A DNA stretch of 64,000 nucleotides, taken from assembly GCF_021023085.1 (NCBI RefSeq), contig NZ_PGCK01000001.1:186001-250000 (forward strand), given 5' to 3'. Shown here in pieces: positions 1 through 64,000 of the stretch. Made by a program: the position numbers and the translations under genes. This stretch comes from Methanooceanicella nereidis. GTDB lineage: Archaea; Halobacteriota; Methanocellia; Methanocellales; Methanocellaceae. Below the pieces are notes generated by a model, which had not been told where the DNA came from, searched no databases, and saw only the letters and a program-made list of their open reading frames with translations. Numbering within the stretch: position 1 is the first letter of the stretch; the number at the start of each line of letters is the position of its first letter.

Positions 1-880
1 TACCTTCGACGTCCGATATGCACATGGCGTCCGGGGACTGCATTATCAGGTCATCCATGAATACCCTGGTATCCTTGAGCTTTTTATTGATCTTTTTCAG
101 GGCCTTTATCTTCATGTCCTCAGTGGTGTAAACGATCAACGAGGCCGTCATGAATAGCATCGCCGTGGTATATATCAGGTCGGTAAAGCCGCCTGCCTTG
201 TAGGAAAATAAGTATTTTGCCTCGAACAGGATATCCCCGCAAATGTTGATCATAAAGAACACTAATATGGTGAAGAACAGGTATTTGATCTCGTTCTTAA
301 CGTCCGACATGATCAGCTTCGAGGAAAGGCATATGATGATTATGTCCGCGATAATGTAAAGCATCAGTATGAAGACGTCGAGCAGGCGCGTGCTATCCTC
401 AATGTTCAGCAGGATGATAGAAACGACGCCTATCCCCATGACAAAGCCGAATAACGTGAAGTAGAAATCATTTGACGGCTTGATATACCACTGTCCCGAT
501 CTTTTTATACGGTATAATCCTAACGCGATGAGGCAGTAGCTTCCGAACCAGCCGAATCCCCCCAGGAGATATGCCCAGTCATGCTTATACAAAAACGGCA
601 GTAGTTCCCACATTATGTTCGAGAAAGTCCAGAAAGATAATGCTATCGAGAGCGTAAGCCCTATGAATTTGATATTTTTATCCATGCTGGAGAATAATAT
701 CTTCAATGTAAGCAGCAGGCAGAGCGTCGGTAAAAGCACTTGCAGCATGCCGTATATGATATTCTTGTACGATGTCGGCATGAATAAAGTAACGATGGCT
801 GCCAGTACAACTAACTGAATGACTATCAATAGAAATCGTAAAAGGTTTATTCCAACATCGTTTACCCGCTCATCGCCCAT
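1..880 (-). CDS. Membrane-anchored PAS sensor protein, N-terminal part (cut by window edge)
   Basis: The reverse strand is open from an ATG at 880 to the left edge without a stop, so about 293 residues of a longer protein are visible. The first ~210 residues form about seven hydrophobic segments, starting with LLRFLLIVIQLVVLAAIVTL, like the membrane sensor region of archaeal histidine kinases. After a basic linker (MKIKALKKINKKLKD) comes the typical start of a PAS domain (LIMQSPDAMCISDVEG). The kinase part, if present, lies outside the window, so 'histidine kinase' is only an inference. No strong ribosome binding site precedes the ATG. It is transcribed away from the rest of the window. Confidence 0.75.
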   Translation of the reverse strand, partial: MGDERVNDVGINLLRFLLIVIQLVVLAAIVTLFMPTSYKNIIYGMLQVLLPTLCLLLTLKILFSSMDKNIKFIGLTLSIALSFWTFSNIMWELLPFLYKHDWAYLLGGFGWFGSYCLIALGLYRIKRSGQWYIKPSNDFYFTLFGFVMGIGVVSIILLNIEDSTRLLDVFILMLYIIADIIIICLSSKLIMSDVKNEIKYLFFTILVFFMINICGDILFEAKYLFSYKAGGFTDLIYTTAMLFMTASLIVYTTEDMKIKALKKINKKLKDTRVFMDDLIMQSPDAMCISDVEG

Positions 881-1123
881 AATGATCAGCAATTAACACG
901 CTTTTATCTACTTTCAGTACTAACCTACCAGATGTATTTCAATCAGTTAAGATAAAAGGCATGTTCCAGAATAAACTTTTTGGGGTATATTAAAATATAC
1001 AATTAATACCAGGTCTTTGGCCTGAAGCCGATGAGCCTCAAGAAATGATCATCAGGAAGGAATAAAGAGAAGTAGCTGATCCAGCCCCTATATCTATACG
1101 GATAGGCTGTATTGATAGTTTAT

Positions 1124-1366
1124 TCAAGTACGCTCATGGCGACTTCGTGCTTTCAGTATTTTTTCCACCTGCTCGTTGACAGGCTCGAACCTGATGCCTT
1201 GATCGCCGGGATATGGTCCCTGGTGGTCATTATCGCCAAGCCAGATCTCCTCCGGAATGCCATCCGGAAAAGCCTTGCATATCCTGTGATAAAAGTCCGG
1301 GATCCAGTGTTTACAATAGCTGCATACAGGGCTGAACACTATATCGTCTTCACATATGTCTTGCAT
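1124..1366 (-). CDS. Small conserved hypothetical protein with CxxC motif
   Basis: This 80-residue cytosolic protein has a CSYCKHW motif near residue 16, a third cysteine in the phrase [15 protein letters not shown], and a charged, glycine-rich centre ([19 protein letters not shown]). That layout matches a small family found scattered in bacteria and archaea with no assigned function. The three cysteines and nearby histidines could bind metal, but this is inference. It has no co-directional neighbour within a few hundred bases. I do not know its role. Confidence 0.6.
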
Positions 1367-1710
1367 CTGACATCCTCTTAATATGAGTTATGCAATTAAT
1401 AAATATAAACTTTTATATTAATCATATAATATAAAATAGCTTATTCGCATCTATTAATTCCCGGCCATTTGCGCCGGACTAAATGTGATGCGCCTTATAT
1501 ACGCTGTTTTATGATGCAGATGGCTTATTGTCCTGTTTTTTAACTCTGATCAGATAAACCGGCATACTAAAGACATACAGCACTAAATAGCCTGTTCGTA
1601 TATCATCTGATAGATTCTAGCCCATATTAATGCAAACCGCACAAATACAACAAAGGCTCATATTATTCGCAACAATGGGCACCGGTGTTTCGGTTAAAAA
1701 AGAAAAATAT
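1367..1710. other. Intergenic region, no gene seen
   Basis: AT-rich spacer between two reverse-strand genes. It holds promoter-like A/T runs just upstream of the gene ending at 1124 (for example around 1405-1440), but no open frame, RNA or strong hairpin that I can support. Confidence 0.4.
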
Positions 1711-2457
1711 TTAGGAGAACCAGTCTGAGACCGGCTCGCCTTTGTTTAATTTTTCAGCGGTGGTGTATGCTTCGTATGCACTGTATAAGATCACTATAAG
1801 CGCGAATATGAACGGGAAGCAACAGCAAACCTGACTGATCCCGCCGAGAATTATCGGGACGACACCCGCCCATACTGCCATATAGATTATCAACAGTACA
1901 AGCCCTTTCTTAACATGAGAGTTATATATCTGACCCAATCCCGGGAGGATAAGCGATAATATCAGCGACAGTAACGGCTCCTTTTTCTTAGGCGCAGGTG
2001 TCGGCGCAGATACCGGCGCAGGTGCCGGAGATGGCGGAGGTGTCGGTTTTACTTCCGCTTTGGGCGGTATTATAGGCTCGGGCGCTGGAGATGGCTTTAC
2101 AGGAGCCTCTGCAACAGGTTTTTCTGCCGGCTTTTCCGGAGGTTTTTCTGCCGGCGGGGCCTCTGGCTTTTTAACCTCTTCCACAGGCTTTTGGACAGGA
2201 GCGGGAGCGGCTTTTTCTACAGGTTCCTTAACTGGCTCAGGTGCCGGGGCCTTTATCGTAGTTTCTTCAGGTTTCACCGCCTTTTCCGGTTCGGGCACTG
2301 GAGCGGCTTCTGGTGCCTTTTTGATCGTGAGTTCAGCCGCGCATGGCCTGCAAAGTACTTTTCCCTCCACTTCCATCTTACATATGGAACAGAGGCTTTT
2401 TCCGCAACTGGTACAGGTAGCAACTGCGCCTAGGCCGGGATGATAAAAACAATTCAT
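1711..2457 (-). CDS. Membrane protein with N-terminal B-box-like zinc finger and Pro/Glu-rich linker
   Basis: 248 residues. Positions 1-45 form a cysteine/histidine module (CFYHPG, CTSCGKSLC, CKMEV, CRPC) resembling the B-box zinc finger found on many archaeal membrane proteins. Residues ~48-160 are low-complexity proline, alanine, lysine and glutamate repeats. The C-terminus has three hydrophobic segments, including LILPGLGQIYNSHVKKG, a TM2/DUF5683-like signature, followed by a cysteine cluster (VCCCF). The architecture is clear and the function is unknown. A scaffold or membrane-organising role is possible. The low-complexity linker creates several long but false frames on the opposite strand. 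Confidence 0.7.
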   Translation of the reverse strand: MNCFYHPGLGAVATCTSCGKSLCSICKMEVEGKVLCRPCAAELTIKKAPEAAPVPEPEKAVKPEETTIKAPAPEPVKEPVEKAAPAPVQKPVEEVKKPEAPPAEKPPEKPAEKPVAEAPVKPSPAPEPIIPPKAEVKPTPPPSPAPAPVSAPTPAPKKKEPLLSLILSLILPGLGQIYNSHVKKGLVLLIIYMAVWAGVVPIILGGISQVCCCFPFIFALIVILYSAYEAYTTAEKLNKGEPVSDWFS

Positions 2458-2809
2458 ATATTTTCACCTCAACCGCTGACTTTTATAGGGATTTAGGAGT
2501 CAACGATAGTATTTAGTAAATATGTTAGCATACTATTAAATAAATTACGTTAATTTTAGTTTAATAGATGAAACAAATATAAATAAATACACGAAATTTG
2601 GTAAAAATAGTTTAAACTGGAAATTTTTCCAATATTATAGTTAAAATTGAGAATACATTATGTAAATCCCTTTTTTAAAAAACACGGTCATTAAAAATTT
2701 ATCAAAACAGAATAAAGCTGATATTTACAGAATGGACAGAAATTCAAAATAAAGCACTATTTTTCCCGAATCATTATCATTATATGTTATAAAATATATA
2801 ATTACAAAT
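2458..2809. other. Divergent intergenic region
   Basis: Very AT-rich spacer (about 350 bp) between the divergent zinc-finger membrane protein gene and the F390 synthetase-like gene. It must carry both promoters. TATA-like stretches occur around 2570-2590 and 2780-2800. I see no open frame and no RNA gene in it. Confidence 0.4.
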
Positions 2810-4159
2810 ATGAACAGGTTCTTCAACGAAAGCATCGAGACGATGGACAGGCCGGAACTCGACAGGCTTATCGATGAACGGATAAGATATACTGTGAAAT
2901 ATGCGGGAGAACATTCCCCTTTTTATAAAAAATGGTTCCGTGAGCAGGGTATCGATCCGGACGATGTTCACACACATGAAGACCTGCTGAAACTACCGGT
3001 AATATCGGGCAAGACCATCAGGGAGAACCAGCCGCCTGAATCTTCTGATTTTAATTTTAGGAGCGTAAGCTGGAATGAGGTATACACGATACATGAGACC
3101 AGCGGCACGAGCGGAGTGCCTAAATCGTTCTTCCTCACATGGAAAGACTGGGAAAGATATGCAGAAAAATATTCAAGGGCGTTGACCGCGCAAGGGTTCG
3201 GGCCGGGCGACAGGGTCATCGTATGCTCCTCGTACGGGATGAACATAGGCGCGAATACGATGACACTGGCTGCGAAAGACATCGGGATGACCATGATCCC
3301 CGAAGGAAAATGCACTTTCCCCCTCAGGATAATCCGGAACTACAGGCCAACGGCGATAATCGGAAGCGTTTTTAAGCTATTAGGCCTTGCAAGGCGCATG
3401 GAAATGGAAAAAATATCGCCTAAAGACTCAAGCGTCGAGCGCCTTATCATTGGCGGCGAAAGCTTTGCAGCAGAATCCAGGGACTATATTGAAGAGATAT
3501 GGGGCTGTGACGCATACAATATATACGGGAGCACCGAAGGCACTATGTGCGGAGAGTGCTCGCAAAAGGCAGGGCTTCATGTACCTGAAGACCTTGTCCA
3601 CCTCGATGTTTACGATCCCGATATGGGCGGGTTCGTAAAAGACGGGGAATGCGGGCGAATAGTGCTTACCACACTGATCCCGCCCGGGGAAAAATGCGGC
3701 ACGCTATTGATCAACTATGATACGGAGGACACGACAGTTGTTCTCTCCAGAGAAAAATGCCAGTGTGGCAGGACCCATATGAAAATATTATACCCGCAAA
3801 GGGAATCGGAGACGTTCTGGGTGGAAGGGACGCCGTTCAACAGGGTGGATGTCGAACGAGGAGTGTTCCAGCGGGGAAATATGGCTTACCTCACAGGGGA
3901 GTATGAAGCTTTCTTATACGGCGGCGATGATGAAGGAGAGACCGCCATGAGATTAAGCCTGGAATGTAAAGACCCGGATAGATGTGATAAAAAAATGATC
4001 GAGGAAAATTTCCTGGGATCGTTCTTTAAGTATAAGCCACACCTTTCTGAAGCGTACAGTATCGGCACTTTCAAGGTGATATTCAATTTTATTGGACAGG
4101 GCGGCTTAGAGCTGTATCGTCTCAAAGGCAGGCCAAAGCGCATTGTCGACAGGAGATAG
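2810..4159 (+). CDS. Coenzyme F390 synthetase / phenylacetate-CoA ligase family protein
   Basis: 449 residues in the ANL adenylate-forming superfamily. The phosphate-binding loop is at ~95-106 (ETSGTSGVPKSFF), with the family marker YGSTEG near residue 240 and a C-terminal zinc-like pair CQCGRTH around 325. PaaK-like enzymes of this length in methanogens are annotated as coenzyme F390 synthetase, which adenylates F420 under oxidative stress. The real substrate cannot be read from sequence, and an aryl-CoA ligase is the alternative. The start is the first ATG after the divergent promoter region. A second family member lies at 8360-9706 on the other strand. Confidence 0.72.
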   Translation: MNRFFNESIETMDRPELDRLIDERIRYTVKYAGEHSPFYKKWFREQGIDPDDVHTHEDLLKLPVISGKTIRENQPPESSDFNFRSVSWNEVYTIHETSGTSGVPKSFFLTWKDWERYAEKYSRALTAQGFGPGDRVIVCSSYGMNIGANTMTLAAKDIGMTMIPEGKCTFPLRIIRNYRPTAIIGSVFKLLGLARRMEMEKISPKDSSVERLIIGGESFAAESRDYIEEIWGCDAYNIYGSTEGTMCGECSQKAGLHVPEDLVHLDVYDPDMGGFVKDGECGRIVLTTLIPPGEKCGTLLINYDTEDTTVVLSREKCQCGRTHMKILYPQRESETFWVEGTPFNRVDVERGVFQRGNMAYLTGEYEAFLYGGDDEGETAMRLSLECKDPDRCDKKMIEENFLGSFFKYKPHLSEAYSIGTFKVIFNFIGQGGLELYRLKGRPKRIVDRR

Positions 4160-4330
4160 TCAATGCATGAAATATCCCGGCTTATGTATCGCATAATGTG
4201 ACAGCGATGCTCTATACTCCGCAAATCGATTTCAAGTAAAATACGCCTAAATGTGTCCAAATCAAAATCAAAAGAAGAATATCATTATAAAGAGACCGCC
4301 CTTATCATCAATTAGGAACGGAGGTAGGGA

Positions 4331-4498
4331 ATGACTCATCATATGCCGAGATACCGCTATTACGGAGAGGAAGGTTGCTGCTATCCTGAAGCAAAACAAA
4401 AGATGATCATTGCGATGCTATTTTTTATCATGATCGCTTTCATCAACATGATCATAGCCGGAATGATCCATTTAAAGCTGCACATGTGCGAAAGATAA
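4331..4498 (+). CDS. Tiny single-pass membrane protein (55 aa)
   Basis: A short frame with a good GGAGGT ribosome binding site at about 4319-4325, a few bases before the ATG. The product has a polar, tyrosine-rich start (MTHHMPRYRYYGEEGCCYP), one hydrophobic segment of ~22 residues rich in Met and Ile (residues ~26-47), and a short basic tail. No family recognised. The strong ribosome binding site and clean membrane helix make it a believable gene despite its length. It is followed 70 bases later by another small membrane protein. Confidence 0.5.
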   Translation: MTHHMPRYRYYGEEGCCYPEAKQKMIIAMLFFIMIAFINMIIAGMIHLKLHMCER

Positions 4499-4567
4499 AC
4501 GTATGCGGCGCTCTGAATCATGCGAAAGAGATATTAGATAATACTATAGGTAGATAAGAGAAGGATA

Positions 4568-4756
4568 ATGGATATAAAATTCAGCTGGTGGAGCGCCGTT
4601 ATAGGCTTAATGCTTTTATTAATGATACTGTCAGTGATAGGTATCGTTCAGGTCAATACCATGGACATATTCTGGATAGTTGTGACCGTGGCATGTATCT
4701 GGGCGATAATGAGGCTATTCTTCCCGAAGGACAGGCCGCAAAAGCCGGGGAAATGA
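4568..4756 (+). CDS. Small two-helix membrane protein (62 aa)
   Basis: 62 residues with two hydrophobic stretches (residues ~8-28 and ~33-50) separated by a short polar turn, and a basic C-terminal tail ending in RPQKPGK. A GAAGG ribosome binding site precedes the ATG. No family recognised. It may share a transcript with the 55-residue membrane protein just upstream. An overlapping frame from 4588 is a shadow. Confidence 0.5.
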   Translation: MDIKFSWWSAVIGLMLLLMILSVIGIVQVNTMDIFWIVVTVACIWAIMRLFFPKDRPQKPGK

Positions 4757-5114
4757 TCCTAAGAATTTTTAGCGGTATGCTTCATAAGTTCCCGGGGCCA
4801 TAGATCGTTATCTGATAGGATGAACTCACATACAGCCTGTAGTGTATAATGAACTGCAGCAAGAAAAATATCATTAAAACCTTATCCGACAATAATCGTA
4901 TGAACCGTCGAATTTACGTGACAGGTACTTTGTGCTATGTTTCGTAATTTCTTTAGTGTATAGGTAATTAACTATGATCAAATCCACCACAAAGGCAACC
5001 ATGGCGCACTATTTTTCACCACGAAATCTTTGATGAGCGGGGTCTTGCTCAGGTTTTAAGAATGAAAGTACGTGTCTTGCCTATTGGTCTTTGAGATGAA
5101 GTTTTTATGGTTAT

Positions 5115-5646
5115 GCCTGTCGGATGGCAGGCAGACACGTAACCTCACAAAAACATGGAAACACAAAAATTTTTTATATGATTTTTTAAGGGCACAAAAA
5201 GCACTAAGAATTTACTCACCAAATCACCAAGGGCTCCAGTATCACAGTCAACGCACAAACAGCCCTAACGCTCGGCTCAACGCACTAACCTCTCCAAGTC
5301 ACCAACGCTAAAACAAGACCCGAACATTCCCCAAACCACTAAAGTCTAATATCCCGGTCTGTGTTCGCCTGACCTATAGCAGGGAAATATAGATCATTTA
5401 AACGTCAACCGAGATGTTAAAATTTCGTGTTTTTGGAGAATGTTCGGGTCTTGTTTTAGCGTTGGTGAATTAGAGCACTTCGAGCATTAAGCCGTGCATT
5501 AGAGACTTTAGTGCGTTGACGGTGATACTAGAGCCCTTTGTGGTTTGGTGAGTGAACCTTAGGGTTTTCGTGACCTTATAATTCTAAAAAAAATTTGTGG
5601 TTCTGTGTTTCTGTGAGGTTACGTGTCTACCTGCCATCCGACAGGC
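5115..5646. repeat. Large imperfect inverted repeat element
   Basis: Two arms of about 220 bp (5115-5335 and 5431-5646) face each other across a ~95-bp centre. The outer ends match (GCCTGTCGGATGGCAGG against CCTGCCATCCGACAGGC) and so do the inner ends (CACCAACGCTAAAACAAGAC against GTCTTGTTTTAGCGTTGGTG). Between them identity is patchy. Each arm is a chain of short phrases of the type 'cacaaaggcac...cacca'. Fragments of the same outer end (GGATGGCAGGTAGACA, CCTCACAAAAACAC) recur at 14.7 and 16.25 kb. No protein is encoded, and frames inside are accidental. Confidence 0.65.
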
Positions 5647-5724
5647 ACAATGGCAGAACATCGATCCCATAATGAATGTTACATGCACGTTTTTACAGAG
5701 ACCTTCAAAAAGTTTTTCATGGGA

Positions 5725-5816
5725 GCGCACAAAGGCGAACAAGGAACACTAAATTTTTTCATATATATGCTAATCTTCAAAAAAGTCCTTTGTGTCCCTT
5801 GTTCGCCTTTGTGCGC
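5725..5816. repeat. 20-bp perfect inverted repeat of the CACAAAGGCGAACAAGG family
   Basis: GCGCACAAAGGCGAACAAGG at 5725-5744 pairs perfectly with CCTTGTTCGCCTTTGTGCGC at 5797-5816, leaving a 52-base loop. A degenerate third copy follows at about 5830-5865. The same phrase is the unit of the tandem array at 41827-42034, so this is a dispersed family. Confidence 0.7.
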
Positions 5817-5929
5817 TTTGTGGTGAAAGCTAGTGGTCCCTTGTGTTCCTTTGTGCTCTAAGTGGTTAAAGATAAGATAAAATTAAAACTATGAATTAAT
5901 GGGACACACCACTAAGCTGTCCGCATCGA

Positions 5930-6070
5930 TCATCTGCGGAAAGCATTCCTTATAGATGCATTTATCCGGTCTCTTACTCCGGTGAACTGGAACTCTATTA
6001 GAAAATAGATCACGCCGATAATTGCAGATATGACGGATATGACAGGTACAAGGTCTTCCATAACAGGCAT
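5930..6070 (-). CDS. Possible tiny membrane protein (46 aa)
   Basis: An open frame reading MPVMEDLVPVISVISAIIGV and then YFLIEFQFTG, ending in a basic tail (RDRINASIRNAFRR). One membrane helix with a positively charged end is a common layout for small archaeal membrane proteins. No strong ribosome binding site is visible and no homologue is recognised, so it could be chance. Confidence 0.35.
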   Translation of the reverse strand: MPVMEDLVPVISVISAIIGVIYFLIEFQFTGVRDRINASIRNAFRR

Positions 6071-6164
6071 GTGTATCGACAGGGTATCATAAATATTTTC
6101 CGCAGGGCAACTTTATTTTAAAAGATTTTAAATATCTATCAAGCCAACATTGATTGGTCATAAT

Positions 6165-6860
6165 ATGGTAGAACTGATACCTGATGTCCATCTTGTCGAC
6201 GGCTCGGTAGGCTGTAATACGTATTTTCTTGTAGATGAGGACGGTATTACCCTGATCGATACAGGGTTACGGGGGAACGTGGCGAAAATATATGCGAGCC
6301 TTAGCAGGATAGGCTACGGCCCGGAGAGCATTAAAAGGATAATCGTTACACATGCGCACCTCGACCATATCAATTGCCTTGCCAGGCTTCGGGAAGATTC
6401 GAACGCCAGGATAATGGTAAGCGAGAAAGATGCCGGTATCGTATCAGGCAAAGAGCCGCTCAAGACGCCGAATGGTATAGTGGGGATGATGTTCGGCGTG
6501 ATCAAGACATATTACAAATACAAGCCTGTTCCGGTTGATGTCGTATTAAAGGACGGGGACGAACTGAACATCCTGGGAGGACTGCAGGTCATTCTTCTGG
6601 AGGGACATGAGCCGGGTAACATTGGGCTATACTGCCCCTCGCGAAAGCTTCTCGTTTCCAGCGATAGCATCCGCGTCTCAGAGGATAAGCTTATGGGACC
6701 TCATCCCGGATTCACTCCGGACATGAAGGCGGCTATCGATTCAATAAGAAAGATATCCTTACTGGAATTCGATATAATGCTTCCCGGGCACGGCCCCCCT
6801 GTACTGTCAAACGCCTCAAAAAAGGTAAGGGAGCTTTGCAGGGAGTTAAAGTGTAAATAG
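6165..6860 (+). CDS. Metallo-beta-lactamase fold hydrolase
   Basis: About 231 residues. The HxHxDH metal motif appears as THAHLDH at ~68-74. A further histidine is in LLEGHEPGN, followed by the aspartate of SSDSIRV and the terminal histidine of LPGHGPP, giving the full metal-ligand set of the glyoxalase II-like MBL superfamily. Substrate unknown: thioester, quorum lactone or a phosphodiester are all handled by this fold. I place the start at the ATG at 6165. A TTG five codons earlier is possible. Single-gene transcription unit. Confidence 0.8.
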   Translation: MVELIPDVHLVDGSVGCNTYFLVDEDGITLIDTGLRGNVAKIYASLSRIGYGPESIKRIIVTHAHLDHINCLARLREDSNARIMVSEKDAGIVSGKEPLKTPNGIVGMMFGVIKTYYKYKPVPVDVVLKDGDELNILGGLQVILLEGHEPGNIGLYCPSRKLLVSSDSIRVSEDKLMGPHPGFTPDMKAAIDSIRKISLLEFDIMLPGHGPPVLSNASKKVRELCRELKCK

Positions 6861-7441
6861 ATGATCCAAGGTGTGAATTCTTACTAAGAAAATGGTATCC
6901 GCCCCATAAAATTTTTGATCATATCAATATTTACAGACGAGAACGGGAACTTATATCAGATGAAATATTGGCCATAAAATTACCAGTAAGATACCTGTTA
7001 AAAGGATATTTTGCCAAATGACCTGCTACATATGAACTATCAAGCTAATGCACCCCTAAAGGATTGGTTTGGATAGGATTCGCTAAAAATAGTGTTTTAT
7101 TTCTTAAAATCATTCTTTATGCGCTATGAAAACAACTATTATGGTCTTAATCAGCAAAGTATTTATTATACCAGATTACATAATAACTGTTTGAGCGGGT
7201 GAATTGCCGTTTTTATAACTGCACAATCCAATCCATCCCCTACCAACCCGCTCACCCTTTAATAATCATCGCGCAGTACAAATAAAATTTTTAAAATCAT
7301 CATGATCATAATTCATACTTGATCGATTTCTTATCAGGGCAATACACCATAAGACAATAGAAATACCGGAAATATTATGTATAGTCATATGAGCGCCTGC
7401 ATGATATTGCCATAGATCAACGACCGATGGAAGGAGTGAAG
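6861..7441. other. Long intergenic region with a hairpin
   Basis: About 580 bp without a gene. It contains an inverted repeat, TGAGCGGGT (7192-7200) and ACCCGCTCA (7246-7254), with a 45-base pyrimidine-rich loop, which could be a small RNA or terminator-like structure. Nothing else stands out. Confidence 0.35.
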
Positions 7442-7858
7442 ATGAAAGCCAGTGATGATTCCATGACCATAGAGGAGTTCAAGAAATACTACAGGAATAA
7501 GCGGGGCATCATATCTTCAGTGAGCGCCTATGACGCTTCCGGTAACAGATGGGTCAAGGCAGAAGAGCTTTTTAAGGGGTCCGGGGCGTATACGCTGATA
7601 GTCGTGAAGTTTAAGAATAAGACATTTTTACGCATCACTGTAAAGCCGTCATTAAAGGTCAAGTATAGCCAGTCAAAGCACGGTAGCGTCGGAACATGGA
7701 AGTCCATGGGTTTGAACCTGACATATGAGGAAAAAGAATTTTTGACCAAACTCGGAGACAGGGACCTCTCAATAGAAGAGATCGTGAATATCGTCGAAAG
7801 CTCATCTTTTGAAGGAAAAGAGGCACTGGCCGGGAAACTTAAAAAAGCCCGCCTCTGA
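7442..7858 (+). CDS. Hypothetical protein
   Basis: 138 residues, soluble, mixed alpha/beta by eye, lysine-rich, without signal peptide or recognised motif. The middle is strand-rich (YTLIVVKFKNKTFLRITVKP) and the C-terminus helical and acidic (LGDRDLSIEEIVNIVES). I start it at the ATG at 7442 because AAGGAGTGAAG lies directly upstream with ideal spacing. An ATG five codons earlier overlaps that site. Function unknown. It is convergent with the Alba gene. Confidence 0.6.
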   Translation: MKASDDSMTIEEFKKYYRNKRGIISSVSAYDASGNRWVKAEELFKGSGAYTLIVVKFKNKTFLRITVKPSLKVKYSQSKHGSVGTWKSMGLNLTYEEKEFLTKLGDRDLSIEEIVNIVESSSFEGKEALAGKLKKARL

Positions 7859-7908
7859 CTTAGATAGAAATGAATGACAGGATCAATGTGATTTTTGCCT
7901 GTGAATCT

Positions 7909-8184
7909 TTACTCCCTCTTTAGGAATATTTCAATCGATGAGACCTTTATATTTTCCCCTTTCTCGCTTTTAAGCTCTTCTGTGCCTATTTCGATCTTAT
8001 CGACAACAACATCCACGAGGAACCTGTTCTTTACGACCTCGGCAGTATCGACTGCCCTGGATATGGCCCTGCCCCTGGCTTTTATAGTGACCTCTTTGGC
8101 TCCCTCGTTAAACTGTGTTACAGCTGCAAGCACGTAGTTCATTACTGGCTTGTTTCCGACATAAATCACGTTGTCTTCTGACAT
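7909..8184 (-). CDS. albA: Alba family DNA/RNA-binding chromatin protein
   Basis: 91 residues, the usual Alba length. The N-terminal signature [20 protein letters not shown] carries the conserved lysine loop that contacts nucleic acid, and [13 protein letters not shown] forms the second family block, ending with strand-rich [11 protein letters not shown]. Alba dimers coat archaeal chromatin and RNA, and acetylation of the loop lysine tunes binding in some species. A GGAGG site lies nine bases before the ATG, and a TATA-like AATATAAAAAG is near 8270. Monocistronic. Confidence 0.93.
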
Positions 8185-8359
8185 TGGGTGTATCCTCCGG
8201 ATGGAAACTTTGTTTTGCCTTATAGTAATAATGTCTAACTCTAATATAGCATTTTCCCTATACTTTTCTTTTTATATTGTTAGCTTAATTTGGGACACTG
8301 AATCAAACACTGATAAAGCTGGCGCAGTACCATAAAAACTCGATCATCATGGCCGGCGA

Positions 8360-9706
8360 TCAAAGATATTTTTCCAGCCTTATTGCCGGCGAATATTTTG
8401 ATCCGCATGATTTTATGATATTCTCTTTTACTTTTTCATCCGTTATTGTCCCGTCAGGCATTGCCTTTATCAGGATACGGGAAGTATCTCCGGCCATCTT
8501 TGTGGCGAAGGCACAGTATACACCTTCTACGTCAAGGAGTTTCCGGGATATCATACGAATGTCAGGAATGATATCTGTGCCGGCGGCTTTTTTAATAGGG
8601 CCGATTATACGGGGCACGGTCCTTCCGCAAATATTACAGGTGTCATATACTATGCCGCCCCCTGCAACATCTCCCGTCCTATACCTCAAGAACGTCAATC
8701 CTCTGCCGTCGATACAAGTGAAGACCAGCTCACCGCGCTCTCCCGGCCCAACTACCTCGCCGGTCTTTTCATCAACACATTCCCATACGAGCACATCCGG
8801 ATATGAGTGAAAGCCTGAGCCCTCCGCGCATTCCGGTAACGGGTGTTTGCACTCGGTAAGGGAATACATCTCAAGCATTTCCGGGTTCGCGCCGGCTTCG
8901 GAAAAATATCCCCTTATCTTTTCCTTTAGGTCGCTATCAATAGCGTATCCCGACAGGATTATCTTGCGGATACTACCGATCTCCGCCTTTGATCTCGCAG
9001 CCTCCCTGGCAAAATAGTAAACATTGAACGGGCTGCCGGCTACGACTGTTGTCTTGAAACGCCTTGCTGCCTCAAGTTCGGCTACAGGGTCCTGCTGGCC
9101 CGTAGACATAGAGCATACTCTCATGGATATTGACGTGGAATAATATGCCTGCCAAAAATCCAGGTATTGCCCGTAAGGATATGTGTTCTGATACCGGTCA
9201 TTCTGAGTCAGCCCGGCACACATCGCCCCTCTTCCGCAAAGCTCTTTAAAGATGTCCACGTCATAGCCTGTGAGATAGATATAATACGGTGAAGTCATCG
9301 TCCCCCTGGTCTCGAACATCATTATGGGATGATATTCATCGATCATTTTCCTGGTCACCCGGGGGTTGTCGAGCATGGTATCATAAAAGAAATATTGCAT
9401 CCTCGAAGTAAGTGACCCGGAGCCTTTTGTCTGGCTTTCCGATGGCGTAAGGACGAATGAGGACGGGTCCTTTGCCACGTCATCCTGGGTCGTGAACGGC
9501 AGGAGATGCAGATCTTCGACTCCTGCGATGTCACTTACGTCGATGCCCTGATCCTCGAGCATTCCCCGGTAATGCGCGTGATGAGCTGAGATCTGCACCC
9601 TCATCATCGCCCTCAGCTTACGGTTCTGCAGCTCTACGATGCTTTTTTGATCGAGCTTTTCCATATCAGGGTTCCAGTAACGCACCATCAGGACATCCTC
9701 ATGCAC
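8360..9706 (-). CDS. Second coenzyme F390 synthetase / phenylacetate-CoA ligase-like protein
   Basis: 448 residues of the PaaK-type ANL family. The N-terminus has the family phrase YWNPDMEKL, an adenylate-binding region with MYSLTECKHPLPEC near 290, the RYRTGDVAGGG motif near 360, and a C-terminal zinc-like CNICGRTVPRIIG. The glycine-rich P-loop is diverged (GSGSLTSRMQYFF in place of TSGTTG-PK), so its catalytic competence or substrate may differ from the copy at 2810. The start could also be the internal ATG at 9688. Monocistronic, facing the Alba gene. Confidence 0.68.
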   Translation of the reverse strand: MHEDVLMVRYWNPDMEKLDQKSIVELQNRKLRAMMRVQISAHHAHYRGMLEDQGIDVSDIAGVEDLHLLPFTTQDDVAKDPSSFVLTPSESQTKGSGSLTSRMQYFFYDTMLDNPRVTRKMIDEYHPIMMFETRGTMTSPYYIYLTGYDVDIFKELCGRGAMCAGLTQNDRYQNTYPYGQYLDFWQAYYSTSISMRVCSMSTGQQDPVAELEAARRFKTTVVAGSPFNVYYFAREAARSKAEIGSIRKIILSGYAIDSDLKEKIRGYFSEAGANPEMLEMYSLTECKHPLPECAEGSGFHSYPDVLVWECVDEKTGEVVGPGERGELVFTCIDGRGLTFLRYRTGDVAGGGIVYDTCNICGRTVPRIIGPIKKAAGTDIIPDIRMISRKLLDVEGVYCAFATKMAGDTSRILIKAMPDGTITDEKVKENIIKSCGSKYSPAIRLEKYL

Positions 9707-9858
9707 TCTTAGGCTTTAACATAAGAAGTCAATATATGTTTTTATCTAGATACAATAGGCTGGAATAGATAAAAAGAAAGCGGTTAAAATAGTGCCGGTA
9801 TCATTGCCATAATAGTAGTATATGGGGGTATGTGATAGCAGTACACGGACATGATGCA

Positions 9859-9936
9859 TTTTCATCCCAAAGGCTCAGCGTTTTTTTAAAAATCTTTGAG
9901 ATCTTTGAGTTATGCTTTGAGCCTTTGGGATGAAAA
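9859..9936. repeat. 19-bp perfect inverted repeat
   Basis: TTTTCATCCCAAAGGCTCA (9859-9877) and its exact complement TGAGCCTTTGGGATGAAAA (9918-9936) enclose a loop containing a short tandem AATCTTTGAGATCTTTGAG. It lies in the ~400-bp space between divergent genes. It could be a bidirectional structure or a remnant of a small mobile element. No coding potential. Confidence 0.6.
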
Positions 9937-10125
9937 CACATCTGCCCGGTACAGCATTCCTGATCAACGTTATCACCATCGTATCCGGTAATAAAACCGG
10001 ACGAATTTTGGATATAATGCATAAAGCTTTTCAGCCCATATTTTGCCCGATAATAGTAAATTCTTTAAATAAAGAAGTCTTTTCGGATATTGCCCTAAAA
10101 TACGCTAAATATACTGGTGAGACAC

Positions 10126-11208
10126 TTGATAAAGGTAAAACAGTCCATAATGGAGATGAAAGAGTACGTTGCTGGAAAAAGCATAGAGGAAGCAGCCAGG
10201 TCCTACGGCCTGGACCCAAACAGCATCATTAAACTGGCATCTAACGAAAACTGTATGGGGCCGAGCCCTAAGGCGGTCGATGCGATAAAGGAAGCAGCAG
10301 CGAACGTACATATCTATCCCAGCGTGGACGGCGTCGAGCTAAGGGAAGAGATCTCCCGGCGCTATAATATGCCGATAAAGAATGTCGTCGTAGGGGCAGG
10401 CATGGACGGCGTTATAGAGACGCTGCTGAGGACGTTCCTGGATAAGGATGACGAGTCGGTCATACCGCTGCCGACGTTCAGCTATTATGAGAACGTCACC
10501 AGGTTCTGCAGTGCCGTGCCCGTATACTCAAAGCGGAAGCATGACTACAGCATCGACACTGACGACATCATCGCAAAGGCCGGAGAGCGTACAAGGTTCA
10601 TATTCATAACTTCGCCCAATAATCCCACAGGCAATATCACGCCAATAGAGGATATAAAAAAGATCGCAGAATCGGTCGACAGCCTTGTGTTCGTCGATGA
10701 GGCATATATCGACTTCGCGGGCTCAAGCGCCATAGACCTTGTCAGGAAATACGATAATGTCATCGTCGGGCACACGATGTCCAAGGCATGGGGGCTTGCG
10801 GGGCTCAGGATAGGCTATGCGTTCATACCGGAATGGATCTTCAGCCAGTACATGAAGGTCGCGACGCCTTTCAACCTGAGCAACATTTCAATATCCGCGG
10901 CTATCGCCGCATTAAATGACGGCGAGCACTATAGAAAGTCAGTAGAGACGATCATTCGCGGCAGAGAACAACTGATGAAAGACCTGCCGTTCAAGGCGCT
11001 GCCTTCGGAGGCTAACTTCATACTCATCGACACATCCCCCCTGAAGTCAGGATACGTCGTGGACGAATGCATGAAAAGAGGCATAATCTTAAGGGACTGT
11101 GCATCCTTCCGCGGGCTGGGCGATACGTTCGTCCGTATCACTGTCGGCACAAAGGAAGAGAACGAGCGCGTCATCGCAGCATTGAGAGAGATCCGTGATA
11201 AAGCATGA
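10126..11208 (+). CDS. hisC: Histidinol-phosphate aminotransferase
   Basis: About 360 residues, class I/II PLP-dependent aminotransferase. It has the substrate/PLP signatures LASNENCMGPSP, TSPNNPTGN, VDEAYIDFAG and the Schiff-base lysine in TMSKAWGLAGLRIGY. HisC converts imidazole acetol-phosphate to histidinol phosphate in histidine biosynthesis, and related enzymes accept aromatic amino acids. I prefer a TTG start at 10126 because GGTGA lies six bases upstream. A GTG at 10117 is the alternative. Its stop overlaps the next gene (ATGA-type overlap), indicating an operon with the AK6-like kinase and a lipid synthase. Confidence 0.9.
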   Translation: MIKVKQSIMEMKEYVAGKSIEEAARSYGLDPNSIIKLASNENCMGPSPKAVDAIKEAAANVHIYPSVDGVELREEISRRYNMPIKNVVVGAGMDGVIETLLRTFLDKDDESVIPLPTFSYYENVTRFCSAVPVYSKRKHDYSIDTDDIIAKAGERTRFIFITSPNNPTGNITPIEDIKKIAESVDSLVFVDEAYIDFAGSSAIDLVRKYDNVIVGHTMSKAWGLAGLRIGYAFIPEWIFSQYMKVATPFNLSNISISAAIAALNDGEHYRKSVETIIRGREQLMKDLPFKALPSEANFILIDTSPLKSGYVVDECMKRGIILRDCASFRGLGDTFVRITVGTKEENERVIAALREIRDKA

Positions 11209-11711
11209 AAATAGCCATAACAGGTACGCCAGGCACGGGAAAATCTACAGTATCCGGCTCTGTGGATGATTATCAGGTCATCCGTATCAACGACCTGATA
11301 AAAGCCGGATATAACCTTGGCGCGGACGAAGAGAGGGGAGGTGCCCTTATCGCCGACGTGGACAGGCTGTCAGAATACGTAGACGGCTTGAAAGGGGACA
11401 TCATTCTGGAGGGGCATATATCCCACCTCCTTCCGGTTGATATGGTGATCGTTCTAAGGGCTTCACCGAAGGCTCTTAAAAAGAGGCTTGCGGAGCGAGG
11501 CTGGACAGAGGCCAAGATAAGGGAGAACATAGAGGCCGAAGCCCTCGACGTGATCCTGGTGGAAGCTTTATCCTTAAATGAAAAAGTTTATGAAATCGAT
11601 ACGACCAATATGACACCGATGGATGTCAGGGAAGCAGTGCTTGAGATAATCAGGGGCACTGATAAATATAAGGTTGGCAGTGTTGATTTCAGTGAGGAGG
11701 CATTCTTCTGA
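11205..11711 (+). CDS. AK6/Fap7-type adenylate kinase family protein
   Basis: 168 residues with the P-loop GTPGTGKST at the extreme N-terminus and the short NMP/LID arrangement of the AK6 (Fap7, hCINAP) family, including ILEGHISHLLPVD and RLAERGWTEAKIRENIEAE. Archaeal homologues are adenylate kinases or ATPases linked to 30S ribosome maturation. The ATG overlaps the end of hisC by four bases and the stop abuts the next reading frame, so the three genes are translationally coupled. Confidence 0.85.
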   Translation: MKIAITGTPGTGKSTVSGSVDDYQVIRINDLIKAGYNLGADEERGGALIADVDRLSEYVDGLKGDIILEGHISHLLPVDMVIVLRASPKALKKRLAERGWTEAKIRENIEAEALDVILVEALSLNEKVYEIDTTNMTPMDVREAVLEIIRGTDKYKVGSVDFSEEAFF

Positions 11712-11737
11712 CGCTCGATTCCCTCAGGCCGATACTG

Positions 11738-12349
11738 GTGATGGTTACCGACCCCTTCGTGAACGTTTTTAACGACCATAAGGTGTCGCCCAATACATTA
11801 TCGTTACTATCTTTGGTATTCGCATTGTTTGCCGGTATATCCTATTACTTTTCAGTAACGAACATAGTTATCCTTTTAGCGGCCCTGGTGTTCGTTCTGC
11901 TGAACTCGTTCCTTGACGGCATAGACGGGGCCCTTGCAAGAAGGATGGGATGTGCGTCGAAGTACGGCGATTTTCTCGACCACGTCATCGACAGGTATGC
12001 GGATGTATTTATCATCAGCGGGATATTTTTCGGGGGATATGTATCGGAAGGCATCGGAGCCATCGTGATCATCGGCGTACTGCTGGCCAGTTATCTCGGT
12101 ACGCAGGCACAGGCGGTCGGTATAGGTCGTGTCTATGGAGGGCTCATGGGAAGAGCCGACAGGATGGTCATTATTATGCTGGCTACCTGCATCCAGATCG
12201 CCTATCCGCTGCAGATCGGGGCCGGCGGCATCAGTTATTCGGCCCTTGGATGGGCGCTTATTGTGATCGGCATAGCAAGCCACTTCACGGCTATCCAGAG
12301 GATCTGGTATACAGGAAGATCCCTTAATGAAAGCCCGAAAAATAAGTGA
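11738..12349 (+). CDS. CDP-alcohol phosphatidyltransferase (archaetidylinositol-phosphate-synthase-like)
   Basis: 203 residues with about six membrane helices and the diagnostic motif of the family: DGIDGALARRMG, then YGDFLDHVIDRYAD, which supplies the aspartates that bind metal and CDP. Archaeal members transfer myo-inositol phosphate or another alcohol onto CDP-archaeol for ether-lipid head groups. The computed start is a GTG-ATG pair, but the frame stays open back to the upstream stop and reads TLDSLRPILV, which looks like real N-terminal sequence. The true start may therefore be a CTG at 11708 overlapping the kinase stop. Confidence 0.85.
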   Translation: MMVTDPFVNVFNDHKVSPNTLSLLSLVFALFAGISYYFSVTNIVILLAALVFVLLNSFLDGIDGALARRMGCASKYGDFLDHVIDRYADVFIISGIFFGGYVSEGIGAIVIIGVLLASYLGTQAQAVGIGRVYGGLMGRADRMVIIMLATCIQIAYPLQIGAGGISYSALGWALIVIGIASHFTAIQRIWYTGRSLNESPKNK

Positions 12350-12735
12350 GCATACATAAAGGTTCTTCTGATCTCTTGATCTTTTAGTTTATTTTTAATG
12401 ATGCAGGTAGACACGGATTTCACGGATTTCACAGAATCACAAAATTTTGAGAGTCTCTTTATCATATTTGTCAGGCCATAATCGCTACCTGACCAAAATT
12501 AGCACGATATACTTATTTTTATAATAAACGTAAAATAAAAAACCCTTTGTTCCGGCAAAATCTCGTTTATAAAGCTTTTCCGTTCCAATAGCGGACATTA
12601 TTAACCTGAAAAGCCGGAAAAGGATTCATAGATACCTCTTTCGACGTCATCTACGACCATGACAGAGTAATGACCGGCAGGAGATAAATCCAGAACACTA
12701 TTGGCTTATACAGCGTTCCCCGGGCATAAATTAAT
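12350..12735. other. Intergenic region, convergent, with repeat remnant
   Basis: About 400 bp between convergent genes. Near 12405-12445 lies a degenerate piece of the dispersed repeat (GCAGGTAGACACGGATTTCACGGATTTCACAG, split here into phrases). No gene is supported in it. Confidence 0.4.
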
Positions 12736-12761
12736 AGTAAACAGGCGTGACCCTGTTTACT
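12736..12761 (-). terminator. Hairpin overlapping the MBF1 stop codon
   Basis: AGTAAACAGG (12736-12745) pairs with CCTGTTTACT (12752-12761) over a six-base loop. The MBF1 stop codon lies inside the right arm. On the reverse strand the hairpin is followed by an A/T-rich run (ATTAATTTATG), consistent with transcription termination. Confidence 0.5.
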
Positions 12762-13260
12762 TATTTTTCTTTATCTTTATGAGATCTCCGAGCGTAAGGG
12801 TCTTGCTGTCCGCCCTCCTCTGAGAAGGTTCCGAATCTTCGACGCCCTCGGTAAGCTTGATATCAAGAGCGGCCTCAAGCTTCTTGATCAAAGCGTCCTC
12901 CGGCATGAGTTCGCCCCTCTCAAGTTTCCTGATGATGTTCACCTTTTCCTGGATCTTGCTTGCAAGCTCTTCCTGTGACATGTGCCTGGATTCCCTCGCA
13001 TCTTTGATCACATCCGGATAATCCTCTACCAGTTCGTCTTTCATCTTGTCAAAAATATCTCGTCTTGCCCTGCGGGTTATGGGCTGAGTGCTGGATTCAG
13101 AAGGAGCGGTTGCGCCCCTGCGCAGAGATGTCGGAGGCACGCGCCTCTCCACCTCTTTCCCGAAACTCTTACATTTTTCACAGACCTCAAGTTCCGCTCT
13201 ATCCACGAGTATACGGTGGGATCTCCCGGAAATTTGTGCTCCGCATATTTCACATTGCAT
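12757..13260 (-). CDS. mbf1: Archaeal multiprotein bridging factor 1 (transcription/translation factor)
   Basis: 167 residues. A zinc ribbon with CEIC and CEKC lies at 3-32, a basic linker at ~35-70, and an XRE/Cro helix-turn-helix at ~80-140 (SQEELASKIQEKVNIIRKLERGE is its core region, given here only as an anchor by its first residues SQEELASKIQEK). Archaeal MBF1 associates with the small ribosomal subunit. The gene is divergent from the PAN gene across ~100 bp, a shared promoter region. Confidence 0.93.
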   Translation of the reverse strand: MQCEICGAQISGRSHRILVDRAELEVCEKCKSFGKEVERRVPPTSLRRGATAPSESSTQPITRRARRDIFDKMKDELVEDYPDVIKDARESRHMSQEELASKIQEKVNIIRKLERGELMPEDALIKKLEAALDIKLTEGVEDSEPSQRRADSKTLTLGDLIKIKKNK

Positions 13261-13323
13261 ACGTATCTGTGTATTAGTGACATGTTTTTATGGATAAATT
13301 TTCCGATAAGTCCATAAGATAAG

Positions 13324-13331
13324 CATATATA
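13324..13331 (+). promoter_or_regulatory. TATA box of the PAN gene
   Basis: CATATATA sits about 31-38 bases before the PAN start codon. With normal archaeal spacing, transcription would begin close to 13352, giving a very short leader of about ten bases. No ribosome binding site is seen, consistent with that. Confidence 0.45.
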
Positions 13332-13361
13332 CCAAGAAAAATAACTAATTAATTGATTCAT

Positions 13362-14603
13362 ATGGCAGACGGCTCGGGCGTAGAAATATCCGGAGATGTA
13401 CCCATAAGCGACTTTTCAAAGTATCTACTTGACAGGGTAAAACAACTCGAAGAACGTAACGTTCGCCTGAAAGAGGAGTTCAGGAAGATCGAGCTTGAAA
13501 AAAAGTCAGTAGAGAATAAGAAAGTACAGTATGAGCGTGAGATCCGAAAGCTTACTTCTGAGCTCGACCGGCTCAAAACGCCGCCATTGATAGTCGGCAC
13601 TGTACTGGACGTCATGGGTAATGGCAAGATGATAATAAAGTCCTCGACTGGGCCGAAGTTCGTTGTCAACTCTTCCCAGTTCATAAACTCAAAAGATGTT
13701 TATCCGGGGGCTAAGGTCGCATTGAACCAGCAGTCTCTTGCAGTGATAGAAGTGTTGCCTACGGTCAAGGATCCGACCGTACTGGGAATGGAGGTCATTG
13801 ACGCCCCGGATGTCGACTATGGCAGCATCGGAGGGCTGGAAGAACAGATAAACGAGCTTAAGGAGACAGTGGAGCTGCCTCTGTTAAAACCCGACCTGTT
13901 CGAGAAAATCGGTATCGACCCGCCAAAGGGCGTACTGCTCTACGGGCCTCCCGGCACGGGTAAGACTCTCCTGGCCAAGGCCGTGGCAAACCGCACAAAA
14001 GCCTCTTTCATACGCATAATAGGCTCCGAGCTTGTACAGAAATATATCGGCGAAGGCGCACGTATGGTAAGGGAACTCTTTGAGATGGCGAAGGAAAAGT
14101 CCCCGTCGATCATATTCATAGATGAGATAGACTCCATCGGAGCAAAGAGGCTGGATAGTATCACTTCCGGGGATAGAGAGGTCCAGCGCACACTGGTCCA
14201 GTTGCTTGCGGAGATGGACGGTTTCGACCCGAGAGGCAACGTGAGGATACTTGCGGCCACCAACAGGCCCGACATACTAGACCCGGCGTTAATGAGGCCC
14301 GGAAGGTTTGACCGTATGATAAAGGTGCCCATGCCTAACGCGGATGCAAGGCTGGAGATCCTGAAGATCCATACGAGAAAGATGAACCTTGCGGAGGATG
14401 TCGACCTAAGGCGCATCGCCATGATCGCCGAGAATTCGAGCGGGGCGGACCTGTCGGCAGTAGTCATGGAAGCAGGCATGTTCGCTATCAGGGCTGAAAG
14501 GGATATCGTCAATTCGACTGACTTTAATTCTGCTGTTGCAAAAGTACTTGGAGAGCGGCAGAAGGCAGAAGGCGAGACGGGCGGCGCGGTCATGTTCGCA
14601 TGA
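13362..14603 (+). CDS. pan: Proteasome-activating nucleotidase PAN
   Basis: 413 residues. The N-terminal coiled coil covers ~20-75 ([17 protein letters not shown]), the OB domain ~80-140, then the AAA+ module with Walker A GPPGTGKT, Walker [12 protein letters not shown] and the second region of homology [20 protein letters not shown]. The C-terminus ends in MFA, a variant of the HbYX tail that docks into and opens the 20S proteasome gate. PAN unfolds proteins for degradation. The ATG at 13362 is preferred to a TTG three codons earlier. No proteasome subunit genes are in the window. Confidence 0.95.
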
Positions 14604-14924
14604 TCGCAGCCTGAAATATTTTTCCTTCTTTTTTACAAATTTTTATTATTTGGTCCCATGCTTTTTAAGATGATGCTCTTTGTGTTGCTCCATCAGGATG
14701 GCAGGTAGACAAAAAACATCACCCCAAAAAAGCCGAAGAACAAAATGAATTTATCCTGCGCCGGTCTGAAGGATATAATATGCCGGGTTTTTCTAGATCA
14801 TCCAGAAGGTTTTCATGGGAGCACACAAAAGCAATAAAAGAACCAAAAATAAGAGTATTAAATTATAAGGATAGCATTTGCTCTAAATGTCATTAAGGTT
14901 TATACCCGGCAGACAATTATTTTA
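14604..14924. repeat. Intergenic region with dispersed-repeat fragments
   Basis: Convergent spacer. It contains GATGATGCTCTTTGTGTTG followed by AGGATGGCAGGTAGACA (~14672-14706) and TTTTCATGGGAGCACACAAA (~14811-14830). These phrases also occur at 5.1-5.75 kb and 16.1-16.3 kb. No gene is supported. Confidence 0.5.
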
Positions 14925-15290
14925 TCAGGCTCTTTTTTGGATCACTGGAGCCATATAATCCTTAATTTCCGGCAGACCCTGGAGACACTCGTTTATCTTA
15001 GCATATATGTCGTGTCTCGAGCTAACGATGATGACATGCGCCGGCGGATGGATCCTGCCAAGTACGTCTATAGCGACGCCCGGATCATCGCTTAAAGCTA
15101 CGATAGCCGCAGCTTTGCATTGTTTTTTAAGAGGTACCTTCATGACATTCATCAATATCCTATCCGCTGAATCCGGTCTCAACTCTTTTGGGGATGAGGT
15201 GAATGTCAGTCCGCCGTGCCTCTGTAGATCCGATAGCGCAGTGTTTAACTTCGCCGGGTCATCAGCCCTAATAACAGCAAATGATTCCAT
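14925..15290 (-). CDS. DUF356 family protein (methanogen-specific)
   Basis: 121 residues. The pattern of an N-terminal ADDPAKLNTALSDLQRHGG block and a C-terminal RIHPPAHVIIVSSRHD block matches DUF356, a small protein family conserved in methanogens with no known function. The internal ATG at 15290 is chosen because AAGGGA lies seven bases upstream. An ATG eight codons earlier is possible. It may be ACT-like in fold, which is speculation. Confidence 0.7.
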   Translation of the reverse strand: MESFAVIRADDPAKLNTALSDLQRHGGLTFTSSPKELRPDSADRILMNVMKVPLKKQCKAAAIVALSDDPGVAIDVLGRIHPPAHVIIVSSRHDIYAKINECLQGLPEIKDYMAPVIQKRA

Positions 15291-15457
15291 TTTTATCCCT
15301 TGCTCTAAAAGCATAAATTGTATAGTAATAGGACATAATAAACATATCTATTGACAGGGTAAATATCGTATACGGATTTATTGCCCGCAATGTATGTTGT
15401 AGCGATCTTTACCGGATAACGCATCTTTATTTATCTGCAGGATACAATTATAAATGT

Positions 15458-16051
15458 ATGAATACCGGAAAAGACATCGAACTTGCTGCTACGATAATCA
15501 AAAAGGGAGGCGTAATAGCTTATCCGACCGAGACGGTGTATGGCATAGGAGCACTGGCGACCGATGAAAATGCCATTAAAAAGGTTTTTGAGATCAAGAA
15601 AAGACCGTTATCACAGCCCCTGTCTATTGCGGTATCAAGCATAGACATGTTAGACAGTGTCGCGCGCATTGAATGTAAAGACTTTATAGAAAAGTTCCTT
15701 CCGGGCCCTGTGACAGTCATACTTAAAAAAAGAGATGTGCTTCCGGACATACTGACCTCCGGCTCCGGATATGTCGGAATAAGATTCCCGGACCATCCGG
15801 TGGCAATTGACCTGATAAGAAGGACCGGCCCGATAGTCTCTACAAGCGCCAACATCCATGGTGAAAAAGACACGGTCTCAGCAGACGAGATAACCGTCGA
15901 TGTTGATTATATCCTGGACGGCGGAAGATCAAAGTATAGCGGCCCTTCCACTATCGTGGATCTGCATGAGTACAGGATCGTGAGAAAGGGAGTCCAGTAT
16001 GAGGAAGTCCGCAGGTATATGTATGGCTGCGGATGTGCGACAGAGGAGTAG
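15458..16051 (+). CDS. Threonylcarbamoyl-AMP synthase (Sua5/YrdC family)
   Basis: 197 residues. The YrdC signature reads KKGGVIAYPTETVYGIGA, then KKRPLSQPLSI and the STSAN motif. The enzyme makes threonylcarbamoyl-AMP from threonine, bicarbonate and ATP, the first step of the t6A37 modification of ANN-decoding tRNAs. The short C-terminal extension ends in cysteines (YGCGCATEE) rather than a full Sua5 domain, so this is a YrdC-like length. The promoter lies in the ~160-bp divergent space shared with the DUF356 gene. Confidence 0.92.
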   Translation: MNTGKDIELAATIIKKGGVIAYPTETVYGIGALATDENAIKKVFEIKKRPLSQPLSIAVSSIDMLDSVARIECKDFIEKFLPGPVTVILKKRDVLPDILTSGSGYVGIRFPDHPVAIDLIRRTGPIVSTSANIHGEKDTVSADEITVDVDYILDGGRSKYSGPSTIVDLHEYRIVRKGVQYEEVRRYMYGCGCATEE

Positions 16052-16478
16052 ACCCCAAAAATAAAATTTATTTTTATAAGCAGAGATAAGAGGAAAATTT
16101 AAAATACCCAAATTTTTTCTAATAAATAAGTTTGTGCTGTCCCATGAAAAACTTTTTGACGGTCATGAAATATCCGGGCAGATAATATCCCTTCAAAAAA
16201 GCAGACCATAAATACATTTGTTCTTCGGCTTTTTTGAGATGATGTCTTTTGTGTTGTTCTTTTCGGATGGCAGGTAGACAACTAACCTCACAAAAACACG
16301 GAAACATAAAAATTTTTAAATGATCGGGGTAGTACCATACGTTTTCTCATCCTTAAAACCCGAATAAGAACCCGCTCATAAAAGATTTCGTGATCCTTTT
16401 GTATATTAATATCCATAGGGTCACGGAAGCCTTTAAAGTACAAATTTCACGAAAAATGGACAGGTAAAAAAGATAGAC
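16052..16478. repeat. Intergenic region with dispersed-repeat fragments
   Basis: Convergent spacer of ~430 bp. It holds CCCATGAAAAACTTTTT (~16141), GATGATGTCTTTTGTGTTG, then CGGATGGCAGGTAGACA (~16264-16280) and CCTCACAAAAACACGGAAAC. These are the same phrases as in the inverted element at 5.1 kb and the spacer at 14.7 kb, here in one orientation. A CCGAAGAACAAA-type inverted pair is also seen (TTGTTCTTCGG). No gene supported. Confidence 0.5.
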
Positions 16479-16862
<384 letters not shown>

Positions 16863-17002
16863 TTATACAGACGATCATTTCATGTCCCTAAGGATACAAA
16901 GGTTTTTCACGATAGTATATAATCATAACGTTTTATTGATGAAGCCGATTTCCGCTACTATTTATATTACCTGAATACAATATTTATTCCCGGCCTGATA
17001 AG

Positions 17003-17893
17003 ATGCACGTAAACCTGCCAGAAGAAGCCCTTCGGTCTTACGAAGAGGCGGGCAATATCCTTAAAGATATTAAAAGAAAGCTTTACGGCCAGATCAAGGA
17101 TGGCGTAAAGCTGCTTGACATAGCGGAGCTGGTCGAGGGCGAGATCAGGGCATGCGGAGGGACCCCGGCCTTTCCCTGCAATATTTCCATAAACGAGATC
17201 GCATCACATTACACTCCATCAAATAGCGATAAATGGAAATTTTCTCGAGGAGATATTGTGAAGATAGACATTGGCGCATATGTCGACGGGTATATAGCCG
17301 ACTCGGCGTTTACCATGGAGGTAGAAACCGATGAAAACTCCGATTTCATCCGCGTAGTAGAAAAAACGCTTGATGAAGCTCTGAAGTCGATAAAGCCGGG
17401 CGTTTATACATGCGACATAGGGCGTATCATACATGATACGGCGGCATCGGAAGGGTACAACGTATTAAAGGAGCTTTTCGGCCATAACCTGACACGATAT
17501 GCCCTTCACGGCGGAGTGACAATACCTAACTATGATGATAATAAGAAGGGAAAGGTACGTGAAGGCGATGTTTTAGCGATAGAGCCTTTCATAACGGCCG
17601 GTACGGGAAAAATAGTCCGGAAGGCAGGCGGCAATATCTATCAGATGATAAGGGAAAATCCGATATATCCTGCGACAGAGGAAGAAAGAGAACTGTTAAA
17701 AGAGATCTCAAAAAAATTCGGTAGCCTGCCATTCGCAGAACGCTGGCTGTCGAACGTATCCGGGCTGGAAGGGTTAGTGAGGTCGGCATCGGTACGAAGT
17801 TACCCGGTACTTATTTCCTCCGACCGAAAGATAGTCGCACAGTCAGAACATACAGTGATCGTTGAAAGCGAGGGATGCAGAGTAATAACATAA
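17003..17893 (+). CDS. map: Methionine aminopeptidase, type 2
   Basis: 296 residues, the normal archaeal MetAP2 length. The five metal ligands are visible: the aspartates of KIDIGAYVDG and IADSAFT, the histidine of ALHGGVTIPN, the glutamate of AIEPFITAG and the glutamate of AQSEHTVIVE. The helical insert expected of type 2 enzymes is in place (~200-255). It removes the initiator methionine from nascent proteins. The stop overlaps the leader of the next gene, suggesting co-transcription. Confidence 0.95.
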   Translation: MHVNLPEEALRSYEEAGNILKDIKRKLYGQIKDGVKLLDIAELVEGEIRACGGTPAFPCNISINEIASHYTPSNSDKWKFSRGDIVKIDIGAYVDGYIADSAFTMEVETDENSDFIRVVEKTLDEALKSIKPGVYTCDIGRIIHDTAASEGYNVLKELFGHNLTRYALHGGVTIPNYDDNKKGKVREGDVLAIEPFITAGTGKIVRKAGGNIYQMIRENPIYPATEEERELLKEISKKFGSLPFAERWLSNVSGLEGLVRSASVRSYPVLISSDRKIVAQSEHTVIVESEGCRVIT

Positions 17894-17904
17894 AGGGTGT
17901 TATC

Positions 17905-18825
17905 ATGTTTAGTGTCAGACTGAGAGATTTTATTGAGACACGAGAACACTGGTTATTTTCAGTAGTCGATTATTATGATGAAGAAGGTATCAGGTGCCTG
18001 TTGAGATATGTGCCGTCCCCTGACGGAGAGCGGGAGAAGGATGGCATCAGGTATAAAAAGATGGGTTTTGATGAGGCCTACGAATTCATGAAAAGGGAAA
18101 AGCCTGAGTATGTGAAGGGAGTGATGGTAGTCCCGCACGAGGATGTCACGACCCACTACAAGCCACATGATGGCCTTATGAACATCATTAAGACCGACGA
18201 GAGAGTTAAAAAGATGGTAAACGCTTTACCGGGGATCGAACTTTGCGATATGGGGATAACAGGCTCTAAGCTCGTGGGGCTGGGAGCGGATACTTCCGAC
18301 GTTGATTTCCTTGTCTACGGAAAAAGCTGGTTCAAAGCCAGGGATCTTCTAAAAAAGGCCATAGATGAAGGCCGGATCGAAGGCATAGACGCGGAAGGAT
18401 GGAAAAAGATCTATAATAAGAGAAAGCCGGAATTGAGCTTTGACGAGTTTTATGTCCACGAGAAACGCAAAGGCAACAGGTGCCTGTTAAACGGTGCCCT
18501 GACAGACCTTTTATTCGTAAGGGACTGGGATCAGATCGGACCAAGGATACCCATAGGAAACGACCTTGGCACCGCCACGATCACCGCCACCGTGACAAAC
18601 TCGGATTTCGCATTTGATAGCCCGGCGATATACGAGATAGACAATCCGGAGATCTCCAGGGTACTGTCCTTTACGCATACATATGCCGGACAGGCACTCG
18701 CGGGGGAAATGATCGAGGCAAGAGGCCGCGTAGAAGAGAGCTCGGATGGTAAAGTACTGGTCGTCGGCACGTCCAGAGAACCAAAAGGCGAATGGATAAA
18801 GTCTCTTACTCTTCTGGGGCAATAA
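17905..18825 (+). CDS. Predicted archaeal nucleotidyltransferase (COG1665-like)
   Basis: 306 residues. The nucleotidyltransferase signature reads GITGSKLVGLGADTSDVDFL, with G-S and D-x-D metal-binding residues at ~115-140. The rest is family-specific. Such proteins are conserved in euryarchaea without a proven substrate. The ATG at 17905 has AAAGGGTG upstream and lies 11 bases after the MetAP stop, so these genes form an operon. An earlier in-frame start inside map is unlikely. Confidence 0.75.
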   Translation: MFSVRLRDFIETREHWLFSVVDYYDEEGIRCLLRYVPSPDGEREKDGIRYKKMGFDEAYEFMKREKPEYVKGVMVVPHEDVTTHYKPHDGLMNIIKTDERVKKMVNALPGIELCDMGITGSKLVGLGADTSDVDFLVYGKSWFKARDLLKKAIDEGRIEGIDAEGWKKIYNKRKPELSFDEFYVHEKRKGNRCLLNGALTDLLFVRDWDQIGPRIPIGNDLGTATITATVTNSDFAFDSPAIYEIDNPEISRVLSFTHTYAGQALAGEMIEARGRVEESSDGKVLVVGTSREPKGEWIKSLTLLGQ

Positions 18826-18865
18826 GCCCCGATACCTTTTTTAAACTTAACGCATATCATATAAT

Positions 18866-19654
18866 ATGCAAAAAATTGAAAATAAGTATGTGCGAATATC
18901 TGACATAACAGGACTGCTATATTGCCCTCGAGCCCTGTATTTCAGGCTCAGAAGGGTCTCGGATCCGGGTATAAAACCCGCAGAGATCCGCGCAGAGATG
19001 TTCAGGCTCATATCATCCCATTTACCGGACGTATTACAAACGACCGATATTGAGAACGTAAGAAATGCGATAGATTCTGCATGTGATGATGCCTCTGTCA
19101 TCTATGACAGATACCCGGATATTATAAGCAATGTGCGTACTGAAGCATATGAAAGGATAGAGGATATAGCGTCCGGCCTAAAAAACGAGTGCGAGAAAAA
19201 CGGGCGAGAAAGTGTAATGAGTATACTGATACCCCGCTTTGAAAGGATCATGGTATTTTCTGACAGGCTTTCTATTTCAGGCGTCATAGATAAGGTATCG
19301 AATATCGATGGAAAGTTGATACCGGTAGTCGTAAGCGCATCATCCCCTCCGGATAATGGCATATATGGCCCGGACAGAGTCAGGCTGGCAGCTTATGCGT
19401 TACTATTATCCGAAAGATGCGGCGAGGAAATAGGACAGGGCGCGGTTGAATATGTCCGGGGATGGACGATAAGGTACACGGATATTAAAAATAACGATAT
19501 AAGAGCTGTAATATCTGCAAGGAACAAGGTCAAAAAGATAAGGGAAGGGCATATGCCTTCTGAGAATACGGGAAAAAAATGTGCGAATTGCGAATATAGC
19601 TCTTCCTGCAAGGTAAAAGTATCGTTCCTTGACAGCCTTTTTAAAAATTTGTGA
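18866..19654 (+). CDS. Cas4-like PD-(D/E)XK nuclease family protein, active site degenerate
   Basis: 262 residues. Cas4/RecB-type landmarks are an N-terminal cysteine in LLYCPRALYFRLRR, GVIDKVSNIDGKLIPV (the motif II aspartate), the RLAAYALLL helix and a C-terminal CANCEYSSSC cluster. Together the four cysteines could hold an Fe-S cluster. Where active nucleases have E-x-K after the aspartate (as in PVEYK), this protein has PVVVSAS. There are no CRISPR repeats or cas genes nearby, so a stand-alone role is likely. It follows the nucleotidyltransferase gene by 40 bases. Confidence 0.65.
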   Translation: MQKIENKYVRISDITGLLYCPRALYFRLRRVSDPGIKPAEIRAEMFRLISSHLPDVLQTTDIENVRNAIDSACDDASVIYDRYPDIISNVRTEAYERIEDIASGLKNECEKNGRESVMSILIPRFERIMVFSDRLSISGVIDKVSNIDGKLIPVVVSASSPPDNGIYGPDRVRLAAYALLLSERCGEEIGQGAVEYVRGWTIRYTDIKNNDIRAVISARNKVKKIREGHMPSENTGKKCANCEYSSSCKVKVSFLDSLFKNL

Positions 19655-19678
19655 AAATATTAAAGATTAAATTGATGT

Positions 19679-20473
19679 CTAACCCTGATCGGAGACATTT
19701 GGCTGCAAATACTCCAGGGTGGAGTATTTTCTAAGCAGGTTCAGCTTGACCGACAGGTTATAATCGGATAAGTTCGCCAGGGTGACGTTAAGCTTATCAT
19801 CCTTCTTATCAGGCTTGACCTTATCGGCTTTATCTTTGTCTTTTTCTTCCTTGTCCTTATCAAGTTTTACGATTATCTTGTCATTGGCCGATTTCGACAG
19901 GTTTTGGGCGAAAGACGCGGTACCCTCGAGATTTAAGAGTATTGGCGTAAGGTCCGGTATGGTCAGGTTCTTATTCTTATCCATCAGGCTCTTAACGTTC
20001 TCTTTAAGCTTATTCGAGGACTGGGAGATCTTGAAAATGCTCTTATTGGTCTCCTGTAACATCAGGGTGAACTGTTCGCCTGAAATGCTGCCATTATTGT
20101 TTTCCTGAACAAGAGCGTTTATGAGTCCCTCTTTTTTCTTTGCGCTCTCCTTTAACTCATTTGCCCTTTCGTTGATCAGCCCCGCCTGTTTTTGTGAGTC
20201 TGATCTGGCTTTTTCCATCTTATACTCGAAGATCCTGTCCTTAAGGTCTTCTTCATGGGAAGACATAGTATCCTGGATCACGAGCAGGACCGGTAAAAAC
20301 GCCGGCTGCCCTGTGCCGGACATGTTGCCGTCAGCAGATATGTCAGGGATCACAGGTATGCCCTGCATACAAGAGGCCTGGCCCGAGGTCACGGTGAGCA
20401 TAATAGTTATAGCTAACAGTAAAAATGAGTAGCCAAACAACTTTTTACCGAAGATTATATATGATTGCGACAT
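19679..20473 (-). CDS. Exported lysine-rich coiled-coil protein
   Basis: 264 residues. A signal peptide or N-terminal anchor occupies ~12-33 (FLLLAITIMLTVTSGQASC, with a cysteine after it that may be a lipobox variant). The middle forms long helices rich in Lys, Glu and Gln (~85-170), followed by a run of KDKEEKDKDKADKVKPDKK. It may be lipid-anchored at the cell surface. No family is recognised and no partner is suggested by context. Convergent with the Cas4-like gene. Confidence 0.55.
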   Translation of the reverse strand: MSQSYIIFGKKLFGYSFLLLAITIMLTVTSGQASCMQGIPVIPDISADGNMSGTGQPAFLPVLLVIQDTMSSHEEDLKDRIFEYKMEKARSDSQKQAGLINERANELKESAKKKEGLINALVQENNNGSISGEQFTLMLQETNKSIFKISQSSNKLKENVKSLMDKNKNLTIPDLTPILLNLEGTASFAQNLSKSANDKIIVKLDKDKEEKDKDKADKVKPDKKDDKLNVTLANLSDYNLSVKLNLLRKYSTLEYLQPNVSDQG

Positions 20474-20716
20474 ATGCTGACTTACCCTTAGTCTTTAATC
20501 ATTATCTTATAACATTATAAAGGCTTTGAAAATTATGGTATATTTAAACTTATAATTATCGGCTATTACTGTTTATTAAGGTTTATCTACGTATAGTTTT
20601 GTTAATAATAAATGATGTGGAAATTATTAGGAAAATAAAGGGCTATAAGAGTGCTGATATGTAGCATAAGGAATTAATAAATAATCATAGCCACATATTA
20701 TAATGGGTAGATAGTT

Positions 20717-21154
20717 ATGGAATTAGGCCTATTGATAATAGTGATCGGTGCGCTGATGCTTATAGCTGAAGCGCTCATGCCAGGCTACTTTATTGTTGTG
20801 CCGGGCACCATACTGGTCATAATCGGAGGTTTGTTGATAATATCCCCCGGATTAGTGACAAGCCCTCTGGGTATCATACTGTTAATACTTATAACAGTAT
20901 TTGTAAGCGGTATTACGATCTCGTTCTATAAGCGGCTCGCGCCGGGACAGATACCCTCCACGACAAGCATGGACACCCTGGTAGGCAAAAAAGGCAAAGT
21001 GATCAGGGACGTCGAGCCTAATACGATAGACGGAAAAGTGAAGATAGACGAGCAGATATGGAGCGCCACTTCGGATTACAAAATATCCTCAGGAGAAAAT
21101 GTGGTCGTGACAAAGACATCCGGCGTACATGTGTTCGTCAGCAAGGAGAGATGA
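20717..21154 (+). CDS. NfeD-like membrane protein
   Basis: 145 residues. Three membrane helices occupy ~1-78, beginning with MELGLLIIVIGALMLIAEAL and the LMPGYF turn typical of NfeD. A C-terminal OB-fold follows (TLVGKKGKVIRDVEPN ... IWSATSD). NfeD proteins partner with SPFH (stomatin/flotillin) proteins in membrane microdomains. The stop overlaps the region of the SPFH gene start, so the pair is translationally coupled. Confidence 0.85.
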   Translation: MELGLLIIVIGALMLIAEALMPGYFIVVPGTILVIIGGLLIISPGLVTSPLGIILLILITVFVSGITISFYKRLAPGQIPSTTSMDTLVGKKGKVIRDVEPNTIDGKVKIDEQIWSATSDYKISSGENVVVTKTSGVHVFVSKER

Positions 21155-21156
21155 TC

Positions 21157-22281
21157 ATGGCATTATTTGATACATTTTTAATAGTGATGGCAATATTCCT
21201 GATGGCCGTTATTATAATAATATTGATATCGGGCATCAGGATCATACAGCCATACCAGCAGGGCCTGTGGATATTGCTCGGACAGTATAGAGGCAGGTTA
21301 AACCCGGGTTTCAACTGGGTCCTTCCGCTGGTCAGTAACGTAATAAAGATGGACCTCAGGACACAGGTGCTGGACATCCCGAAACAGGAGGTCATCACCA
21401 AGGATAACTCGCCGACCAACGTCGATGCGATAGTATATATCAAGGTAGTGGACCCGGAAAAAGCGTTCTTCGAGGTCACAAACTACCATATAGCGACCAT
21501 AGCCCTTGCCCAGACGACCCTCAGGAGTATCATCGGTGACATGGAGCTCGATGAGATACTATACAACAGGGAAGTAATTAATAACAAGCTAAGGGACATC
21601 CTTGACAAGGCCACAGACGGATGGGGAGTGAAAGTAGAGGCAGTCGAGATAAGAGAGGTGGACCCGGTCGGTACTGTTAAGGCGGCAATGGAGGAGCAGA
21701 CCTCTGCCGAAAGACGCAGGCGTGCGGCAATATTGCTCGCAGACGGTAACAAGCGTTCTGCGATCCTTGAAGCGGAGGGCGCGAAACAATCCATGATCCT
21801 GAAGGCCGAAGGTACCAGGCAATCAAAGATACTTGAGGCAGAAGGTTCGAGAGTCTCAAAGATCCTGGAGATGCAGGGACAGTCTCAGGCATTAAGGCTT
21901 CTTTCATTAGGCGCAGTGCCGCTGGACAAAAAGGCTCTTACAGTGCTCTCCCTGGATACTCTCGCCAAGATGTCAAACGGGCAGGCAACGAAGATCATAT
22001 TCCCCTTCGAGATATCCAAGCTTGTCGAACAGTCCGCAAAGTACCTGGGAGCTTCCGAGGAATTTGTGTCTGAGATAGGTAAAGAGACAGATATTGAGAA
22101 GCTTGTCGGAAAGCCGGACGATGTCCTCGGCAGGATACCCAACCCGGATGAGCTGAGATCAGAGGTCCAGAGCATCGAGTCACAGCTGAAAAAAGACCTC
22201 ATAGAGACGACCAAAACGGCAAAAGATGTTAGGAAGATGCCGAAGGTCGAAGGAATTAACGAGATCGAAGATCTTAAATAA
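21157..22281 (+). CDS. SPFH domain (stomatin/flotillin-type) membrane protein
   Basis: 374 residues. One N-terminal membrane anchor is followed by the SPFH/band 7 domain (QPYQQGLWILLGQYRGRL, VITKDNSPTNVDAIVYIKV), a long helix built from repeats of AEG-x(5)-IL (~205-265) and an acidic tail. Such proteins oligomerise and organise membranes or regulate a paired protease. The start at 21157 is preferred because GGAG lies eight bases upstream. An ATG two codons earlier sits too close to it. The fused upstream reading is an artefact of overlap with the NfeD gene. Confidence 0.9.
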   Translation: MALFDTFLIVMAIFLMAVIIIILISGIRIIQPYQQGLWILLGQYRGRLNPGFNWVLPLVSNVIKMDLRTQVLDIPKQEVITKDNSPTNVDAIVYIKVVDPEKAFFEVTNYHIATIALAQTTLRSIIGDMELDEILYNREVINNKLRDILDKATDGWGVKVEAVEIREVDPVGTVKAAMEEQTSAERRRRAAILLADGNKRSAILEAEGAKQSMILKAEGTRQSKILEAEGSRVSKILEMQGQSQALRLLSLGAVPLDKKALTVLSLDTLAKMSNGQATKIIFPFEISKLVEQSAKYLGASEEFVSEIGKETDIEKLVGKPDDVLGRIPNPDELRSEVQSIESQLKKDLIETTKTAKDVRKMPKVEGINEIEDLK

Positions 22282-22292
22282 CCTGAAGATAC

Positions 22293-22320
22293 GAGCAGAG
22301 CAATTCTCTGCTCTGGCTTT
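22293..22320 (+). terminator. Intrinsic terminator after the NfeD-SPFH operon
   Basis: GAGCAGAG (22293-22300) and CTCTGCTC (22306-22313) form a perfect stem with a five-base loop, followed by a T-rich run (GGCTTTTTTATTTTTT). Confidence 0.75.
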
Positions 22321-22382
22321 TTTATTTTTTGCACGGATTATTATTTTTAAGTCATACTGTGTAGTCTCTATGGTGGACTGAA

Positions 22383-22862
22383 ATGTATCGTATGGGATCC
22401 CGGCCGCAAGTCGGAGAAAAAGCGCCTGGCTTTATCCTGAGAGATTGCCTCGGAGAGGACATCGGATTATCGGAATATAAGGGAAAAAGGAATGTCATTC
22501 TTGCATTTTACAGAGGGCAGTCGGATAAGTATAGTATGGAGTGGTTATCGCAGCTAAGGGACGATTACATCGCCTTCAGGGGCATGGATACGGAAGTCCT
22601 GGCAGTCGGCCCGGACAATATTGAGAACACGCTCAACATCGGCGGGAGATACGACATACCGTTCAAGCTTCTGTGCGATCCCGGGCTCGAGGTCGTAAGA
22701 CAGTACGGGGTCTATGACGACATTATGGATAATGCGATGACGTCCGCATTCCTGATCGACATGGAAGGGATCATAAGATATATGTATGTCGGCAAGGTGC
22801 CGCAGGATGTTCCTTCAAACGTCGAGCTGATAAAACATCTTCGCGATGTTATTTCCGAATAG
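22383..22862 (+). CDS. Peroxiredoxin-like thioredoxin-fold protein lacking the catalytic cysteines
   Basis: 159 residues of the AhpC/TSA-like fold: VGEKAPGFILRD, then a strand ending in FYRG, then GRYDIPFKLLCDPG and the C-terminal FLIDMEGIIRYMYVG. In active relatives FYRG is followed by WCPYC. Here it reads QSDKYS, so both cysteines are absent, with aspartate at the peroxidatic position. It therefore should not act as a thiol peroxidase. A binding or regulatory role is inferred. A homologous copy follows immediately. Confidence 0.75.
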   Translation: MYRMGSRPQVGEKAPGFILRDCLGEDIGLSEYKGKRNVILAFYRGQSDKYSMEWLSQLRDDYIAFRGMDTEVLAVGPDNIENTLNIGGRYDIPFKLLCDPGLEVVRQYGVYDDIMDNAMTSAFLIDMEGIIRYMYVGKVPQDVPSNVELIKHLRDVISE

Positions 22863-22878
22863 TAGCGGAGAATCATAT

Positions 22879-23406
22879 ATGTATAAGAAGGATATTCCGG
22901 AAGAAACGGCCGGCATGGAAGGCTACAGGGCAAATATAGGCTACAGGGCGCCCGACTTTAAGCTAAAAAATGAAAATGGCAGCCAGGTATCGTTTCATGA
23001 CTGGAGAGAGGACATGCAGGCAGTCCTTGTATTCATAAAAGCGGTCGATGACAGGCATACGAGAGAACTTTTAATATACCTGAAAGATGACGCGGAAAGG
23101 ATCGAGAGCCGGGAGGGGCGCATAATCGCAGTATCTTACGGCAACGTGAGATTCAACAAGAGGCTTGTTAAGGAACTGGACCTGCCGTTCCATATCCTCA
23201 GCGACGAGGGCTGCGACGTCATAAAGACGTACGGGATATTTAACGAGTATGATAAGCTCGTTGGTCCTGCAATATTCGTCATCAACAAAGGCGGTATCAT
23301 ACGGTATATCTATACGGCAAGCAACCCGGAGGACGTGCCTGAGGATACTGATATACTTGCGGCGCTTCAGGGAATAGTATCGCCGATAATGACAGAGCAC
23401 GTTTAA
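22879..23406 (+). CDS. Second Cys-less peroxiredoxin-like protein
   Basis: 175 residues, clearly related to the preceding protein: IGYRAPDFKLKNENG, then DLPFHILSDEGCDVIKTYGI and FVINKGGIIRYIYTA. At the active-site position it has FIKAVDDRHT, again without cysteine and with aspartate. The ATG at 22879 is chosen because GGAG precedes it at proper spacing, 16 bases after the first gene's stop, so the two are co-transcribed. The pair may form a heterodimer, which is inference. Confidence 0.72.
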   Translation: MYKKDIPEETAGMEGYRANIGYRAPDFKLKNENGSQVSFHDWREDMQAVLVFIKAVDDRHTRELLIYLKDDAERIESREGRIIAVSYGNVRFNKRLVKELDLPFHILSDEGCDVIKTYGIFNEYDKLVGPAIFVINKGGIIRYIYTASNPEDVPEDTDILAALQGIVSPIMTEHV

Positions 23407-23487
23407 AGGCTGAAGGCCCTTTTGTCCGGGAAAGAAAGAGTTTTATATTTTATGTGACTGCATCAATACTGTAAGCCGGGTGAGTCG

Positions 23488-24069
23488 ATGTTAACGTTAG
23501 GCCTTTACAATACATATGATAAGATCAAAGTTCTGGATATACATTACAGGGGAATAGCTAGAGGGGCCCCGATAGCTTATGCGTTCGGGTTCAACCTGGC
23601 TTTAGTGGGATTCCCGTATGATTTTGAAAAGCAGGAACTGGTCGATTTTGTAAAGGACAACACGACAATAGGCGAGTCAGGCGCTTACCTTCAAAAGCTG
23701 CAGGATGAAAAAAGGCTCTACGTATTCGATATACCGAAAAAGGGCTTTCCGGCACAGTTCGGCTCGCTCGTGGTCACATCATCGCATCCCGACAGGAAAA
23801 AAGCAGTGTCATCTGATGAGATCGCGGATATGATGATAAAGAACAGGTCATTGTTTATCCTGATAGGGCTCGGCCGCAAAGGATTGCCTAAAGAATATTT
23901 TGAGATGGCCCCTTATCATCTTGACATCACTGACGGCAAAGCAATATCCCTTGAGACCTGTACTGCCATAGGAGCCGTGACATCAAGGCTCTATACCATT
24001 GCAGAATATAAAAAGAAAGCTATGAGGACGGGTAATCAATATTATAGTGATCATAGCGACAGGAAATGA
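23488..24069 (+). CDS. DUF531 family protein (methanogen-conserved)
   Basis: 193 residues starting MLTLGLYNTYDKIKVLD, then RGAPIAYAFGFNLALVGFPY, both strongly reminiscent of DUF531, a family found in methanogens. The SPOUT-like feel of the C-terminal half (FILIGLGRKGLPKEYF, LETCTAIGAVTSRLY) suggests an RNA methyltransferase-type knot, but that is inference. Ribosome binding site GGGTGA precedes the ATG. Confidence 0.75.
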   Translation: MLTLGLYNTYDKIKVLDIHYRGIARGAPIAYAFGFNLALVGFPYDFEKQELVDFVKDNTTIGESGAYLQKLQDEKRLYVFDIPKKGFPAQFGSLVVTSSHPDRKKAVSSDEIADMMIKNRSLFILIGLGRKGLPKEYFEMAPYHLDITDGKAISLETCTAIGAVTSRLYTIAEYKKKAMRTGNQYYSDHSDRK

Positions 24070-24283
24070 TACAAAAGAAAATATTTTTTTAAAGTGAATA
24101 TTTTACACGTTGATATATATTCTAATTATTTTTAATGAAATTAATCTTAAATGACATTTTATGTTATTATATACTTATTTTTATTAATAATTCAATATTA
24201 TTACAAAATTGTAACAAAACATATAAATTAGTATAAATTAATCTTTCAGGTAAATCTGGGGGGGTACGGGAGGAGGTATATTT

Positions 24284-24874
24284 ACGGATTATCCACCAGA
24301 TAATTATGGCCTTGAGCGGTCTGCCGATATCGGGTCATTGGCTATAAAATTCTTTATCGTGATATTTGCGCTCTGGCTGTCAAATATCCTGTTCGTATCC
24401 ATACATGAGATGGGGCACGGGATCATGACGGCAGCGTTCGGAGGGAAGATCTGTAACATATATGTTAACCCTCTGGGCCTGGACGGCAGCATCACGCATA
24501 CGGTCATACCCGATGCGCTTGGCGCAAATATCGTCCTGTCCGCAGGGCTCGGGATAACCACTCTGGCACTGATGGTCTTCTATTATCTTAAGCTGGACCT
24601 TTTCGTGTATGTTATGGCCATAAGGACCATAGAATGCGCGATCAACCTTAATCCCGGTTCCGACATGTATACACTTATGAACAGCATAGGCTCGAACGCT
24701 TTTGTCATAATGGCACTGATCGTAGTGATAAACGCATATTTTGCAGGGCAGGCATTCTATAACCGCTGTAATACCATTGAAAGGGATATTTTTGACGACA
24801 GGGCGAAGGACATGGTCAAACCGGCTTTATTCCTCTCCATATTCCTGACACCGCTGATAAGCATAAAGCGCTGA
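24284..24874 (+). CDS. M50-like membrane metalloprotease (site-2 protease-like), probable non-ATG start
   Basis: About 190 residues with several membrane helices and the zinc motif HEMGHG in the first helix region. An NPG/NPGSD-like element (INLNPGSDMYT) is a candidate for the third ligand of the M50 site-2 protease family. The first canonical start is TTG at 24338. However, a perfect AGGAGGT (24271-24277) stands six bases before an in-frame ACG at 24284, with an open frame between (DYPPDNYGLERSADIG). I therefore propose the ACG as start, with low certainty on that point. Two small membrane proteins follow. Confidence 0.65.
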   Translation, partial: TDYPPDNYGLERSADIGSLAIKFFIVIFALWLSNILFVSIHEMGHGIMTAAFGGKICNIYVNPLGLDGSITHTVIPDALGANIVLSAGLGITTLALMVFYYLKLDLFVYVMAIRTIECAINLNPGSDMYTLMNSIGSNAFVIMALIVVINAYFAGQAFYNRCNTIERDIFDDRAKDMVKPALFLSIFLTPLISIKR

Positions 24875-24931
24875 CAAGTATATTGCTTCGATAGTTTTAT
24901 CTGGAACCACTGCAATATACTAGCGACCATT

Positions 24932-25177
24932 ATGTCAGCGTTCACCAGGTTTATGGCAGTTATCATAGGGATAATAATATTAACCATACTGGCAGTCGAT
25001 TATCTTGCTTTCCACGGCGATTACCTGTTAAGCCCCGCTACAGGCGGCGTTGCGGTATCGCTCCTGGATTCGGCGGCCACGTTATTTGAAGGAGAAGGCG
25101 CGCTATACTTCACGTTCTTAATTGTATGCATGTTCATCGGCGTCATGGCGATAATGTATAAGTTCGTGAAAGGTTGA
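24932..25177 (+). CDS. Small two-helix membrane protein
   Basis: 81 residues with an N-terminal helix (residues ~6-26) and a C-terminal helix (~58-77) flanking a polar loop, ending in KFVKG. No family recognised. Its stop codon overlaps the TTG start of the next gene, so the two membrane proteins are coupled. Confidence 0.55.
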   Translation: MSAFTRFMAVIIGIIILTILAVDYLAFHGDYLLSPATGGVAVSLLDSAATLFEGEGALYFTFLIVCMFIGVMAIMYKFVKG

Positions 25178-25605
25178 CGGAGGAATTTACACTGTTTAGC
25201 CTTAATGACAGGTCCGGCGTTCAGAATCAGCTTGCGAGAGCGTTCCTTACATCGTTCGCCATGTCATTGACCATGATGCTGATGGCTTTTGGCTTCATGT
25301 ACCTTTTTGATCCGAACAGTGCTCATGAGCTGCCGGTATCTACAGCGATCATCCTGGTCGTGTTCGCACTCTCGTTCATAGCTTCGGCCGTGCTTCTGGA
25401 AAGGTCGGGCATGGCTCAGGCACCTGCCCTTATAGGAGGGGCCGCGATAGCTATGGGTCTGACCATGTTCCTCGTATCGATCATGTGCGGCGTCTTTTAC
25501 CTGTATGACGGTATGCTTGAACTGGAAACGGACACTCTTATCACAGGGTTCGCAGTTTGCCTTATATTGAGCGTCGTAATAGACAGGCTCGTATTGAAAT
25601 TTTAA
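25174..25605 (+). CDS. Four-helix membrane protein, unknown function
   Basis: 143 residues with four predicted membrane segments (~22-46, 54-74, 81-108, 122-139) and a short hydrophilic start (TEEFTLFSLNDRSG). It begins at a TTG that overlaps the upstream stop by four bases. No known family. It is likely part of a unit with the metalloprotease-like and 81-residue membrane proteins. Confidence 0.6.
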   Translation: MTEEFTLFSLNDRSGVQNQLARAFLTSFAMSLTMMLMAFGFMYLFDPNSAHELPVSTAIILVVFALSFIASAVLLERSGMAQAPALIGGAAIAMGLTMFLVSIMCGVFYLYDGMLELETDTLITGFAVCLILSVVIDRLVLKF

Positions 25606-25609
25606 CAGG

Positions 25610-26032
25610 TCATTTTTTTGATATCGTTATCAGGCCGGCGCCGAGCAATATAAGCACCGCCACAAGTATCAGCAGCAATATCTCCCCTATTGCGGGTAAA
25701 GATAAGCCGGTCAAAAACCCGTTCGCATTCTCCACGATGTCAAAGCCGTACATTATACCCAGTATGTAACCCGATAGTATCAGTGAAAGAGAGGCAAATA
25801 TCACGTTCAAGATCGAAAGCGACGATGCCTTTTGAAGGCCGGTGTCAGGCTTTACATAGCCCTTTGTATTACGGGCTTTTTCCGATCTTATCTCTTCCAG
25901 CTCTCTCCTCATGCGCTCTTTTTTAATGTCTTCAAGCTCGCGCCTCATCTTTTCCGCTTTGATCTCTTCAAGCTCTTTTTTCATCGATCCCAAATCTTGC
26001 GTACCATTTATCGCCGTGTTATCTTTGTCCAT
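25610..26032 (-). CDS. Coiled-coil membrane protein with tandem charged repeats
   Basis: 140 residues. The N-terminal half is a charged helix built from near-identical units (MKKELEEIKAEK, MRRELEDIKKER, MRRELEEIRSEK). The C-terminal half has two membrane helices (~73-95 and ~112-136). Short coiled-coil-plus-membrane proteins of this kind are common in methanogens without known function. Convergent with the preceding membrane protein, with only four bases between stops. Confidence 0.6.
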   Translation of the reverse strand: MDKDNTAINGTQDLGSMKKELEEIKAEKMRRELEDIKKERMRRELEEIRSEKARNTKGYVKPDTGLQKASSLSILNVIFASLSLILSGYILGIMYGFDIVENANGFLTGLSLPAIGEILLLILVAVLILLGAGLITISKK

Positions 26033-26041
26033 GCATATCCC

Positions 26042-26497
26042 CTAGAACAATATATCCATTGATGGCTTCGGACGTTCCCTTTTCTCCACCGTGAGCTCTA
26101 TAGTGACCTCGTTACCAGCCGAAAGCGACGATACGAGACCCCGGTCGAGCCTCGAAGCAGGCTTATCCGCATATATCATGATCGTCCTGGGGCATACGAA
26201 ATCACTGACACGAAAAACTGCGCTATGAGTATCGCTCAGCGTCATGTCCTTTGATCCCCAACCCGTAACGGTATCGGAATGGTCTCCGGAAGTTATGACC
26301 GCCGTGATAAAAGCGTCATCGCATGCCAGCAGTGATCTGAAACCATCGCTGAGCCCTGATACGGACCTGTCAGCACTCACCGCTATAATACAATCCGCGG
26401 ACGGCGATATTTCCTCGTCCTTCGTGATCTCGAAAGTCGAACGATGTGTCGCGGTCACATTTTTATGCCCTCGCGCACGGATAACTTCTTTAAGCAT
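26042..26497 (-). CDS. DUF371 family protein
   Basis: About 152 residues. The start region reads RARGHKNVTATHRSTFEITKDEE, split here as RARGHKNVTATH and RSTFEITKDEE, the hallmark of DUF371, a conserved archaeal family of unknown function. Later come DCIIAVSADRS and a C-terminal strand-rich part. I use the ATG at 26497. Alternatives are 26527 and 26593, the latter overlapping the divergent gene. No ribosome binding site is evident, so it may be leaderless. Confidence 0.65.
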   Translation of the reverse strand: MLKEVIRARGHKNVTATHRSTFEITKDEEISPSADCIIAVSADRSVSGLSDGFRSLLACDDAFITAVITSGDHSDTVTGWGSKDMTLSDTHSAVFRVSDFVCPRTIMIYADKPASRLDRGLVSSLSAGNEVTIELTVEKRERPKPSMDILF

Positions 26498-26553
26498 ACA
26501 CAGGCTATATGTACTCTGGTGGCTCATAAAAGAAACGGAGAGATTTAAAAGAT

Positions 26554-27225
26554 ATGGAAAAGATGGAGATAATAGAGGCAGAATGCCCTTCATGCAGTCC
26601 GGACGAGCCGGTTGCTCACCTTGTTTTGAAGGAAAGCGAAGGCAGGGTAAGATGCGAAGAATGCGGCCTCGTACACGTAATACCGGTAAAAAAGCAGAGA
26701 TTTGTTAAGCTAAAGGTCATCGTTAGCAGACAGGATAAATCATCGGTACAGGAGACAGAGGTCGACGCGGATGAATACCTGCATGCAGGCGACGAGTTTG
26801 TCGTGGACACGGGCGAGGAGATCAGCGGCGTACGTATCCAGTCCCTGGAACTAAAAACCAGTAAGAGAGTGGAAAAAGCGAAGCCCGAAGAGGTGCTCAC
26901 CATTTGGGCCAGGGCCATAGACGAGGTCATTGTAAAAATTGCCGTACAGAAGCACGAAATAACCGAGTCGCTCGATTATAAGGTTAACGGGGATTACGAG
27001 TTCACGATAGGCGATACGATAAAAGTGAAGGGATATGAGGTCAAGATATCCTACATAAAGATAAGGGATGGCGCCCTGATGAAGAGGGAAGGCGCTACAG
27101 CCAAGGCAAAGGATATTAAAAGAATATATTCAAAGATAGTATCGGAAAGCAAGTTCGGCTCGAGAAAAGGAGTAAGAGGAGGAAGAAAGATATCGGGCTC
27201 AATGAGATCGTCGCGCGAGACCTGA
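26554..27225 (+). CDS. HVO_0476 family zinc finger protein
   Basis: 223 residues. An N-terminal zinc ribbon carries CPSC and CEEC (residues ~11-38). A central beta-rich domain follows with DADEYLHAGDEFVVDTG and IWARAIDEVIVKIAVQK, and then a basic tail (RKGVRGGRKISGSMRSS). The family is widespread in euryarchaea. Nucleic-acid or ribosome binding is plausible but unproven. The gene overlaps the start region of the Pcm gene, which is read in another frame. Confidence 0.8.
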   Translation: MEKMEIIEAECPSCSPDEPVAHLVLKESEGRVRCEECGLVHVIPVKKQRFVKLKVIVSRQDKSSVQETEVDADEYLHAGDEFVVDTGEEISGVRIQSLELKTSKRVEKAKPEEVLTIWARAIDEVIVKIAVQKHEITESLDYKVNGDYEFTIGDTIKVKGYEVKISYIKIRDGALMKREGATAKAKDIKRIYSKIVSESKFGSRKGVRGGRKISGSMRSSRET

Positions 27226-27860
27226 GAAAAGACCTAATATCGAGATTAGGCTTCGAAGGCATTAGCAGCAGGGTACTCGATGCCATCGAAGCTGTCCCCA
27301 GGCACAAGTTCGTGCCGGAGGATGAGGAAGAACTAGCTTATTATGATACGCCCCTGTCGATCGGTGACGGACAGACGATATCGGCTCCCAGCATGGTCGC
27401 TGTGATGTGCGACGTACTGGACATACGCGAAGGCATGAAAGTCCTGGAAGTGGGAACAGGCCTGGGGTACCATTCCGCCGTGATGTCATTGCTGGCGAAG
27501 CCGGGGAAGATATACACCGTCGAAAGATTTGCTGACCTTGCCGAAAGAGCCAGGTCGATACTCGGCGAACTGGGCTATGATAACGTTGAAGTTTTCGTAT
27601 CGGACGGGAGCGAAGGGCTCGCGCAATTCGCCCCTTATGACAGGATAAGCGTGGCATGTGCCGCGCCGAAGGTCCCCGAGCCGCTTATAGAACAGTTAAA
27701 AGAAAATGGAAAAATGGTCATACCCGTAGGCAAATACACCCAGGAGCTCGTGCTTGTCGAAAAGATAGAGGGCAAAGTGCGCATGCATGACAGGGGCGGG
27801 GTGGCTTTTGTGCCAATGGTGGGTAAATACGGTTTTAAGGAAAGGGGAAGATACATTTAG
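27192..27860 (+). CDS. pcm: Protein-L-isoaspartate O-methyltransferase, start codon unclear
   Basis: SAM-dependent repair methyltransferase that converts isoaspartyl residues. Conserved blocks are VPRHKFVPED, TPLSIGDGQTISAPSMVA, VLEVGTGLGYHSAV, PYDRISVACAAPKVPEPL and the C-terminal FVPMVGKYGF. The first canonical start (GTG 27312) would remove the conserved N-terminal helix that reads RKDLISRLGFEGISSRVLDA, encoded in an open frame upstream. A GAGGAGG site (27176-27182) stands before an in-frame ATC at 27192. CTG at 27222 is another option. I mark 27192 as the likely start. Confidence 0.85.
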   Translation: MGLNEIVARDLRKDLISRLGFEGISSRVLDAIEAVPRHKFVPEDEEELAYYDTPLSIGDGQTISAPSMVAVMCDVLDIREGMKVLEVGTGLGYHSAVMSLLAKPGKIYTVERFADLAERARSILGELGYDNVEVFVSDGSEGLAQFAPYDRISVACAAPKVPEPLIEQLKENGKMVIPVGKYTQELVLVEKIEGKVRMHDRGGVAFVPMVGKYGFKERGRYI

Positions 27861-27975
27861 CCCCGTCCGCAGATAGGGTTTAACTGGCATTGGCAAGCCA
27901 AATAATCCCAAAACTAATTAGATAAATTATTTCTTAATCAACTGACATAACTTCAATTATTAACTCGTGGTGACG

Positions 27976-28476
27976 ATGGAGTTAGATCTTTTCTACACGG
28001 CCGGAAGCGAACAATTTAAAAATATCGTAACGGATAAGCTTCGCAGGGTTTTCAAGGGCCTTAATGTAAAAGATAAGGGAAAGCTTGAGGTGTTCGATAA
28101 GGCGTGGGAGCCGGACAGAAGGCAATTCGATGCGTATACGCTGCTGGACTACACCATAAGATGCATGACTTCAGACTATGCGCTCTGGGTCGTCGATGAG
28201 GATATTTATTGCGAGAACGTAAATTTTGTGTTCGGCCTGGCGATGTATAATATCGCGGGTGTCGTCTCGATCTTCAGGCTGGACTCGCCGGAGATGGTGG
28301 CAAAAGAGGCCATACATGAAGTCGGACATATATTAGGCCTCAGGCATTGTAAAAACAGATGCGTGATGCAATTTTCCAACACCCTTGAAGAGGCGCGTAA
28401 AAAGCCGGATACATTATGCTCAAAGTGCCATTCTATTTTGAACCGTAAGATAATTGAGACAGGTCAGATAATGTAA
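27976..28476 (+). CDS. amzA: Archaemetzincin family metalloprotease
   Basis: 166 residues. The zinc motif HEVGHILGLRHC continues into CKNRCVMQFSN and ends with the CSKCH pair, matching the archaemetzincin pattern of a catalytic zinc plus a structural zinc bound by four cysteines. These are small cytosolic peptidases of unsettled substrate. The ATG at 27976 follows a GGTG site. Two upstream GTG codons are alternatives. Followed closely by the DUF123 gene. Confidence 0.9.
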   Translation: MELDLFYTAGSEQFKNIVTDKLRRVFKGLNVKDKGKLEVFDKAWEPDRRQFDAYTLLDYTIRCMTSDYALWVVDEDIYCENVNFVFGLAMYNIAGVVSIFRLDSPEMVAKEAIHEVGHILGLRHCKNRCVMQFSNTLEEARKKPDTLCSKCHSILNRKIIETGQIM

Positions 28477-28491
28477 GACCGGGTATTTACT

Positions 28492-28893
28492 GTGGAAGGC
28501 CGTGGCACGTATACGCTAATCATGCATTTGAAGAAAGGCCAAAAGCTTAAGGTGGGCGCTATAGGCGACATCTACTTTGACGAAGGCTATTATGCATATA
28601 CAGGGTCTGCCCTTGGCAGGTCTGGATATGCGAGGGTGCGAAGGCACCTGAACGTGGCATCCGGCAAGAACGCCACAAGAAGATGGCACATTGACTATTT
28701 ATTACCATACGTCGAGGTTATCGACATAATAACTTCGCCAAGGCCGGAATGTAGCGTGGCGGAAAGCATTGACGGAGTGCTTTCAAGGATATCCGGTTTC
28801 GGCTGCAGCGATTGTAAATGTCTTTCCCACCTGCATTTTTCCAATGACATGGATGTAATGATGAGAGTCGTCAGGGAATCTCATCGCATATAA
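28492..28893 (+). CDS. GIY-YIG-like nuclease family protein (DUF123)
   Basis: 133 residues starting at a GTG 15 bases after the archaemetzincin stop. GTYTLIMHLKKGQKLKVGAIGD and then GYYAYTGSALGRSGYARVRRHL (quoted in parts) plus RRWHIDYLLPYVEV match DUF123, a family related to GIY-YIG endonucleases. A CSDCKC cluster near the end may bind metal. DNA repair or endonuclease III-linked function is proposed for relatives. Confidence 0.8.
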   Translation: MEGRGTYTLIMHLKKGQKLKVGAIGDIYFDEGYYAYTGSALGRSGYARVRRHLNVASGKNATRRWHIDYLLPYVEVIDIITSPRPECSVAESIDGVLSRISGFGCSDCKCLSHLHFSNDMDVMMRVVRESHRI

Positions 28894-29010
28894 GAAGGAT
28901 AATTAAATTATTTTTTTATTATAAAATTTATTTAGTTTAGCTATTGCTTAATAAAATATTATTTATTTGAAAGATAAAATATGAAATATTCTATTAACAA
29001 TTAAAGAAAA

Positions 29011-29019
29011 ATTTATATA
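29011..29019 (+). promoter_or_regulatory. TATA box with BRE-like purines
   Basis: ATTTATATA preceded by AAAGAAAA, a textbook archaeal BRE/TATA. It lies 60-70 bases before the response-regulator start, predicting a leader of about 40 bases. Confidence 0.5.
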
Positions 29020-29080
29020 GATATAATTCCTTGTATATTCATGTCAGCGATTTTCAGTCATGCGACAAAGGGGCAAGGTC

Positions 29081-29455
29081 ATGGAATCCAAAGGCAACAT
29101 AGCGATCATTGAGGACAATATTGAGCTACAATTCCTGTACAAAATGGTGCTAGAATCAGAAGGTTATACAGTCGCATATACAGCAAGGAACGGGGAAAAA
29201 GCGCTGGAAGAATATAAGAGATGCGCCCACAGGCCGGATCTTTTTATCATCGACAACAGGCTTTATAACTCGTCCGGAATGGACACTGCGAAAGACATTC
29301 AGAAAATTGACCCTAAAGCCAGGTTTTTATTTGCTACGGTGGACAGGAACCTTGACGGTAGAATGGAAGGCGTTAATGCCATCGGAGTGCTTTATAAGCC
29401 ATTCTCTATGCGTAAATTGACCAACACGATACACAGTGCAATGGAAACCAGGTAA
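29081..29455 (+). CDS. Single-domain response regulator (CheY-like)
   Basis: 124 residues, a lone receiver domain. The acidic pocket is IIEDN, the phospho-acceptor aspartate is in DLFIIDNRL, the switch threonine in FATVD, and the conserved lysine in LYKPFS. It has no output domain, so it must act through a partner. The ATG at 29081 is chosen over an earlier in-frame ATG since GGGGCAAGG lies just upstream. No kinase gene is adjacent. Confidence 0.88.
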   Translation: MESKGNIAIIEDNIELQFLYKMVLESEGYTVAYTARNGEKALEEYKRCAHRPDLFIIDNRLYNSSGMDTAKDIQKIDPKARFLFATVDRNLDGRMEGVNAIGVLYKPFSMRKLTNTIHSAMETR

Positions 29456-29672
29456 ATAGATAGCAAGCGATCAATATCATTAACCATCCATGGGCCGTAT
29501 CAAGCGGATATTACATAATTTATTTTTTATTTTTTTCAACGGGCTTTATTATCAATACCACATCATTAAGGAAAATTTCTAAGATCATCGATTTGTAGAA
29601 TGACACGAATACATTTATATTAAATATTAATTAAATTAATAAATATACGCTTGATATGCGGGTGTAGCGATC

Positions 29673-30167
29673 ATGAATGAGCTCTACGTAATTAGACATG
29701 GCATAGCAGAGATGATATCCCCGGCAGGCGGCGGCGATGAATCCAGAGAGCTGACAAAAAAAGGCAGGGAAAAGGTCAGGCTCATATCAAAGACACTTAA
29801 GGACCGGGAGATATTTTTTGACAGGATAGTCTCCAGCCCCCTGACGCGGGCCGTTCAGACGGCAGAGATCGTGAGCCGGTATTGCTCGGACCGGGAGGAG
29901 ATAGCTTTGACAGATTACTTAAAGCCGGGAAGCAGTTATGAGGACCTGATCGAATACCTGAACAGGACCGAAGGCGCGGAAAAAGTAGCCATAGTCGGGC
30001 ATGAGCCGTTCCTCAGCGGTTTCATATCGTATTGCCTTTCCAGGAGCAAGAGCTCTTTCGTGGAGATGAAAAAGAGCGGTGTCGCATTGCTTGAGATCGA
30101 TGGAATGATCATACCGGGAAAGGCTAAATTGTTATGGCTTATGGGCCCGAAACAGTTCATGGACTGA
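29673..30167 (+). CDS. sixA: Phosphohistidine phosphatase SixA-like
   Basis: 164 residues of the histidine phosphatase (RHG) superfamily: VIRHGIAEM at the N-terminus, SSPLTRAVQTAE and IVGHEPFLSGF. SixA removes phosphate from histidine of phosphotransfer proteins. The gene is the first of a co-directional series with the Ppx/GppA phosphatase and two thymidylate-kinase-like proteins, suggesting a phosphate or polyphosphate theme. Confidence 0.87.
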   Translation: MNELYVIRHGIAEMISPAGGGDESRELTKKGREKVRLISKTLKDREIFFDRIVSSPLTRAVQTAEIVSRYCSDREEIALTDYLKPGSSYEDLIEYLNRTEGAEKVAIVGHEPFLSGFISYCLSRSKSSFVEMKKSGVALLEIDGMIIPGKAKLLWLMGPKQFMD

Positions 30168-30342
30168 AAATGATAAAGCTACTTAAAAGCCTTAACGGAA
30201 ATGCTATTTTAAATATAGTCATTGTATGATATGCAGGCATTATCTAAAATAGATGGCAGATAACACATAATACCATAAACAATAATATTTATTATCACAT
30301 TCTTGTAGAAGCCTATAGCCTGAACTTTTATCATCAACGCCC

Positions 30343-31863
30343 ATGACAGAAAAACAAGCCATCATCGACCTGGGGTCGAATACGACCCGCATGCTCATTG
30401 TTGAAGTGCTGGATAGCGGCGCTTATCGCCTGGTGGAAGAATCAAAGGAGAATATCAGGCTCGCCGAGAACCTGATGCCGGACGGGATCATTAAGCCGGC
30501 AGCCATTAACAGAGCGGTAAAAGCCGTGAAGATCTTCAAGAACATTTGCGAATACCAGAACGTTGACAGGATCATAGCGATGGCGACGGCGGCGGTAAGA
30601 GAGTCGAATAACCAGAGCTATGTGCTGGATATGATCAAGGCAGAAACAGGCATCGAATTCAAGGTCCTATCTCGCCAGGAAGAATCGTATATGGGCTACC
30701 TGGGCGTGATCAATACGATCGACATCAAAAACGGCATCATACTTGACCTTGGCGGGGGCAGCATGGAGATCACAGCCATCAGGGATAGGAGGCCGGTAGA
30801 ATTCACGAGCCTTCCTTTCGGTGCTTTAACGCTGACGGAAAGGTTCCTTGACATTAATAAGCCGTCTGACTCCCAGTTTAACGACCTTTCGAGCTTTCTT
30901 ATGAATAACTTCAGGCATGTACCATGGTTAAACTCGTATACGGGATACGAGCTTGTGGGAGTCGGAGGGACCGTAAGGACGATAGCAAAGATCCACCAGC
31001 GGGCCATAGATTACCCGTTCGACGACCTTCATAACTATGTCATATCGCCTCAGGAAATATCAGTGATCTTTACCAGGCTTAAAAAGACGGGTTTAAACGA
31101 GAGGATGGACGTTCCGGGGCTTTCAAGGGACAGAGCGGACATCATAATGGGCGGCATATGTGCGATAAACACTTTGATAAGGTATCTGAAGGTCTCCAGT
31201 GTACGCGTATCATCTCACGGGCTCAGGGATGGCATATTTTTCAACCATTTCCTGAAAGAGCCTGTCGTAAATGATGTGACAGAGTTCAGCGTAGATAACC
31301 TCTCAAAGCTCTACGGGCTTGATCGCGCTCATTCCCAAAGAGTGTACGGGCTTTCGAAAAGCGTCTTTGAAAATCTAAAACCCGTACATGACCTTCCGGA
31401 AAGCTGCCTGAAGATCCTGTGGGCAGCGTCGATGCTGCATGCATCCGGGTACTATTATGATTTTCAGAACCGCTTCAACAATACGTTCTATAATATTCGC
31501 AACAGCAGGATATTCGGGTTCAGCCATATGGATACGTACAAGACAGCCCTTGTAGCCGCATACTATGGTGCCGGAGGGGTAAAGAACCGTTCAGCCGTGC
31601 TTGATATGATATTGAACAAGGACGAGAACAAAGCGCTAAAGAAGCTTGGCGTGATCCTGGCCCTTTCGGACAGCCTTGACAGAAGTAAAAGAGGCAGGGT
31701 CACTGGCGTCAATTTTGAGACATCAAGGAATAAAGTAACGATGGAGCCGATATTCAGCGGAGATATCTCTGTGGAGCTTGATACGGCTTCGAATGTTATC
31801 CCCTACTTTAAGAAAGCATTCGAATGTGAGCTTATAATAAAAGGCTGTAACAACAGCCCATAA
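30343..31863 (+). CDS. ppx: Exopolyphosphatase / guanosine pentaphosphate phosphohydrolase (Ppx/GppA)
   Basis: 506 residues. The actin-like ATPase fold has phosphate 1 loop DLGSNTTRMLIVEV, the catalytic region TAAVRESNN, and phosphate 2 loop DLGGGSMEIT. The C-terminal ~200 residues form the HD-like domain that gives bacterial Ppx processivity (hydrolytic HD residues are not obvious). It splits terminal phosphates off inorganic polyphosphate. It lies between SixA and two kinase-like genes on the same strand. Confidence 0.9.
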   Translation: MTEKQAIIDLGSNTTRMLIVEVLDSGAYRLVEESKENIRLAENLMPDGIIKPAAINRAVKAVKIFKNICEYQNVDRIIAMATAAVRESNNQSYVLDMIKAETGIEFKVLSRQEESYMGYLGVINTIDIKNGIILDLGGGSMEITAIRDRRPVEFTSLPFGALTLTERFLDINKPSDSQFNDLSSFLMNNFRHVPWLNSYTGYELVGVGGTVRTIAKIHQRAIDYPFDDLHNYVISPQEISVIFTRLKKTGLNERMDVPGLSRDRADIIMGGICAINTLIRYLKVSSVRVSSHGLRDGIFFNHFLKEPVVNDVTEFSVDNLSKLYGLDRAHSQRVYGLSKSVFENLKPVHDLPESCLKILWAASMLHASGYYYDFQNRFNNTFYNIRNSRIFGFSHMDTYKTALVAAYYGAGGVKNRSAVLDMILNKDENKALKKLGVILALSDSLDRSKRGRVTGVNFETSRNKVTMEPIFSGDISVELDTASNVIPYFKKAFECELIIKGCNNSP

Positions 31864-31954
31864 TATATAGAGAGATATATGCGGCGAAATGATTTTTAAA
31901 TGACACCGTAAGCAAGTTTTTATACGAATATCAATCCAATATTAAGTGATCTTA

Positions 31955-32692
31955 ATGAAGAAAGTTCGTGGACTTGGACTTAAAAAAAGTTATCCTGGCA
32001 AATTATTTATCGTCGAGGGCTGTGACGGCTCGGGTAAAAGCACACAGCTGTACCTATTAAAAAAATGGCTTGAAAGCGAAGGCTATTATGTCTTCTTTTC
32101 GGAATGGAACTCATCGGACCTTTTAAAGAAATATACGAAGAAAGCAAAGCGTAAGAACCTTCTTACGCCCACTACGTTCAGTCTCATTCATGCATGCGAT
32201 TTTGCCGACAGGTATGAAAAACTTATACTCCCGCATCTTCGCGCCGGCCACATCGTGCTTGCGGACAGGTATGTGTATACGGCATATGCCCGTGACATAG
32301 CACGCGGATGCGACCCCGAATGGTGCAGGAACCTTTATGATTTTGCGTTAAAGCCGACGATAGGGTTTTACTTTAAAGCCCCTCTGGACGTATCGTTAAG
32401 CCGCATACTCACAGGCAGGACCGAGCTAAAATATCACGAGGCAGGTATGGACCTGGGATTATCGAGCGACCCCGTCGAGAGCTTCAAATTATTCCAGGGC
32501 ATCATCAAGCAGCAATATGATAATATGGCCGGTAGAGAAGGTTTCACTGTAATGGACGCGACAAAGACCATCGAAGAGCAGCAGCAGGAGATGCGTAAGA
32601 TCGTGAAAAGATCGCTTGTAGGATATAAGTCGCCTATAAGCTGTGCACAGGGGCTTAGTTCAAGGCTTGTCACCCCGGTGACGGATTATTAG
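31955..32692 (+). CDS. Thymidylate kinase-like P-loop kinase (copy 1)
   Basis: 245 residues. The Walker A is canonical (EGCDGSGKSTQLYLL), with the ADRYVYTAYARD motif near 110 as in dTMP kinases. The LID region is replaced by GLSSDPVESFKLFQ, unlike ordinary Tmk. The protein is longer than typical Tmk (~205). Because it sits right after Ppx, a polyphosphate-linked nucleotide kinase role is conceivable. The start is the ATG at 31955. A GTG three codons earlier is possible. Confidence 0.75.
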   Translation: MKKVRGLGLKKSYPGKLFIVEGCDGSGKSTQLYLLKKWLESEGYYVFFSEWNSSDLLKKYTKKAKRKNLLTPTTFSLIHACDFADRYEKLILPHLRAGHIVLADRYVYTAYARDIARGCDPEWCRNLYDFALKPTIGFYFKAPLDVSLSRILTGRTELKYHEAGMDLGLSSDPVESFKLFQGIIKQQYDNMAGREGFTVMDATKTIEEQQQEMRKIVKRSLVGYKSPISCAQGLSSRLVTPVTDY

Positions 32693-32702
32693 GAGCGGTG
32701 AG

Positions 32703-33437
32703 ATGACGGATAATCTATTTTACGGCACAGGCCTGCCATACCTGAAGCTTAACAAAAAGCATCTGAGCGGAAAGCTCATAGTCATTGAGGGCGCGGACTG
32801 TTCGGGCAGATCGACACAGATCGCCCTGCTAAAAGAGTACCTGGAAGCCAGCGGGCACGGCGTACTGGATACAGGACTGCGGCGCTCAGGCCTTGTAGGC
32901 GAAGCCATAGAAGAGGCAAAAGGCGGCAATACGCTGGGCAAGACTACGCTCAGCCTGATGTATGCGACTGATTTCGCCGACCAGCTGGAAAACAAGATCA
33001 TACCTGCTTTAAAAGCAGGGTTCATAGTGCTGGCGGACAGGTATATATTTACGCTGATGGTCAGAGACCTGGTAAGAGGGGCGGACAAAGAGTGGCTGCA
33101 GGAGCTTTTCAGCTTTGCCCTTGTACCGGATAAGATATTCTATATGAATGTCGACCCCGAGACCCTCCTTCATCGCGCGCTGCTAAAATACGGCCAGCTG
33201 GACTACTGGGAATCAGGCATGGACGTTTGCCTGTCGAGCGACATGTTCGAGAGCTTCACCAAGTACCAGTCGCAGCTAAAGGACGAGTATGCGACGCTGT
33301 CGCTTGAGTACGGCTTCGATGTGATCGATGGCTCAAGGACCGTTGATGAGATCCAGAAGTACATCCGGGATAGAGTGGATGAACTGCTGGAGAGTAAAAA
33401 AGCGGCCCCTAAGGCGAAGGCAAAAAAAGCTAACTGA
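32703..33437 (+). CDS. Thymidylate kinase-like P-loop protein (copy 2), Walker A lysine replaced
   Basis: 244 residues, clear paralogue of the preceding gene (same YATDFADQLENKI and LADRYIFTLMVRD blocks, same VCLSSDMFESFTKYQ region). The Walker A reads EGADCSGRSTQ: the invariant lysine of GKS is arginine, which normally cripples phosphoryl transfer. The C-terminus is a basic tail (KKAAPKAKAKKAN). It may be a regulatory partner of copy 1. Ribosome binding site GGAGCGGTG and a 10-base gap imply an operon. Confidence 0.72.
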   Translation: MTDNLFYGTGLPYLKLNKKHLSGKLIVIEGADCSGRSTQIALLKEYLEASGHGVLDTGLRRSGLVGEAIEEAKGGNTLGKTTLSLMYATDFADQLENKIIPALKAGFIVLADRYIFTLMVRDLVRGADKEWLQELFSFALVPDKIFYMNVDPETLLHRALLKYGQLDYWESGMDVCLSSDMFESFTKYQSQLKDEYATLSLEYGFDVIDGSRTVDEIQKYIRDRVDELLESKKAAPKAKAKKAN

Positions 33438-33452
33438 ATAAATAAATGAATT

Positions 33453-33480
33453 CCCGGAACATTGATTTCCGGGTTCTCTG
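33453..33480. terminator. Hairpin between convergent genes
   Basis: CCCGGAA (33453-33459) pairs with TTCCGGG (33467-33473), followed on the + strand by TTCTCTGTTTTTATT. It probably ends the Ppx/kinase operon, and may serve the convergent lipoprotein gene as well. Confidence 0.55.
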
Positions 33481-33491
33481 TTTTTATTGCT

Positions 33492-34205
33492 TTAACCGTA
33501 GATCCCGAACATATCCGTCATCGGAGCTGGCCACGACCTTTCAGCTACCACGCAAGACCCGTCCATGATGCCGTGATTGACTATACGGTCATCTATGCAT
33601 TGTTTGACTGTCATGCCTCCTGCGCCATTCAACGGATCGTCATATGTCTTTGTATCCGTCCATTCTTCGCCAGGCCTCAGTGTGATATATTTACCGTTAT
33701 ACTCGATATATGCCGTACCGTCCGCGCCGATATTCTCGACTTTGATCCCTTTACAACTGCAGGGCAGATCGTAAACGTATTCCAGATTGCCGGTATGCGA
33801 ACTTCTTGTCTGTCCGGGATATACGGCATAGATGTCATCCTGTTTCTCGCCAAGGATGACTTTCAGGTTCCCTGTGGCCCCTGTCGAGAATGGCACTTTT
33901 AACATATTTGCCGCCCTATCGTAGGAATATTCCGCCATAATGGGCGTTCTTTCTATTTTACCGTCATATCCTGAGCTATCGGAACATTTTCGGGACATTA
34001 TCGTATGTTCGAGAAATATGAATTTTCCCGGCTCTAATGTAGATATTGCAGGCTTGATATTACCGGTCGAAGGATCTGACATTCCGATGCCGGTTTTTTC
34101 ATTTATGGACTGCTTTATGTCCTGGCCGATACAACATGAAGAAAGCAGGATGCCAGCAGTGATGAGCGAAACAAGCAAAAGCCGGTGCATTGATACATCC
34201 TTCAT
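33492..34205 (-). CDS. Putative lipoprotein
   Basis: 237 residues. The N-terminal signal ends in LLSSCCIGQ, a lipobox-like cleavage site. The remaining domain is beta-rich with paired cysteines (LPCSCKGIKV, RKCSDS, KQCIDDR) that could form disulfides outside the cell. No known family. Ribosome binding site AGGGGG precedes the ATG. Monocistronic. Confidence 0.6.
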   Translation of the reverse strand: MKDVSMHRLLLVSLITAGILLSSCCIGQDIKQSINEKTGIGMSDPSTGNIKPAISTLEPGKFIFLEHTIMSRKCSDSSGYDGKIERTPIMAEYSYDRAANMLKVPFSTGATGNLKVILGEKQDDIYAVYPGQTRSSHTGNLEYVYDLPCSCKGIKVENIGADGTAYIEYNGKYITLRPGEEWTDTKTYDDPLNGAGGMTVKQCIDDRIVNHGIMDGSCVVAERSWPAPMTDMFGIYG

Positions 34206-34835
34206 TGATTCCCCCTGCTAAGATATGTCTTATCATTTAATATTATTATTTTAATAATTTAACAAATAAACGGATAAAAAATGAATATTATGCATATTTT
34301 GAGGTATCGTCCATTGCCCGGACCCCGATACTGAATTAAATATCGCTTGAATAAGATCAGACGGGCTTTGGCCATTATGGGCCTGGACCTGTAGTGTATG
34401 AGTATATGGGATATACTACGCTAAATGCAAATTATGAAAAATATCAGCATTCGATGCCACGCATGTTACATAGTCTTTTGAGCCCCCCGACATAAAGACT
34501 ATGTAACATAAAATATTGTTATATTTTCTTGTATATACGTTTATTGGTCTTTTTGAAATTTTGCATATAAAAGTATTAATCAGTTTAATATCGTCAAATA
34601 AAATGATATATTACCAACCTGTTAATGTACAATGGTATAGGATCCAATAGATAATATCCGGTCCGTTTTAAGCTATCGATCGGCCAAACTGCCCTGAAGA
34701 GAATTAGCAAAAAAGAGCGTTGATAAGCGGCTTCTTTATGTCTTTAATCGATTTTAAATGTCCCTCTTTCGTTATATTTTCCGATAATACATAAATCGAC
34801 AAGTCACATTTATTAAATCATAGGGGGGATGGAGT
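34206..34835. other. Long divergent intergenic region
   Basis: About 630 AT-rich bases. Apart from the strong hairpin at 34463-34509 (listed separately) and promoter-like A/T runs near 34240-34270 and 34780-34810, I see no gene. Confidence 0.35.
34463..34509. repeat. 16-bp perfect inverted repeat, possible small RNA or terminator
   Basis: ATGTTACATAGTCTTT (34463-34478) and AAAGACTATGTAACAT (34494-34509) form a perfect stem around a loop containing GAGCCCCCCGAC. An A/T-rich run follows on both sides. It lies free in a long intergenic region. Confidence 0.55.
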
Positions 34836-35201
34836 ATGTTTAAGGTTAGAAGACGCTGGATAGCTTTAGCGCTTATCATGGCCGTTATAGCCATGGCCCT
34901 GCCGGCAGGAGCCTATATGACACCGATACAGTACGGCTTCCCGAACGTTTTTCAGGACTCTGAGTCCACATATTTCTGCAGGGACACCGCAGAAGCCAAC
35001 GAGTTTGAGTTCGTGGACATCAACTGGGGTGGAGGAGCGCCGTTTTATGGAGGGCGCGGGTTCTCGTTCCCGTCCATAACTCAGGTCAGCAGCAGATCAC
35101 AGGTAATGACTCATACCGAGTTCGCGCATACCCGTGAGACCACTGCCATAGGTTATCCGTTCTTAGGGATAGGAGGATGCCCGATACCCGGGCTATATTA
35201 G
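34836..35201 (+). CDS. Small exported protein, unknown function
   Basis: 121 residues. A signal peptide covers residues 1-27 (RRRWIALALIMAVIAMALPA then GAYM). The mature part is glycine/phenylalanine-rich with two widely separated cysteines (TYFCRD and GGCPIPG). No family recognised. A GGGGGGAT ribosome binding site precedes the ATG, and a terminator-like hairpin follows. Confidence 0.55.
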   Translation: MFKVRRRWIALALIMAVIAMALPAGAYMTPIQYGFPNVFQDSESTYFCRDTAEANEFEFVDINWGGGAPFYGGRGFSFPSITQVSSRSQVMTHTEFAHTRETTAIGYPFLGIGGCPIPGLY

Positions 35202-35231
35202 ATAACCGCGATATAGGCGGAGAGAACCAGA

Positions 35232-35259
35232 GATAGGGGGGACACCACCCCCTCTATCC
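35232..35259 (+). terminator. G/C hairpin after the small exported protein gene
   Basis: GATAGGGGGG (from 35232) faces ACCCCCTCTATC (to 35259) with a short loop and one bulge. It directly follows the stop codon region of the exported protein gene. Confidence 0.5.
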
Positions 35260-35522
35260 ATAGTATTAATGTTCTTTCAAAAAACCGTTTTAAGTTCGAG
35301 ACCGGATAAGTAGTTTTGAGAACTATCGAATTTTAAAAAATTTGAGCAACATGGCAATCACTGATCAAACTATCCGAATGCCATGTCGGTCGCTTTAAGA
35401 TTTCCGGTCCTACTGTAAAGCGATTTTCTGCACATTATCATTTCTGCCATGTAAAATGATTTTATAGCTTATAGACATATACTGATACTAATCTAGTAAC
35501 CATTTAAGGCGGACTGAACATA

Positions 35523-36296
35523 ATGAATTACTACATCGGCATATACCCGGGACGGCTTGACCGTAGAGGCGCTTTGTGCCTGATAAAAAGAGAGCACCAA
35601 AAGTACTCGTCGACTTTCATCAATTCCCAATTTTCCGGAAACCCTGACCTGGAACGAGCACTGGCCTTTGAAGGAAAGCTGAACCCCGTACCAGCATATA
35701 AGATCTATCACCTGGAACACCTTGAGCCGAAGACAAGGCTCCCCGAATACGTCAATGCTTTAAAAAGGGCACTGGAGACCTATTCGAAAAATAATACGGA
35801 TTCTTCGCCCATCGAAATAATCATCGATCAGACTGATGTCGGCAGTTCGTTCAGGTCCATGCTGATGGACGCCCTGTATAATGACCCAATAAAGTCGCTT
35901 TTAAACATGCCTTCTTCGATAAAGGATGCAGGTAAAGAATTGTCTTTTATTGAGATCTGCGTTAAGGACCAGGACACGATAAAGAAGACAAATGAGCTGA
36001 TATTCATATCGAAGAAAGACCTATTCACTAACCTTGCAATACTCGAGCAAACCGGAAAGCTGGATGCGAACGACACCGGGACAAGAGAGTGGTATAATAA
36101 GGGGATATCCAGGTTCATCGATAAATTGCCCGCCCTGCTGGGATACCTCGGGGAAGCGGATGATGAAGGACAAATGTACCCGGACGTCGCGGATTATAGC
36201 CGGTTCAGGAGCATTGCAGTGGCATGCTGGAAAGCCGAGCATGACAGGAATAGTTTCCCGGCGACGATGATCGATTTCAGGTATAATTACGTTTAG
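35523..36296 (+). CDS. Hypothetical protein, terminase-nuclease (RNase H fold)-like
   Basis: 257 residues. The layout resembles the nuclease domain of phage large terminases: an N-terminal strand with YYIGIYPGRLDRRGALCLI, a middle strand YKIYHLEHLEPKTRL, and EIIIDQTDVGSSFRSMLMDA, the place where terminases have an acidic residue followed by a helix. No ATPase part is present. The match is by pattern only, and it may be a domesticated viral relic. It sits just left of the putative defence locus. Confidence 0.4.
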   Translation: MNYYIGIYPGRLDRRGALCLIKREHQKYSSTFINSQFSGNPDLERALAFEGKLNPVPAYKIYHLEHLEPKTRLPEYVNALKRALETYSKNNTDSSPIEIIIDQTDVGSSFRSMLMDALYNDPIKSLLNMPSSIKDAGKELSFIEICVKDQDTIKKTNELIFISKKDLFTNLAILEQTGKLDANDTGTREWYNKGISRFIDKLPALLGYLGEADDEGQMYPDVADYSRFRSIAVACWKAEHDRNSFPATMIDFRYNYV

Positions 36297-36443
36297 ATGA
36301 TATTAAAACTTTAAATATTTTTTACATTCAGTTGATCCAAAATAAAACGCGGTCGGCGAGACATTTAAGGTCTGCCCGGAGCGAACGAACGAAGTGAGAG
36401 AGCGAAGGGATGCGTAGATATCAATATTATCACGGTCTTGCGC

Positions 36444-36935
36444 CTATACTAATCCGACTAACTGTAAAATTTGCAATATGATGATTACGGAGTATATTAT
36501 CCCTATCAAAAAGGGAGCGCTACATTCAATCTTTGTGAATGGGATATGACGTAATTTTTTGTATACCGCTTCTTCCTGACTGAACATTTGTACGGGTAGC
36601 TCCCTTTCCATCTCGTGTATCACCTGGAACTTAGCGTGATTCAGGTTTCTGTACGAGGCAATGTTCATGAACCAGAATGTGCACACGACCATGCCCGTTA
36701 TTGATATTAGTATGACACCATATTGTGGAAGGTTCTTAATCAGGCCCATTGCGGCAATGAGAAATGTGTTCACCGCAACGTAGAAGCTATTAGTGGTCTG
36801 CCTATTCTTCGTTACTTCACTTGTGGTTGCCACCATGATTTTGTACTGCTCGAATAGTGTTGGGTTTACCGTCTTTGATGCATCAATTATTGTTTCACCC
36901 CCAGTTTCCAGCATCTGTGTTTCTTTATCTGCCAT
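36444..36935 (-). CDS. RipA-like multi-pass membrane protein, candidate effector
   Basis: 163 residues from the ATG at 36935, one base after the TIR gene stop. A polar N-terminus leads to YKIMVATTSEVTKNRQTTNSF and then two helices (~48-95), a conserved cytosolic stretch SYRNLNHAKFQVIHEMEREL, and a third hydrophobic segment at the end. This resembles the membrane family labelled 'RipA octameric', which often sits beside TIR or other defence genes. By analogy with two-helix effectors of defence systems it could permeabilise the membrane. That role is inference. Confidence 0.6.
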   Translation of the reverse strand: MADKETQMLETGGETIIDASKTVNPTLFEQYKIMVATTSEVTKNRQTTNSFYVAVNTFLIAAMGLIKNLPQYGVILISITGMVVCTFWFMNIASYRNLNHAKFQVIHEMERELPVQMFSQEEAVYKKLRHIPFTKIECSAPFLIGIIYSVIIILQILQLVGLV

Positions 36936-36936
36936 G

Positions 36937-37323
36937 TTATCCCTGTTCCTCCAGCCAAACTTGAAGTTTTGCGGTGTTCCAAGGTATGACTCTAGCACCA
37001 TGATCCTTCAGGGGCTGGGGTACCCGGTGGTTTTCGTCCCGGTATATCCTCACACCTATCACGGGTTTTCCCAGTTCATACGCCTTGTTAATCTCCCATA
37101 GGACCGCCTCACGCGACGCGGTCTCCTGCCCTATCATGACCACTAGGGCTGAACTCTGTCTAATCCGCTCCGTGCACTGTGTCTTCCATTTCTCATCGAA
37201 TGGTTCCTTAACAGAGTAGTCGGTGAACTCTACTGGGAACCTTGGGTCCTTTGCCTGGCTCCTCAGGAGATCCACTTGTGCCTCATCCTCGACGTGGAAA
37301 CTGATGAAGACCCTGGGCTTCAT
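36937..37323 (-). CDS. ThsB-type TIR domain protein
   Basis: 128 residues, a stand-alone TIR-like domain of the ThsB/DUF1863 family. The first strand reads RVFISFHVEDEAQVDLL. Then come FDEKWKTQCTERIRQSSALVVMIG (shown in part) and ASREAVLWEINKAYELGKPVIGVRIY, where the WEI glutamate is the expected NAD-processing residue. ThsB proteins make cyclic ADP-ribose-type signals on phage infection in Thoeris systems. The start is the ATG at 37323. The longer frame overlaps the upstream gene. Confidence 0.82.
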   Translation of the reverse strand: MKPRVFISFHVEDEAQVDLLRSQAKDPRFPVEFTDYSVKEPFDEKWKTQCTERIRQSSALVVMIGQETASREAVLWEINKAYELGKPVIGVRIYRDENHRVPQPLKDHGARVIPWNTAKLQVWLEEQG

Positions 37324-37340
37324 GGTCTTCCCGTAGCTAG

Positions 37341-38360
37341 TTATTGTCCGATTTGCGGTACTGCTACCGCCATCTTGTGAGTATCTTGTCGCATGGGACT
37401 CTCTGTCCCGTCTGAAACCTCCACCCATTTCTTTAATCCTCCGTTATTTTTTATTTGCCTGGCCTTCAGGTCAATCCTTACCAAATTTTTCATTATCAGG
37501 CTGATGTCGCCCTTGTCGTGTTGGACCCATTTACCGTTCTTGTATTCCTTTCCGTAGAAAGCGCTGACATAGTGGCTTTGAGTGATGAAGCCATCCGCAT
37601 TTGAAAACTTTACAAAATTACTCGGGCCTATGCCATAGAGCAATAGATTGTAACCTCTCTGCTTTATCTCTCTGACATAATGCCTTGCCCTCCGGACCTC
37701 CTCAAGGGTGCTTCTGTGGAGAAAGTCTCCCGTGTGGAAGACCATACAGCACACGCCCATATTAGCCAGGATGTCCGCGTGTCCCGTAATTTGATGTGTA
37801 TTAGAGCCTTTGACAAGACCCAACGGAGTGCTGTCTCTACATCGCTTTATGATCTCGCCGGTCCACCGGAGCATCCTTTCAATCTCCATGGCGCTCCGCC
37901 GCATCTCACCCTCATAGGTTTCGCCGTCCGGCGTCATATAGAAGTCTGGGCCGAGTGCCTTGACTGCCTCGACATAAGTGTCGACGGTACTTCTGGCTAT
38001 GAGTTTATCGCGCATAACCGAGGACAAAACTATCTTGACACTGCTGGGACAATCCAGGTACTCCCGTATGTTACCAGTCCTGATGATGTCGTGGAAAATG
38101 CGGTTGAACTCCCTCCCATTTTCCCGAAGCAAGTCCTGTAAACGTACAGCGATGGCAGTGCATGGGATGTACTTCCAGGGCAGGTACGTCGCTGTTTCCC
38201 CGAGCTTCACGACTGGTGTTACCGCTAAGAACGAGGGATATTCCGATGATATAGCATGCGGGCAATGAAGGATGTTATTGAATTCAGGATTCGGGATAGC
38301 ACCTAAAGTCTTCTTGATCAAATTAATTGGAAGGGTTACGTTTTCTTGCACGACAACCAT
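37341..38360 (-). CDS. tRNA-guanine transglycosylase-like TIM-barrel protein
   Basis: 339 residues. The middle and C-terminal parts resemble TGT enzymes: ERMLRWTGEIIKRC, PLGLVKGSNTHQITGHADIL, FHTGDFLHRSTLEEV and LLLYGIGPSNFVKFSNADGF. In TGT the last block continues with the nucleophile Asp (DSFD or DMFD). Here it is DGFITQS, so that Asp appears missing, and no C-terminal zinc cysteines are present. It could bind a modified base or nucleotide rather than exchange guanine. It is first in the operon with the TIR and RipA-like genes. Confidence 0.5.
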   Translation of the reverse strand: MVVVQENVTLPINLIKKTLGAIPNPEFNNILHCPHAISSEYPSFLAVTPVVKLGETATYLPWKYIPCTAIAVRLQDLLRENGREFNRIFHDIIRTGNIREYLDCPSSVKIVLSSVMRDKLIARSTVDTYVEAVKALGPDFYMTPDGETYEGEMRRSAMEIERMLRWTGEIIKRCRDSTPLGLVKGSNTHQITGHADILANMGVCCMVFHTGDFLHRSTLEEVRRARHYVREIKQRGYNLLLYGIGPSNFVKFSNADGFITQSHYVSAFYGKEYKNGKWVQHDKGDISLIMKNLVRIDLKARQIKNNGGLKKWVEVSDGTESPMRQDTHKMAVAVPQIGQ

Positions 38361-38387
38361 GTTGACAGCCGATAGCTTAAAGATTAT

Positions 38388-38403
38388 TGACTTAATATAG
38401 TCA
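38388..38403. promoter_or_regulatory. Candidate operator in divergent promoter
   Basis: TGACTTAATATAGTCA has five-base inverted arms around an A/T core and lies in the 92-bp space between the TGT-like and CARF-HTH genes. Its core CTATATTAAG on the reverse strand could also be the TATA box of the operon. A CARF-HTH regulator binding here would fit, but this is inference. Confidence 0.35.
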
Positions 38404-38452
38404 TTAAAGTGTATAACGTTAATGTTTTTAAAATACTACATGAGGTGTAAAC

Positions 38453-39262
38453 GTGGAAGAGATCGTACACATTGTACCTTTGGGGTTCGAAATCGACCGT
38501 GTTATAAAACCGTTTGAAAAGCTTAGGGCAAACCGAGTATACCTGTTATACAGGGGAAATGCTCTGCCCACAAAGAAAGGCGATGCCCGTGCGAAGGACC
38601 CAGGCCACTTCCTCAGCACTGTTAAAGTGCAGTTGGAGGACATGGGCATCAGCGTTGTACTCGTTGAAACCGAGATATTCGATGTCCTCGAACTGTTAAA
38701 GGCTGTAAGTGGCATTATACTGAAGGAAAAGCTGGAGAAAAATATCGTCTACGTGAACATGTGCGCCGCCGGCAGGCTATCATCAGTCGCTTCAACATTG
38801 GCGGCCATGTACCACGACGTAAAGGTCTATTATGTTAAAGCCGATGATTATCCGACAGAGGGCAAAGCGATCATTGAGCACGGTCTTTCAATTGTCGAGA
38901 AGCCCAACTACTCTATCCTCACGAACTTTACTATCGACATCCCCACAGGTGCCAAGGGGATATTCCTTGCAGAACTCTACCGTAAGGGTGAGATGACGAC
39001 GAACGATATAATAAAAATGATTGAAGAGAGGAAGCTGCCAGGTTTCGATGACTTGAACGAGGCAATCAAGGGCAAGGAGCGAACGCTCAATAATAAACTT
39101 GTCAGAATCAATATGGGACTGCTTAGGGACCTAGAGCATAACAACTACATCGAAGTCGAGAAGAGGGGTAGGAAGAAGATTATCAAGATAACAGATAAGG
39201 GAAGTTACGCCGCATGTTTAATCGGCGAATACACAGAAAATTTTCCGTCATTATCATCATAA
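38453..39262 (+). CDS. CARF-HTH regulator (HFX_2341/DUF6293-like)
   Basis: 269 residues starting at GTG with GAGGTG five bases upstream. The N-terminal domain begins VHIVPLGFEIDRVIKPFEKL and continues with NMCAAGRLSSVASTLAAMY, matching the CARF-type Rossmann sensor of haloarchaeal HFX_2341-like regulators. The C-terminal ~80 residues form a winged helix (GEMTTNDIIKMIEERKLPG, RKKIIKITDKG). CARF domains bind cyclic or linear nucleotide signals. It is divergent from the TGT-like/TIR/RipA operon and probably controls it. Confidence 0.75.
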   Translation: MEEIVHIVPLGFEIDRVIKPFEKLRANRVYLLYRGNALPTKKGDARAKDPGHFLSTVKVQLEDMGISVVLVETEIFDVLELLKAVSGIILKEKLEKNIVYVNMCAAGRLSSVASTLAAMYHDVKVYYVKADDYPTEGKAIIEHGLSIVEKPNYSILTNFTIDIPTGAKGIFLAELYRKGEMTTNDIIKMIEERKLPGFDDLNEAIKGKERTLNNKLVRINMGLLRDLEHNNYIEVEKRGRKKIIKITDKGSYAACLIGEYTENFPSLSS

Positions 39263-39290
39263 TGGTCATCAATACGTCCTTACCATTATG
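39258..39290 (+). terminator. Hairpin at the end of the CARF-HTH gene
   Basis: CATAATGG (39258-39265) and CCATTATG (39283-39290) pair across a 17-base loop, overlapping the stop codon and followed by an A/T-rich tail. Confidence 0.45.
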
Positions 39291-39421
39291 AAAATATTAT
39301 AAAATAATAAAATATTAGTTATAAAATGTATATATTATGCTTGCTTATTAAATTATATCTTAAAAATGTAAATTCTAGGGTAAATGAGGGGTCATAAAAT
39401 AGGTTAAGGTGCTAACGATCT

Positions 39422-40030
39422 TCAATAGGTTATGATAATCGACCAACAAAAACATTGCGTATTGGTGATGAGCAAATAGTAAATTAGTATAGTAATTGTT
39501 ATTGTCGGCTTCCTAACTTGTACTCCATGTAAAGCCATATTACAAGTTTGCATTTCATTTGTGAAATTAATTGATCCTACCCTATTATTAATTGTACCCT
39601 GTTTTATTAGTAAACCTTTATCATGAAATAATAACCAATTATCTTCACTTTATACAATTACATTATAAAAGCCAAAAGGCATATTTTTAAACGTAAACAT
39701 CCCTATAGCTGCATTTAACCCATCATTAGAATATTGAGGATTATTAGATAAGTCAGCTATTTTTTAATCTTCATGTTTTCGAGTAGCTGCATTATACCTT
39801 ACCCCTCATAATGTAACTTTATAATCTGGTTATACTATTAAAATTGGAATCAATTGACATTCCGCTTATCACATCACTTGTGACGGGTGTAGATACGGGA
39901 ATTATAATTGGTGTATCGGTAGAATCAGAGTCACAGAAGGTGTAACTACAGTTGATCCTGTACATCCACAGAGAAGAGTTACTAGTAATATAATTGTTAT
40001 AAGGACTAGAAGGTTATATCCAATATTCAT
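39422..40030 (-). pseudogene. Decayed lipoprotein gene
   Basis: From an ATG at 40030 the reverse strand reads MNIGYNLLVLITIILLVTLL then CGCTGSTVV, a clear signal peptide with lipobox. The frame then shifts within ~30 codons. Downstream the continuing frame holds readable protein (for example NAAIGMFTFKNMPFGFYNVI, then SEDNWLLFHDKGLLIKQGT) interrupted by at least three stops. The signal peptide plus a beta-rich tail interrupted by stops marks a degenerate surface lipoprotein. Unlike its neighbours it is strongly AT-rich, suggesting foreign origin or long neglect. Confidence 0.6.
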
Positions 40031-40141
40031 AACACACACTAATAAAAACTAAAATAAATAGTACTATAGACTATTATGCTTGATAAGGGATAAAGAAAAA
40101 ACAAAAAAGTACAAGTTTAGAAATTAAATTTAGATTTCACA

Positions 40142-40167
40142 GGAAAACTTTTTGAAAAAAGTTTTCC
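40142..40167. terminator. A/T-rich hairpin
   Basis: GGAAAACTTTTT and AAAAAAGTTTTCC form a tight hairpin between the decayed gene and the tRNA cluster. A second, smaller palindrome (AACTCCTTCGGAGTT) follows at about 40198-40212. One or both may end transcription of the tRNA cluster, which is read leftward. Confidence 0.45.
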
Positions 40168-40270
40168 GTTAGCCTTTCAAAAACTTTTATCTATAGCAAC
40201 TCCTTCGGAGTTACAAATATTTTTTATTAAAAAGCAGAGTAAAGATAATTCAGAAATATTAATAGAAAAT

Positions 40271-40342
<72 letters not shown>

Positions 40343-40409
40343 CTATATATACAACAAATATACAAGCACAGATATTTCAAACTATCCCCCAAAAAAAAGG
40401 ATAGTTAAT

Positions 40410-40483
<74 letters not shown>

Positions 40484-40500
40484 TTATGTGTGATTGAAGC

Positions 40501-40572
40501 GCCGCCAACAGGACTCGAACCTGTGACATGCTGGTTAACAGCCAGCCACTCTACCAACTGAGTTATGGCGGC
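40501..40572 (-). tRNA. tRNA-Asn (GTT)
   Basis: 72 bases, acceptor GCCGCCA/TGGCGGC, D-arm CTCAGTTGGTAGAG, anticodon loop CTGTTAA (GTT) and T-arm AGGTTCGAGTCCT. No encoded CCA. This is the promoter-proximal member of the cluster. Confidence 0.95.
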
Positions 40573-40775
40573 AATACGGGATTGCAAGAACCTATACTAC
40601 CCTGTATCGTATATATAATTAACGGTCACCGATATTAATACAAATACATATTTATTTGCCGCTCAAATCATTATCCCCGAATACACAACAATCAACAATA
40701 ATGCACATAAAAGATAGGTTTATTAGGAGTAGGGCTAAAGTAAAAACATAAAAAATATAGGAAATCAGTGGTAGG

Positions 40776-41699
40776 ATGCACGTAATATCGATAGCAGATC
40801 TGACATACGGGGATATAATGGATGTCCTCGACAAAGCGGATGACCTTAAAAAGAAGCGCAAAGAAGGGGTCATAACCGACTACCTGAGAAATAAAAGCCT
40901 CGCCATGATATTCGAAAAGTCATCGACAAGGACAAGAGTATCGTTTGAGGTGGGTATGACAGACCTTGGAGGTCATGCGTTATACCTGGACCCGTCCTCG
41001 ATGCAGTTAGGCAGAGGCGAGACACTGGAAGATACTGCCAGAATATTATCGAGTTACGCACACGGCATAATGATAAGGGCCAACAGCCACGAGTCAGTGA
41101 TAAAGCTTGCACATCACGCAAGAGTGCCGGTCATAAACGGCCTTACCGACTTTGAGCACCCATGCCAGGCACTGGCCGACCTGATGACGATAAGGGAGAA
41201 AAAAGGCGACTTTAAGGACCTAAAGTTCGTATGGGTAGGCGACGGCAACAATGTCTGCAACTCACTCATACTCGCAGCGGCTATCACAGGCATGGAAATG
41301 GTAGTGGCATGCCCGGAGGGCTACGAGCCTGATGAAGGCGTTGTAAACAGGGCCAGGGCCATGGAAGGGAACATAAAGATCGTCAGGGACCCAAAAGAGG
41401 CTGTCAGGAACGCGGATGTCCTGTATACGGACGTATGGGTATCCATGGGATGCGAATCCGAAAGAGAGAAGCGCATGGACGATCTAAGGAGCTACCAGAT
41501 CAATATGGATCTCATAAGGCTGGCAAAAGAAGACTGCATAGTGCTGCATTGCCTGCCTGCACATCGCGGCGAAGAGATAACCGACGAAGCGATAAGAAGC
41601 AAAAACTCGGCCATTTTCGAACAGGCAGAGAACAGGCTGCATTCGCAAAAAGCGCTGATACTAAAGCTCTTAGTTTCCAAAGACATTAAAACTGATTAA
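40776..41699 (+). CDS. argF: Ornithine carbamoyltransferase
   Basis: 307 residues. The carbamoyl-phosphate loop is SSTRTR, followed by the HPCQ motif and the ornithine-side HCLPAHRG. The length is normal for archaeal OTC. It condenses ornithine with carbamoyl phosphate to citrulline in arginine biosynthesis. The ornithine-type loops (VWVSMG) argue against aspartate carbamoyltransferase. Monocistronic, divergent from the tRNA cluster. Confidence 0.95.
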
Positions 41700-41826
41700 G
41701 TCGGGTATTTTCATACCCACAATTTTTTCCGGGGATACCATAGTATTTTTATAAGCCCTTTATCTGCCCATATTCTGCTTATCTGGATTTATTATTATAA
41801 AAGACATCATAAATCATTTCTCTTCA

Positions 41827-42034
41827 CCACAAAGCGCACAAAGGCGAACAAGGAACACCAAACTGCTAACCACAAAGCGCACAAAGGCAAACAAGGAACA
41901 CAAAACTGCTAACCACAAAGCGCACAAAGGCAAACAAGGAACACAAAACTGCTAACCACAAAGCGCACAAAGGCAAACAAGGAACACAAAACTGCTAACC
42001 ACAAAGCGCACAAAGGCGAACAAGGAACACAAAG
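41827..42034. repeat. 43-bp tandem repeat array (five copies)
   Basis: Copies begin at 41827, 41870, 41913, 41956 and 41999 (last truncated). The unit starts CCACAAAGCGCACAAAGGC and ends CACAAAACTGCTAA. The middle three copies are identical, and the outer two carry G for A in GGCGAAC. There are no spacers, so it is not CRISPR. The same phrase makes the inverted repeat at 5725-5816. Confidence 0.85.
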
Positions 42035-42073
42035 GACCTTTTTTAAAAGATTATCATATACTTAAAAAAATTA

Positions 42074-42153
42074 GTGTACCTTGTTCGCCTTAGTGCGCTT
42101 CGTGGTTAACAGTTTAGTGGACCTTTGTCGCCTTCGTGCGCTTAGTGGTGAAA
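42074..42153. repeat. Two inverted copies facing the tandem array
   Basis: TACCTTGTTCGCCTTAGTGC-GCTTCGTGGTTAACAG followed by CCTTTGTCGCCTTCGTGCGC are degenerate reverse-complement units of the 43-bp repeat. With the array on the left they allow a large hairpin. Confidence 0.75.
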
Positions 42154-42286
42154 AACAACCTGGATTATACTTTTTTTATAATACAAGCCCTTATCTAAAT
42201 ATTTGATCTCACAAATTTTTAGCATTTGTATACATTCAAGCTAAAGTTTTATGTTCAATGTCCGCTTTTAGACTATCTGGATTTGG

Positions 42287-42784
42287 ATGTCAGGACGCAG
42301 GTTAACCGAGTATCCAGCCACCGGCGGTGTGAACCCGCTATGGCGATGGACAAAGACATGTGACCCGGTCAAGGTCATATTCAACTTTTTCATGCTTCTG
42401 GTCATAAGATACAGCCCGATAATCGAGTTGAAAGTGGACTGCATGAGGTTCATGGGAATTAAAGCAGGGAACCATGTCTCGATGGCATTAGAGGCAACTG
42501 TGGACGTTTTCTTCCCGGAGCTTATCGAGATAGGGGATAATTCGGTAATAGGATATAATGCGACGATACTTGCCCATGAGTACATGATAGACAGGTATCG
42601 TACAGGAAATGTCGTCATAGGTAAAAATGTCCTTATAGGAGCGAATTCTACTATCCTGCCAGGAATCATTATAGGAGACGGCGCGATAGTGTCAGCAGGC
42701 TCGCTCGTTAACAAGGATGTGCCAGCAGGGGCGTTCGTCGGAGGAGTGCCCGCACGCATCATAGAGAGGAAAGAACTTGATTAA
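42287..42784 (+). CDS. Hexapeptide-repeat acyltransferase
   Basis: 165 residues. The second half is a left-handed beta-helix built of hexapeptides (IEIGDNSVIGYNATILAHEY then NVVIGKNVLIGANSTILPG then IIIGDGAIVSAGSLV), ending VPAGAFVGGVPARII as in O-acetyltransferases. An N-terminal hydrophobic stretch may associate with the membrane. It transfers acetyl or another acyl group, but the acceptor is unknown. The stop overlaps the next gene by eight bases, so they are coupled. Confidence 0.82.
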   Translation: MSGRRLTEYPATGGVNPLWRWTKTCDPVKVIFNFFMLLVIRYSPIIELKVDCMRFMGIKAGNHVSMALEATVDVFFPELIEIGDNSVIGYNATILAHEYMIDRYRTGNVVIGKNVLIGANSTILPGIIIGDGAIVSAGSLVNKDVPAGAFVGGVPARIIERKELD

Positions 42785-43496
42785 TATCGTCAGGTCAATA
42801 GTCGACGCCATATACAGGGACAGGCGTTTACTGGCAGCTATCATAGTAATAAATATTGCAGGGTCTCTGTTCGGGGCTTATTATTACTGGGAACAGTTAA
42901 TGATGACCCCGGTCTATCTCTGGATATTCGTCCCGGATTGTCCGTTATATACCCTGTTCATGATCTTTGCGCTGTTATTGATAATAATGGGCAAGCCGTC
43001 GGATACGTTCAACGCGATCACATCAGTGGGACTTTCCATGTACGGCACCTGGACGGTCCTGGTGCTGCTATACTTCTCGGAGATATATTTCAGGCCCGCC
43101 AACAGCCTTTTATCTTCGGCGATGCTGATCTCGCACATCGGCATGGCGCTTGAGTGCGTCCTGCTGCTGCCATACCTTAAGAACGTTAAAACCGTATCCT
43201 GGGTAGTAGCCGGAGCATGGTTTTTAGTTCAGACCATTGTCGATTATTTCTTATGGTTCATACGAGACGGAGATCTGATGAGGACACATCCGCTCGCAAT
43301 AATGGAATATTATACAAGAGGACATTACGTTATAGATAAGCTGGCTGTGAAGCTGGACACTATGATGTATGTCACATTCGCAATGGTAGTGGTGTTCCTG
43401 GCCCTGAACTATATCCTGGCAAAGACCTGGCCGGCGAACGATCCGCGGCTCTTAAAAACTGAGGCCATTGCAGTAAAAAATGAAAGCGGGAATTAA
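42777..43496 (+). CDS. DUF1405 membrane protein
   Basis: 239 residues with about six membrane helices. The sequence (YYWEQLMMTPVYLWIFVPDC, GTWTVLVLLYFSEIYF) matches DUF1405, a family in archaea and Bacillus of unknown function. It starts at a TTG inside the acyltransferase gene end. It may handle the same lipid or polymer as the acyltransferase. Confidence 0.78.
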   Translation: MINIVRSIVDAIYRDRRLLAAIIVINIAGSLFGAYYYWEQLMMTPVYLWIFVPDCPLYTLFMIFALLLIIMGKPSDTFNAITSVGLSMYGTWTVLVLLYFSEIYFRPANSLLSSAMLISHIGMALECVLLLPYLKNVKTVSWVVAGAWFLVQTIVDYFLWFIRDGDLMRTHPLAIMEYYTRGHYVIDKLAVKLDTMMYVTFAMVVVFLALNYILAKTWPANDPRLLKTEAIAVKNESGN

Positions 43497-43714
43497 AAGC
43501 TTATCGTGACCTCGATCCAGATGCTTTTATTGCTTCCGTTTTCAGTCTCCTTCGGGTCAGCTATCCTCATGTAAGTCAGATTTTTTATCATGACACGCTT
43601 AAAGGAGGATTCGTCTAGTTTCGTCAGAAGGTTGCCCTCCCTTAAGTTGCGATGAAGCTCGTTTATTATGTCTTTTCCCGGATCAAGGATTATTGCATGT
43701 GTTTCTATTGCCAT
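43493..43714 (-). CDS. Small hypothetical protein
   Basis: 73 residues from an ATG at 43714 (a TTG seven codons earlier is possible). Alpha/beta by eye: AIETHAIILDPGKDIINELH and then KRVMIKNLTYMRIAD. No motif or family recognised. It overlaps the DUF1405 stop by four bases in convergent orientation. Confidence 0.45.
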   Translation of the reverse strand: MAIETHAIILDPGKDIINELHRNLREGNLLTKLDESSFKRVMIKNLTYMRIADPKETENGSNKSIWIEVTISF

Positions 43715-43936
43715 CGGATCATCGACCGTTATCAATTCGATTCAAAGCTTATTCTGTCAAATAAATTATATACTTACCGCTTATCCCGGATAATTCTATT
43801 TAAAAAGTAAATTTTTTAATAGATTCCTGTTGTGGTAATACAAATTTGGAATTTAATTCTAATAATAAAAGGTTAAAATAGTTATAAATTGTATTATTTG
43901 GTAAATTTTTAAAAAAATAAAAAAGGTGACTTTGTT

Positions 43937-44752
43937 ATGGTAAAGTTTTTAAATAGCCTTCAAACGAAGCTTACCATCAGCTTCATAATACTGATATTAG
44001 TTATTTCAAGCCTGACGTTTTTCTATACTTTTAACGAGACTAAAAGCGCTTTAAAAGAGACAATGAGAGACGAGTTGAAAGCGGTGGCAGCAGCAACCGC
44101 CACACAGATGGACGGCGATAAGGTCGCGATGCTTAAGGCGGGTGACGAGGGGACGCCTGAATTTTTGTCCATCAGGGACCAGCTATGGGCCGTACAAAAC
44201 TCTAACCCGGACATAAAATACGTGTATATCATGGCCTTGAACGGGGATGAAGTACAGTTCGTCGTAGACGGTAGCTATGGAAAGGAAGACGACGCCGCAA
44301 TGATAGGTGACGTTTATGATGAAGCTCCCGAAGACCTGATAAACGGTTTCACTGCACCGTCGGCGGACAGGGAATTTACGACCGATGAATGGGGAACATA
44401 CCTCTCCGGATATGCGCCGGTATATGATTCAAAGGGCAATTCAGTAGGCCTCGTGGGCGTAGACATGAGCAGCGACCGCGTAATAGAGAAACAAAACTTC
44501 ATCGGATACACGATATACATCATCGTAGGCCTTGCGATATTGATAGCAGGAGCAATGATAGCGTTCTTCTCAAAGACGATCATTCAGGACATAAAAAAGC
44601 TTAATGAGAACGCCAACAAGATCAGCATGGGCGACACGAACGTCATGGTAGACGTTAAGAGGAACGACGAGATAGGTGAACTGGCAGACTCTTTCGGAAG
44701 GATGGTGGCAAGCCTCAAAATAATGATGGACACAAGCTACAATGAAAAATAA
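43937..44752 (+). CDS. Cache-HAMP membrane sensor without output domain
   Basis: 271 residues. The first membrane helix is at ~13-32, an extracellular cache-like domain at ~35-185 (YVYIMALNGDEVQFVVDGSY, GTYLSGYAPVYDSKGN, GLVGVDMS), the second helix at ~190-212, and a HAMP module at ~213-262 (DIGEL-type end: KRNDEIGELADSFGRM). It stops there: no methyl-accepting, kinase or cyclase domain follows. The next gene, 13 bases downstream, may supply or recruit the output. Confidence 0.8.
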   Translation: MVKFLNSLQTKLTISFIILILVISSLTFFYTFNETKSALKETMRDELKAVAAATATQMDGDKVAMLKAGDEGTPEFLSIRDQLWAVQNSNPDIKYVYIMALNGDEVQFVVDGSYGKEDDAAMIGDVYDEAPEDLINGFTAPSADREFTTDEWGTYLSGYAPVYDSKGNSVGLVGVDMSSDRVIEKQNFIGYTIYIIVGLAILIAGAMIAFFSKTIIQDIKKLNENANKISMGDTNVMVDVKRNDEIGELADSFGRMVASLKIMMDTSYNEK

Positions 44753-44764
44753 AGGGGCCTGCAT

Positions 44765-44992
44765 ATGAGCATTTTATCTGAAAGGATACTGCAGGTGTCT
44801 ACGGTATACCTGGGCCCGGCTGCAAAGACGTTCCTGGATAGACAGACCAAACACCACATGAATGGGCTGGTATTCGACAATATAGAGAAGCAGCATCTTC
44901 CTGAGCTATGTAAATGGATCAATGTTTCAGCAGGGCTTATCATCGGCAAGGATAAATCCAGGGAATTTGCCGATAAGGTCGCTAAGCTATAG
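44765..44992 (+). CDS. Small conserved-looking protein paired with the cache-HAMP sensor
   Basis: 75 residues, soluble and helical, with the phrases VSTVYLGPAAKTFLDRQ and LCKWINVSAGLIIGKDK. No known domain. The short gap and the truncated sensor upstream suggest a two-protein signalling unit, which is inference. Confidence 0.5.
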   Translation: MSILSERILQVSTVYLGPAAKTFLDRQTKHHMNGLVFDNIEKQHLPELCKWINVSAGLIIGKDKSREFADKVAKL

Positions 44993-45170
44993 ATAATCTC
45001 TATAGCTTTTACTTTTTTATATCGTTCAATTACTTTCGGACTGGTAGGATAATCTATTATTATAGGTCCGGACAACATAAAAGAGCATCATCTGTCACCG
45101 GAGGATGCCATATCTAAACGTTTTTTAGGGTGAGCCTGTCGAAAACACAGAAGGTTCTAAAGTTGATCAT

Positions 45171-47405
45171 ATGGAAGACTGTATTAAGCTAACAGGTGCC
45201 AGAGAGCACAACCTGAAGAACATCGAACTAAAAATACCAAAGAACAAGGTCGTAGTGTTTACGGGAGTATCCGGTTCCGGCAAATCCTCCCTTGTATTCG
45301 ATACGATCTACGCGGAGGCACAGCGCCAGTTCATGGAGACGTTCAGCGCGTTCTCCCGAAGGTATTTGCCTAAGATCCCGAAGCCGAACGTCGATCGTAT
45401 CTTCAATCTCTCGCCGGCGATTCGAATAGACCAGAAACGTATGGGCGAGAACCGAAGGTCAACGGTAGGTACGGCCACTGAGATATCGACATATCTTCGC
45501 CTGTTATTCTCCAGATGCGGTACGCCGTTCATCGGCCCGTCGTTTTACTTCTCGTTCAATAACCCCGAGGGCATGTGCCCGGTATGCAGCGGGGTGGGCA
45601 GTGAGATCGATGTGGACCTGGAGCGGTTATTAGATATGGAAAGATCTCTGGCCGAAGGAGGGATACGGCACCAGTTTTACCAGCCGGGCAACATCTACTA
45701 CAAACTATACCGGGCCAGCGGTTATTTTGATGTTAACAAGCCCCTGAAAGAGTATACCAAAGAGGAAATGGACAGGCTTCTCTACAGCGGTCCTGAAAAG
45801 ATGGGTGAGGAACGCCTTGGCGGTGTGATCAACGCCACAATGGAGGGTGTCGTTACAGGGCTGAAGCGCAGGCAGTTCGGCAAAGAGGACCTGAACGAGC
45901 GCGAGGCTAAATTTTTCAAGGTCACGACATGTAAAGCGTGCAACGGCACAAGGATCAACGACAGGGCGCGCTCTGTTACCATCAACGGAAAAAATATTGC
46001 GGAACTGGCCGCGATGGAGCTCATAGACCTTCGTGAATTCGTCGATAGTATAGAGGGACCTGTATCAGCCCCGATACTGGCACCGATCCGGTGGAGACTG
46101 GACCAGCTTATAGATATCGGCGTGGGGTACCTGTCGCTTGACCGGCCGGTAGCCACGCTCTCCGGAGGAGAGTCACAGAGGGTCAAGATGGCCAAGCAGC
46201 TTAGCTGTGACCTGGTCAACCTTGTATATGTGCTGGATGAGCCGAGCATAGGGCTTCACCCCAGGGACAACTCGAACCTTATTAAAATGCTCAAAAAGCT
46301 GAGAGATAACGATAACAGCGTCCTCGTCGTGGAGCATGATCCTGAAATAATCGAAAGCGCGGATTACGTCATAGACATCGGGCCGGGAGCGGGTACCCAT
46401 GGAGGGAACGTGATGTTCTGCGGAACTGTGGAGGAATTGAAGAGATCGTCCACAGTCACGGGAAGATATCTTGAGCAGAGACACGGGAACGGGTATAAGA
46501 GGAGAGCTCCGACAGGATACATGGAGATCAAGGATGCCACGCTTCATAACCTGAAGAACGTCTCGGTAAAGATACCGGCCGGGGTCTTCGTCTGCGTTAC
46601 AGGCGTCGCAGGTTCCGGTAAAAGCACCCTCATAAACGACATCTTTACTTATGAGCATCCGGACGCGGTCATCATCGATCAGTCTGCCCTTGGAAGGTCG
46701 AGCAGGTCGAACCCGGCTACTTATACAGGTATGTTCGACGATATACGGTCGATCTTCGCAGTGACTAACGATACTAAGCCGAACCTGTTCAGCTTTAACT
46801 CAGAAGGGGCATGCCCCAAGTGTAAAGGTTCCGGGTTCATCGAGGTCGAGATGCACTTCCTGGATAGCGTAAAGATCACGTGCAGCGAATGTAAAGGGAA
46901 AAGATATACTGCTGAAGTCCTTGAATACAAGTATAAAGGAAAGGACATCTCGGAAGTGCTTGAGATGACGGTCGATGATGCCTCTGAGTTCTTTGAGGAA
47001 AAGAAGATCTTGAGTAAACTTAAGGTACTGCAGGAAGTTGGCCTGGGATACATTACTCTAGGCCAGTCCCTTAGTTCGCTCTCGGGGGGAGAAGCACAGC
47101 GTATTAAGCTGGCGAGCGAACTGCACAAGAAAGGAAATATCTATGTCATGGACGAGCCGACGACAGGGCTCCATATGTCGGACATCGACAGGCTGCTAAA
47201 GATCATCAAGAAGCTCGTGGATAAAGGTAATACGGTCATCGTCATTGAGCACAATCTAGAAGTGATGAGGCATGCCGACTGGATAATAGACATGGGTCCC
47301 GAGGGAGGAAAAAGAGGCGGGGAGATAGTTGCAGAAGGTACGCCTGAAGATATCATTAAAGTGGAGAGTTCTTACACCGGGCAGTACCTGAAAAATGTTT
47401 TATAA
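45171..47405 (+). CDS. UvrA-like ABC ATPase lacking the UvrB-binding insert
   Basis: 744 residues against ~940 for UvrA. Two ABC modules are present, each with Walker A (GVSGSGKSSLVFDT and GVAGSGKSTLIND), signature (LSGGESQR and LSGGEAQR) and Walker B (VLDEPSIGLHP and VMDEPTTGLHM). Zinc modules remain at CPVC/CKAC and CPKC/CSEC. After STVGTATEISTYLRLLFSR, where UvrA has its first zinc site and UvrB-binding domain, the chain runs directly into FSFNNPEG. This is the layout of short UvrA2-like proteins linked to drug or toxin tolerance. No uvrB or uvrC nearby. Confidence 0.85.
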   Translation: MEDCIKLTGAREHNLKNIELKIPKNKVVVFTGVSGSGKSSLVFDTIYAEAQRQFMETFSAFSRRYLPKIPKPNVDRIFNLSPAIRIDQKRMGENRRSTVGTATEISTYLRLLFSRCGTPFIGPSFYFSFNNPEGMCPVCSGVGSEIDVDLERLLDMERSLAEGGIRHQFYQPGNIYYKLYRASGYFDVNKPLKEYTKEEMDRLLYSGPEKMGEERLGGVINATMEGVVTGLKRRQFGKEDLNEREAKFFKVTTCKACNGTRINDRARSVTINGKNIAELAAMELIDLREFVDSIEGPVSAPILAPIRWRLDQLIDIGVGYLSLDRPVATLSGGESQRVKMAKQLSCDLVNLVYVLDEPSIGLHPRDNSNLIKMLKKLRDNDNSVLVVEHDPEIIESADYVIDIGPGAGTHGGNVMFCGTVEELKRSSTVTGRYLEQRHGNGYKRRAPTGYMEIKDATLHNLKNVSVKIPAGVFVCVTGVAGSGKSTLINDIFTYEHPDAVIIDQSALGRSSRSNPATYTGMFDDIRSIFAVTNDTKPNLFSFNSEGACPKCKGSGFIEVEMHFLDSVKITCSECKGKRYTAEVLEYKYKGKDISEVLEMTVDDASEFFEEKKILSKLKVLQEVGLGYITLGQSLSSLSGGEAQRIKLASELHKKGNIYVMDEPTTGLHMSDIDRLLKIIKKLVDKGNTVIVIEHNLEVMRHADWIIDMGPEGGKRGGEIVAEGTPEDIIKVESSYTGQYLKNVL

Positions 47406-47585
47406 AATATTTTCTTTTTTCCGTTTCTTTTTATTTTTAAATATTTGATAGAATAAACATCATTAACGGTTAATGTTGGCTTAGTAAACTTATTATTTTT
47501 ATAAATATCTGATAATTATTGGCTCAAAAATAATATATACTATTAATCTTTAGCTTAATTTACTCTAATTTTGGGGGGTATATAA

Positions 47586-48602
47586 ATAGATAGAAAACTA
47601 ATGATAGGTGGGGCGTTAGTCGTCGCCCTGATAATAATCCTTATAGGAGCTTTTGCATTAAACGGTAATGTCGATGACGGCCAGACAGCCTCGCCGTCTG
47701 CCACTGTATCAGTGACTCCCGAGCCGACAGTTGAGCCGACCCCGGTACCGACCCCGGCGGCTACTCCGACACCTGAGCCGACAATAACGCCGACCCCGAC
47801 CGCAAGCCCGACACCATTACCAATTCCGGGCATGCTTGGCGAGATAAGGCCGACTGACTTCGGATATGTGATAACCTGGCCGCCATCGGAAGGCTCTGAG
47901 GTTCACTGGACAACACCTGAACAGGTACAGGATGGTAAGTTCAACATAACAGTATTACTTCCGGAACTTGCAGATCAATATGAGACATCCCTGGTGGGAA
48001 GGCCTGCTATAAACTATCCTGTAGAGGGATGCCATGTAGTCATATCCAAAGATAATGGTATGGTTGACGAGGGATATACCGATGAGAACGGTAACTTTGT
48101 TTCGGATACCCTGTCTTATGGCACTTACCACATCGCATTGACATATGAGTGGGAGGAGACAAATATGTATGGCACAAGGTCGCCACCCGTATTTGTCTGT
48201 TATGATACTACGGAACTGAATGAGCCGGTAGAAAACAGGACATATGTACTGCATGAGCGCCCGATAGTAGAGTTTGAAGAAATCGACGAATATACCTGGT
48301 ACATGCAAGAAGATGGGATCTCGTTAGAGATATTGTTAGTGCGCTATGGAAGCACCGACGGTGAATTGACCGTAGATATTAATTACTACACTGAAGACTT
48401 TACTCTCGGAGAGGACTTTACCTTTACTGACAGGGTAACTTTTGATAGTGGAGAGTTATTTGCCAGTTTAATGGTCGATATTGATCCGTATGAATATGAG
48501 GACGGCCAGAGGACCATTGAGTTCTATATCGTAGAATCGAATGATTATACAATAGGCTTTTATGACATGTTCACGGCTAATATCAAGAACCAACCTGTAT
48601 AG
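47586..48602 (+). CDS. Surface protein with Pro/Thr linker and Calx-beta-like domain, start uncertain
   Basis: Up to 338 residues. A single N-terminal membrane anchor (GGALVVALIIILIGAFAL) is followed by a long Pro/Thr/Glu linker (~25-75), a carboxypeptidase-regulatory-like domain (VSKD-type core YTDENGNFVSDTLSYGTYHI) and a C-terminal Calx-beta-like domain (TLGEDFTFTDRVTFDSGE). ATG at 47601 is the first canonical start. GGGGGGT at 47573-47579 is instead six bases before an in-frame ATA at 47586, giving a better basic N-terminus (DRKL). Probably cell-surface exposed. Confidence 0.7.
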   Translation: MDRKLMIGGALVVALIIILIGAFALNGNVDDGQTASPSATVSVTPEPTVEPTPVPTPAATPTPEPTITPTPTASPTPLPIPGMLGEIRPTDFGYVITWPPSEGSEVHWTTPEQVQDGKFNITVLLPELADQYETSLVGRPAINYPVEGCHVVISKDNGMVDEGYTDENGNFVSDTLSYGTYHIALTYEWEETNMYGTRSPPVFVCYDTTELNEPVENRTYVLHERPIVEFEEIDEYTWYMQEDGISLEILLVRYGSTDGELTVDINYYTEDFTLGEDFTFTDRVTFDSGELFASLMVDIDPYEYEDGQRTIEFYIVESNDYTIGFYDMFTANIKNQPV

Positions 48603-48981
48603 GCCTGATCGACGATAAATGTATAAAAGAGTTATAAAATCTTTTATACATTTTATTTTTAAATATCAGGATATGTATGCATTTTTCTATAATATGTTAA
48701 ATAAGCGGTTTTGTAAAATTTTATAATATAAAATCGAAAAGGCACATACATCATATTTGATAATCAATAGGCGCATAATAGGGATCTCTATTTTTTATTG
48801 CTGATCCTTAACCAATTTGGCTTATCAATTTTTAGCGATCCTTATATAACAAAGACCGATATTGATCAAGAGTGAATATGAAACTAAACGGCTAAACCAT
48901 AGACAAATAATCTAATAAGTTAAGTTAAATTAATAATATTTATTTATATATCACGCACCATATTATTATGGGTAGAGTAGT
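48603..48981. other. AT-rich intergenic region
   Basis: Begins with the terminator listed separately. The rest is A/T-rich with a promoter-like TTTATATATC about 20-30 bases before the next gene. No gene seen. Confidence 0.4.
48618..48660 (+). terminator. Terminator hairpin
   Basis: AATGTATAAAAGA (48618-48630) and TCTTTTATACATT (48640-48652) form a perfect 13-bp stem, followed by TTATTTTT. Confidence 0.65.
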
Positions 48982-49311
48982 ATGAGGCGTATAGTGGTGA
49001 TTTTAGTTTTAATGTTAATGGCATTTAGCCTTTGCACAACTCATGCATCGGCTTTAACATTCGAAAAAGCCCCATTCATAACGTTTGGATGCACGGGATT
49101 TATGGCACCATGCGCTTACACTGACCTGCTTGTCATAGAGTTCAATAATGATCTGATTTTACATGAATACAATGCAGGAACAGCCATATCATTCTCCGAA
49201 ATAGAGACAAACAGCCCTTGTAACATACTGGTCATGCCTACGATAATCCAGGGCACCAGCGAGAATCTTGTCGGCACACATTCATATTTCTATTCCGACG
49301 TGTTCGTATAG
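48982..49311 (+). CDS. Small exported protein
   Basis: 109 residues. The signal peptide is MRRIVVILVLMLMAFSLC then TTHASA. The mature part has cysteines in FGCTGFMAPCAYTD and SPCNILV that could form disulfides. No family recognised. It is the size and style of the other small exported protein at 34836 but not clearly homologous. Confidence 0.5.
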   Translation: MRRIVVILVLMLMAFSLCTTHASALTFEKAPFITFGCTGFMAPCAYTDLLVIEFNNDLILHEYNAGTAISFSEIETNSPCNILVMPTIIQGTSENLVGTHSYFYSDVFV

Positions 49312-49339
49312 CCCTGATACACATATCACTTGTTCAAGG

Positions 49340-49828
49340 CTAATATTCATAGCCGAAAGCCCGTACACCCATATTGATATTATTCCCGGCGATCTGCAAC
49401 CCCACCAGCCTCATATACACCGTAGTCGACACGGCATCAGGAGGCTCGTAGATAAGGTCTGGCAAACGGTTCAGAGACCAGAGATACGGGGCATTGTTCG
49501 CGGTTATGTCCGCAGCCAGGAAATTCCTTTGAGTATATTGTACGTCGTCAGCCTTCAGGCCGGTATCGAGAGCAGCAATGCTTCCGTTGCCTATTCCCAG
49601 GTTCCCGATAACTTTAGTGCCGTTCCAGTTCACGATAGCATAACTGGCAGTGCCCGGTATCTTTGAATCGGCAGGAGCGAACTCCGACGCGTTCGTGTTG
49701 AGTATTTTCCAGATGTCTGCCCTTGCATTCGCATTTATTATAGCGGGGGATAAAGGTATACAGAGCACTGAGAAAACGATAAAATTGACTAAAAGTATAT
49801 TGAACGCTATTTTCAATATATCTTTCAT
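49340..49828 (-). CDS. Exported hypothetical protein
   Basis: 162 residues from the ATG at 49828. One N-terminal hydrophobic segment (KIAFNILLVNFIVFSVLCI) acts as signal or anchor. The rest is a soluble, beta-rich domain (SYAIVNWNGTKVIGNLGIG, TVYMRLVGLQIAGNN). No family recognised. Convergent with the small exported protein. Confidence 0.5.
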   Translation of the reverse strand: MKDILKIAFNILLVNFIVFSVLCIPLSPAIINANARADIWKILNTNASEFAPADSKIPGTASYAIVNWNGTKVIGNLGIGNGSIAALDTGLKADDVQYTQRNFLAADITANNAPYLWSLNRLPDLIYEPPDAVSTTVYMRLVGLQIAGNNINMGVRAFGYEY

Positions 49829-50082
49829 ATTAGGTAGATTTGTCTGGCATTGTTTTATATTTAAATATAATAAATAGCACCTTGAATACCTATTTTCCAT
49901 ATAATCATTATTTAAGTTTGAGCGGTTTTTCCCCTGGCATTGACCTATTTAGACTTTAGATATATAGTTATTTTTTAAAAATATAATAAATAACAACAGT
50001 GTTACTTCGGGGAATGTATGACAGACCGATCAGGATATAAAACGGAATACAGTATTAGCGAGTGAATTGTCAGTACTATGGC

Positions 50083-50202
50083 TTATTTTCGACCATATTT
50101 GTTTTTAAGATAGTATAATACTGCAATGAACCCCAGAAAAATCGCAAATAACAGGATAGCGGTCAGATTCGTCCCGACGTCGAATGTAATGGCTTCCATC
50201 AT
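50083..50202 (-). CDS. Tiny single-pass membrane protein (39 aa)
   Basis: A short frame reading MMEAITFDVGTNLTAILLF then a helix end and the basic tail YYLKNKYGRK. The acidic, polar N-terminus and basic C-terminus fit an outside-in single helix. GGGGGTC lies ten bases upstream of the ATG. No homologue recognised. Confidence 0.4.
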   Translation of the reverse strand: MMEAITFDVGTNLTAILLFAIFLGFIAVLYYLKNKYGRK

Positions 50203-50364
50203 CTTTAATTAGACCCCCATAAATTACTTATTAAAAACTTAATGTTCCAACCATTATAATAATAATGTTCAAGAAGAATTCAATATACGGATATTTCATA
50301 GTATTATTCAATAAGAAGATTTATTAAGGTCAAAGGCTACTATACAAAACACCTCAGTCTAAAT

Positions 50365-50449
50365 GCGGGGATTGCCAAGCCAGGTCAAAGGCGTAGGGCT
50401 TAGGACCCTATCTCGAAGGAGTTCGTGCGTTCGAATCGCACTCCCCGCA
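50365..50449 (+). tRNA. tRNA-Leu (TAG)
   Basis: Acceptor GCGGGGA pairs with TCCCCGC. The anticodon loop is CTTAGGA (TAG), there is a long variable arm as expected of Leu, and the T-arm is GCGTTCGAATCGC. Discriminator A at 50449. CCA is not encoded. Its 3' 72 bases recur at 54486-54557, marking it as an integration target. Confidence 0.93.
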
Positions 50450-50450
50450 C
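50379..50450. repeat. Left copy of 72-bp direct repeat (attachment-site-like)
   Basis: The 3' part of tRNA-Leu, from GCCAGGTCAAAGG to CCCCGCAC, is repeated at 54486-54557 with one mismatch (CCCTATC here, CCCTGTC there). This is the usual footprint of tRNA-targeting integration. Confidence 0.7.
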
Positions 50451-50685
50451 TTCAAACCCAAATACTAAGACCTTATTTTATACCAAAATCTGCTTTTTTA
50501 ATAGTTCAGTATACAAACTTTTTAATCAATACCCCTCTCAAGCCATTCAAAGCTGATAACCCAATGATCTTTGTTATCAATAGAAATCAAATACACCTAT
50601 TTTACCATTTTTCAGAGTTCGAAATATTCTTCAAGATACCATTAGCAAAAAGATTATCTTGCCAAAATATTATAAATTCTTTCTT

Positions 50686-52056
50686 ATGGAAGAATACGTG
50701 GATAAGCTTTTCCAGATCAAAGAGTTTCTCCAGAATAAGCATCCTGCGCGCTTGTCCATATCGGCCATATCAAGAGAAATGGGCATGAGAAGAAGCTCGG
50801 TCTCTAAATATCTGGACATACTCCAGCTGACCGGTGACGTGACAATGGTGCCTTTCGGGAAGTCTAAATTATTCACCATATCCCAGAGAGTCCCGTATAA
50901 CGCGATTTTTGACATATCTCCGAGCGATATTATCATTCTGAACTCTCGAGGACACGTCGAGATGGTCAACAAAAAATTTGCCGCAGACTTCGAGATCGAC
51001 CATGTGAATAAGATAATCGGACATAACATATGCGAACTCGGGCTAAAAGTCTTTTCGGACCCTGTGATACAAAAAAACATTCGCCGGCTTATCAGCGGAG
51101 AACTGTACATCAAGGAAATGCAGTATATAGAGGAAAAAACGAACCAGGTCTATTACTTAAAGTTCTTGCAGACCGTATCGAACCAGGGCGGCCAGCACGT
51201 GCTTATCAACGTGGATAATATCACTTCCCAGATACTAAAAGACGAGGCTTTCACGATCCTCGATAAAAGGCTGCGGACCATATTCGATGAGGTTCCCAGC
51301 GGGATCATGTTTTTCCGGGCGGATGGTACGATCTTGAACGCCAATCCCGCTTCCATGAGCCTTTTCGGTATAAAGAGGATCCAGGACCTGATCAGCATCA
51401 ACATCTTTGATTTCATATGCACGAAGGACAAGATCATGGGACTGATCAAAGCAGGCAAGGTCGCTGAGATCGACATAGGATGTGACTTCGATGTATTGAA
51501 AAGTGTTAAAAAGATCCCGACGATCAAATCTGGTGTGTCTTATTTTGACGTCGTGTTCACTCCGATCACCACTCATGATAATGATCGCGACCAGAAAGAG
51601 TACGTGATCATGTTCAAGGACATCACGGCGGAAAAGATGGTCGAAAAGGAGCTGAGGTTCAAAGAGTCGCGGTACAGGTCGTTCTTCGACAATACCTGTA
51701 ACGGCATGTTGATCATACAGCCGATCGAAAGAGGAGAGGACTATATAGTAAAGGACATCAATCATGCGACCGAGACCATTTTACGGATAAAAAAAGAGGA
51801 TATCATTGGCAAAAGGATTTTCCGGGAATGGCCGGACCTGCTTGATTTCGGAGTGCGCGAGTCGTTGAAGCGTATAAATTTCACTGAACAGCCTGAGGTC
51901 TTATCCCCCCTGAAATATGTTATCGGGGAGAATGAGCCATGGTGCTCTCATTATGTCTTTAAGCTACCTTCGGGGGAGATCGCATCTTTCATGATCGACG
52001 TTACTGACGAGATGAAAGCGGAGTCGATATCAATAACGAAGGCATGCAATATATGA
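50686..52056 (+). CDS. HTH-PAS sensor-regulator
   Basis: 456 residues. An N-terminal winged helix (~15-70, LSISAISREMGMRRSSVSKY) binds DNA. It is followed by three PAS-like domains at ~75-185, ~195-330 (IFDEVPSGIMFFRADGTILN) and ~335-450 (YRSFFDNTCNGMLIIQP). No kinase or output enzyme is present, so it likely converts a sensed ligand or redox state into transcription control. I use the ATG at 50686. It lies in the segment bounded by the tRNA-Leu repeats and may control the alcohol dehydrogenase gene downstream. Confidence 0.78.
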   Translation: MEEYVDKLFQIKEFLQNKHPARLSISAISREMGMRRSSVSKYLDILQLTGDVTMVPFGKSKLFTISQRVPYNAIFDISPSDIIILNSRGHVEMVNKKFAADFEIDHVNKIIGHNICELGLKVFSDPVIQKNIRRLISGELYIKEMQYIEEKTNQVYYLKFLQTVSNQGGQHVLINVDNITSQILKDEAFTILDKRLRTIFDEVPSGIMFFRADGTILNANPASMSLFGIKRIQDLISINIFDFICTKDKIMGLIKAGKVAEIDIGCDFDVLKSVKKIPTIKSGVSYFDVVFTPITTHDNDRDQKEYVIMFKDITAEKMVEKELRFKESRYRSFFDNTCNGMLIIQPIERGEDYIVKDINHATETILRIKKEDIIGKRIFREWPDLLDFGVRESLKRINFTEQPEVLSPLKYVIGENEPWCSHYVFKLPSGEIASFMIDVTDEMKAESISITKACNI

Positions 52057-52558
52057 CTGGAATTATAGATCTATTGAACGCCAATGAGACCCGGCCACAT
52101 ATTGTTACTTATATTGGCGTTCAATAGAAACGGAGTACTGAAAAGCCACTGATGAATTGCATAATCTTATGCTCATATCTATTTTCCTGCCGATAATCTA
52201 AACTGCCGCCAAATACTACGATTTTTCATATAAGCTTATAATTATTCCCTGTGGTATCCTTGATTAGCCATGGATATTTAATTCTTTGGCGTTCAATAAT
52301 CCAAACGATTATATAAACACCATACATAAGCTATAAACAGGCAATAGCCTAAAGGTACGCGATAAAACACATTTAAAAGCGGGAAGATCAACAGTAATTC
52401 GATCCCGACAAACCGCCTCAATGCTGTAGAGAAAGAATGACGGTTGATACGATCCCAATGATGTTATTCGATACCTAATAGTAATAGATTTTGGTTATCG
52501 AATGATATCCGTCCACGAACAATGTAGCTTTATCGTGTTCATACGGAGGAAAAATTCT
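52057..52558. promoter_or_regulatory. Intergenic region with repeated TTGGCGTTCAATA sites
   Basis: The ~500-bp gap before adf contains a perfect 15-bp inverted repeat (52071-52085 and 52113-52127) whose arms end in TTGGCGTTCAATA, and a third single copy at 52286-52298. The first pair may be the terminator of the PAS gene. The third could be an operator. Confidence 0.45.
52071..52127. repeat. 15-bp perfect inverted repeat
   Basis: CTATTGAACGCCAAT (52071-52085) and ATTGGCGTTCAATAG (52113-52127), loop of 27 bases, placed 15 bases after the HTH-PAS stop codon. Confidence 0.65.
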
Positions 52559-53551
52559 ATGAAGACGAAAATCGGCTATTTCGCATCTGTGGAACAGTAC
52601 AAGCCAATGGATGCGCTTAAACAATCGGTAAGAGCGGAGAACGTGGGTTTTGATTCTATATGGGTGGACGATCATTTCCATCCATGGTACCACACGGGCG
52701 CGGAAACAGCACATGCATGGACATGGATGGCCTCAACGCTGCAGGCAACGAAGAAGGTATTCATCTCTACATGCATCACCTGCCCCATCATCCGTTACAA
52801 CCCTGCAATCGTAGCGCAGGCGTTCGCCACGATGAGGCAAATGTACCCTGGCAGGGTAGGAGTGGCAGTGGGTGCAGGCGAGGCTATGAACGAAGTCCCC
52901 GTAACTGGAGTATGGCCGTCTGTTCCTGAGAGGCAGGAAATGACCGTCGAAGCGATTGAGGTCATGCGAAAATTATGGGAGAGCAAAGAGCCCGTATCGT
53001 TCAAAGGGAAGTACTATAAGCTCGACAAGGCGTTCATGTACACCAAGCCTACGGATGAAGTACCCCTTTACTTTAGCGGAATGGGCCCGAAAGGCGCCAG
53101 GCTCGCCGGTAAATACGGCGACCACCTCATGACTGTCGCTGCCGACCCCAAGACACTAAAGAACGTGACAGTACCGAATTTCGTTGCAGGCGCGAAGGAA
53201 GCGGGTAAAGACCCGAGCAAGATGGAACGTGCGATGCTCCTCTGGTACTCGGTCGATCCGGACTATGAGAAGGCGATCGAAGGTCTGCGTTTCTGGGCAG
53301 GATGCCTGGTCCCGTCGATGTTCAAGTATCCGGTCTATGACTCAAAGGAAGTCGAGCTGCACGCGAACCTAGTCGGCCATGACATGATCAAGAACAACTA
53401 CGTAGTTGCGACCGATGCCGAAGAACTGATCAAGCAGATAAATAAATTCAAGGATGCTGGAATCACGCACTTCTGCCTTGGGAACAGTAGCCCGAATGTA
53501 GATGCAGGGATAGACATATTCAAAGAAGTCATCCCGGCAGTAACAGAGTGA
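52559..53551 (+). CDS. adf: F420-dependent secondary alcohol dehydrogenase
   Basis: 330 residues, a bacterial-luciferase-like (LLM) F420 enzyme. From the start MKTKIGYFASVEQY through WVDDHFHPWYH, FISTCITCPIIRYNPAIVAQ, GVAVGAGEAMNEVPVTG and the end HFCLGNSS it tracks the Methanoculleus Adf sequence as I remember it, including length. Adf oxidises secondary alcohols such as 2-propanol with reduction of F420, letting some methanogens use alcohols as electron donors. The start at 52559 has CGGAGG upstream. The gene ends in a strong terminator. Confidence 0.9.
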   Translation: MKTKIGYFASVEQYKPMDALKQSVRAENVGFDSIWVDDHFHPWYHTGAETAHAWTWMASTLQATKKVFISTCITCPIIRYNPAIVAQAFATMRQMYPGRVGVAVGAGEAMNEVPVTGVWPSVPERQEMTVEAIEVMRKLWESKEPVSFKGKYYKLDKAFMYTKPTDEVPLYFSGMGPKGARLAGKYGDHLMTVAADPKTLKNVTVPNFVAGAKEAGKDPSKMERAMLLWYSVDPDYEKAIEGLRFWAGCLVPSMFKYPVYDSKEVELHANLVGHDMIKNNYVVATDAEELIKQINKFKDAGITHFCLGNSSPNVDAGIDIFKEVIPAVTE

Positions 53552-53575
53552 ATAAGATCTTATTCACTCTTTTTT
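53546..53575 (+). terminator. Terminator of adf
   Basis: GAGTGAATAAGATCTTATTCACTC (given here by its halves GAGTGAATAAGA and TCTTATTCACTC) is a perfect 24-bp palindrome that includes the adf stop codon, followed by a run of T (TTTTTTATTTTT). Confidence 0.75.
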
Positions 53576-53599
53576 ATTTTTATGTAATGAGGTGTGATA

Positions 53600-53992
53600 A
53601 TGGGTCAGAAAAATGCCATAGAGTTATTTTCTAGCGGGAGTATTATCTTTCCGGGTAAATATGTAGATGCTGCAAAGTTGCCATGGTATGAACATCCGGC
53701 GTTCATGGGAGTTTTTTTAAAGGACCTTGTAACGGCGGCAGATACCAGAGGTGCTTTTAGCTGCCATATCGTAAAGATCAAAAAAGGATTTGACGTCGGA
53801 GAGCATTCCCATAATGCCGAATGGGAGTTCAACGAAACTCTCGAGGGCACCGGGTTCTTTGTCATCAACGGTAAAAAATATGCGTGCACGCCAGGCTTTT
53901 CATATGCAACTCCGCCAGGGATGACACATATCGTATCCGCACCCAATGAGGACGTCTATTTATTGGCAAAGTTTATCCCGGCGCTTAAATGA
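53600..53992 (+). CDS. Cupin domain protein
   Basis: 130 residues, single-domain cupin: motif 1 is GEHSHNAEWEFNETLEGTG, motif 2 GFSYATPPGMTHIVSAP. The two histidines, the glutamate and the later histidine can bind a metal. Small cupins include isomerases, dioxygenases and ligand sensors, and the activity cannot be assigned. Its GAGGTG site is six bases before the ATG. Position after adf, inside the tRNA-Leu-bounded segment, suggests a link to alcohol or ketone metabolism. Confidence 0.8.
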   Translation: MGQKNAIELFSSGSIIFPGKYVDAAKLPWYEHPAFMGVFLKDLVTAADTRGAFSCHIVKIKKGFDVGEHSHNAEWEFNETLEGTGFFVINGKKYACTPGFSYATPPGMTHIVSAPNEDVYLLAKFIPALK

Positions 53993-54485
53993 GCTTATAG
54001 ATAATGCCAGGATATTCTCCTTATTTTTTAATAGGTAGTTTAATCGAGATATTTTTCATATAATAGGACCTATGGTTTCCTGCAGGATTTGCGACTAGTG
54101 CTCAATATTATCCGATTAATACCCGGTACTGTCATGTGCAGCGATTTCAGGAATTTGCATATCGCAGATCTAACAATATTAATATCGATCAGTAAATATC
54201 TTATTTTATCATCATAGAGCAAGACGACTGTAAAGAATTTAGGTTCATGTTCCAGCAGAAAAGTAAAAAACAACAATCAAATAATAATAATCGGTTCGTT
54301 TTGTTATTATATAAACCCATAAAAAGGAAGTTTTTTATCTATGAAGAAAGAGGGGATACCGGATTATGCAAAGTCGGGTGCGGAACCGCCCATGACCTGC
54401 CATAAGGAATTTAATTTATAGCAGCCAGGATACTCATAATTAATACCATGTTATCGAGGACTAAAAGCCGATCAGGTAGTATCAG
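53993..54485. other. Intergenic region inside the tRNA-Leu-bounded segment
   Basis: About 490 AT-rich bases. A 26-codon frame at 54341-54421 (MKKEGIPDYAKSGAEPPMTC...) has an AAGGAAG site upstream and could be a small peptide or a gene fragment, but support is thin. No integrase gene or remnant is recognisable here. Confidence 0.35.
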
Positions 54486-54557
54486 GCCAGGTCAAAGGCG
54501 TAGGGCTTAGGACCCTGTCTCGAAGGAGTTCGTGCGTTCGAATCGCACTCCCCGCAC
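54486..54557 (+). pseudogene. Truncated tRNA-Leu copy / right attachment site
   Basis: Matches the 3' 72 bases of tRNA-Leu at 50379-50450 with one difference. The sequence upstream (GGTAGTATCAG) cannot pair as the acceptor 5' strand, so it is not a working tRNA. CCA follows the discriminator here (GCACCA) but not in the intact gene. Confidence 0.8.
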
Positions 54558-54580
54558 CATACCAGAGCAGTTCAAAGCCA

Positions 54581-54814
54581 TCATTTTTGAATTGACAATA
54601 AGTCTTCGATATTGTTTTCCATAAATTTATAAGAATCATAAACACCTTGATTATAAAATTCTGGTGCTAATTTTTCTATTATGAACTCTAAGATCAGACC
54701 TGCTGCCAGATCACCTATTTTTTCGTCTCTTTCCTTTAAAAAATAGTCCTTTATTACAGAGATCATATCGTCCCTTTTCTCTTTAGTTAATTCAATATTA
54801 TTGTTATGTCTCAT
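54581..54814 (-). CDS. DUF2164 family protein
   Basis: 77 residues. IELTKEKRDDMISVIKDYFL and then FYNQGVYDSYKFMENNIEDL match DUF2164, a short all-helical bacterial family with an invariant YNQGV region. Function unknown. The gene lies just outside the right tRNA-Leu copy and is very AT-rich, which fits acquisition from a bacterium. No associated gene is seen. Confidence 0.8.
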   Translation of the reverse strand: MRHNNNIELTKEKRDDMISVIKDYFLKERDEKIGDLAAGLILEFIIEKLAPEFYNQGVYDSYKFMENNIEDLLSIQK

Positions 54815-55028
54815 ACAATACCTCCATTTTAAAAAATTGCATTTGCAATATTCAATGCATGAAGATGTTTAAATTTTACTTTACTAGCTGTACTTTAGGC
54901 GGACTTGCCGGCTAATTTTAAAATATTAATGCTTGTACCCCGCACTAAAATCCATTTTTTCGATAACTTTTTAATTTATTAGTATTAACAACTTGTAGAA
55001 TTAATGATTGTAGAGCAGGGCAGACCAT

Positions 55029-56255
55029 ATGAACAATCAAAAAAAGCAGATCTTGATCATATTATTTTCAATCATAGTGACAGTCACATTATCATATACG
55101 CCGTTAATCGCTACTGGCGCTATCAGCACAGGAAATGAAAATGATCCACAAAATATTCTGCAAATAGACATCGATGATTTTTATGTTCTTGCTCTCTTTG
55201 AACTGCCTTCAATAACGCCTTCAACAATACCCGTACCGACAAATATCCCCGTACCAACTGCCTTACCGACCGAAATACCGGATGACTTTACGCTTCCGGA
55301 GGATATACCGTCTTTTGACAATGCCAGCATCGATATGACCATATCAGAGGACGGCCAGGGTCCCGTTAACATCACTGTCAATGGCATTTCTCTCAGCACC
55401 AACGGCAGCTTCTTAAAAGCCCCGCCGGGCGTGAACATCCAGGACCTGTTAAAAGAAGATATTTCGATGCCAATAAACTCCGCTAAAGGGAACACTGCAG
55501 GCAATATCTATATCGAGGCAGTGCCGCTGGATAACAATACGGCCAGTATCGTCTCGATAAGGCTGGAGGCTAACAGCACTGAAATGCTGGAAGGCCTGGA
55601 ATACACGGCTCAAATAAACGCATTCCTTGACGACATACCTGCTAACGGTACTTTCGACATCGATTTCAACGAGCTTAACGGGCTTGAAGATATTTACCTC
55701 AATAACATAGCAAATCTGTTATACTTATTGCAACTGATGGGGATCGATCCTGATAATTTGACCATGTCGAGTATCGATACGGCACACTTTGATCCGGACC
55801 TGACGCCGGAAACATATAACAATGAGCTGCCGACGGACGATATTTTCTTAATGATGGACATATATGGCGATTATTTACTATCGCTTTATGGCGACACGAT
55901 CCTTGAAGTGATCGCAGACGGCTATCCGGGCATATCGATGGCCAATATTACCCTTGAGCTCCCGAAGGACGGGAACTTTGACCCGCATAACACGTTTGCC
56001 GGCCTAAGGGTCCATGGAGATACCTACGAGGTATTAAGCGCATCCGTCGAAGGAGATATGGGCGATAAACTGAAGTTCAATATAAACTCGCCGAATGGCT
56101 TCTCAGAATTCGCCATAATTTCCATGAAGGAAAACATGGCTCATACGGCTTCAAATGAAAATATGAATATACCGCAAAGCATACCTGGTTTCGATGTTTT
56201 TATTTTCCTGGCGGCCATGATAACTACGGCTTATATCACATTAAGAAAAAGATGA
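55029..56255 (+). CDS. Cell-surface protein with PGF-CTERM-like anchor
   Basis: 408 residues. The signal peptide (ILIILFSIIVTVTLSYTPLI) is followed by a Pro/Thr/Ile-rich segment (~60-90), a large acidic, beta-rich ectodomain with many N-glycosylation-type sites (NxS/T), and the end SIPGFDVFIFLAAMITTAYI plus TLRKR. The PGF triplet, hydrophobic helix and basic tail are the sorting signal used by archaeosortases in methanogens and haloarchaea. Function of the ectodomain unknown. Monocistronic. Confidence 0.7.
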   Translation: MNNQKKQILIILFSIIVTVTLSYTPLIATGAISTGNENDPQNILQIDIDDFYVLALFELPSITPSTIPVPTNIPVPTALPTEIPDDFTLPEDIPSFDNASIDMTISEDGQGPVNITVNGISLSTNGSFLKAPPGVNIQDLLKEDISMPINSAKGNTAGNIYIEAVPLDNNTASIVSIRLEANSTEMLEGLEYTAQINAFLDDIPANGTFDIDFNELNGLEDIYLNNIANLLYLLQLMGIDPDNLTMSSIDTAHFDPDLTPETYNNELPTDDIFLMMDIYGDYLLSLYGDTILEVIADGYPGISMANITLELPKDGNFDPHNTFAGLRVHGDTYEVLSASVEGDMGDKLKFNINSPNGFSEFAIISMKENMAHTASNENMNIPQSIPGFDVFIFLAAMITTAYITLRKR

Positions 56256-56419
56256 GATATACACCATTTCTAATAAAAAAGTACAGTACTATAAAAAAGG
56301 AAAAACAGGTCATCTAGATTAATTTACTTCTTTGATTACCGCTTTACACGTATGGTTTTATACCCTGTTATTAACCCGCTCACAGCTCCGGCCAATTCCA
56401 CAAGTTTACTTGTGTCGGC

Positions 56420-56824
56420 CTATAGATCCTTTAGCCTCTGCCTGAACTCCATCCTGTGCCTCTTTTCCTCGTCCAGGATGTGCTTTAATACGCCCACTAC
56501 CTCAGCGTCATCGATGGCCGCTATCATGCCCTTGTACATCTCTATGGCCTCGGTCTCAAGGACGACCTGCCTCTCCAGCATCTCTTTCAGGCTGTCACCG
56601 CCGAATTCAAGCTCTTTATGGTCCATGCACGGCTTTCCGCCCCTCTTCACGATAAGGTCGGCCAGCCACCACATATGCCTCATCTCGTCCACTGATATGG
56701 ACTCTGTCACTCTGCTGGGATCGCATTCCCTTATCACGAACGAGTTTCTCACGTAAACCATCGAGTTATATATCTCATGCATGAAAGCTTCGTTAAGCAA
56801 GCCTATAATACCCTCGTTGTCCAT
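56420..56824 (-). CDS. Ferritin-like diiron protein
   Basis: 134 residues, a four-helix bundle with the metal pattern of ferritin/rubrerythrin-type proteins: EIYNSMVYVR, DEMRHMWWLADLI (E-x2-H), LETEAIEMYKGM and the fourth helix DEEKRHRMEF (E-x3-H). Probably handles iron or detoxifies peroxide. No rubredoxin domain is fused. The exact class (bacterioferritin-like or rubrerythrin-like) is unclear. Monocistronic. Confidence 0.8.
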   Translation of the reverse strand: MDNEGIIGLLNEAFMHEIYNSMVYVRNSFVIRECDPSRVTESISVDEMRHMWWLADLIVKRGGKPCMDHKELEFGGDSLKEMLERQVVLETEAIEMYKGMIAAIDDAEVVGVLKHILDEEKRHRMEFRQRLKDL

Positions 56825-56899
56825 TTCCCAAAAACTCCCTAGTATAGGTATAATATGGGATAATGTATTAATTTTACCGGACTATAAATTTAAAAGATA

Positions 56900-57982
56900 T
56901 TAAATATTAGTGAATACTATGGCGAAAAATATCAGATATAGTAACCCGCCGATAAACAGGACAGGTATATTTACCTCATTCCTGTAAGACTGCACATATA
57001 GCAGCACGGCGGAAAATATCGCGAACAATATACCGATCCCTTGAAATATCTGTTCGCTGGTCGAAAGATCAATATGCCACGATGTCAGCATAATACCGAT
57101 CGTCACGACCACACAGCTCTGAAACACCATAGCTCCGAGAATATTTCCCAGCGCGAACGTATCTTTCCTTTCTCTTATCCATATCATGCTATTGAACATT
57201 TCGGGCAATTCCGTGGCCATCGGGCTGATCACTATTGCCATGACCAGCGGGGCGATGCCGAAATACTCAGAAATATCTTTTATATGATTTACAAAAAGAT
57301 CTGCCGCTACTATGATAATACATAAAGATACTGCCACCTGGAAAAGAATTCCAGGCAAAGAGGGCTTTTCTGTCGGCATATCCGCTTTTACTTCAGGGTT
57401 CCTTTGTGAACGACCCCTCGCGGACAATTTTTTAAAGGCTTCGGCGATCCTAATGAAATACAATTCTTCTATTTCCTCCCCCTTTCCGGTGTTTTTCTCC
57501 CTTAACGCATATATGGAATATATGACATATGCCGATAATAACGAGATCGCGATAAATGGTTTTAGGCCGCTAAGCCCTAATGGCATCAATGCGGTCATGG
57601 CTGCGATAGAGTATGCGATTATGAAAAATTTGAGGCTGTGCCTTAAAGTACTTCCATTAATGTTTAACGAAAATGTGCCCCTCTTTTTATAGAATACGAT
57701 CATGGACACTGCACATAAAAATAACGCCAGTGTCGATAGCGTGAAAGGGGATCCCAGGATCGCTCCTGTGCCTATCTCCTCGCCCAGATCGCCGCCTAAA
57801 AATAATATGGCGACCAGCGGTATCAATGTCTCGGGCAGGGACGTGCCGATGGCTGCCAGCACGCTGCCTATGGCGTCATCCGAGAGCCTAAAATGTTTAC
57901 CGAGCCATTCAATACCGTTCGTGAAAAGCTCGCAACCGACGATGATGGCTATAAAGTTCAGGACGAAGATTGCCGCGTTCAT
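56900..57982 (-). CDS. Sodium/calcium exchanger family membrane protein
   Basis: 360 residues with ~10 membrane helices. The two alpha-repeats are visible: GSVLAAIGTSLPETLIPLVA in the first half and APLVMAIVISPMATELPEMF in the second, each with the acidic residue of the ion path. A hydrophilic loop lies in the middle (~170-210). Members exchange Na+ or H+ for Ca2+ or other cations. Ion specificity is not readable. Monocistronic. Confidence 0.9.
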   Translation of the reverse strand: MNAAIFVLNFIAIIVGCELFTNGIEWLGKHFRLSDDAIGSVLAAIGTSLPETLIPLVAILFLGGDLGEEIGTGAILGSPFTLSTLALFLCAVSMIVFYKKRGTFSLNINGSTLRHSLKFFIIAYSIAAMTALMPLGLSGLKPFIAISLLSAYVIYSIYALREKNTGKGEEIEELYFIRIAEAFKKLSARGRSQRNPEVKADMPTEKPSLPGILFQVAVSLCIIIVAADLFVNHIKDISEYFGIAPLVMAIVISPMATELPEMFNSMIWIRERKDTFALGNILGAMVFQSCVVVTIGIMLTSWHIDLSTSEQIFQGIGILFAIFSAVLLYVQSYRNEVNIPVLFIGGLLYLIFFAIVFTNI

Positions 57983-58130
57983 CTAGTATTACAATTGGTA
58001 TTGAATATTTAATAGTTTATTAGCTGATACTAAAATGTATAATATGAAGCAGTTATCATTAGTTTTTATTCCATCATGATCATATGAAACTATTTTTATT
58101 ATGACACATCGATATGAAAGTTTTCTATGA

Positions 58131-58787
58131 TCATATCGTCTTTTTTCCCTTTAGATATACAGCCTTAAACTTTTCACCCACTAATTCCAGCACTTCAACC
58201 CTGAACCCTGCCTCTTCAGCCATCTTCAAAACTTCTTCCGGGTCCAGCATCCTCTGGTAAGGCGGTTTACCTTTAAATTTCTTTATCATTTTTGTCCAGA
58301 ACTGGAACTTTTCGAACACGCTCAGGCCATAATGAGTGTAGAACAGGATTATGAGCGCGCCGCCCGGCCGCAAGATACGATAGCTTTCATGTAAGGCTTT
58401 TTTAGGGTCGTGCACTATCTGCAGGATATTAGCCATCAGCACTGTATCAAAAGTGTTATCAGGAAAAGGTATGTTCTCACAATCCATTTTACGGAACTCT
58501 ACGTTCTTTAGGTCCCATAAGTTCTCCTTCGCCCTTTCCAGCATATCGTCCGAGATATCGGTCGCGACCACATGCCCTGCGTTCTTCGCTATCGCCCTTG
58601 TGAAAAAGCCTGTTCCGCATCCAAGTTCAATAACGTTGCCGGGTTCTTCAAGCTCCAGCATCTTATTGAACATGTACATACGGGATCTCTGTCCTATGAT
58701 GTCGTCTATCCCGGATTCGTAGTCATCCGCGATCCTGCTCCAGAAATCAACGCTCTTATCCTGCATCGGTACACCGGCCATAATCAT
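58131..58787 (-). CDS. SAM-dependent methyltransferase (class I)
   Basis: 218 residues. The SAM loop is VIELGCGTGFFTRAIA, followed by ATDISDDMLERAKEN, FPDNTFDTVLMANILQIV and RILRPGGALIIL, the Methyltransf_11/UbiE-like order. Substrate unknown: small molecules, lipids or metals are all possible. The first ATG is used, but an internal ATG at residue 8 (58766) would give a start MQDKSVDFW, typical for the family. Monocistronic. Confidence 0.8.
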   Translation of the reverse strand: MIMAGVPMQDKSVDFWSRIADDYESGIDDIIGQRSRMYMFNKMLELEEPGNVIELGCGTGFFTRAIAKNAGHVVATDISDDMLERAKENLWDLKNVEFRKMDCENIPFPDNTFDTVLMANILQIVHDPKKALHESYRILRPGGALIILFYTHYGLSVFEKFQFWTKMIKKFKGKPPYQRMLDPEEVLKMAEEAGFRVEVLELVGEKFKAVYLKGKKTI

Positions 58788-58876
58788 ATTTAGATATGAA
58801 GAGAAGAAATTGAGCGATAAATTTGGCGTGCCTATAATAAAATAATAAATGGTATAAACAGATGAAAAAGAAGGGT

Positions 58877-59194
58877 TTATATTGCCGATATTATCCAGAG
58901 GACAGCCATCCCCGCCATAATGGTCATGAACGCGTCACGGGTCTTCCATGCAACCACGATGGCAGTAAGACCTGCTATCATCCTTGCATTGTCAAGCGAA
59001 ACGGACATCTCCCCGCTCATGATGAATAGTGAAGGGAACACTATAGCGGCGATAACGGCAGGCGGGACGTACTTTAAGCCTCTCTTGAACCATGCAGGCA
59101 CGTTCAGCCGGTCCGAAAGCATGATAAAGGACATTCTCTCGGCCAGGGTAAAAAGCGCGACACATATGATTATTATCCATATATTGTCCATCAC
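58877..59194 (-). CDS. azlD: AzlD-like branched-chain amino acid export subunit
   Basis: 105 residues with four hydrophobic segments; the start WIIIICVALFTLAERMSFI and the block FKRGLKYVPPAVIAAIVFPS are typical of AzlD. It pairs with AzlC to export branched-chain amino acids or analogues. The ATG overlaps the AzlC stop by four bases. Confidence 0.88.
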   Translation of the reverse strand: MMDNIWIIIICVALFTLAERMSFIMLSDRLNVPAWFKRGLKYVPPAVIAAIVFPSLFIMSGEMSVSLDNARMIAGLTAIVVAWKTRDAFMTIMAGMAVLWIISAI

Positions 59195-59871
59195 TCTTCC
59201 CTCCCGAATATTATCCCGAACACAACACCGCCGATAGCTCCGGCTACCAGTCCGAGGTTATAGGGAAGGCCGAATGCTGCGACCGCAATGATCCCTGCTG
59301 CCAGCGCCGCGCCGAGCGACATCTTATCACCGATAGAGGTGACAAGGAGCGCGATAAATACAAGAGGGATCGCAAAATCCAGCTGCAGGCCCGCCGGTAT
59401 TATCGGCCCTGCAAAAATGCCTGCTATGCTGCATATCTGCCATGTGGCCCATAGCGTGAGCCCTGCTCCGAAAAAATACCAGTGCTTATACTGTGCTTCA
59501 GGATTTTTTGTATAGTGAGTGATAGATAAGGCATAAGGCTCGTCTGTGGTCAGGTATGACAGCAAGGATCTCCATGACCTCGAAAGTCCCTGAAAATATG
59601 GGGCCAGCGATGCGCTGTAGATCACGAAACGGAGGTTTACGATAACGGCCGTAGCTATGACGATTATCGCAGGAGTGTTCTGGCTGATAAGCTGCACGGC
59701 TACCATCTGTGACGCGCCCGCGAAAAAGAACAGGGACATGGCGATACTTTCAATGGGGTCTAATCCTGCCTCGGAGGCTGAGATGCCGTATATCAGCCCG
59801 AAAGGTATCACTCCCAGAATAATGGGAGAGAAGGCTTTTGCCCCGGATAAAAATGCTCGTTTTCGCGCCAT
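59191..59871 (-). CDS. azlC: AzlC-like branched-chain amino acid permease
   Basis: 226 residues from the ATG at 59871, which has GGAG nine bases upstream (a longer in-frame reading starts at 59943). About six membrane helices; FSPIILGVIPFGLIYGISAS and the FFAGASQMVAVQLI block match AzlC, as does TTDEPYALSI. It forms the export complex with AzlD downstream. In Bacillus the homologue gives azaleucine resistance. No Lrp-type regulator is next to it. Confidence 0.88.
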   Translation of the reverse strand: MARKRAFLSGAKAFSPIILGVIPFGLIYGISASEAGLDPIESIAMSLFFFAGASQMVAVQLISQNTPAIIVIATAVIVNLRFVIYSASLAPYFQGLSRSWRSLLSYLTTDEPYALSITHYTKNPEAQYKHWYFFGAGLTLWATWQICSIAGIFAGPIIPAGLQLDFAIPLVFIALLVTSIGDKMSLGAALAAGIIAVAAFGLPYNLGLVAGAIGGVVFGIIFGREE

Positions 59872-60022
59872 TAAATTACTCCTGCCGTAGGTAGATGATA
59901 ATATCAGTTTAGTCCCGGATCTATACAGCAAGTGCCATATCAATTAAGTCTAACTGAGTGGTCATAAAAAGGATAAATAAAATAAATAATTTTCGATTTC
60001 TTCGGGACTAAAAAAGAGGGGC

Positions 60023-61279
60023 TTAAGTTTTTTTGCCCGCTCTTCTCATCGTCCTCCATCTCTCTAATGCCATGAAGGGCTTTATGATCTTCGTCAGCAA
60101 TTTTAGCGTCGGCTTCTCGAACTCTTTCGAAACATCGTTCAGGTACTGTGGTATCGGCAGATGCTGCGGACACGCCTTTACGCATTTTCCGCAATTTTTA
60201 CATTGCGAAGCATACGCAGGCTTTTTCCCTTCCAGGATACCTCCAGCCTGCATAAGATAAATGAAATCCGGGTTCCCCATACTGAGCATACCCCGTTTTT
60301 CAGCCCCGTCCATCAGGTATTTATTATTGTACATCTCGAAGCATACCGGGATGTTCACGCCTGCCGGGCATGGCATACAATACCTGCAGCCGGTGCACCC
60401 TACCTTCATCAATTTTCTATAGGTATCCTCGACCTTCTTGACCAGGCCAAGTTCTTCAGGCGTCAGCGAGTTCGGATATGCCTCGCCCGCTATACGTATA
60501 TTCTCCCGGATATGCTCCTCCTCGTTCATGCCCGAAAGCACGACAGTGACCTCGGGATGGTCCCATATCCAGCGAAGAGCCCATTCTGCTGGAGTCTTTT
60601 TTATACCGGCCTCGTTCCACACGGACTGTACAGCAGAGGGTATATTCTTGGCCAGCATGCCTCCCCTGAGAGGTTCCATTATGATCACGCCGAGCCCTTT
60701 TGAAGCGGCATATTTTAGCCCTTCGGTTCCGGCCTGGTTCTTTATGTCTAAAAAGTTATACTGTATCTGGCAGAAAGCCCAGTCGTACCCATCCACTATA
60801 TTAATGAACTCGTCTTTCGAGCAGTGGGATGAAAATCCTGCGTTGATTATTCTGCCGTCTGCTTTTGCCTTATCAAGAAAATCTATAATACCGAGTTCAC
60901 AAAGCTTTTTCCAGCTCGACCCTGCCACATTATGGATGAGATAGTAGTCGATATGGTCTGTCTTTAAATTGCTAAGCTGGACATCCAGGATCTTGTCCAT
61001 GTCCTCCCGGGTCCTGACTATCCAGTGAGGCAGCTTCGTTGCGACCTTCACTTTTTCGCGATATCCGTCAGCAAGGGCCTTTCCGAGTAATGGCTCGCTG
61101 GCGCCCATGTGATACTGGAAGGCAGTATCAAGATAGTTAACACCGTTATCGACCGCGAACCTTATCTGTGCTATAGCCCTCTCCTCATCGATCTTCCCGC
61201 TCTTCTCCGGAAGCCTCATACATCCGAAGCCCAGAGCTGAAAGCTCGTCCCCCGTTTTCTTCATTTTACGGTACTGCAT
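60023..61279 (-). CDS. Aldo-keto reductase with C-terminal 2[4Fe-4S] ferredoxin domain
   Basis: 418 residues. The AKR barrel has FGCMRLPE, the catalytic tetrad region NYLDTAFQYHMG (D, Y), the lysine of VATKLPHW and the histidine of YYLIHNV. The last ~110 residues carry iron-sulfur motifs: CTGCRYCMPCPAGVNIPVC and CKNCGKCVKACPQHLPI. This fusion is frequent in anaerobes, and the electron partner may be ferredoxin rather than NADPH. An operator-like palindrome lies before it. It is downstream of a TetR gene on the same strand. Confidence 0.9.
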   Translation of the reverse strand: MQYRKMKKTGDELSALGFGCMRLPEKSGKIDEERAIAQIRFAVDNGVNYLDTAFQYHMGASEPLLGKALADGYREKVKVATKLPHWIVRTREDMDKILDVQLSNLKTDHIDYYLIHNVAGSSWKKLCELGIIDFLDKAKADGRIINAGFSSHCSKDEFINIVDGYDWAFCQIQYNFLDIKNQAGTEGLKYAASKGLGVIIMEPLRGGMLAKNIPSAVQSVWNEAGIKKTPAEWALRWIWDHPEVTVVLSGMNEEEHIRENIRIAGEAYPNSLTPEELGLVKKVEDTYRKLMKVGCTGCRYCMPCPAGVNIPVCFEMYNNKYLMDGAEKRGMLSMGNPDFIYLMQAGGILEGKKPAYASQCKNCGKCVKACPQHLPIPQYLNDVSKEFEKPTLKLLTKIIKPFMALERWRTMRRAGKKT

Positions 61280-61336
61280 ACATATTCCTCCATTAAACCG
61301 TCACGTTCCGATAAATCCTTTAGTATTGTGAAAAAT

Positions 61337-61350
61337 TGACTGATCAGTCA
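61337..61350. promoter_or_regulatory. TetR operator before the aldo-keto reductase
   Basis: TGACTGATCAGTCA is a perfect 14-bp palindrome located between the TetR stop and the reductase start. It shares AATCAGTCA/GATCAGTCA with the site upstream of tetR (61961-61978). Confidence 0.65.
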
Positions 61351-61366
61351 TAAACACATCAAAACA

Positions 61367-61945
61367 TCATTTTTTTGAAATACCACCCCATATTAGCTCA
61401 AAAGACTCGTCGACCAGTTTATCGGCGTCCGCAGAGCCTGAAGAATCGAGTATAAGCCTTATCACGGATTTTCCCGCATGTGCGAGCATATTGACAGTCA
61501 TTCTCATGTCAAGGTCTTTCAATATTCCGTTTTTCGTACCTTCCTGAAATATCTCAAAAAGGAAAAGATAATTCTTCATCGCCTCTTCCTGAGTGATCTT
61601 AGTGATATATGGCGATGAGCTGAACTGTTCGATAAAAAGGAACTCATCGGGACAACTTATCCCCCATCTTATCGAGTTTGCCCATGCCCGCTGAATCTTT
61701 TCCTTAATGGTATCCTCCCGGTTTATGCCTTCTGAGATGCTTTTTCCCCATTTCTCTTTGACATCGAAGTAGATATTGTTGATAAGCTCTTCTTTCGTAG
61801 GAAAGTATCTAAAAAGTGTCCCGGTGGCCACTCCTGCTTGCTCTGATATCATCGACGTGGGCGTACCGTGGAATCCCCTCTCGGTAAATAGCTTCAGAGC
61901 GGTCTTCATTATCACTTCTCGTTTCCCGGCTACGTCCCTGGTCAT
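61367..61945 (-). CDS. TetR family transcriptional regulator
   Basis: 192 residues. The N-terminal helix-turn-helix is textbook TetR: IMKTALKLFTERGFHGTPTS then VATGTLFRYFPTKEELIN. The C-terminal ~130 residues form the ligand-binding/dimer part (WANSIRWGISCPDEFLFIEQ). It probably represses itself and the adjacent aldo-keto reductase through two similar palindromes, one on each side of this gene. Ligand unknown. Confidence 0.92.
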   Translation of the reverse strand: MTRDVAGKREVIMKTALKLFTERGFHGTPTSMISEQAGVATGTLFRYFPTKEELINNIYFDVKEKWGKSISEGINREDTIKEKIQRAWANSIRWGISCPDEFLFIEQFSSSPYITKITQEEAMKNYLFLFEIFQEGTKNGILKDLDMRMTVNMLAHAGKSVIRLILDSSGSADADKLVDESFELIWGGISKK

Positions 61946-61960
61946 ATAGATACCTTTTGG

Positions 61961-61978
61961 AGTGATTAATCAGTCACT
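61961..61978. promoter_or_regulatory. TetR operator upstream of tetR
   Basis: AGTGATTAATCAGTCACT is a near-perfect palindrome 16 bases before the tetR ATG and resembles the site before the reductase gene, pointing to autoregulation. Confidence 0.6.
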
Positions 61979-62217
61979 TTTTACTTTATTTATACCACAT
62001 ATATTTATAGGTAATCGAACTCCCAGATAAGGGTTGACCGGATGACTTCATATGCAGCATAATGATAATTTATAATAAAATATGGATAATTCATAAGTAT
62101 AAAATTAAAATATTCCATATATATCGACATAATAACAAAAATTTTAATAGGAAAAGCGTCATTCATAATTTAACATTTTGACCATATCAGCCGGATAATT
62201 AAAAAACGAGGAGTGCA

Positions 62218-64000
62218 ATGCAGTACAAGTTTTCAGACCTCATTGACGTCCACAGGCTAAAAGAGTTACTAAATAAATTATATAATATCACAGGCATTCC
62301 GGCAGGGATAATTGATAACAACGGCAATGTTATCGTGGAGACTGAATGGCCGGACATCTGTGCAAAGTTCCATAGAGCGAATCCCCTGACTGCGGATCGC
62401 TGCCTTCAAAGCGACCTCGACATTATTTCAAATTTGATACAAGGAGAGTCCAGGGAACATAAATGTAAGAACGGGCTATGGGACATAGCGATACCGATAA
62501 CCATATCAGGTGAGCGGATAGCCACGCTGTTCATCGGGCAATTTTTCTACGACGATGAGCCTATCGACTTAGACCGTTTCAGGTCCCAGGCGACCGAATC
62601 GGGATTTAATATCAATGAGTACATAGAGGCCATTCATAAAGCTCCCGTCCACTCCAGGAAAAAGATCGGGGAAGCCATCGAGTATTATGTCAGCCTTGTC
62701 AGCTTCATATGCGAGACCGGCTTAAGTAATCTCAAACATGTGGAGGCCGAGAAAAATATCAGGGATACCAATGAACGGTTTAAGATACTCCTGGAAAACT
62801 CATTAGAATGCATCGTTGTTGTCGATAAAACAGGGATAATGAGAGACATATCCCCATCGTTTGAAAGAGTCATGGGCTATGATAAAAATGAGCTCCGGGG
62901 AGAATCATGTTTTAAGTTTTTCAAGCCTGATGAATTATCACGCAATATTGAGCTCTTTAAAAAGCTTATGGAAACCCCCGGATGTGATGTAAGGTTAGAA
63001 ACGAGTTTTAGGCATAATGATGGTACCTATCGTATTTTTGAGACAGTGGCCAGGAACTTAATAGACGTGTCTATGATAAACGGTATCGTTATAAATGCAT
63101 ATGATATTACAAATATAAAAAAGACAGAAGAAGCTCTTAAAATGACGGAGGAGACTTTCAGGGTCATTACGGAGAACATGAGAGACGTTATCAGCCTCCG
63201 GGACCGCGATGGAAAATACATCTACATAAGTCCCTCGGTAAAGACATTACTTGGATATGATCCTGAAGAGCTTATCGGCAAAGACCCGCATTATTTTGTG
63301 CATCCGGACGACATGGGGAGTGTTCCAAAGAATCATGTCGAGCATTTATTTAGCACAGGAAAAGAATTCACCATAACCTACAGGACCAGGAAAAAGTCCG
63401 GTGAATATGTGTGGTTTGAGACCATAATGCAGCCCATAATGGATGATAAGGGTGACATGGTCGGTTTACAAACTTCCTCGAGAGACATATCAGATAGAAA
63501 AAAAGCAGAGGAAGAGATAAAAAGGTCAAAACAGATCATGGAAAAGATCATTTCGAGCCTGAATGAAGGAATATTCATCATAGACCCGGAGAACAGGAAA
63601 ATATTAGATGTAAATAAAAAAGGCGAAGATATATTCGGCTATTCCAGGGATGATCTCGTAGGTAATAATCTCCTGTTTTTAAATATGGATCATAAAAAGT
63701 ATGAGCAACACAAGAAAAATTTCTTTGGAAGTAAAGATTTAATTGATTTTGAGACGCTGATGCAAAGAAAGAACGGGGAAATATTTCCTGCCGAGCATCT
63801 AATAAGGCCATTATACAACGATGAAGGAAAAATGGAGAGCGCGATAGTAGTTATCCGGGATATTACGGAGCGTAAAAAAGCTGAGGAATCCATAATTGAG
63901 AGCAAGGAAAAATTCAGGAACATATTTGCCTCGTCTCCGATAGGCATCGCGCTTTACAACGAGAACGGTGAGCTTATAGAGTGTAACGATGCCGGTAAAA
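62218..64000 (+). CDS. PocR-PAS sensor protein, probable histidine kinase, cut by the right edge
   Basis: 594 residues visible, with no stop before the window end. Residues ~4-175 are a PocR-type sensory domain (FSDLIDVHRLKELLNKLYNI, IATLFIGQFF, CLQSD). Then come four PAS domains: ~190 (FKILLENSLECIVVVDKTG), ~305 (FRVITENMRDVISLRDRDG), ~435 (IISSLNEGIFIIDPENRKIL) and ~555 (FRNIFASSPIGIALYNENG). The ATG has GAGGAGTGC just upstream. Output domain outside the window; by analogy a histidine kinase. Ligand of PocR domains may be a hydrocarbon-like small molecule. Confidence 0.85.
   Translation, partial: MQYKFSDLIDVHRLKELLNKLYNITGIPAGIIDNNGNVIVETEWPDICAKFHRANPLTADRCLQSDLDIISNLIQGESREHKCKNGLWDIAIPITISGERIATLFIGQFFYDDEPIDLDRFRSQATESGFNINEYIEAIHKAPVHSRKKIGEAIEYYVSLVSFICETGLSNLKHVEAEKNIRDTNERFKILLENSLECIVVVDKTGIMRDISPSFERVMGYDKNELRGESCFKFFKPDELSRNIELFKKLMETPGCDVRLETSFRHNDGTYRIFETVARNLIDVSMINGIVINAYDITNIKKTEEALKMTEETFRVITENMRDVISLRDRDGKYIYISPSVKTLLGYDPEELIGKDPHYFVHPDDMGSVPKNHVEHLFSTGKEFTITYRTRKKSGEYVWFETIMQPIMDDKGDMVGLQTSSRDISDRKKAEEEIKRSKQIMEKIISSLNEGIFIIDPENRKILDVNKKGEDIFGYSRDDLVGNNLLFLNMDHKKYEQHKKNFFGSKDLIDFETLMQRKNGEIFPAEHLIRPLYNDEGKMESAIVVIRDITERKKAEESIIESKEKFRNIFASSPIGIALYNENGELIECNDAGK

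Follow-up and report, generated by a model that had tools for sequence, protein, structure and literature searches.

The locus described here lies in a 64,000 nt stretch of the Methanooceanicella nereidis genome (the window), in which two copies of tRNA-Leu(TAG) sequence enclose 4.03 kb of DNA, referred to below as the island. There are three genes within it, encoding an HTH-PAS regulator, an oxidoreductase of the LLM class (adf) and a cupin. On the left the boundary is an intact tRNA-Leu(TAG) gene (positions 50365 to 50450, plus strand), identified by ARAGORN, which is 99% identical to the tRNA of M. paludicola and 93% identical to that of G001, a relative that we take to be M. arvoryzae. The right boundary is a displaced 3' copy of the same tRNA (54483 to 54557, plus strand), containing nt 12 to 86. 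This is followed by the probable original trailer of the tRNA (54558 to 54580, plus strand) and, outside the island, by a DUF2164 gene identified with Pfam (54581 to 54814, minus strand).

Genes of the island

A preliminary description of this DNA, made from the sequence alone, had named an HTH-PAS regulator, an F420 alcohol dehydrogenase and a cupin as the enclosed genes, with DUF2164 just outside. All four are supported by Pfam, the dehydrogenase through Bac_luciferase/LLM and also through its match to PDB 1rhc. The left intergenic part of the island (50451 to 50685) has a G+C content of 27.7% and no homologue of it was found. The first gene of the cassette, for the HTH-PAS transcriptional regulator (50686 to 52056, plus strand), was identified through Pfam PAS families and homology; the PAS families score above their cut-offs and HTH_11 is a weak match, its 19.7 bits falling short of the required 25. 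Directly 3' of this gene is a near-perfect inverted repeat, TATTGAACGCCAAT...ATTGGCGTTCAATA, at 52073 to 52127, and another half copy is located near 52287. The inverted repeat may serve the cassette as a terminator or an operator.

The second gene, adf (52559 to 53551, plus strand), encodes an F420-dependent secondary alcohol dehydrogenase of the LLM class. Residues 1 to 329 align with the F420-dependent alcohol dehydrogenase of PDB 1rhc (629 bits, E 1e-188). Asp38, His39, Trp43 and Glu108, whose roles in the enzyme we presume, are all found in Adf when read from the alignment. From its family, Adf is predicted to oxidise secondary alcohols, such as 2-propanol, to ketones with F420 and to feed F420H2 into methanogenesis, and the HTH-PAS regulator presumably controls adf. 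In Methanospirillum, the presence of adf correlates with growth on secondary alcohols such as 2-propanol (PMC11346949). The third gene encodes a small cupin protein (53600 to 53992, plus strand; Pfam Cupin_2). The right intergenic part of the island (53993 to 54482) has a G+C content of 34.5%, and an integrase remnant was not detected in it.

The tRNA-Leu(TAG) repeat

The direct repeat (50376 to 50450 and 54483 to 54557) is 75 nt long and 97% identical, with 2 mismatches. It had been described as 72 bases with one mismatch; the repeat is real, extends to 75 nt, and has its second mismatch outside the 72. The second copy is without the first 11 tRNA bases, so the 5' acceptor strand is indeed missing, as was also noted in the preliminary description. 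ARAGORN makes no tRNA call there, and the RF00005 score of the copy, 19.6 bits, is under the cut-off of 29 bits. In the whole 3.19 Mb genome, the next-best matches to tRNA-Leu(TAG) are other tRNA-Leu genes at 77 to 80%, which places the repeat pair far above chance. There is therefore an intact tRNA at one end of the island and a partial 3' copy of it at the other, the arrangement seen in elements that target tRNA genes.

The flanks of the two copies were compared with the tRNA trailers of M. paludicola. Past the right copy, GTTCAAAGC is found 12 nt after the tRNA 3' end. In M. paludicola, the tRNA-Leu(TAG) trailer has GTTCGAAGC at +9 and the tRNA-Leu(GAG) trailer has GTTCAAAGC at +9. The common motif, GTTC(A/G)AAGC, is in no other trailer among those listed and is likewise missing beside the left copy. 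It occurs just twice in the window with both strands counted. In ungapped comparisons against shuffles, the right flank resembles the M. paludicola trailer over 40 to 80 nt (p 0.005 to 0.02), the comparison over 25 nt being not significant (p 0.15), and the left flank is no better than shuffles. The blastn alignment of the right copy also continues into the M. paludicola trailer.

The gene order in M. paludicola is uvrA2, a single tRNA-Leu(TAG) and then a convergent DUF2164 gene 1.46 kb further on, which is the order in the window minus the cassette. Because the trailer motif and the alignment match those of M. paludicola, and DUF2164 is near the tRNA in both genomes, the junction beyond 54557 is, from these sequence matches, probably the old flank of the tRNA. 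The cassette would then sit between the tRNA and its trailer. An empty site in which tRNA-Leu is continuous with DUF2164 had been predicted for close relatives. This was not seen, as two other ORFs fill the 1.46 kb between the trailer and DUF2164 in M. paludicola.

DUF2164 had been remarked upon as a mainly bacterial family located just outside the island. The location is correct, but the gene does not mark the DNA as foreign, being present as one copy in each of the four genomes of the family that were compared (M. nereidis, the source genome, G000; G001; M. paludicola, G002; and G003), with the copies of the relatives 70 to 75% identical to that in the window. In three of the four, DUF2164 is convergently downstream of a tRNA-Leu (window 54581 to 54814; L068 7407 to 7640 in M. 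paludicola; L070 8465 to 8695 in G001). The isoacceptor beside it differs, being TAG in M. nereidis and M. paludicola and CAA in G001.

Origin of the cassette

The three-gene cassette is absent from all three of the family relatives, where the nearest homologue of Adf has about 40% identity. In a collection of 84,980 species, 21 loci encode Adf at 77 to 84% identity. Those with informative names belong to Methanoculleus, Methanogenium, Methanoregula, Methanospirillum, Methanolinea and unnamed Methanomicrobiales, and three of the 21 are labelled just 'Euryarchaeota archaeon'. A further 12 matches to Adf at E<=1e-100 were found in 393 genomes of the phylum, part of which duplicate loci of the 21 under other handles. 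An HTH-PAS gene is upstream of adf in 32 out of 32 Methanomicrobiales or Methanomicrobiales-like loci, and a cupin gene is 30 to 130 bp downstream of it in all 31 that extend far enough. Given this retained order, the island is one operon-like unit of the Methanomicrobiales kind. Over its full length, the HTH-PAS regulator is 46 to 50% identical to its counterparts encoded ahead of adf in short-form Methanomicrobiales loci, against only 23 to 32% to its matches in its own family and in relatives from the phylum. The island cupin is 38 to 58% identical to the cupins downstream of adf in Methanomicrobiales loci and has a single weak match among 40 relatives.

Genes missing from close relatives, with their best kin in a distant taxon, are a mark of a genomic island and are found here. 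Atypical base composition is another such mark and is not found, the GC3 of Adf being 0.625 and that of the neighbouring uvrA2 0.623. The best reading of the sequence comparisons is that the cassette was horizontally acquired. The Adf tree is compatible with a position of the island Adf either inside or beside the Methanomicrobiales clade, and places it in no supported Methanomicrobiales subclade. The direction of transfer therefore rests on the distribution of the genes. The cupin (at most 58%) and the regulator (about 50%) are both far from every sampled donor.

It is very improbable that the cassette is instead ancestral to the Methanocellales and Methanomicrobiales and was lost from the other members of the family, with the tRNA copy coming from a later independent event. 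The host-like composition of the island and the placement of its Adf outside any supported Methanomicrobiales subclade would be in keeping with such an ancestry. However, an Adf identity of 77 to 84% across orders is well above the 68% protein identity of uvrA2 within the family (M. nereidis against M. paludicola), and all three genes are missing from three out of three relatives.

Searches for a carrier of the cassette gave no candidate. The best plasmid homologue of Adf has 37% identity, and the viral contigs contain neither an Adf homologue nor any match to an attP-like tRNA piece. A search of a wider genome contig collection, from which near relatives are probably excluded, with the tRNA pattern likewise gave no matches. 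The possibility that the cassette integrates into tRNA genes in its donors was also considered. This was rejected because, of the Methanomicrobiales loci, only that of Methanogenium marinum has an adjoining tRNA, without a fragment.

Integrases and the mode of insertion

The preliminary description had reported no integrase between the copies, and neither a gene nor a remnant was detected there. In tblastn searches of the intergenic stretches with the integrases of G001 and M. paludicola and with XerA, nothing credible as a decayed integrase was found (best E 0.055). The island is in this respect not like a tRNA-targeted element, which would contain an integrase gene or its remnant. It had also been proposed that an integrase might be encoded elsewhere in the genome. 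The recombinase search, which covered the one Pfam family PF00589, identified XerA as the sole such protein. The XerA gene adjoins the same radical-SAM gene in G003, which shows it to be chromosomal. With XerA the only result of that search, a resident tyrosine integrase acting in trans was rejected.

Taking these results together, it is likely that a secondary-alcohol cassette of three genes has entered at the tRNA-Leu(TAG) 3' end and makes up a genomic island of 4.03 kb. The trailer match and the position of DUF2164, which point to the old flank, are the grounds for placing a horizontally acquired cassette at the 3' end of the tRNA. The cassette would have come from the Methanomicrobiales, or share a mobile source with them. 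Its insertion would have left an intact tRNA beside the left end of the island and displaced the old 3' part of the tRNA (nt 12 to 86), the trailer and DUF2164 to the other end. The enzyme that placed it there was most likely a tRNA-targeting integrase, since lost or acting in trans. Of the initial reading as an integrated segment bounded by attL and attR, the insertion with metabolic cargo at the tRNA-Leu 3' end is upheld by the horizontal character of the cassette, its absence from three relatives and the right trailer like that of M. paludicola. Strict attL and attR sites are not established, as there is no integrase inside and only XerA was detected. The segment may have been mobilised in trans or be what is left of a larger element, the two origins first suggested for it.

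Other tRNA-bounded segments

Truncated tRNA copies were sought by scanning the genome with RF00005 and at the loci examined, so those given here are a lower bound. The scan found two sub-threshold tRNA-like matches, the right copy of the island and a copy of tRNA-Met(CAT) (L147 7783 to 7855; G000 C3:210785-210857). The latter starts at nt 13 and runs 11 nt beyond the 3' end, at 97% identity and with a 1 nt deletion in the anticodon. It is approximately 0.6 kb downstream of the full-length tRNA-Met gene, and a copy of a dispersed repeat separates the two. This repeat family is found downstream of stable RNA genes, at window positions 40140 to 40226 and about 16 other loci in M. nereidis (L147, L162 to L176). 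It is within about 300 nt after a tRNA, on the same strand, in 12 of 17 loci; two more lie after the displaced ends of tRNA-Leu(GAG) and tRNA-Glu, and one after the SRP RNA. Smaller matches to it are present in G001 and M. paludicola. Another copy lies between two full tRNA-Lys(CTT) genes that are 98.7% identical (L173 851 to 927 and 3698 to 3772; G000 C4), together with ORFs annotated by eye as putative formylmethanofuran dehydrogenase subunits.

A second segment resembling the island is at tRNA-Leu(GAG). In M. nereidis, a 3' fragment starting at about nt 17 is 3.0 kb downstream of the tRNA, and genes for a TrmB regulator and an MFS transporter occupy the interval (L073/L170; G000 C6:182655-185812). 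The same TrmB-MFS pair is present in M. paludicola, where the fragment (nt 22 to 71) is 5.1 kb downstream (L185 7202 to 12401). These genes have 84 to 88% protein identity and 85 to 89% DNA identity between the two genomes (uvrA2: 68% protein identity); G001 and G003 lack them at this tRNA. Each fragment follows the tRNA of its own host, at 5 of 7 and 6 of 6 informative sites, which indicates either host-derived fragments or later gene conversion.

Alternatively, the second tRNA-Leu(TAG) copy could be an unrelated tRNA pseudogene that arose by duplication at the locus, the cassette having arrived separately. In favour of this, the truncated copies elsewhere in the genome show that such copies are not always tied to foreign cargo. 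It is very improbable, since exactly one foreign unit of three genes is enclosed by the copies, the trailer motif present after the right copy is gone from the left one, and tRNA-Leu(GAG) shows the same coincidence around a different accessory cassette.

The lack of integrases in several tRNA-bounded segments of this genome, those at tRNA-Leu(GAG) and tRNA-Met among them, with XerA as the one recombinase detected, is also consistent with homology-anchored capture. In this, ordinary homologous recombination with the tRNA on one side would have been accompanied by an illegitimate join within the tRNA, near the D arm, on the other, and an integrase would never have been required. The boundaries of the copies vary (nt 12, 13, 17 and 22), and the tRNA-Leu(GAG) fragment matches its own host in both genera, unlike a copy brought in by one shared element. 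Such capture is rather unlikely to account for the island. Gene conversion between the copies explains host-specific fragments equally well, loss of the integrase from old islands is common, and tyrosine integrases using the same tRNA exist in the family. In G001, tRNA-Leu(TAG) hosts a 9.2 kb element (L069 8612 to 17968) that encodes a tyrosine recombinase, Prim-Pol/D5 and an AIPR protein of abortive-infection type and is bounded by a 5' tRNA fragment (nt 1 to 41) and the intact tRNA, in a polarity opposite to that of the island. This identifies tRNA-Leu(TAG) as an integration target in the family. As a broader proposal, which is decidedly unlikely, tRNA genes of the Methanocellaceae might serve as anchors at which small cassettes of a regulator plus an enzyme are captured without an integrase. 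Foreign operons would go between the tRNA and its trailer through recombination in the tRNA, leaving truncated tRNA copies of host type.

At the 3' end of tRNA-Glu(TTC) there is a 1,755 bp element with 30 bp perfect terminal inverted repeats (L166 1868 to 3721; G000 C3:152367-154149). Its 14 bp target duplication, AGCACTATTTTGTA, contains 4 nt of the tRNA and 10 nt of the trailer. An AlkZ-like DNA glycosylase gene is inside and Cas1 is not. It looks like a non-autonomous casposon-like element, and its mechanism is different from that of the tRNA-Leu(TAG) island. For casposons, a median target duplication of 15 nt has been described, overlapping 4 to 7 nt of tRNA 3' ends (PMC4046053), and the targeting of the tRNA-Glu(TTC) element agrees with this.

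Comparison with known systems

The island is a compact and well-bounded case in which the use of secondary alcohols as electron donors would have crossed between methanogen orders and landed at a tRNA. The predicted phenotype is an archaeon of the Methanocella family growing on 2-propanol plus CO2. With the other integrase-less tRNA-bounded segments of the genome, it leads one to ask by what route cassettes are inserted when no integrase is resident.

Casposons, like the island, insert at tRNA 3' ends in euryarchaea, but have terminal inverted repeats, a target duplication of approximately 15 bp and Cas1 (PMC4046053), none of which the island has. A casposon or transposon origin was rejected on the absence of inverted repeats at its ends and of cas1 among its genes. 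The 9.2 kb tyrosine-integrase element of G001 is like the island in its target gene and in the partial tRNA copy at its distal end. It differs in having an integrase, Prim-Pol/D5 and AIPR, and in its extra copy being the 5' part of the tRNA, whereas that of the integrase-free island is the 3' part. The TrmB-MFS island of M. nereidis and M. paludicola shares with the tRNA-Leu(TAG) island a regulator with a metabolic or transport gene, an intact tRNA with a truncated copy, and the lack of an integrase. It is at tRNA-Leu(GAG), however, carries other cargo, and is common to two genera at 85 to 89% DNA identity. The Adf operon of the Methanomicrobiales has the same HTH-PAS, adf and cupin order and spacing, with Adf 77 to 84% identical. 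That operon is not flanked by tRNA copies, whereas its counterpart in the Methanocellaceae sits at a tRNA.
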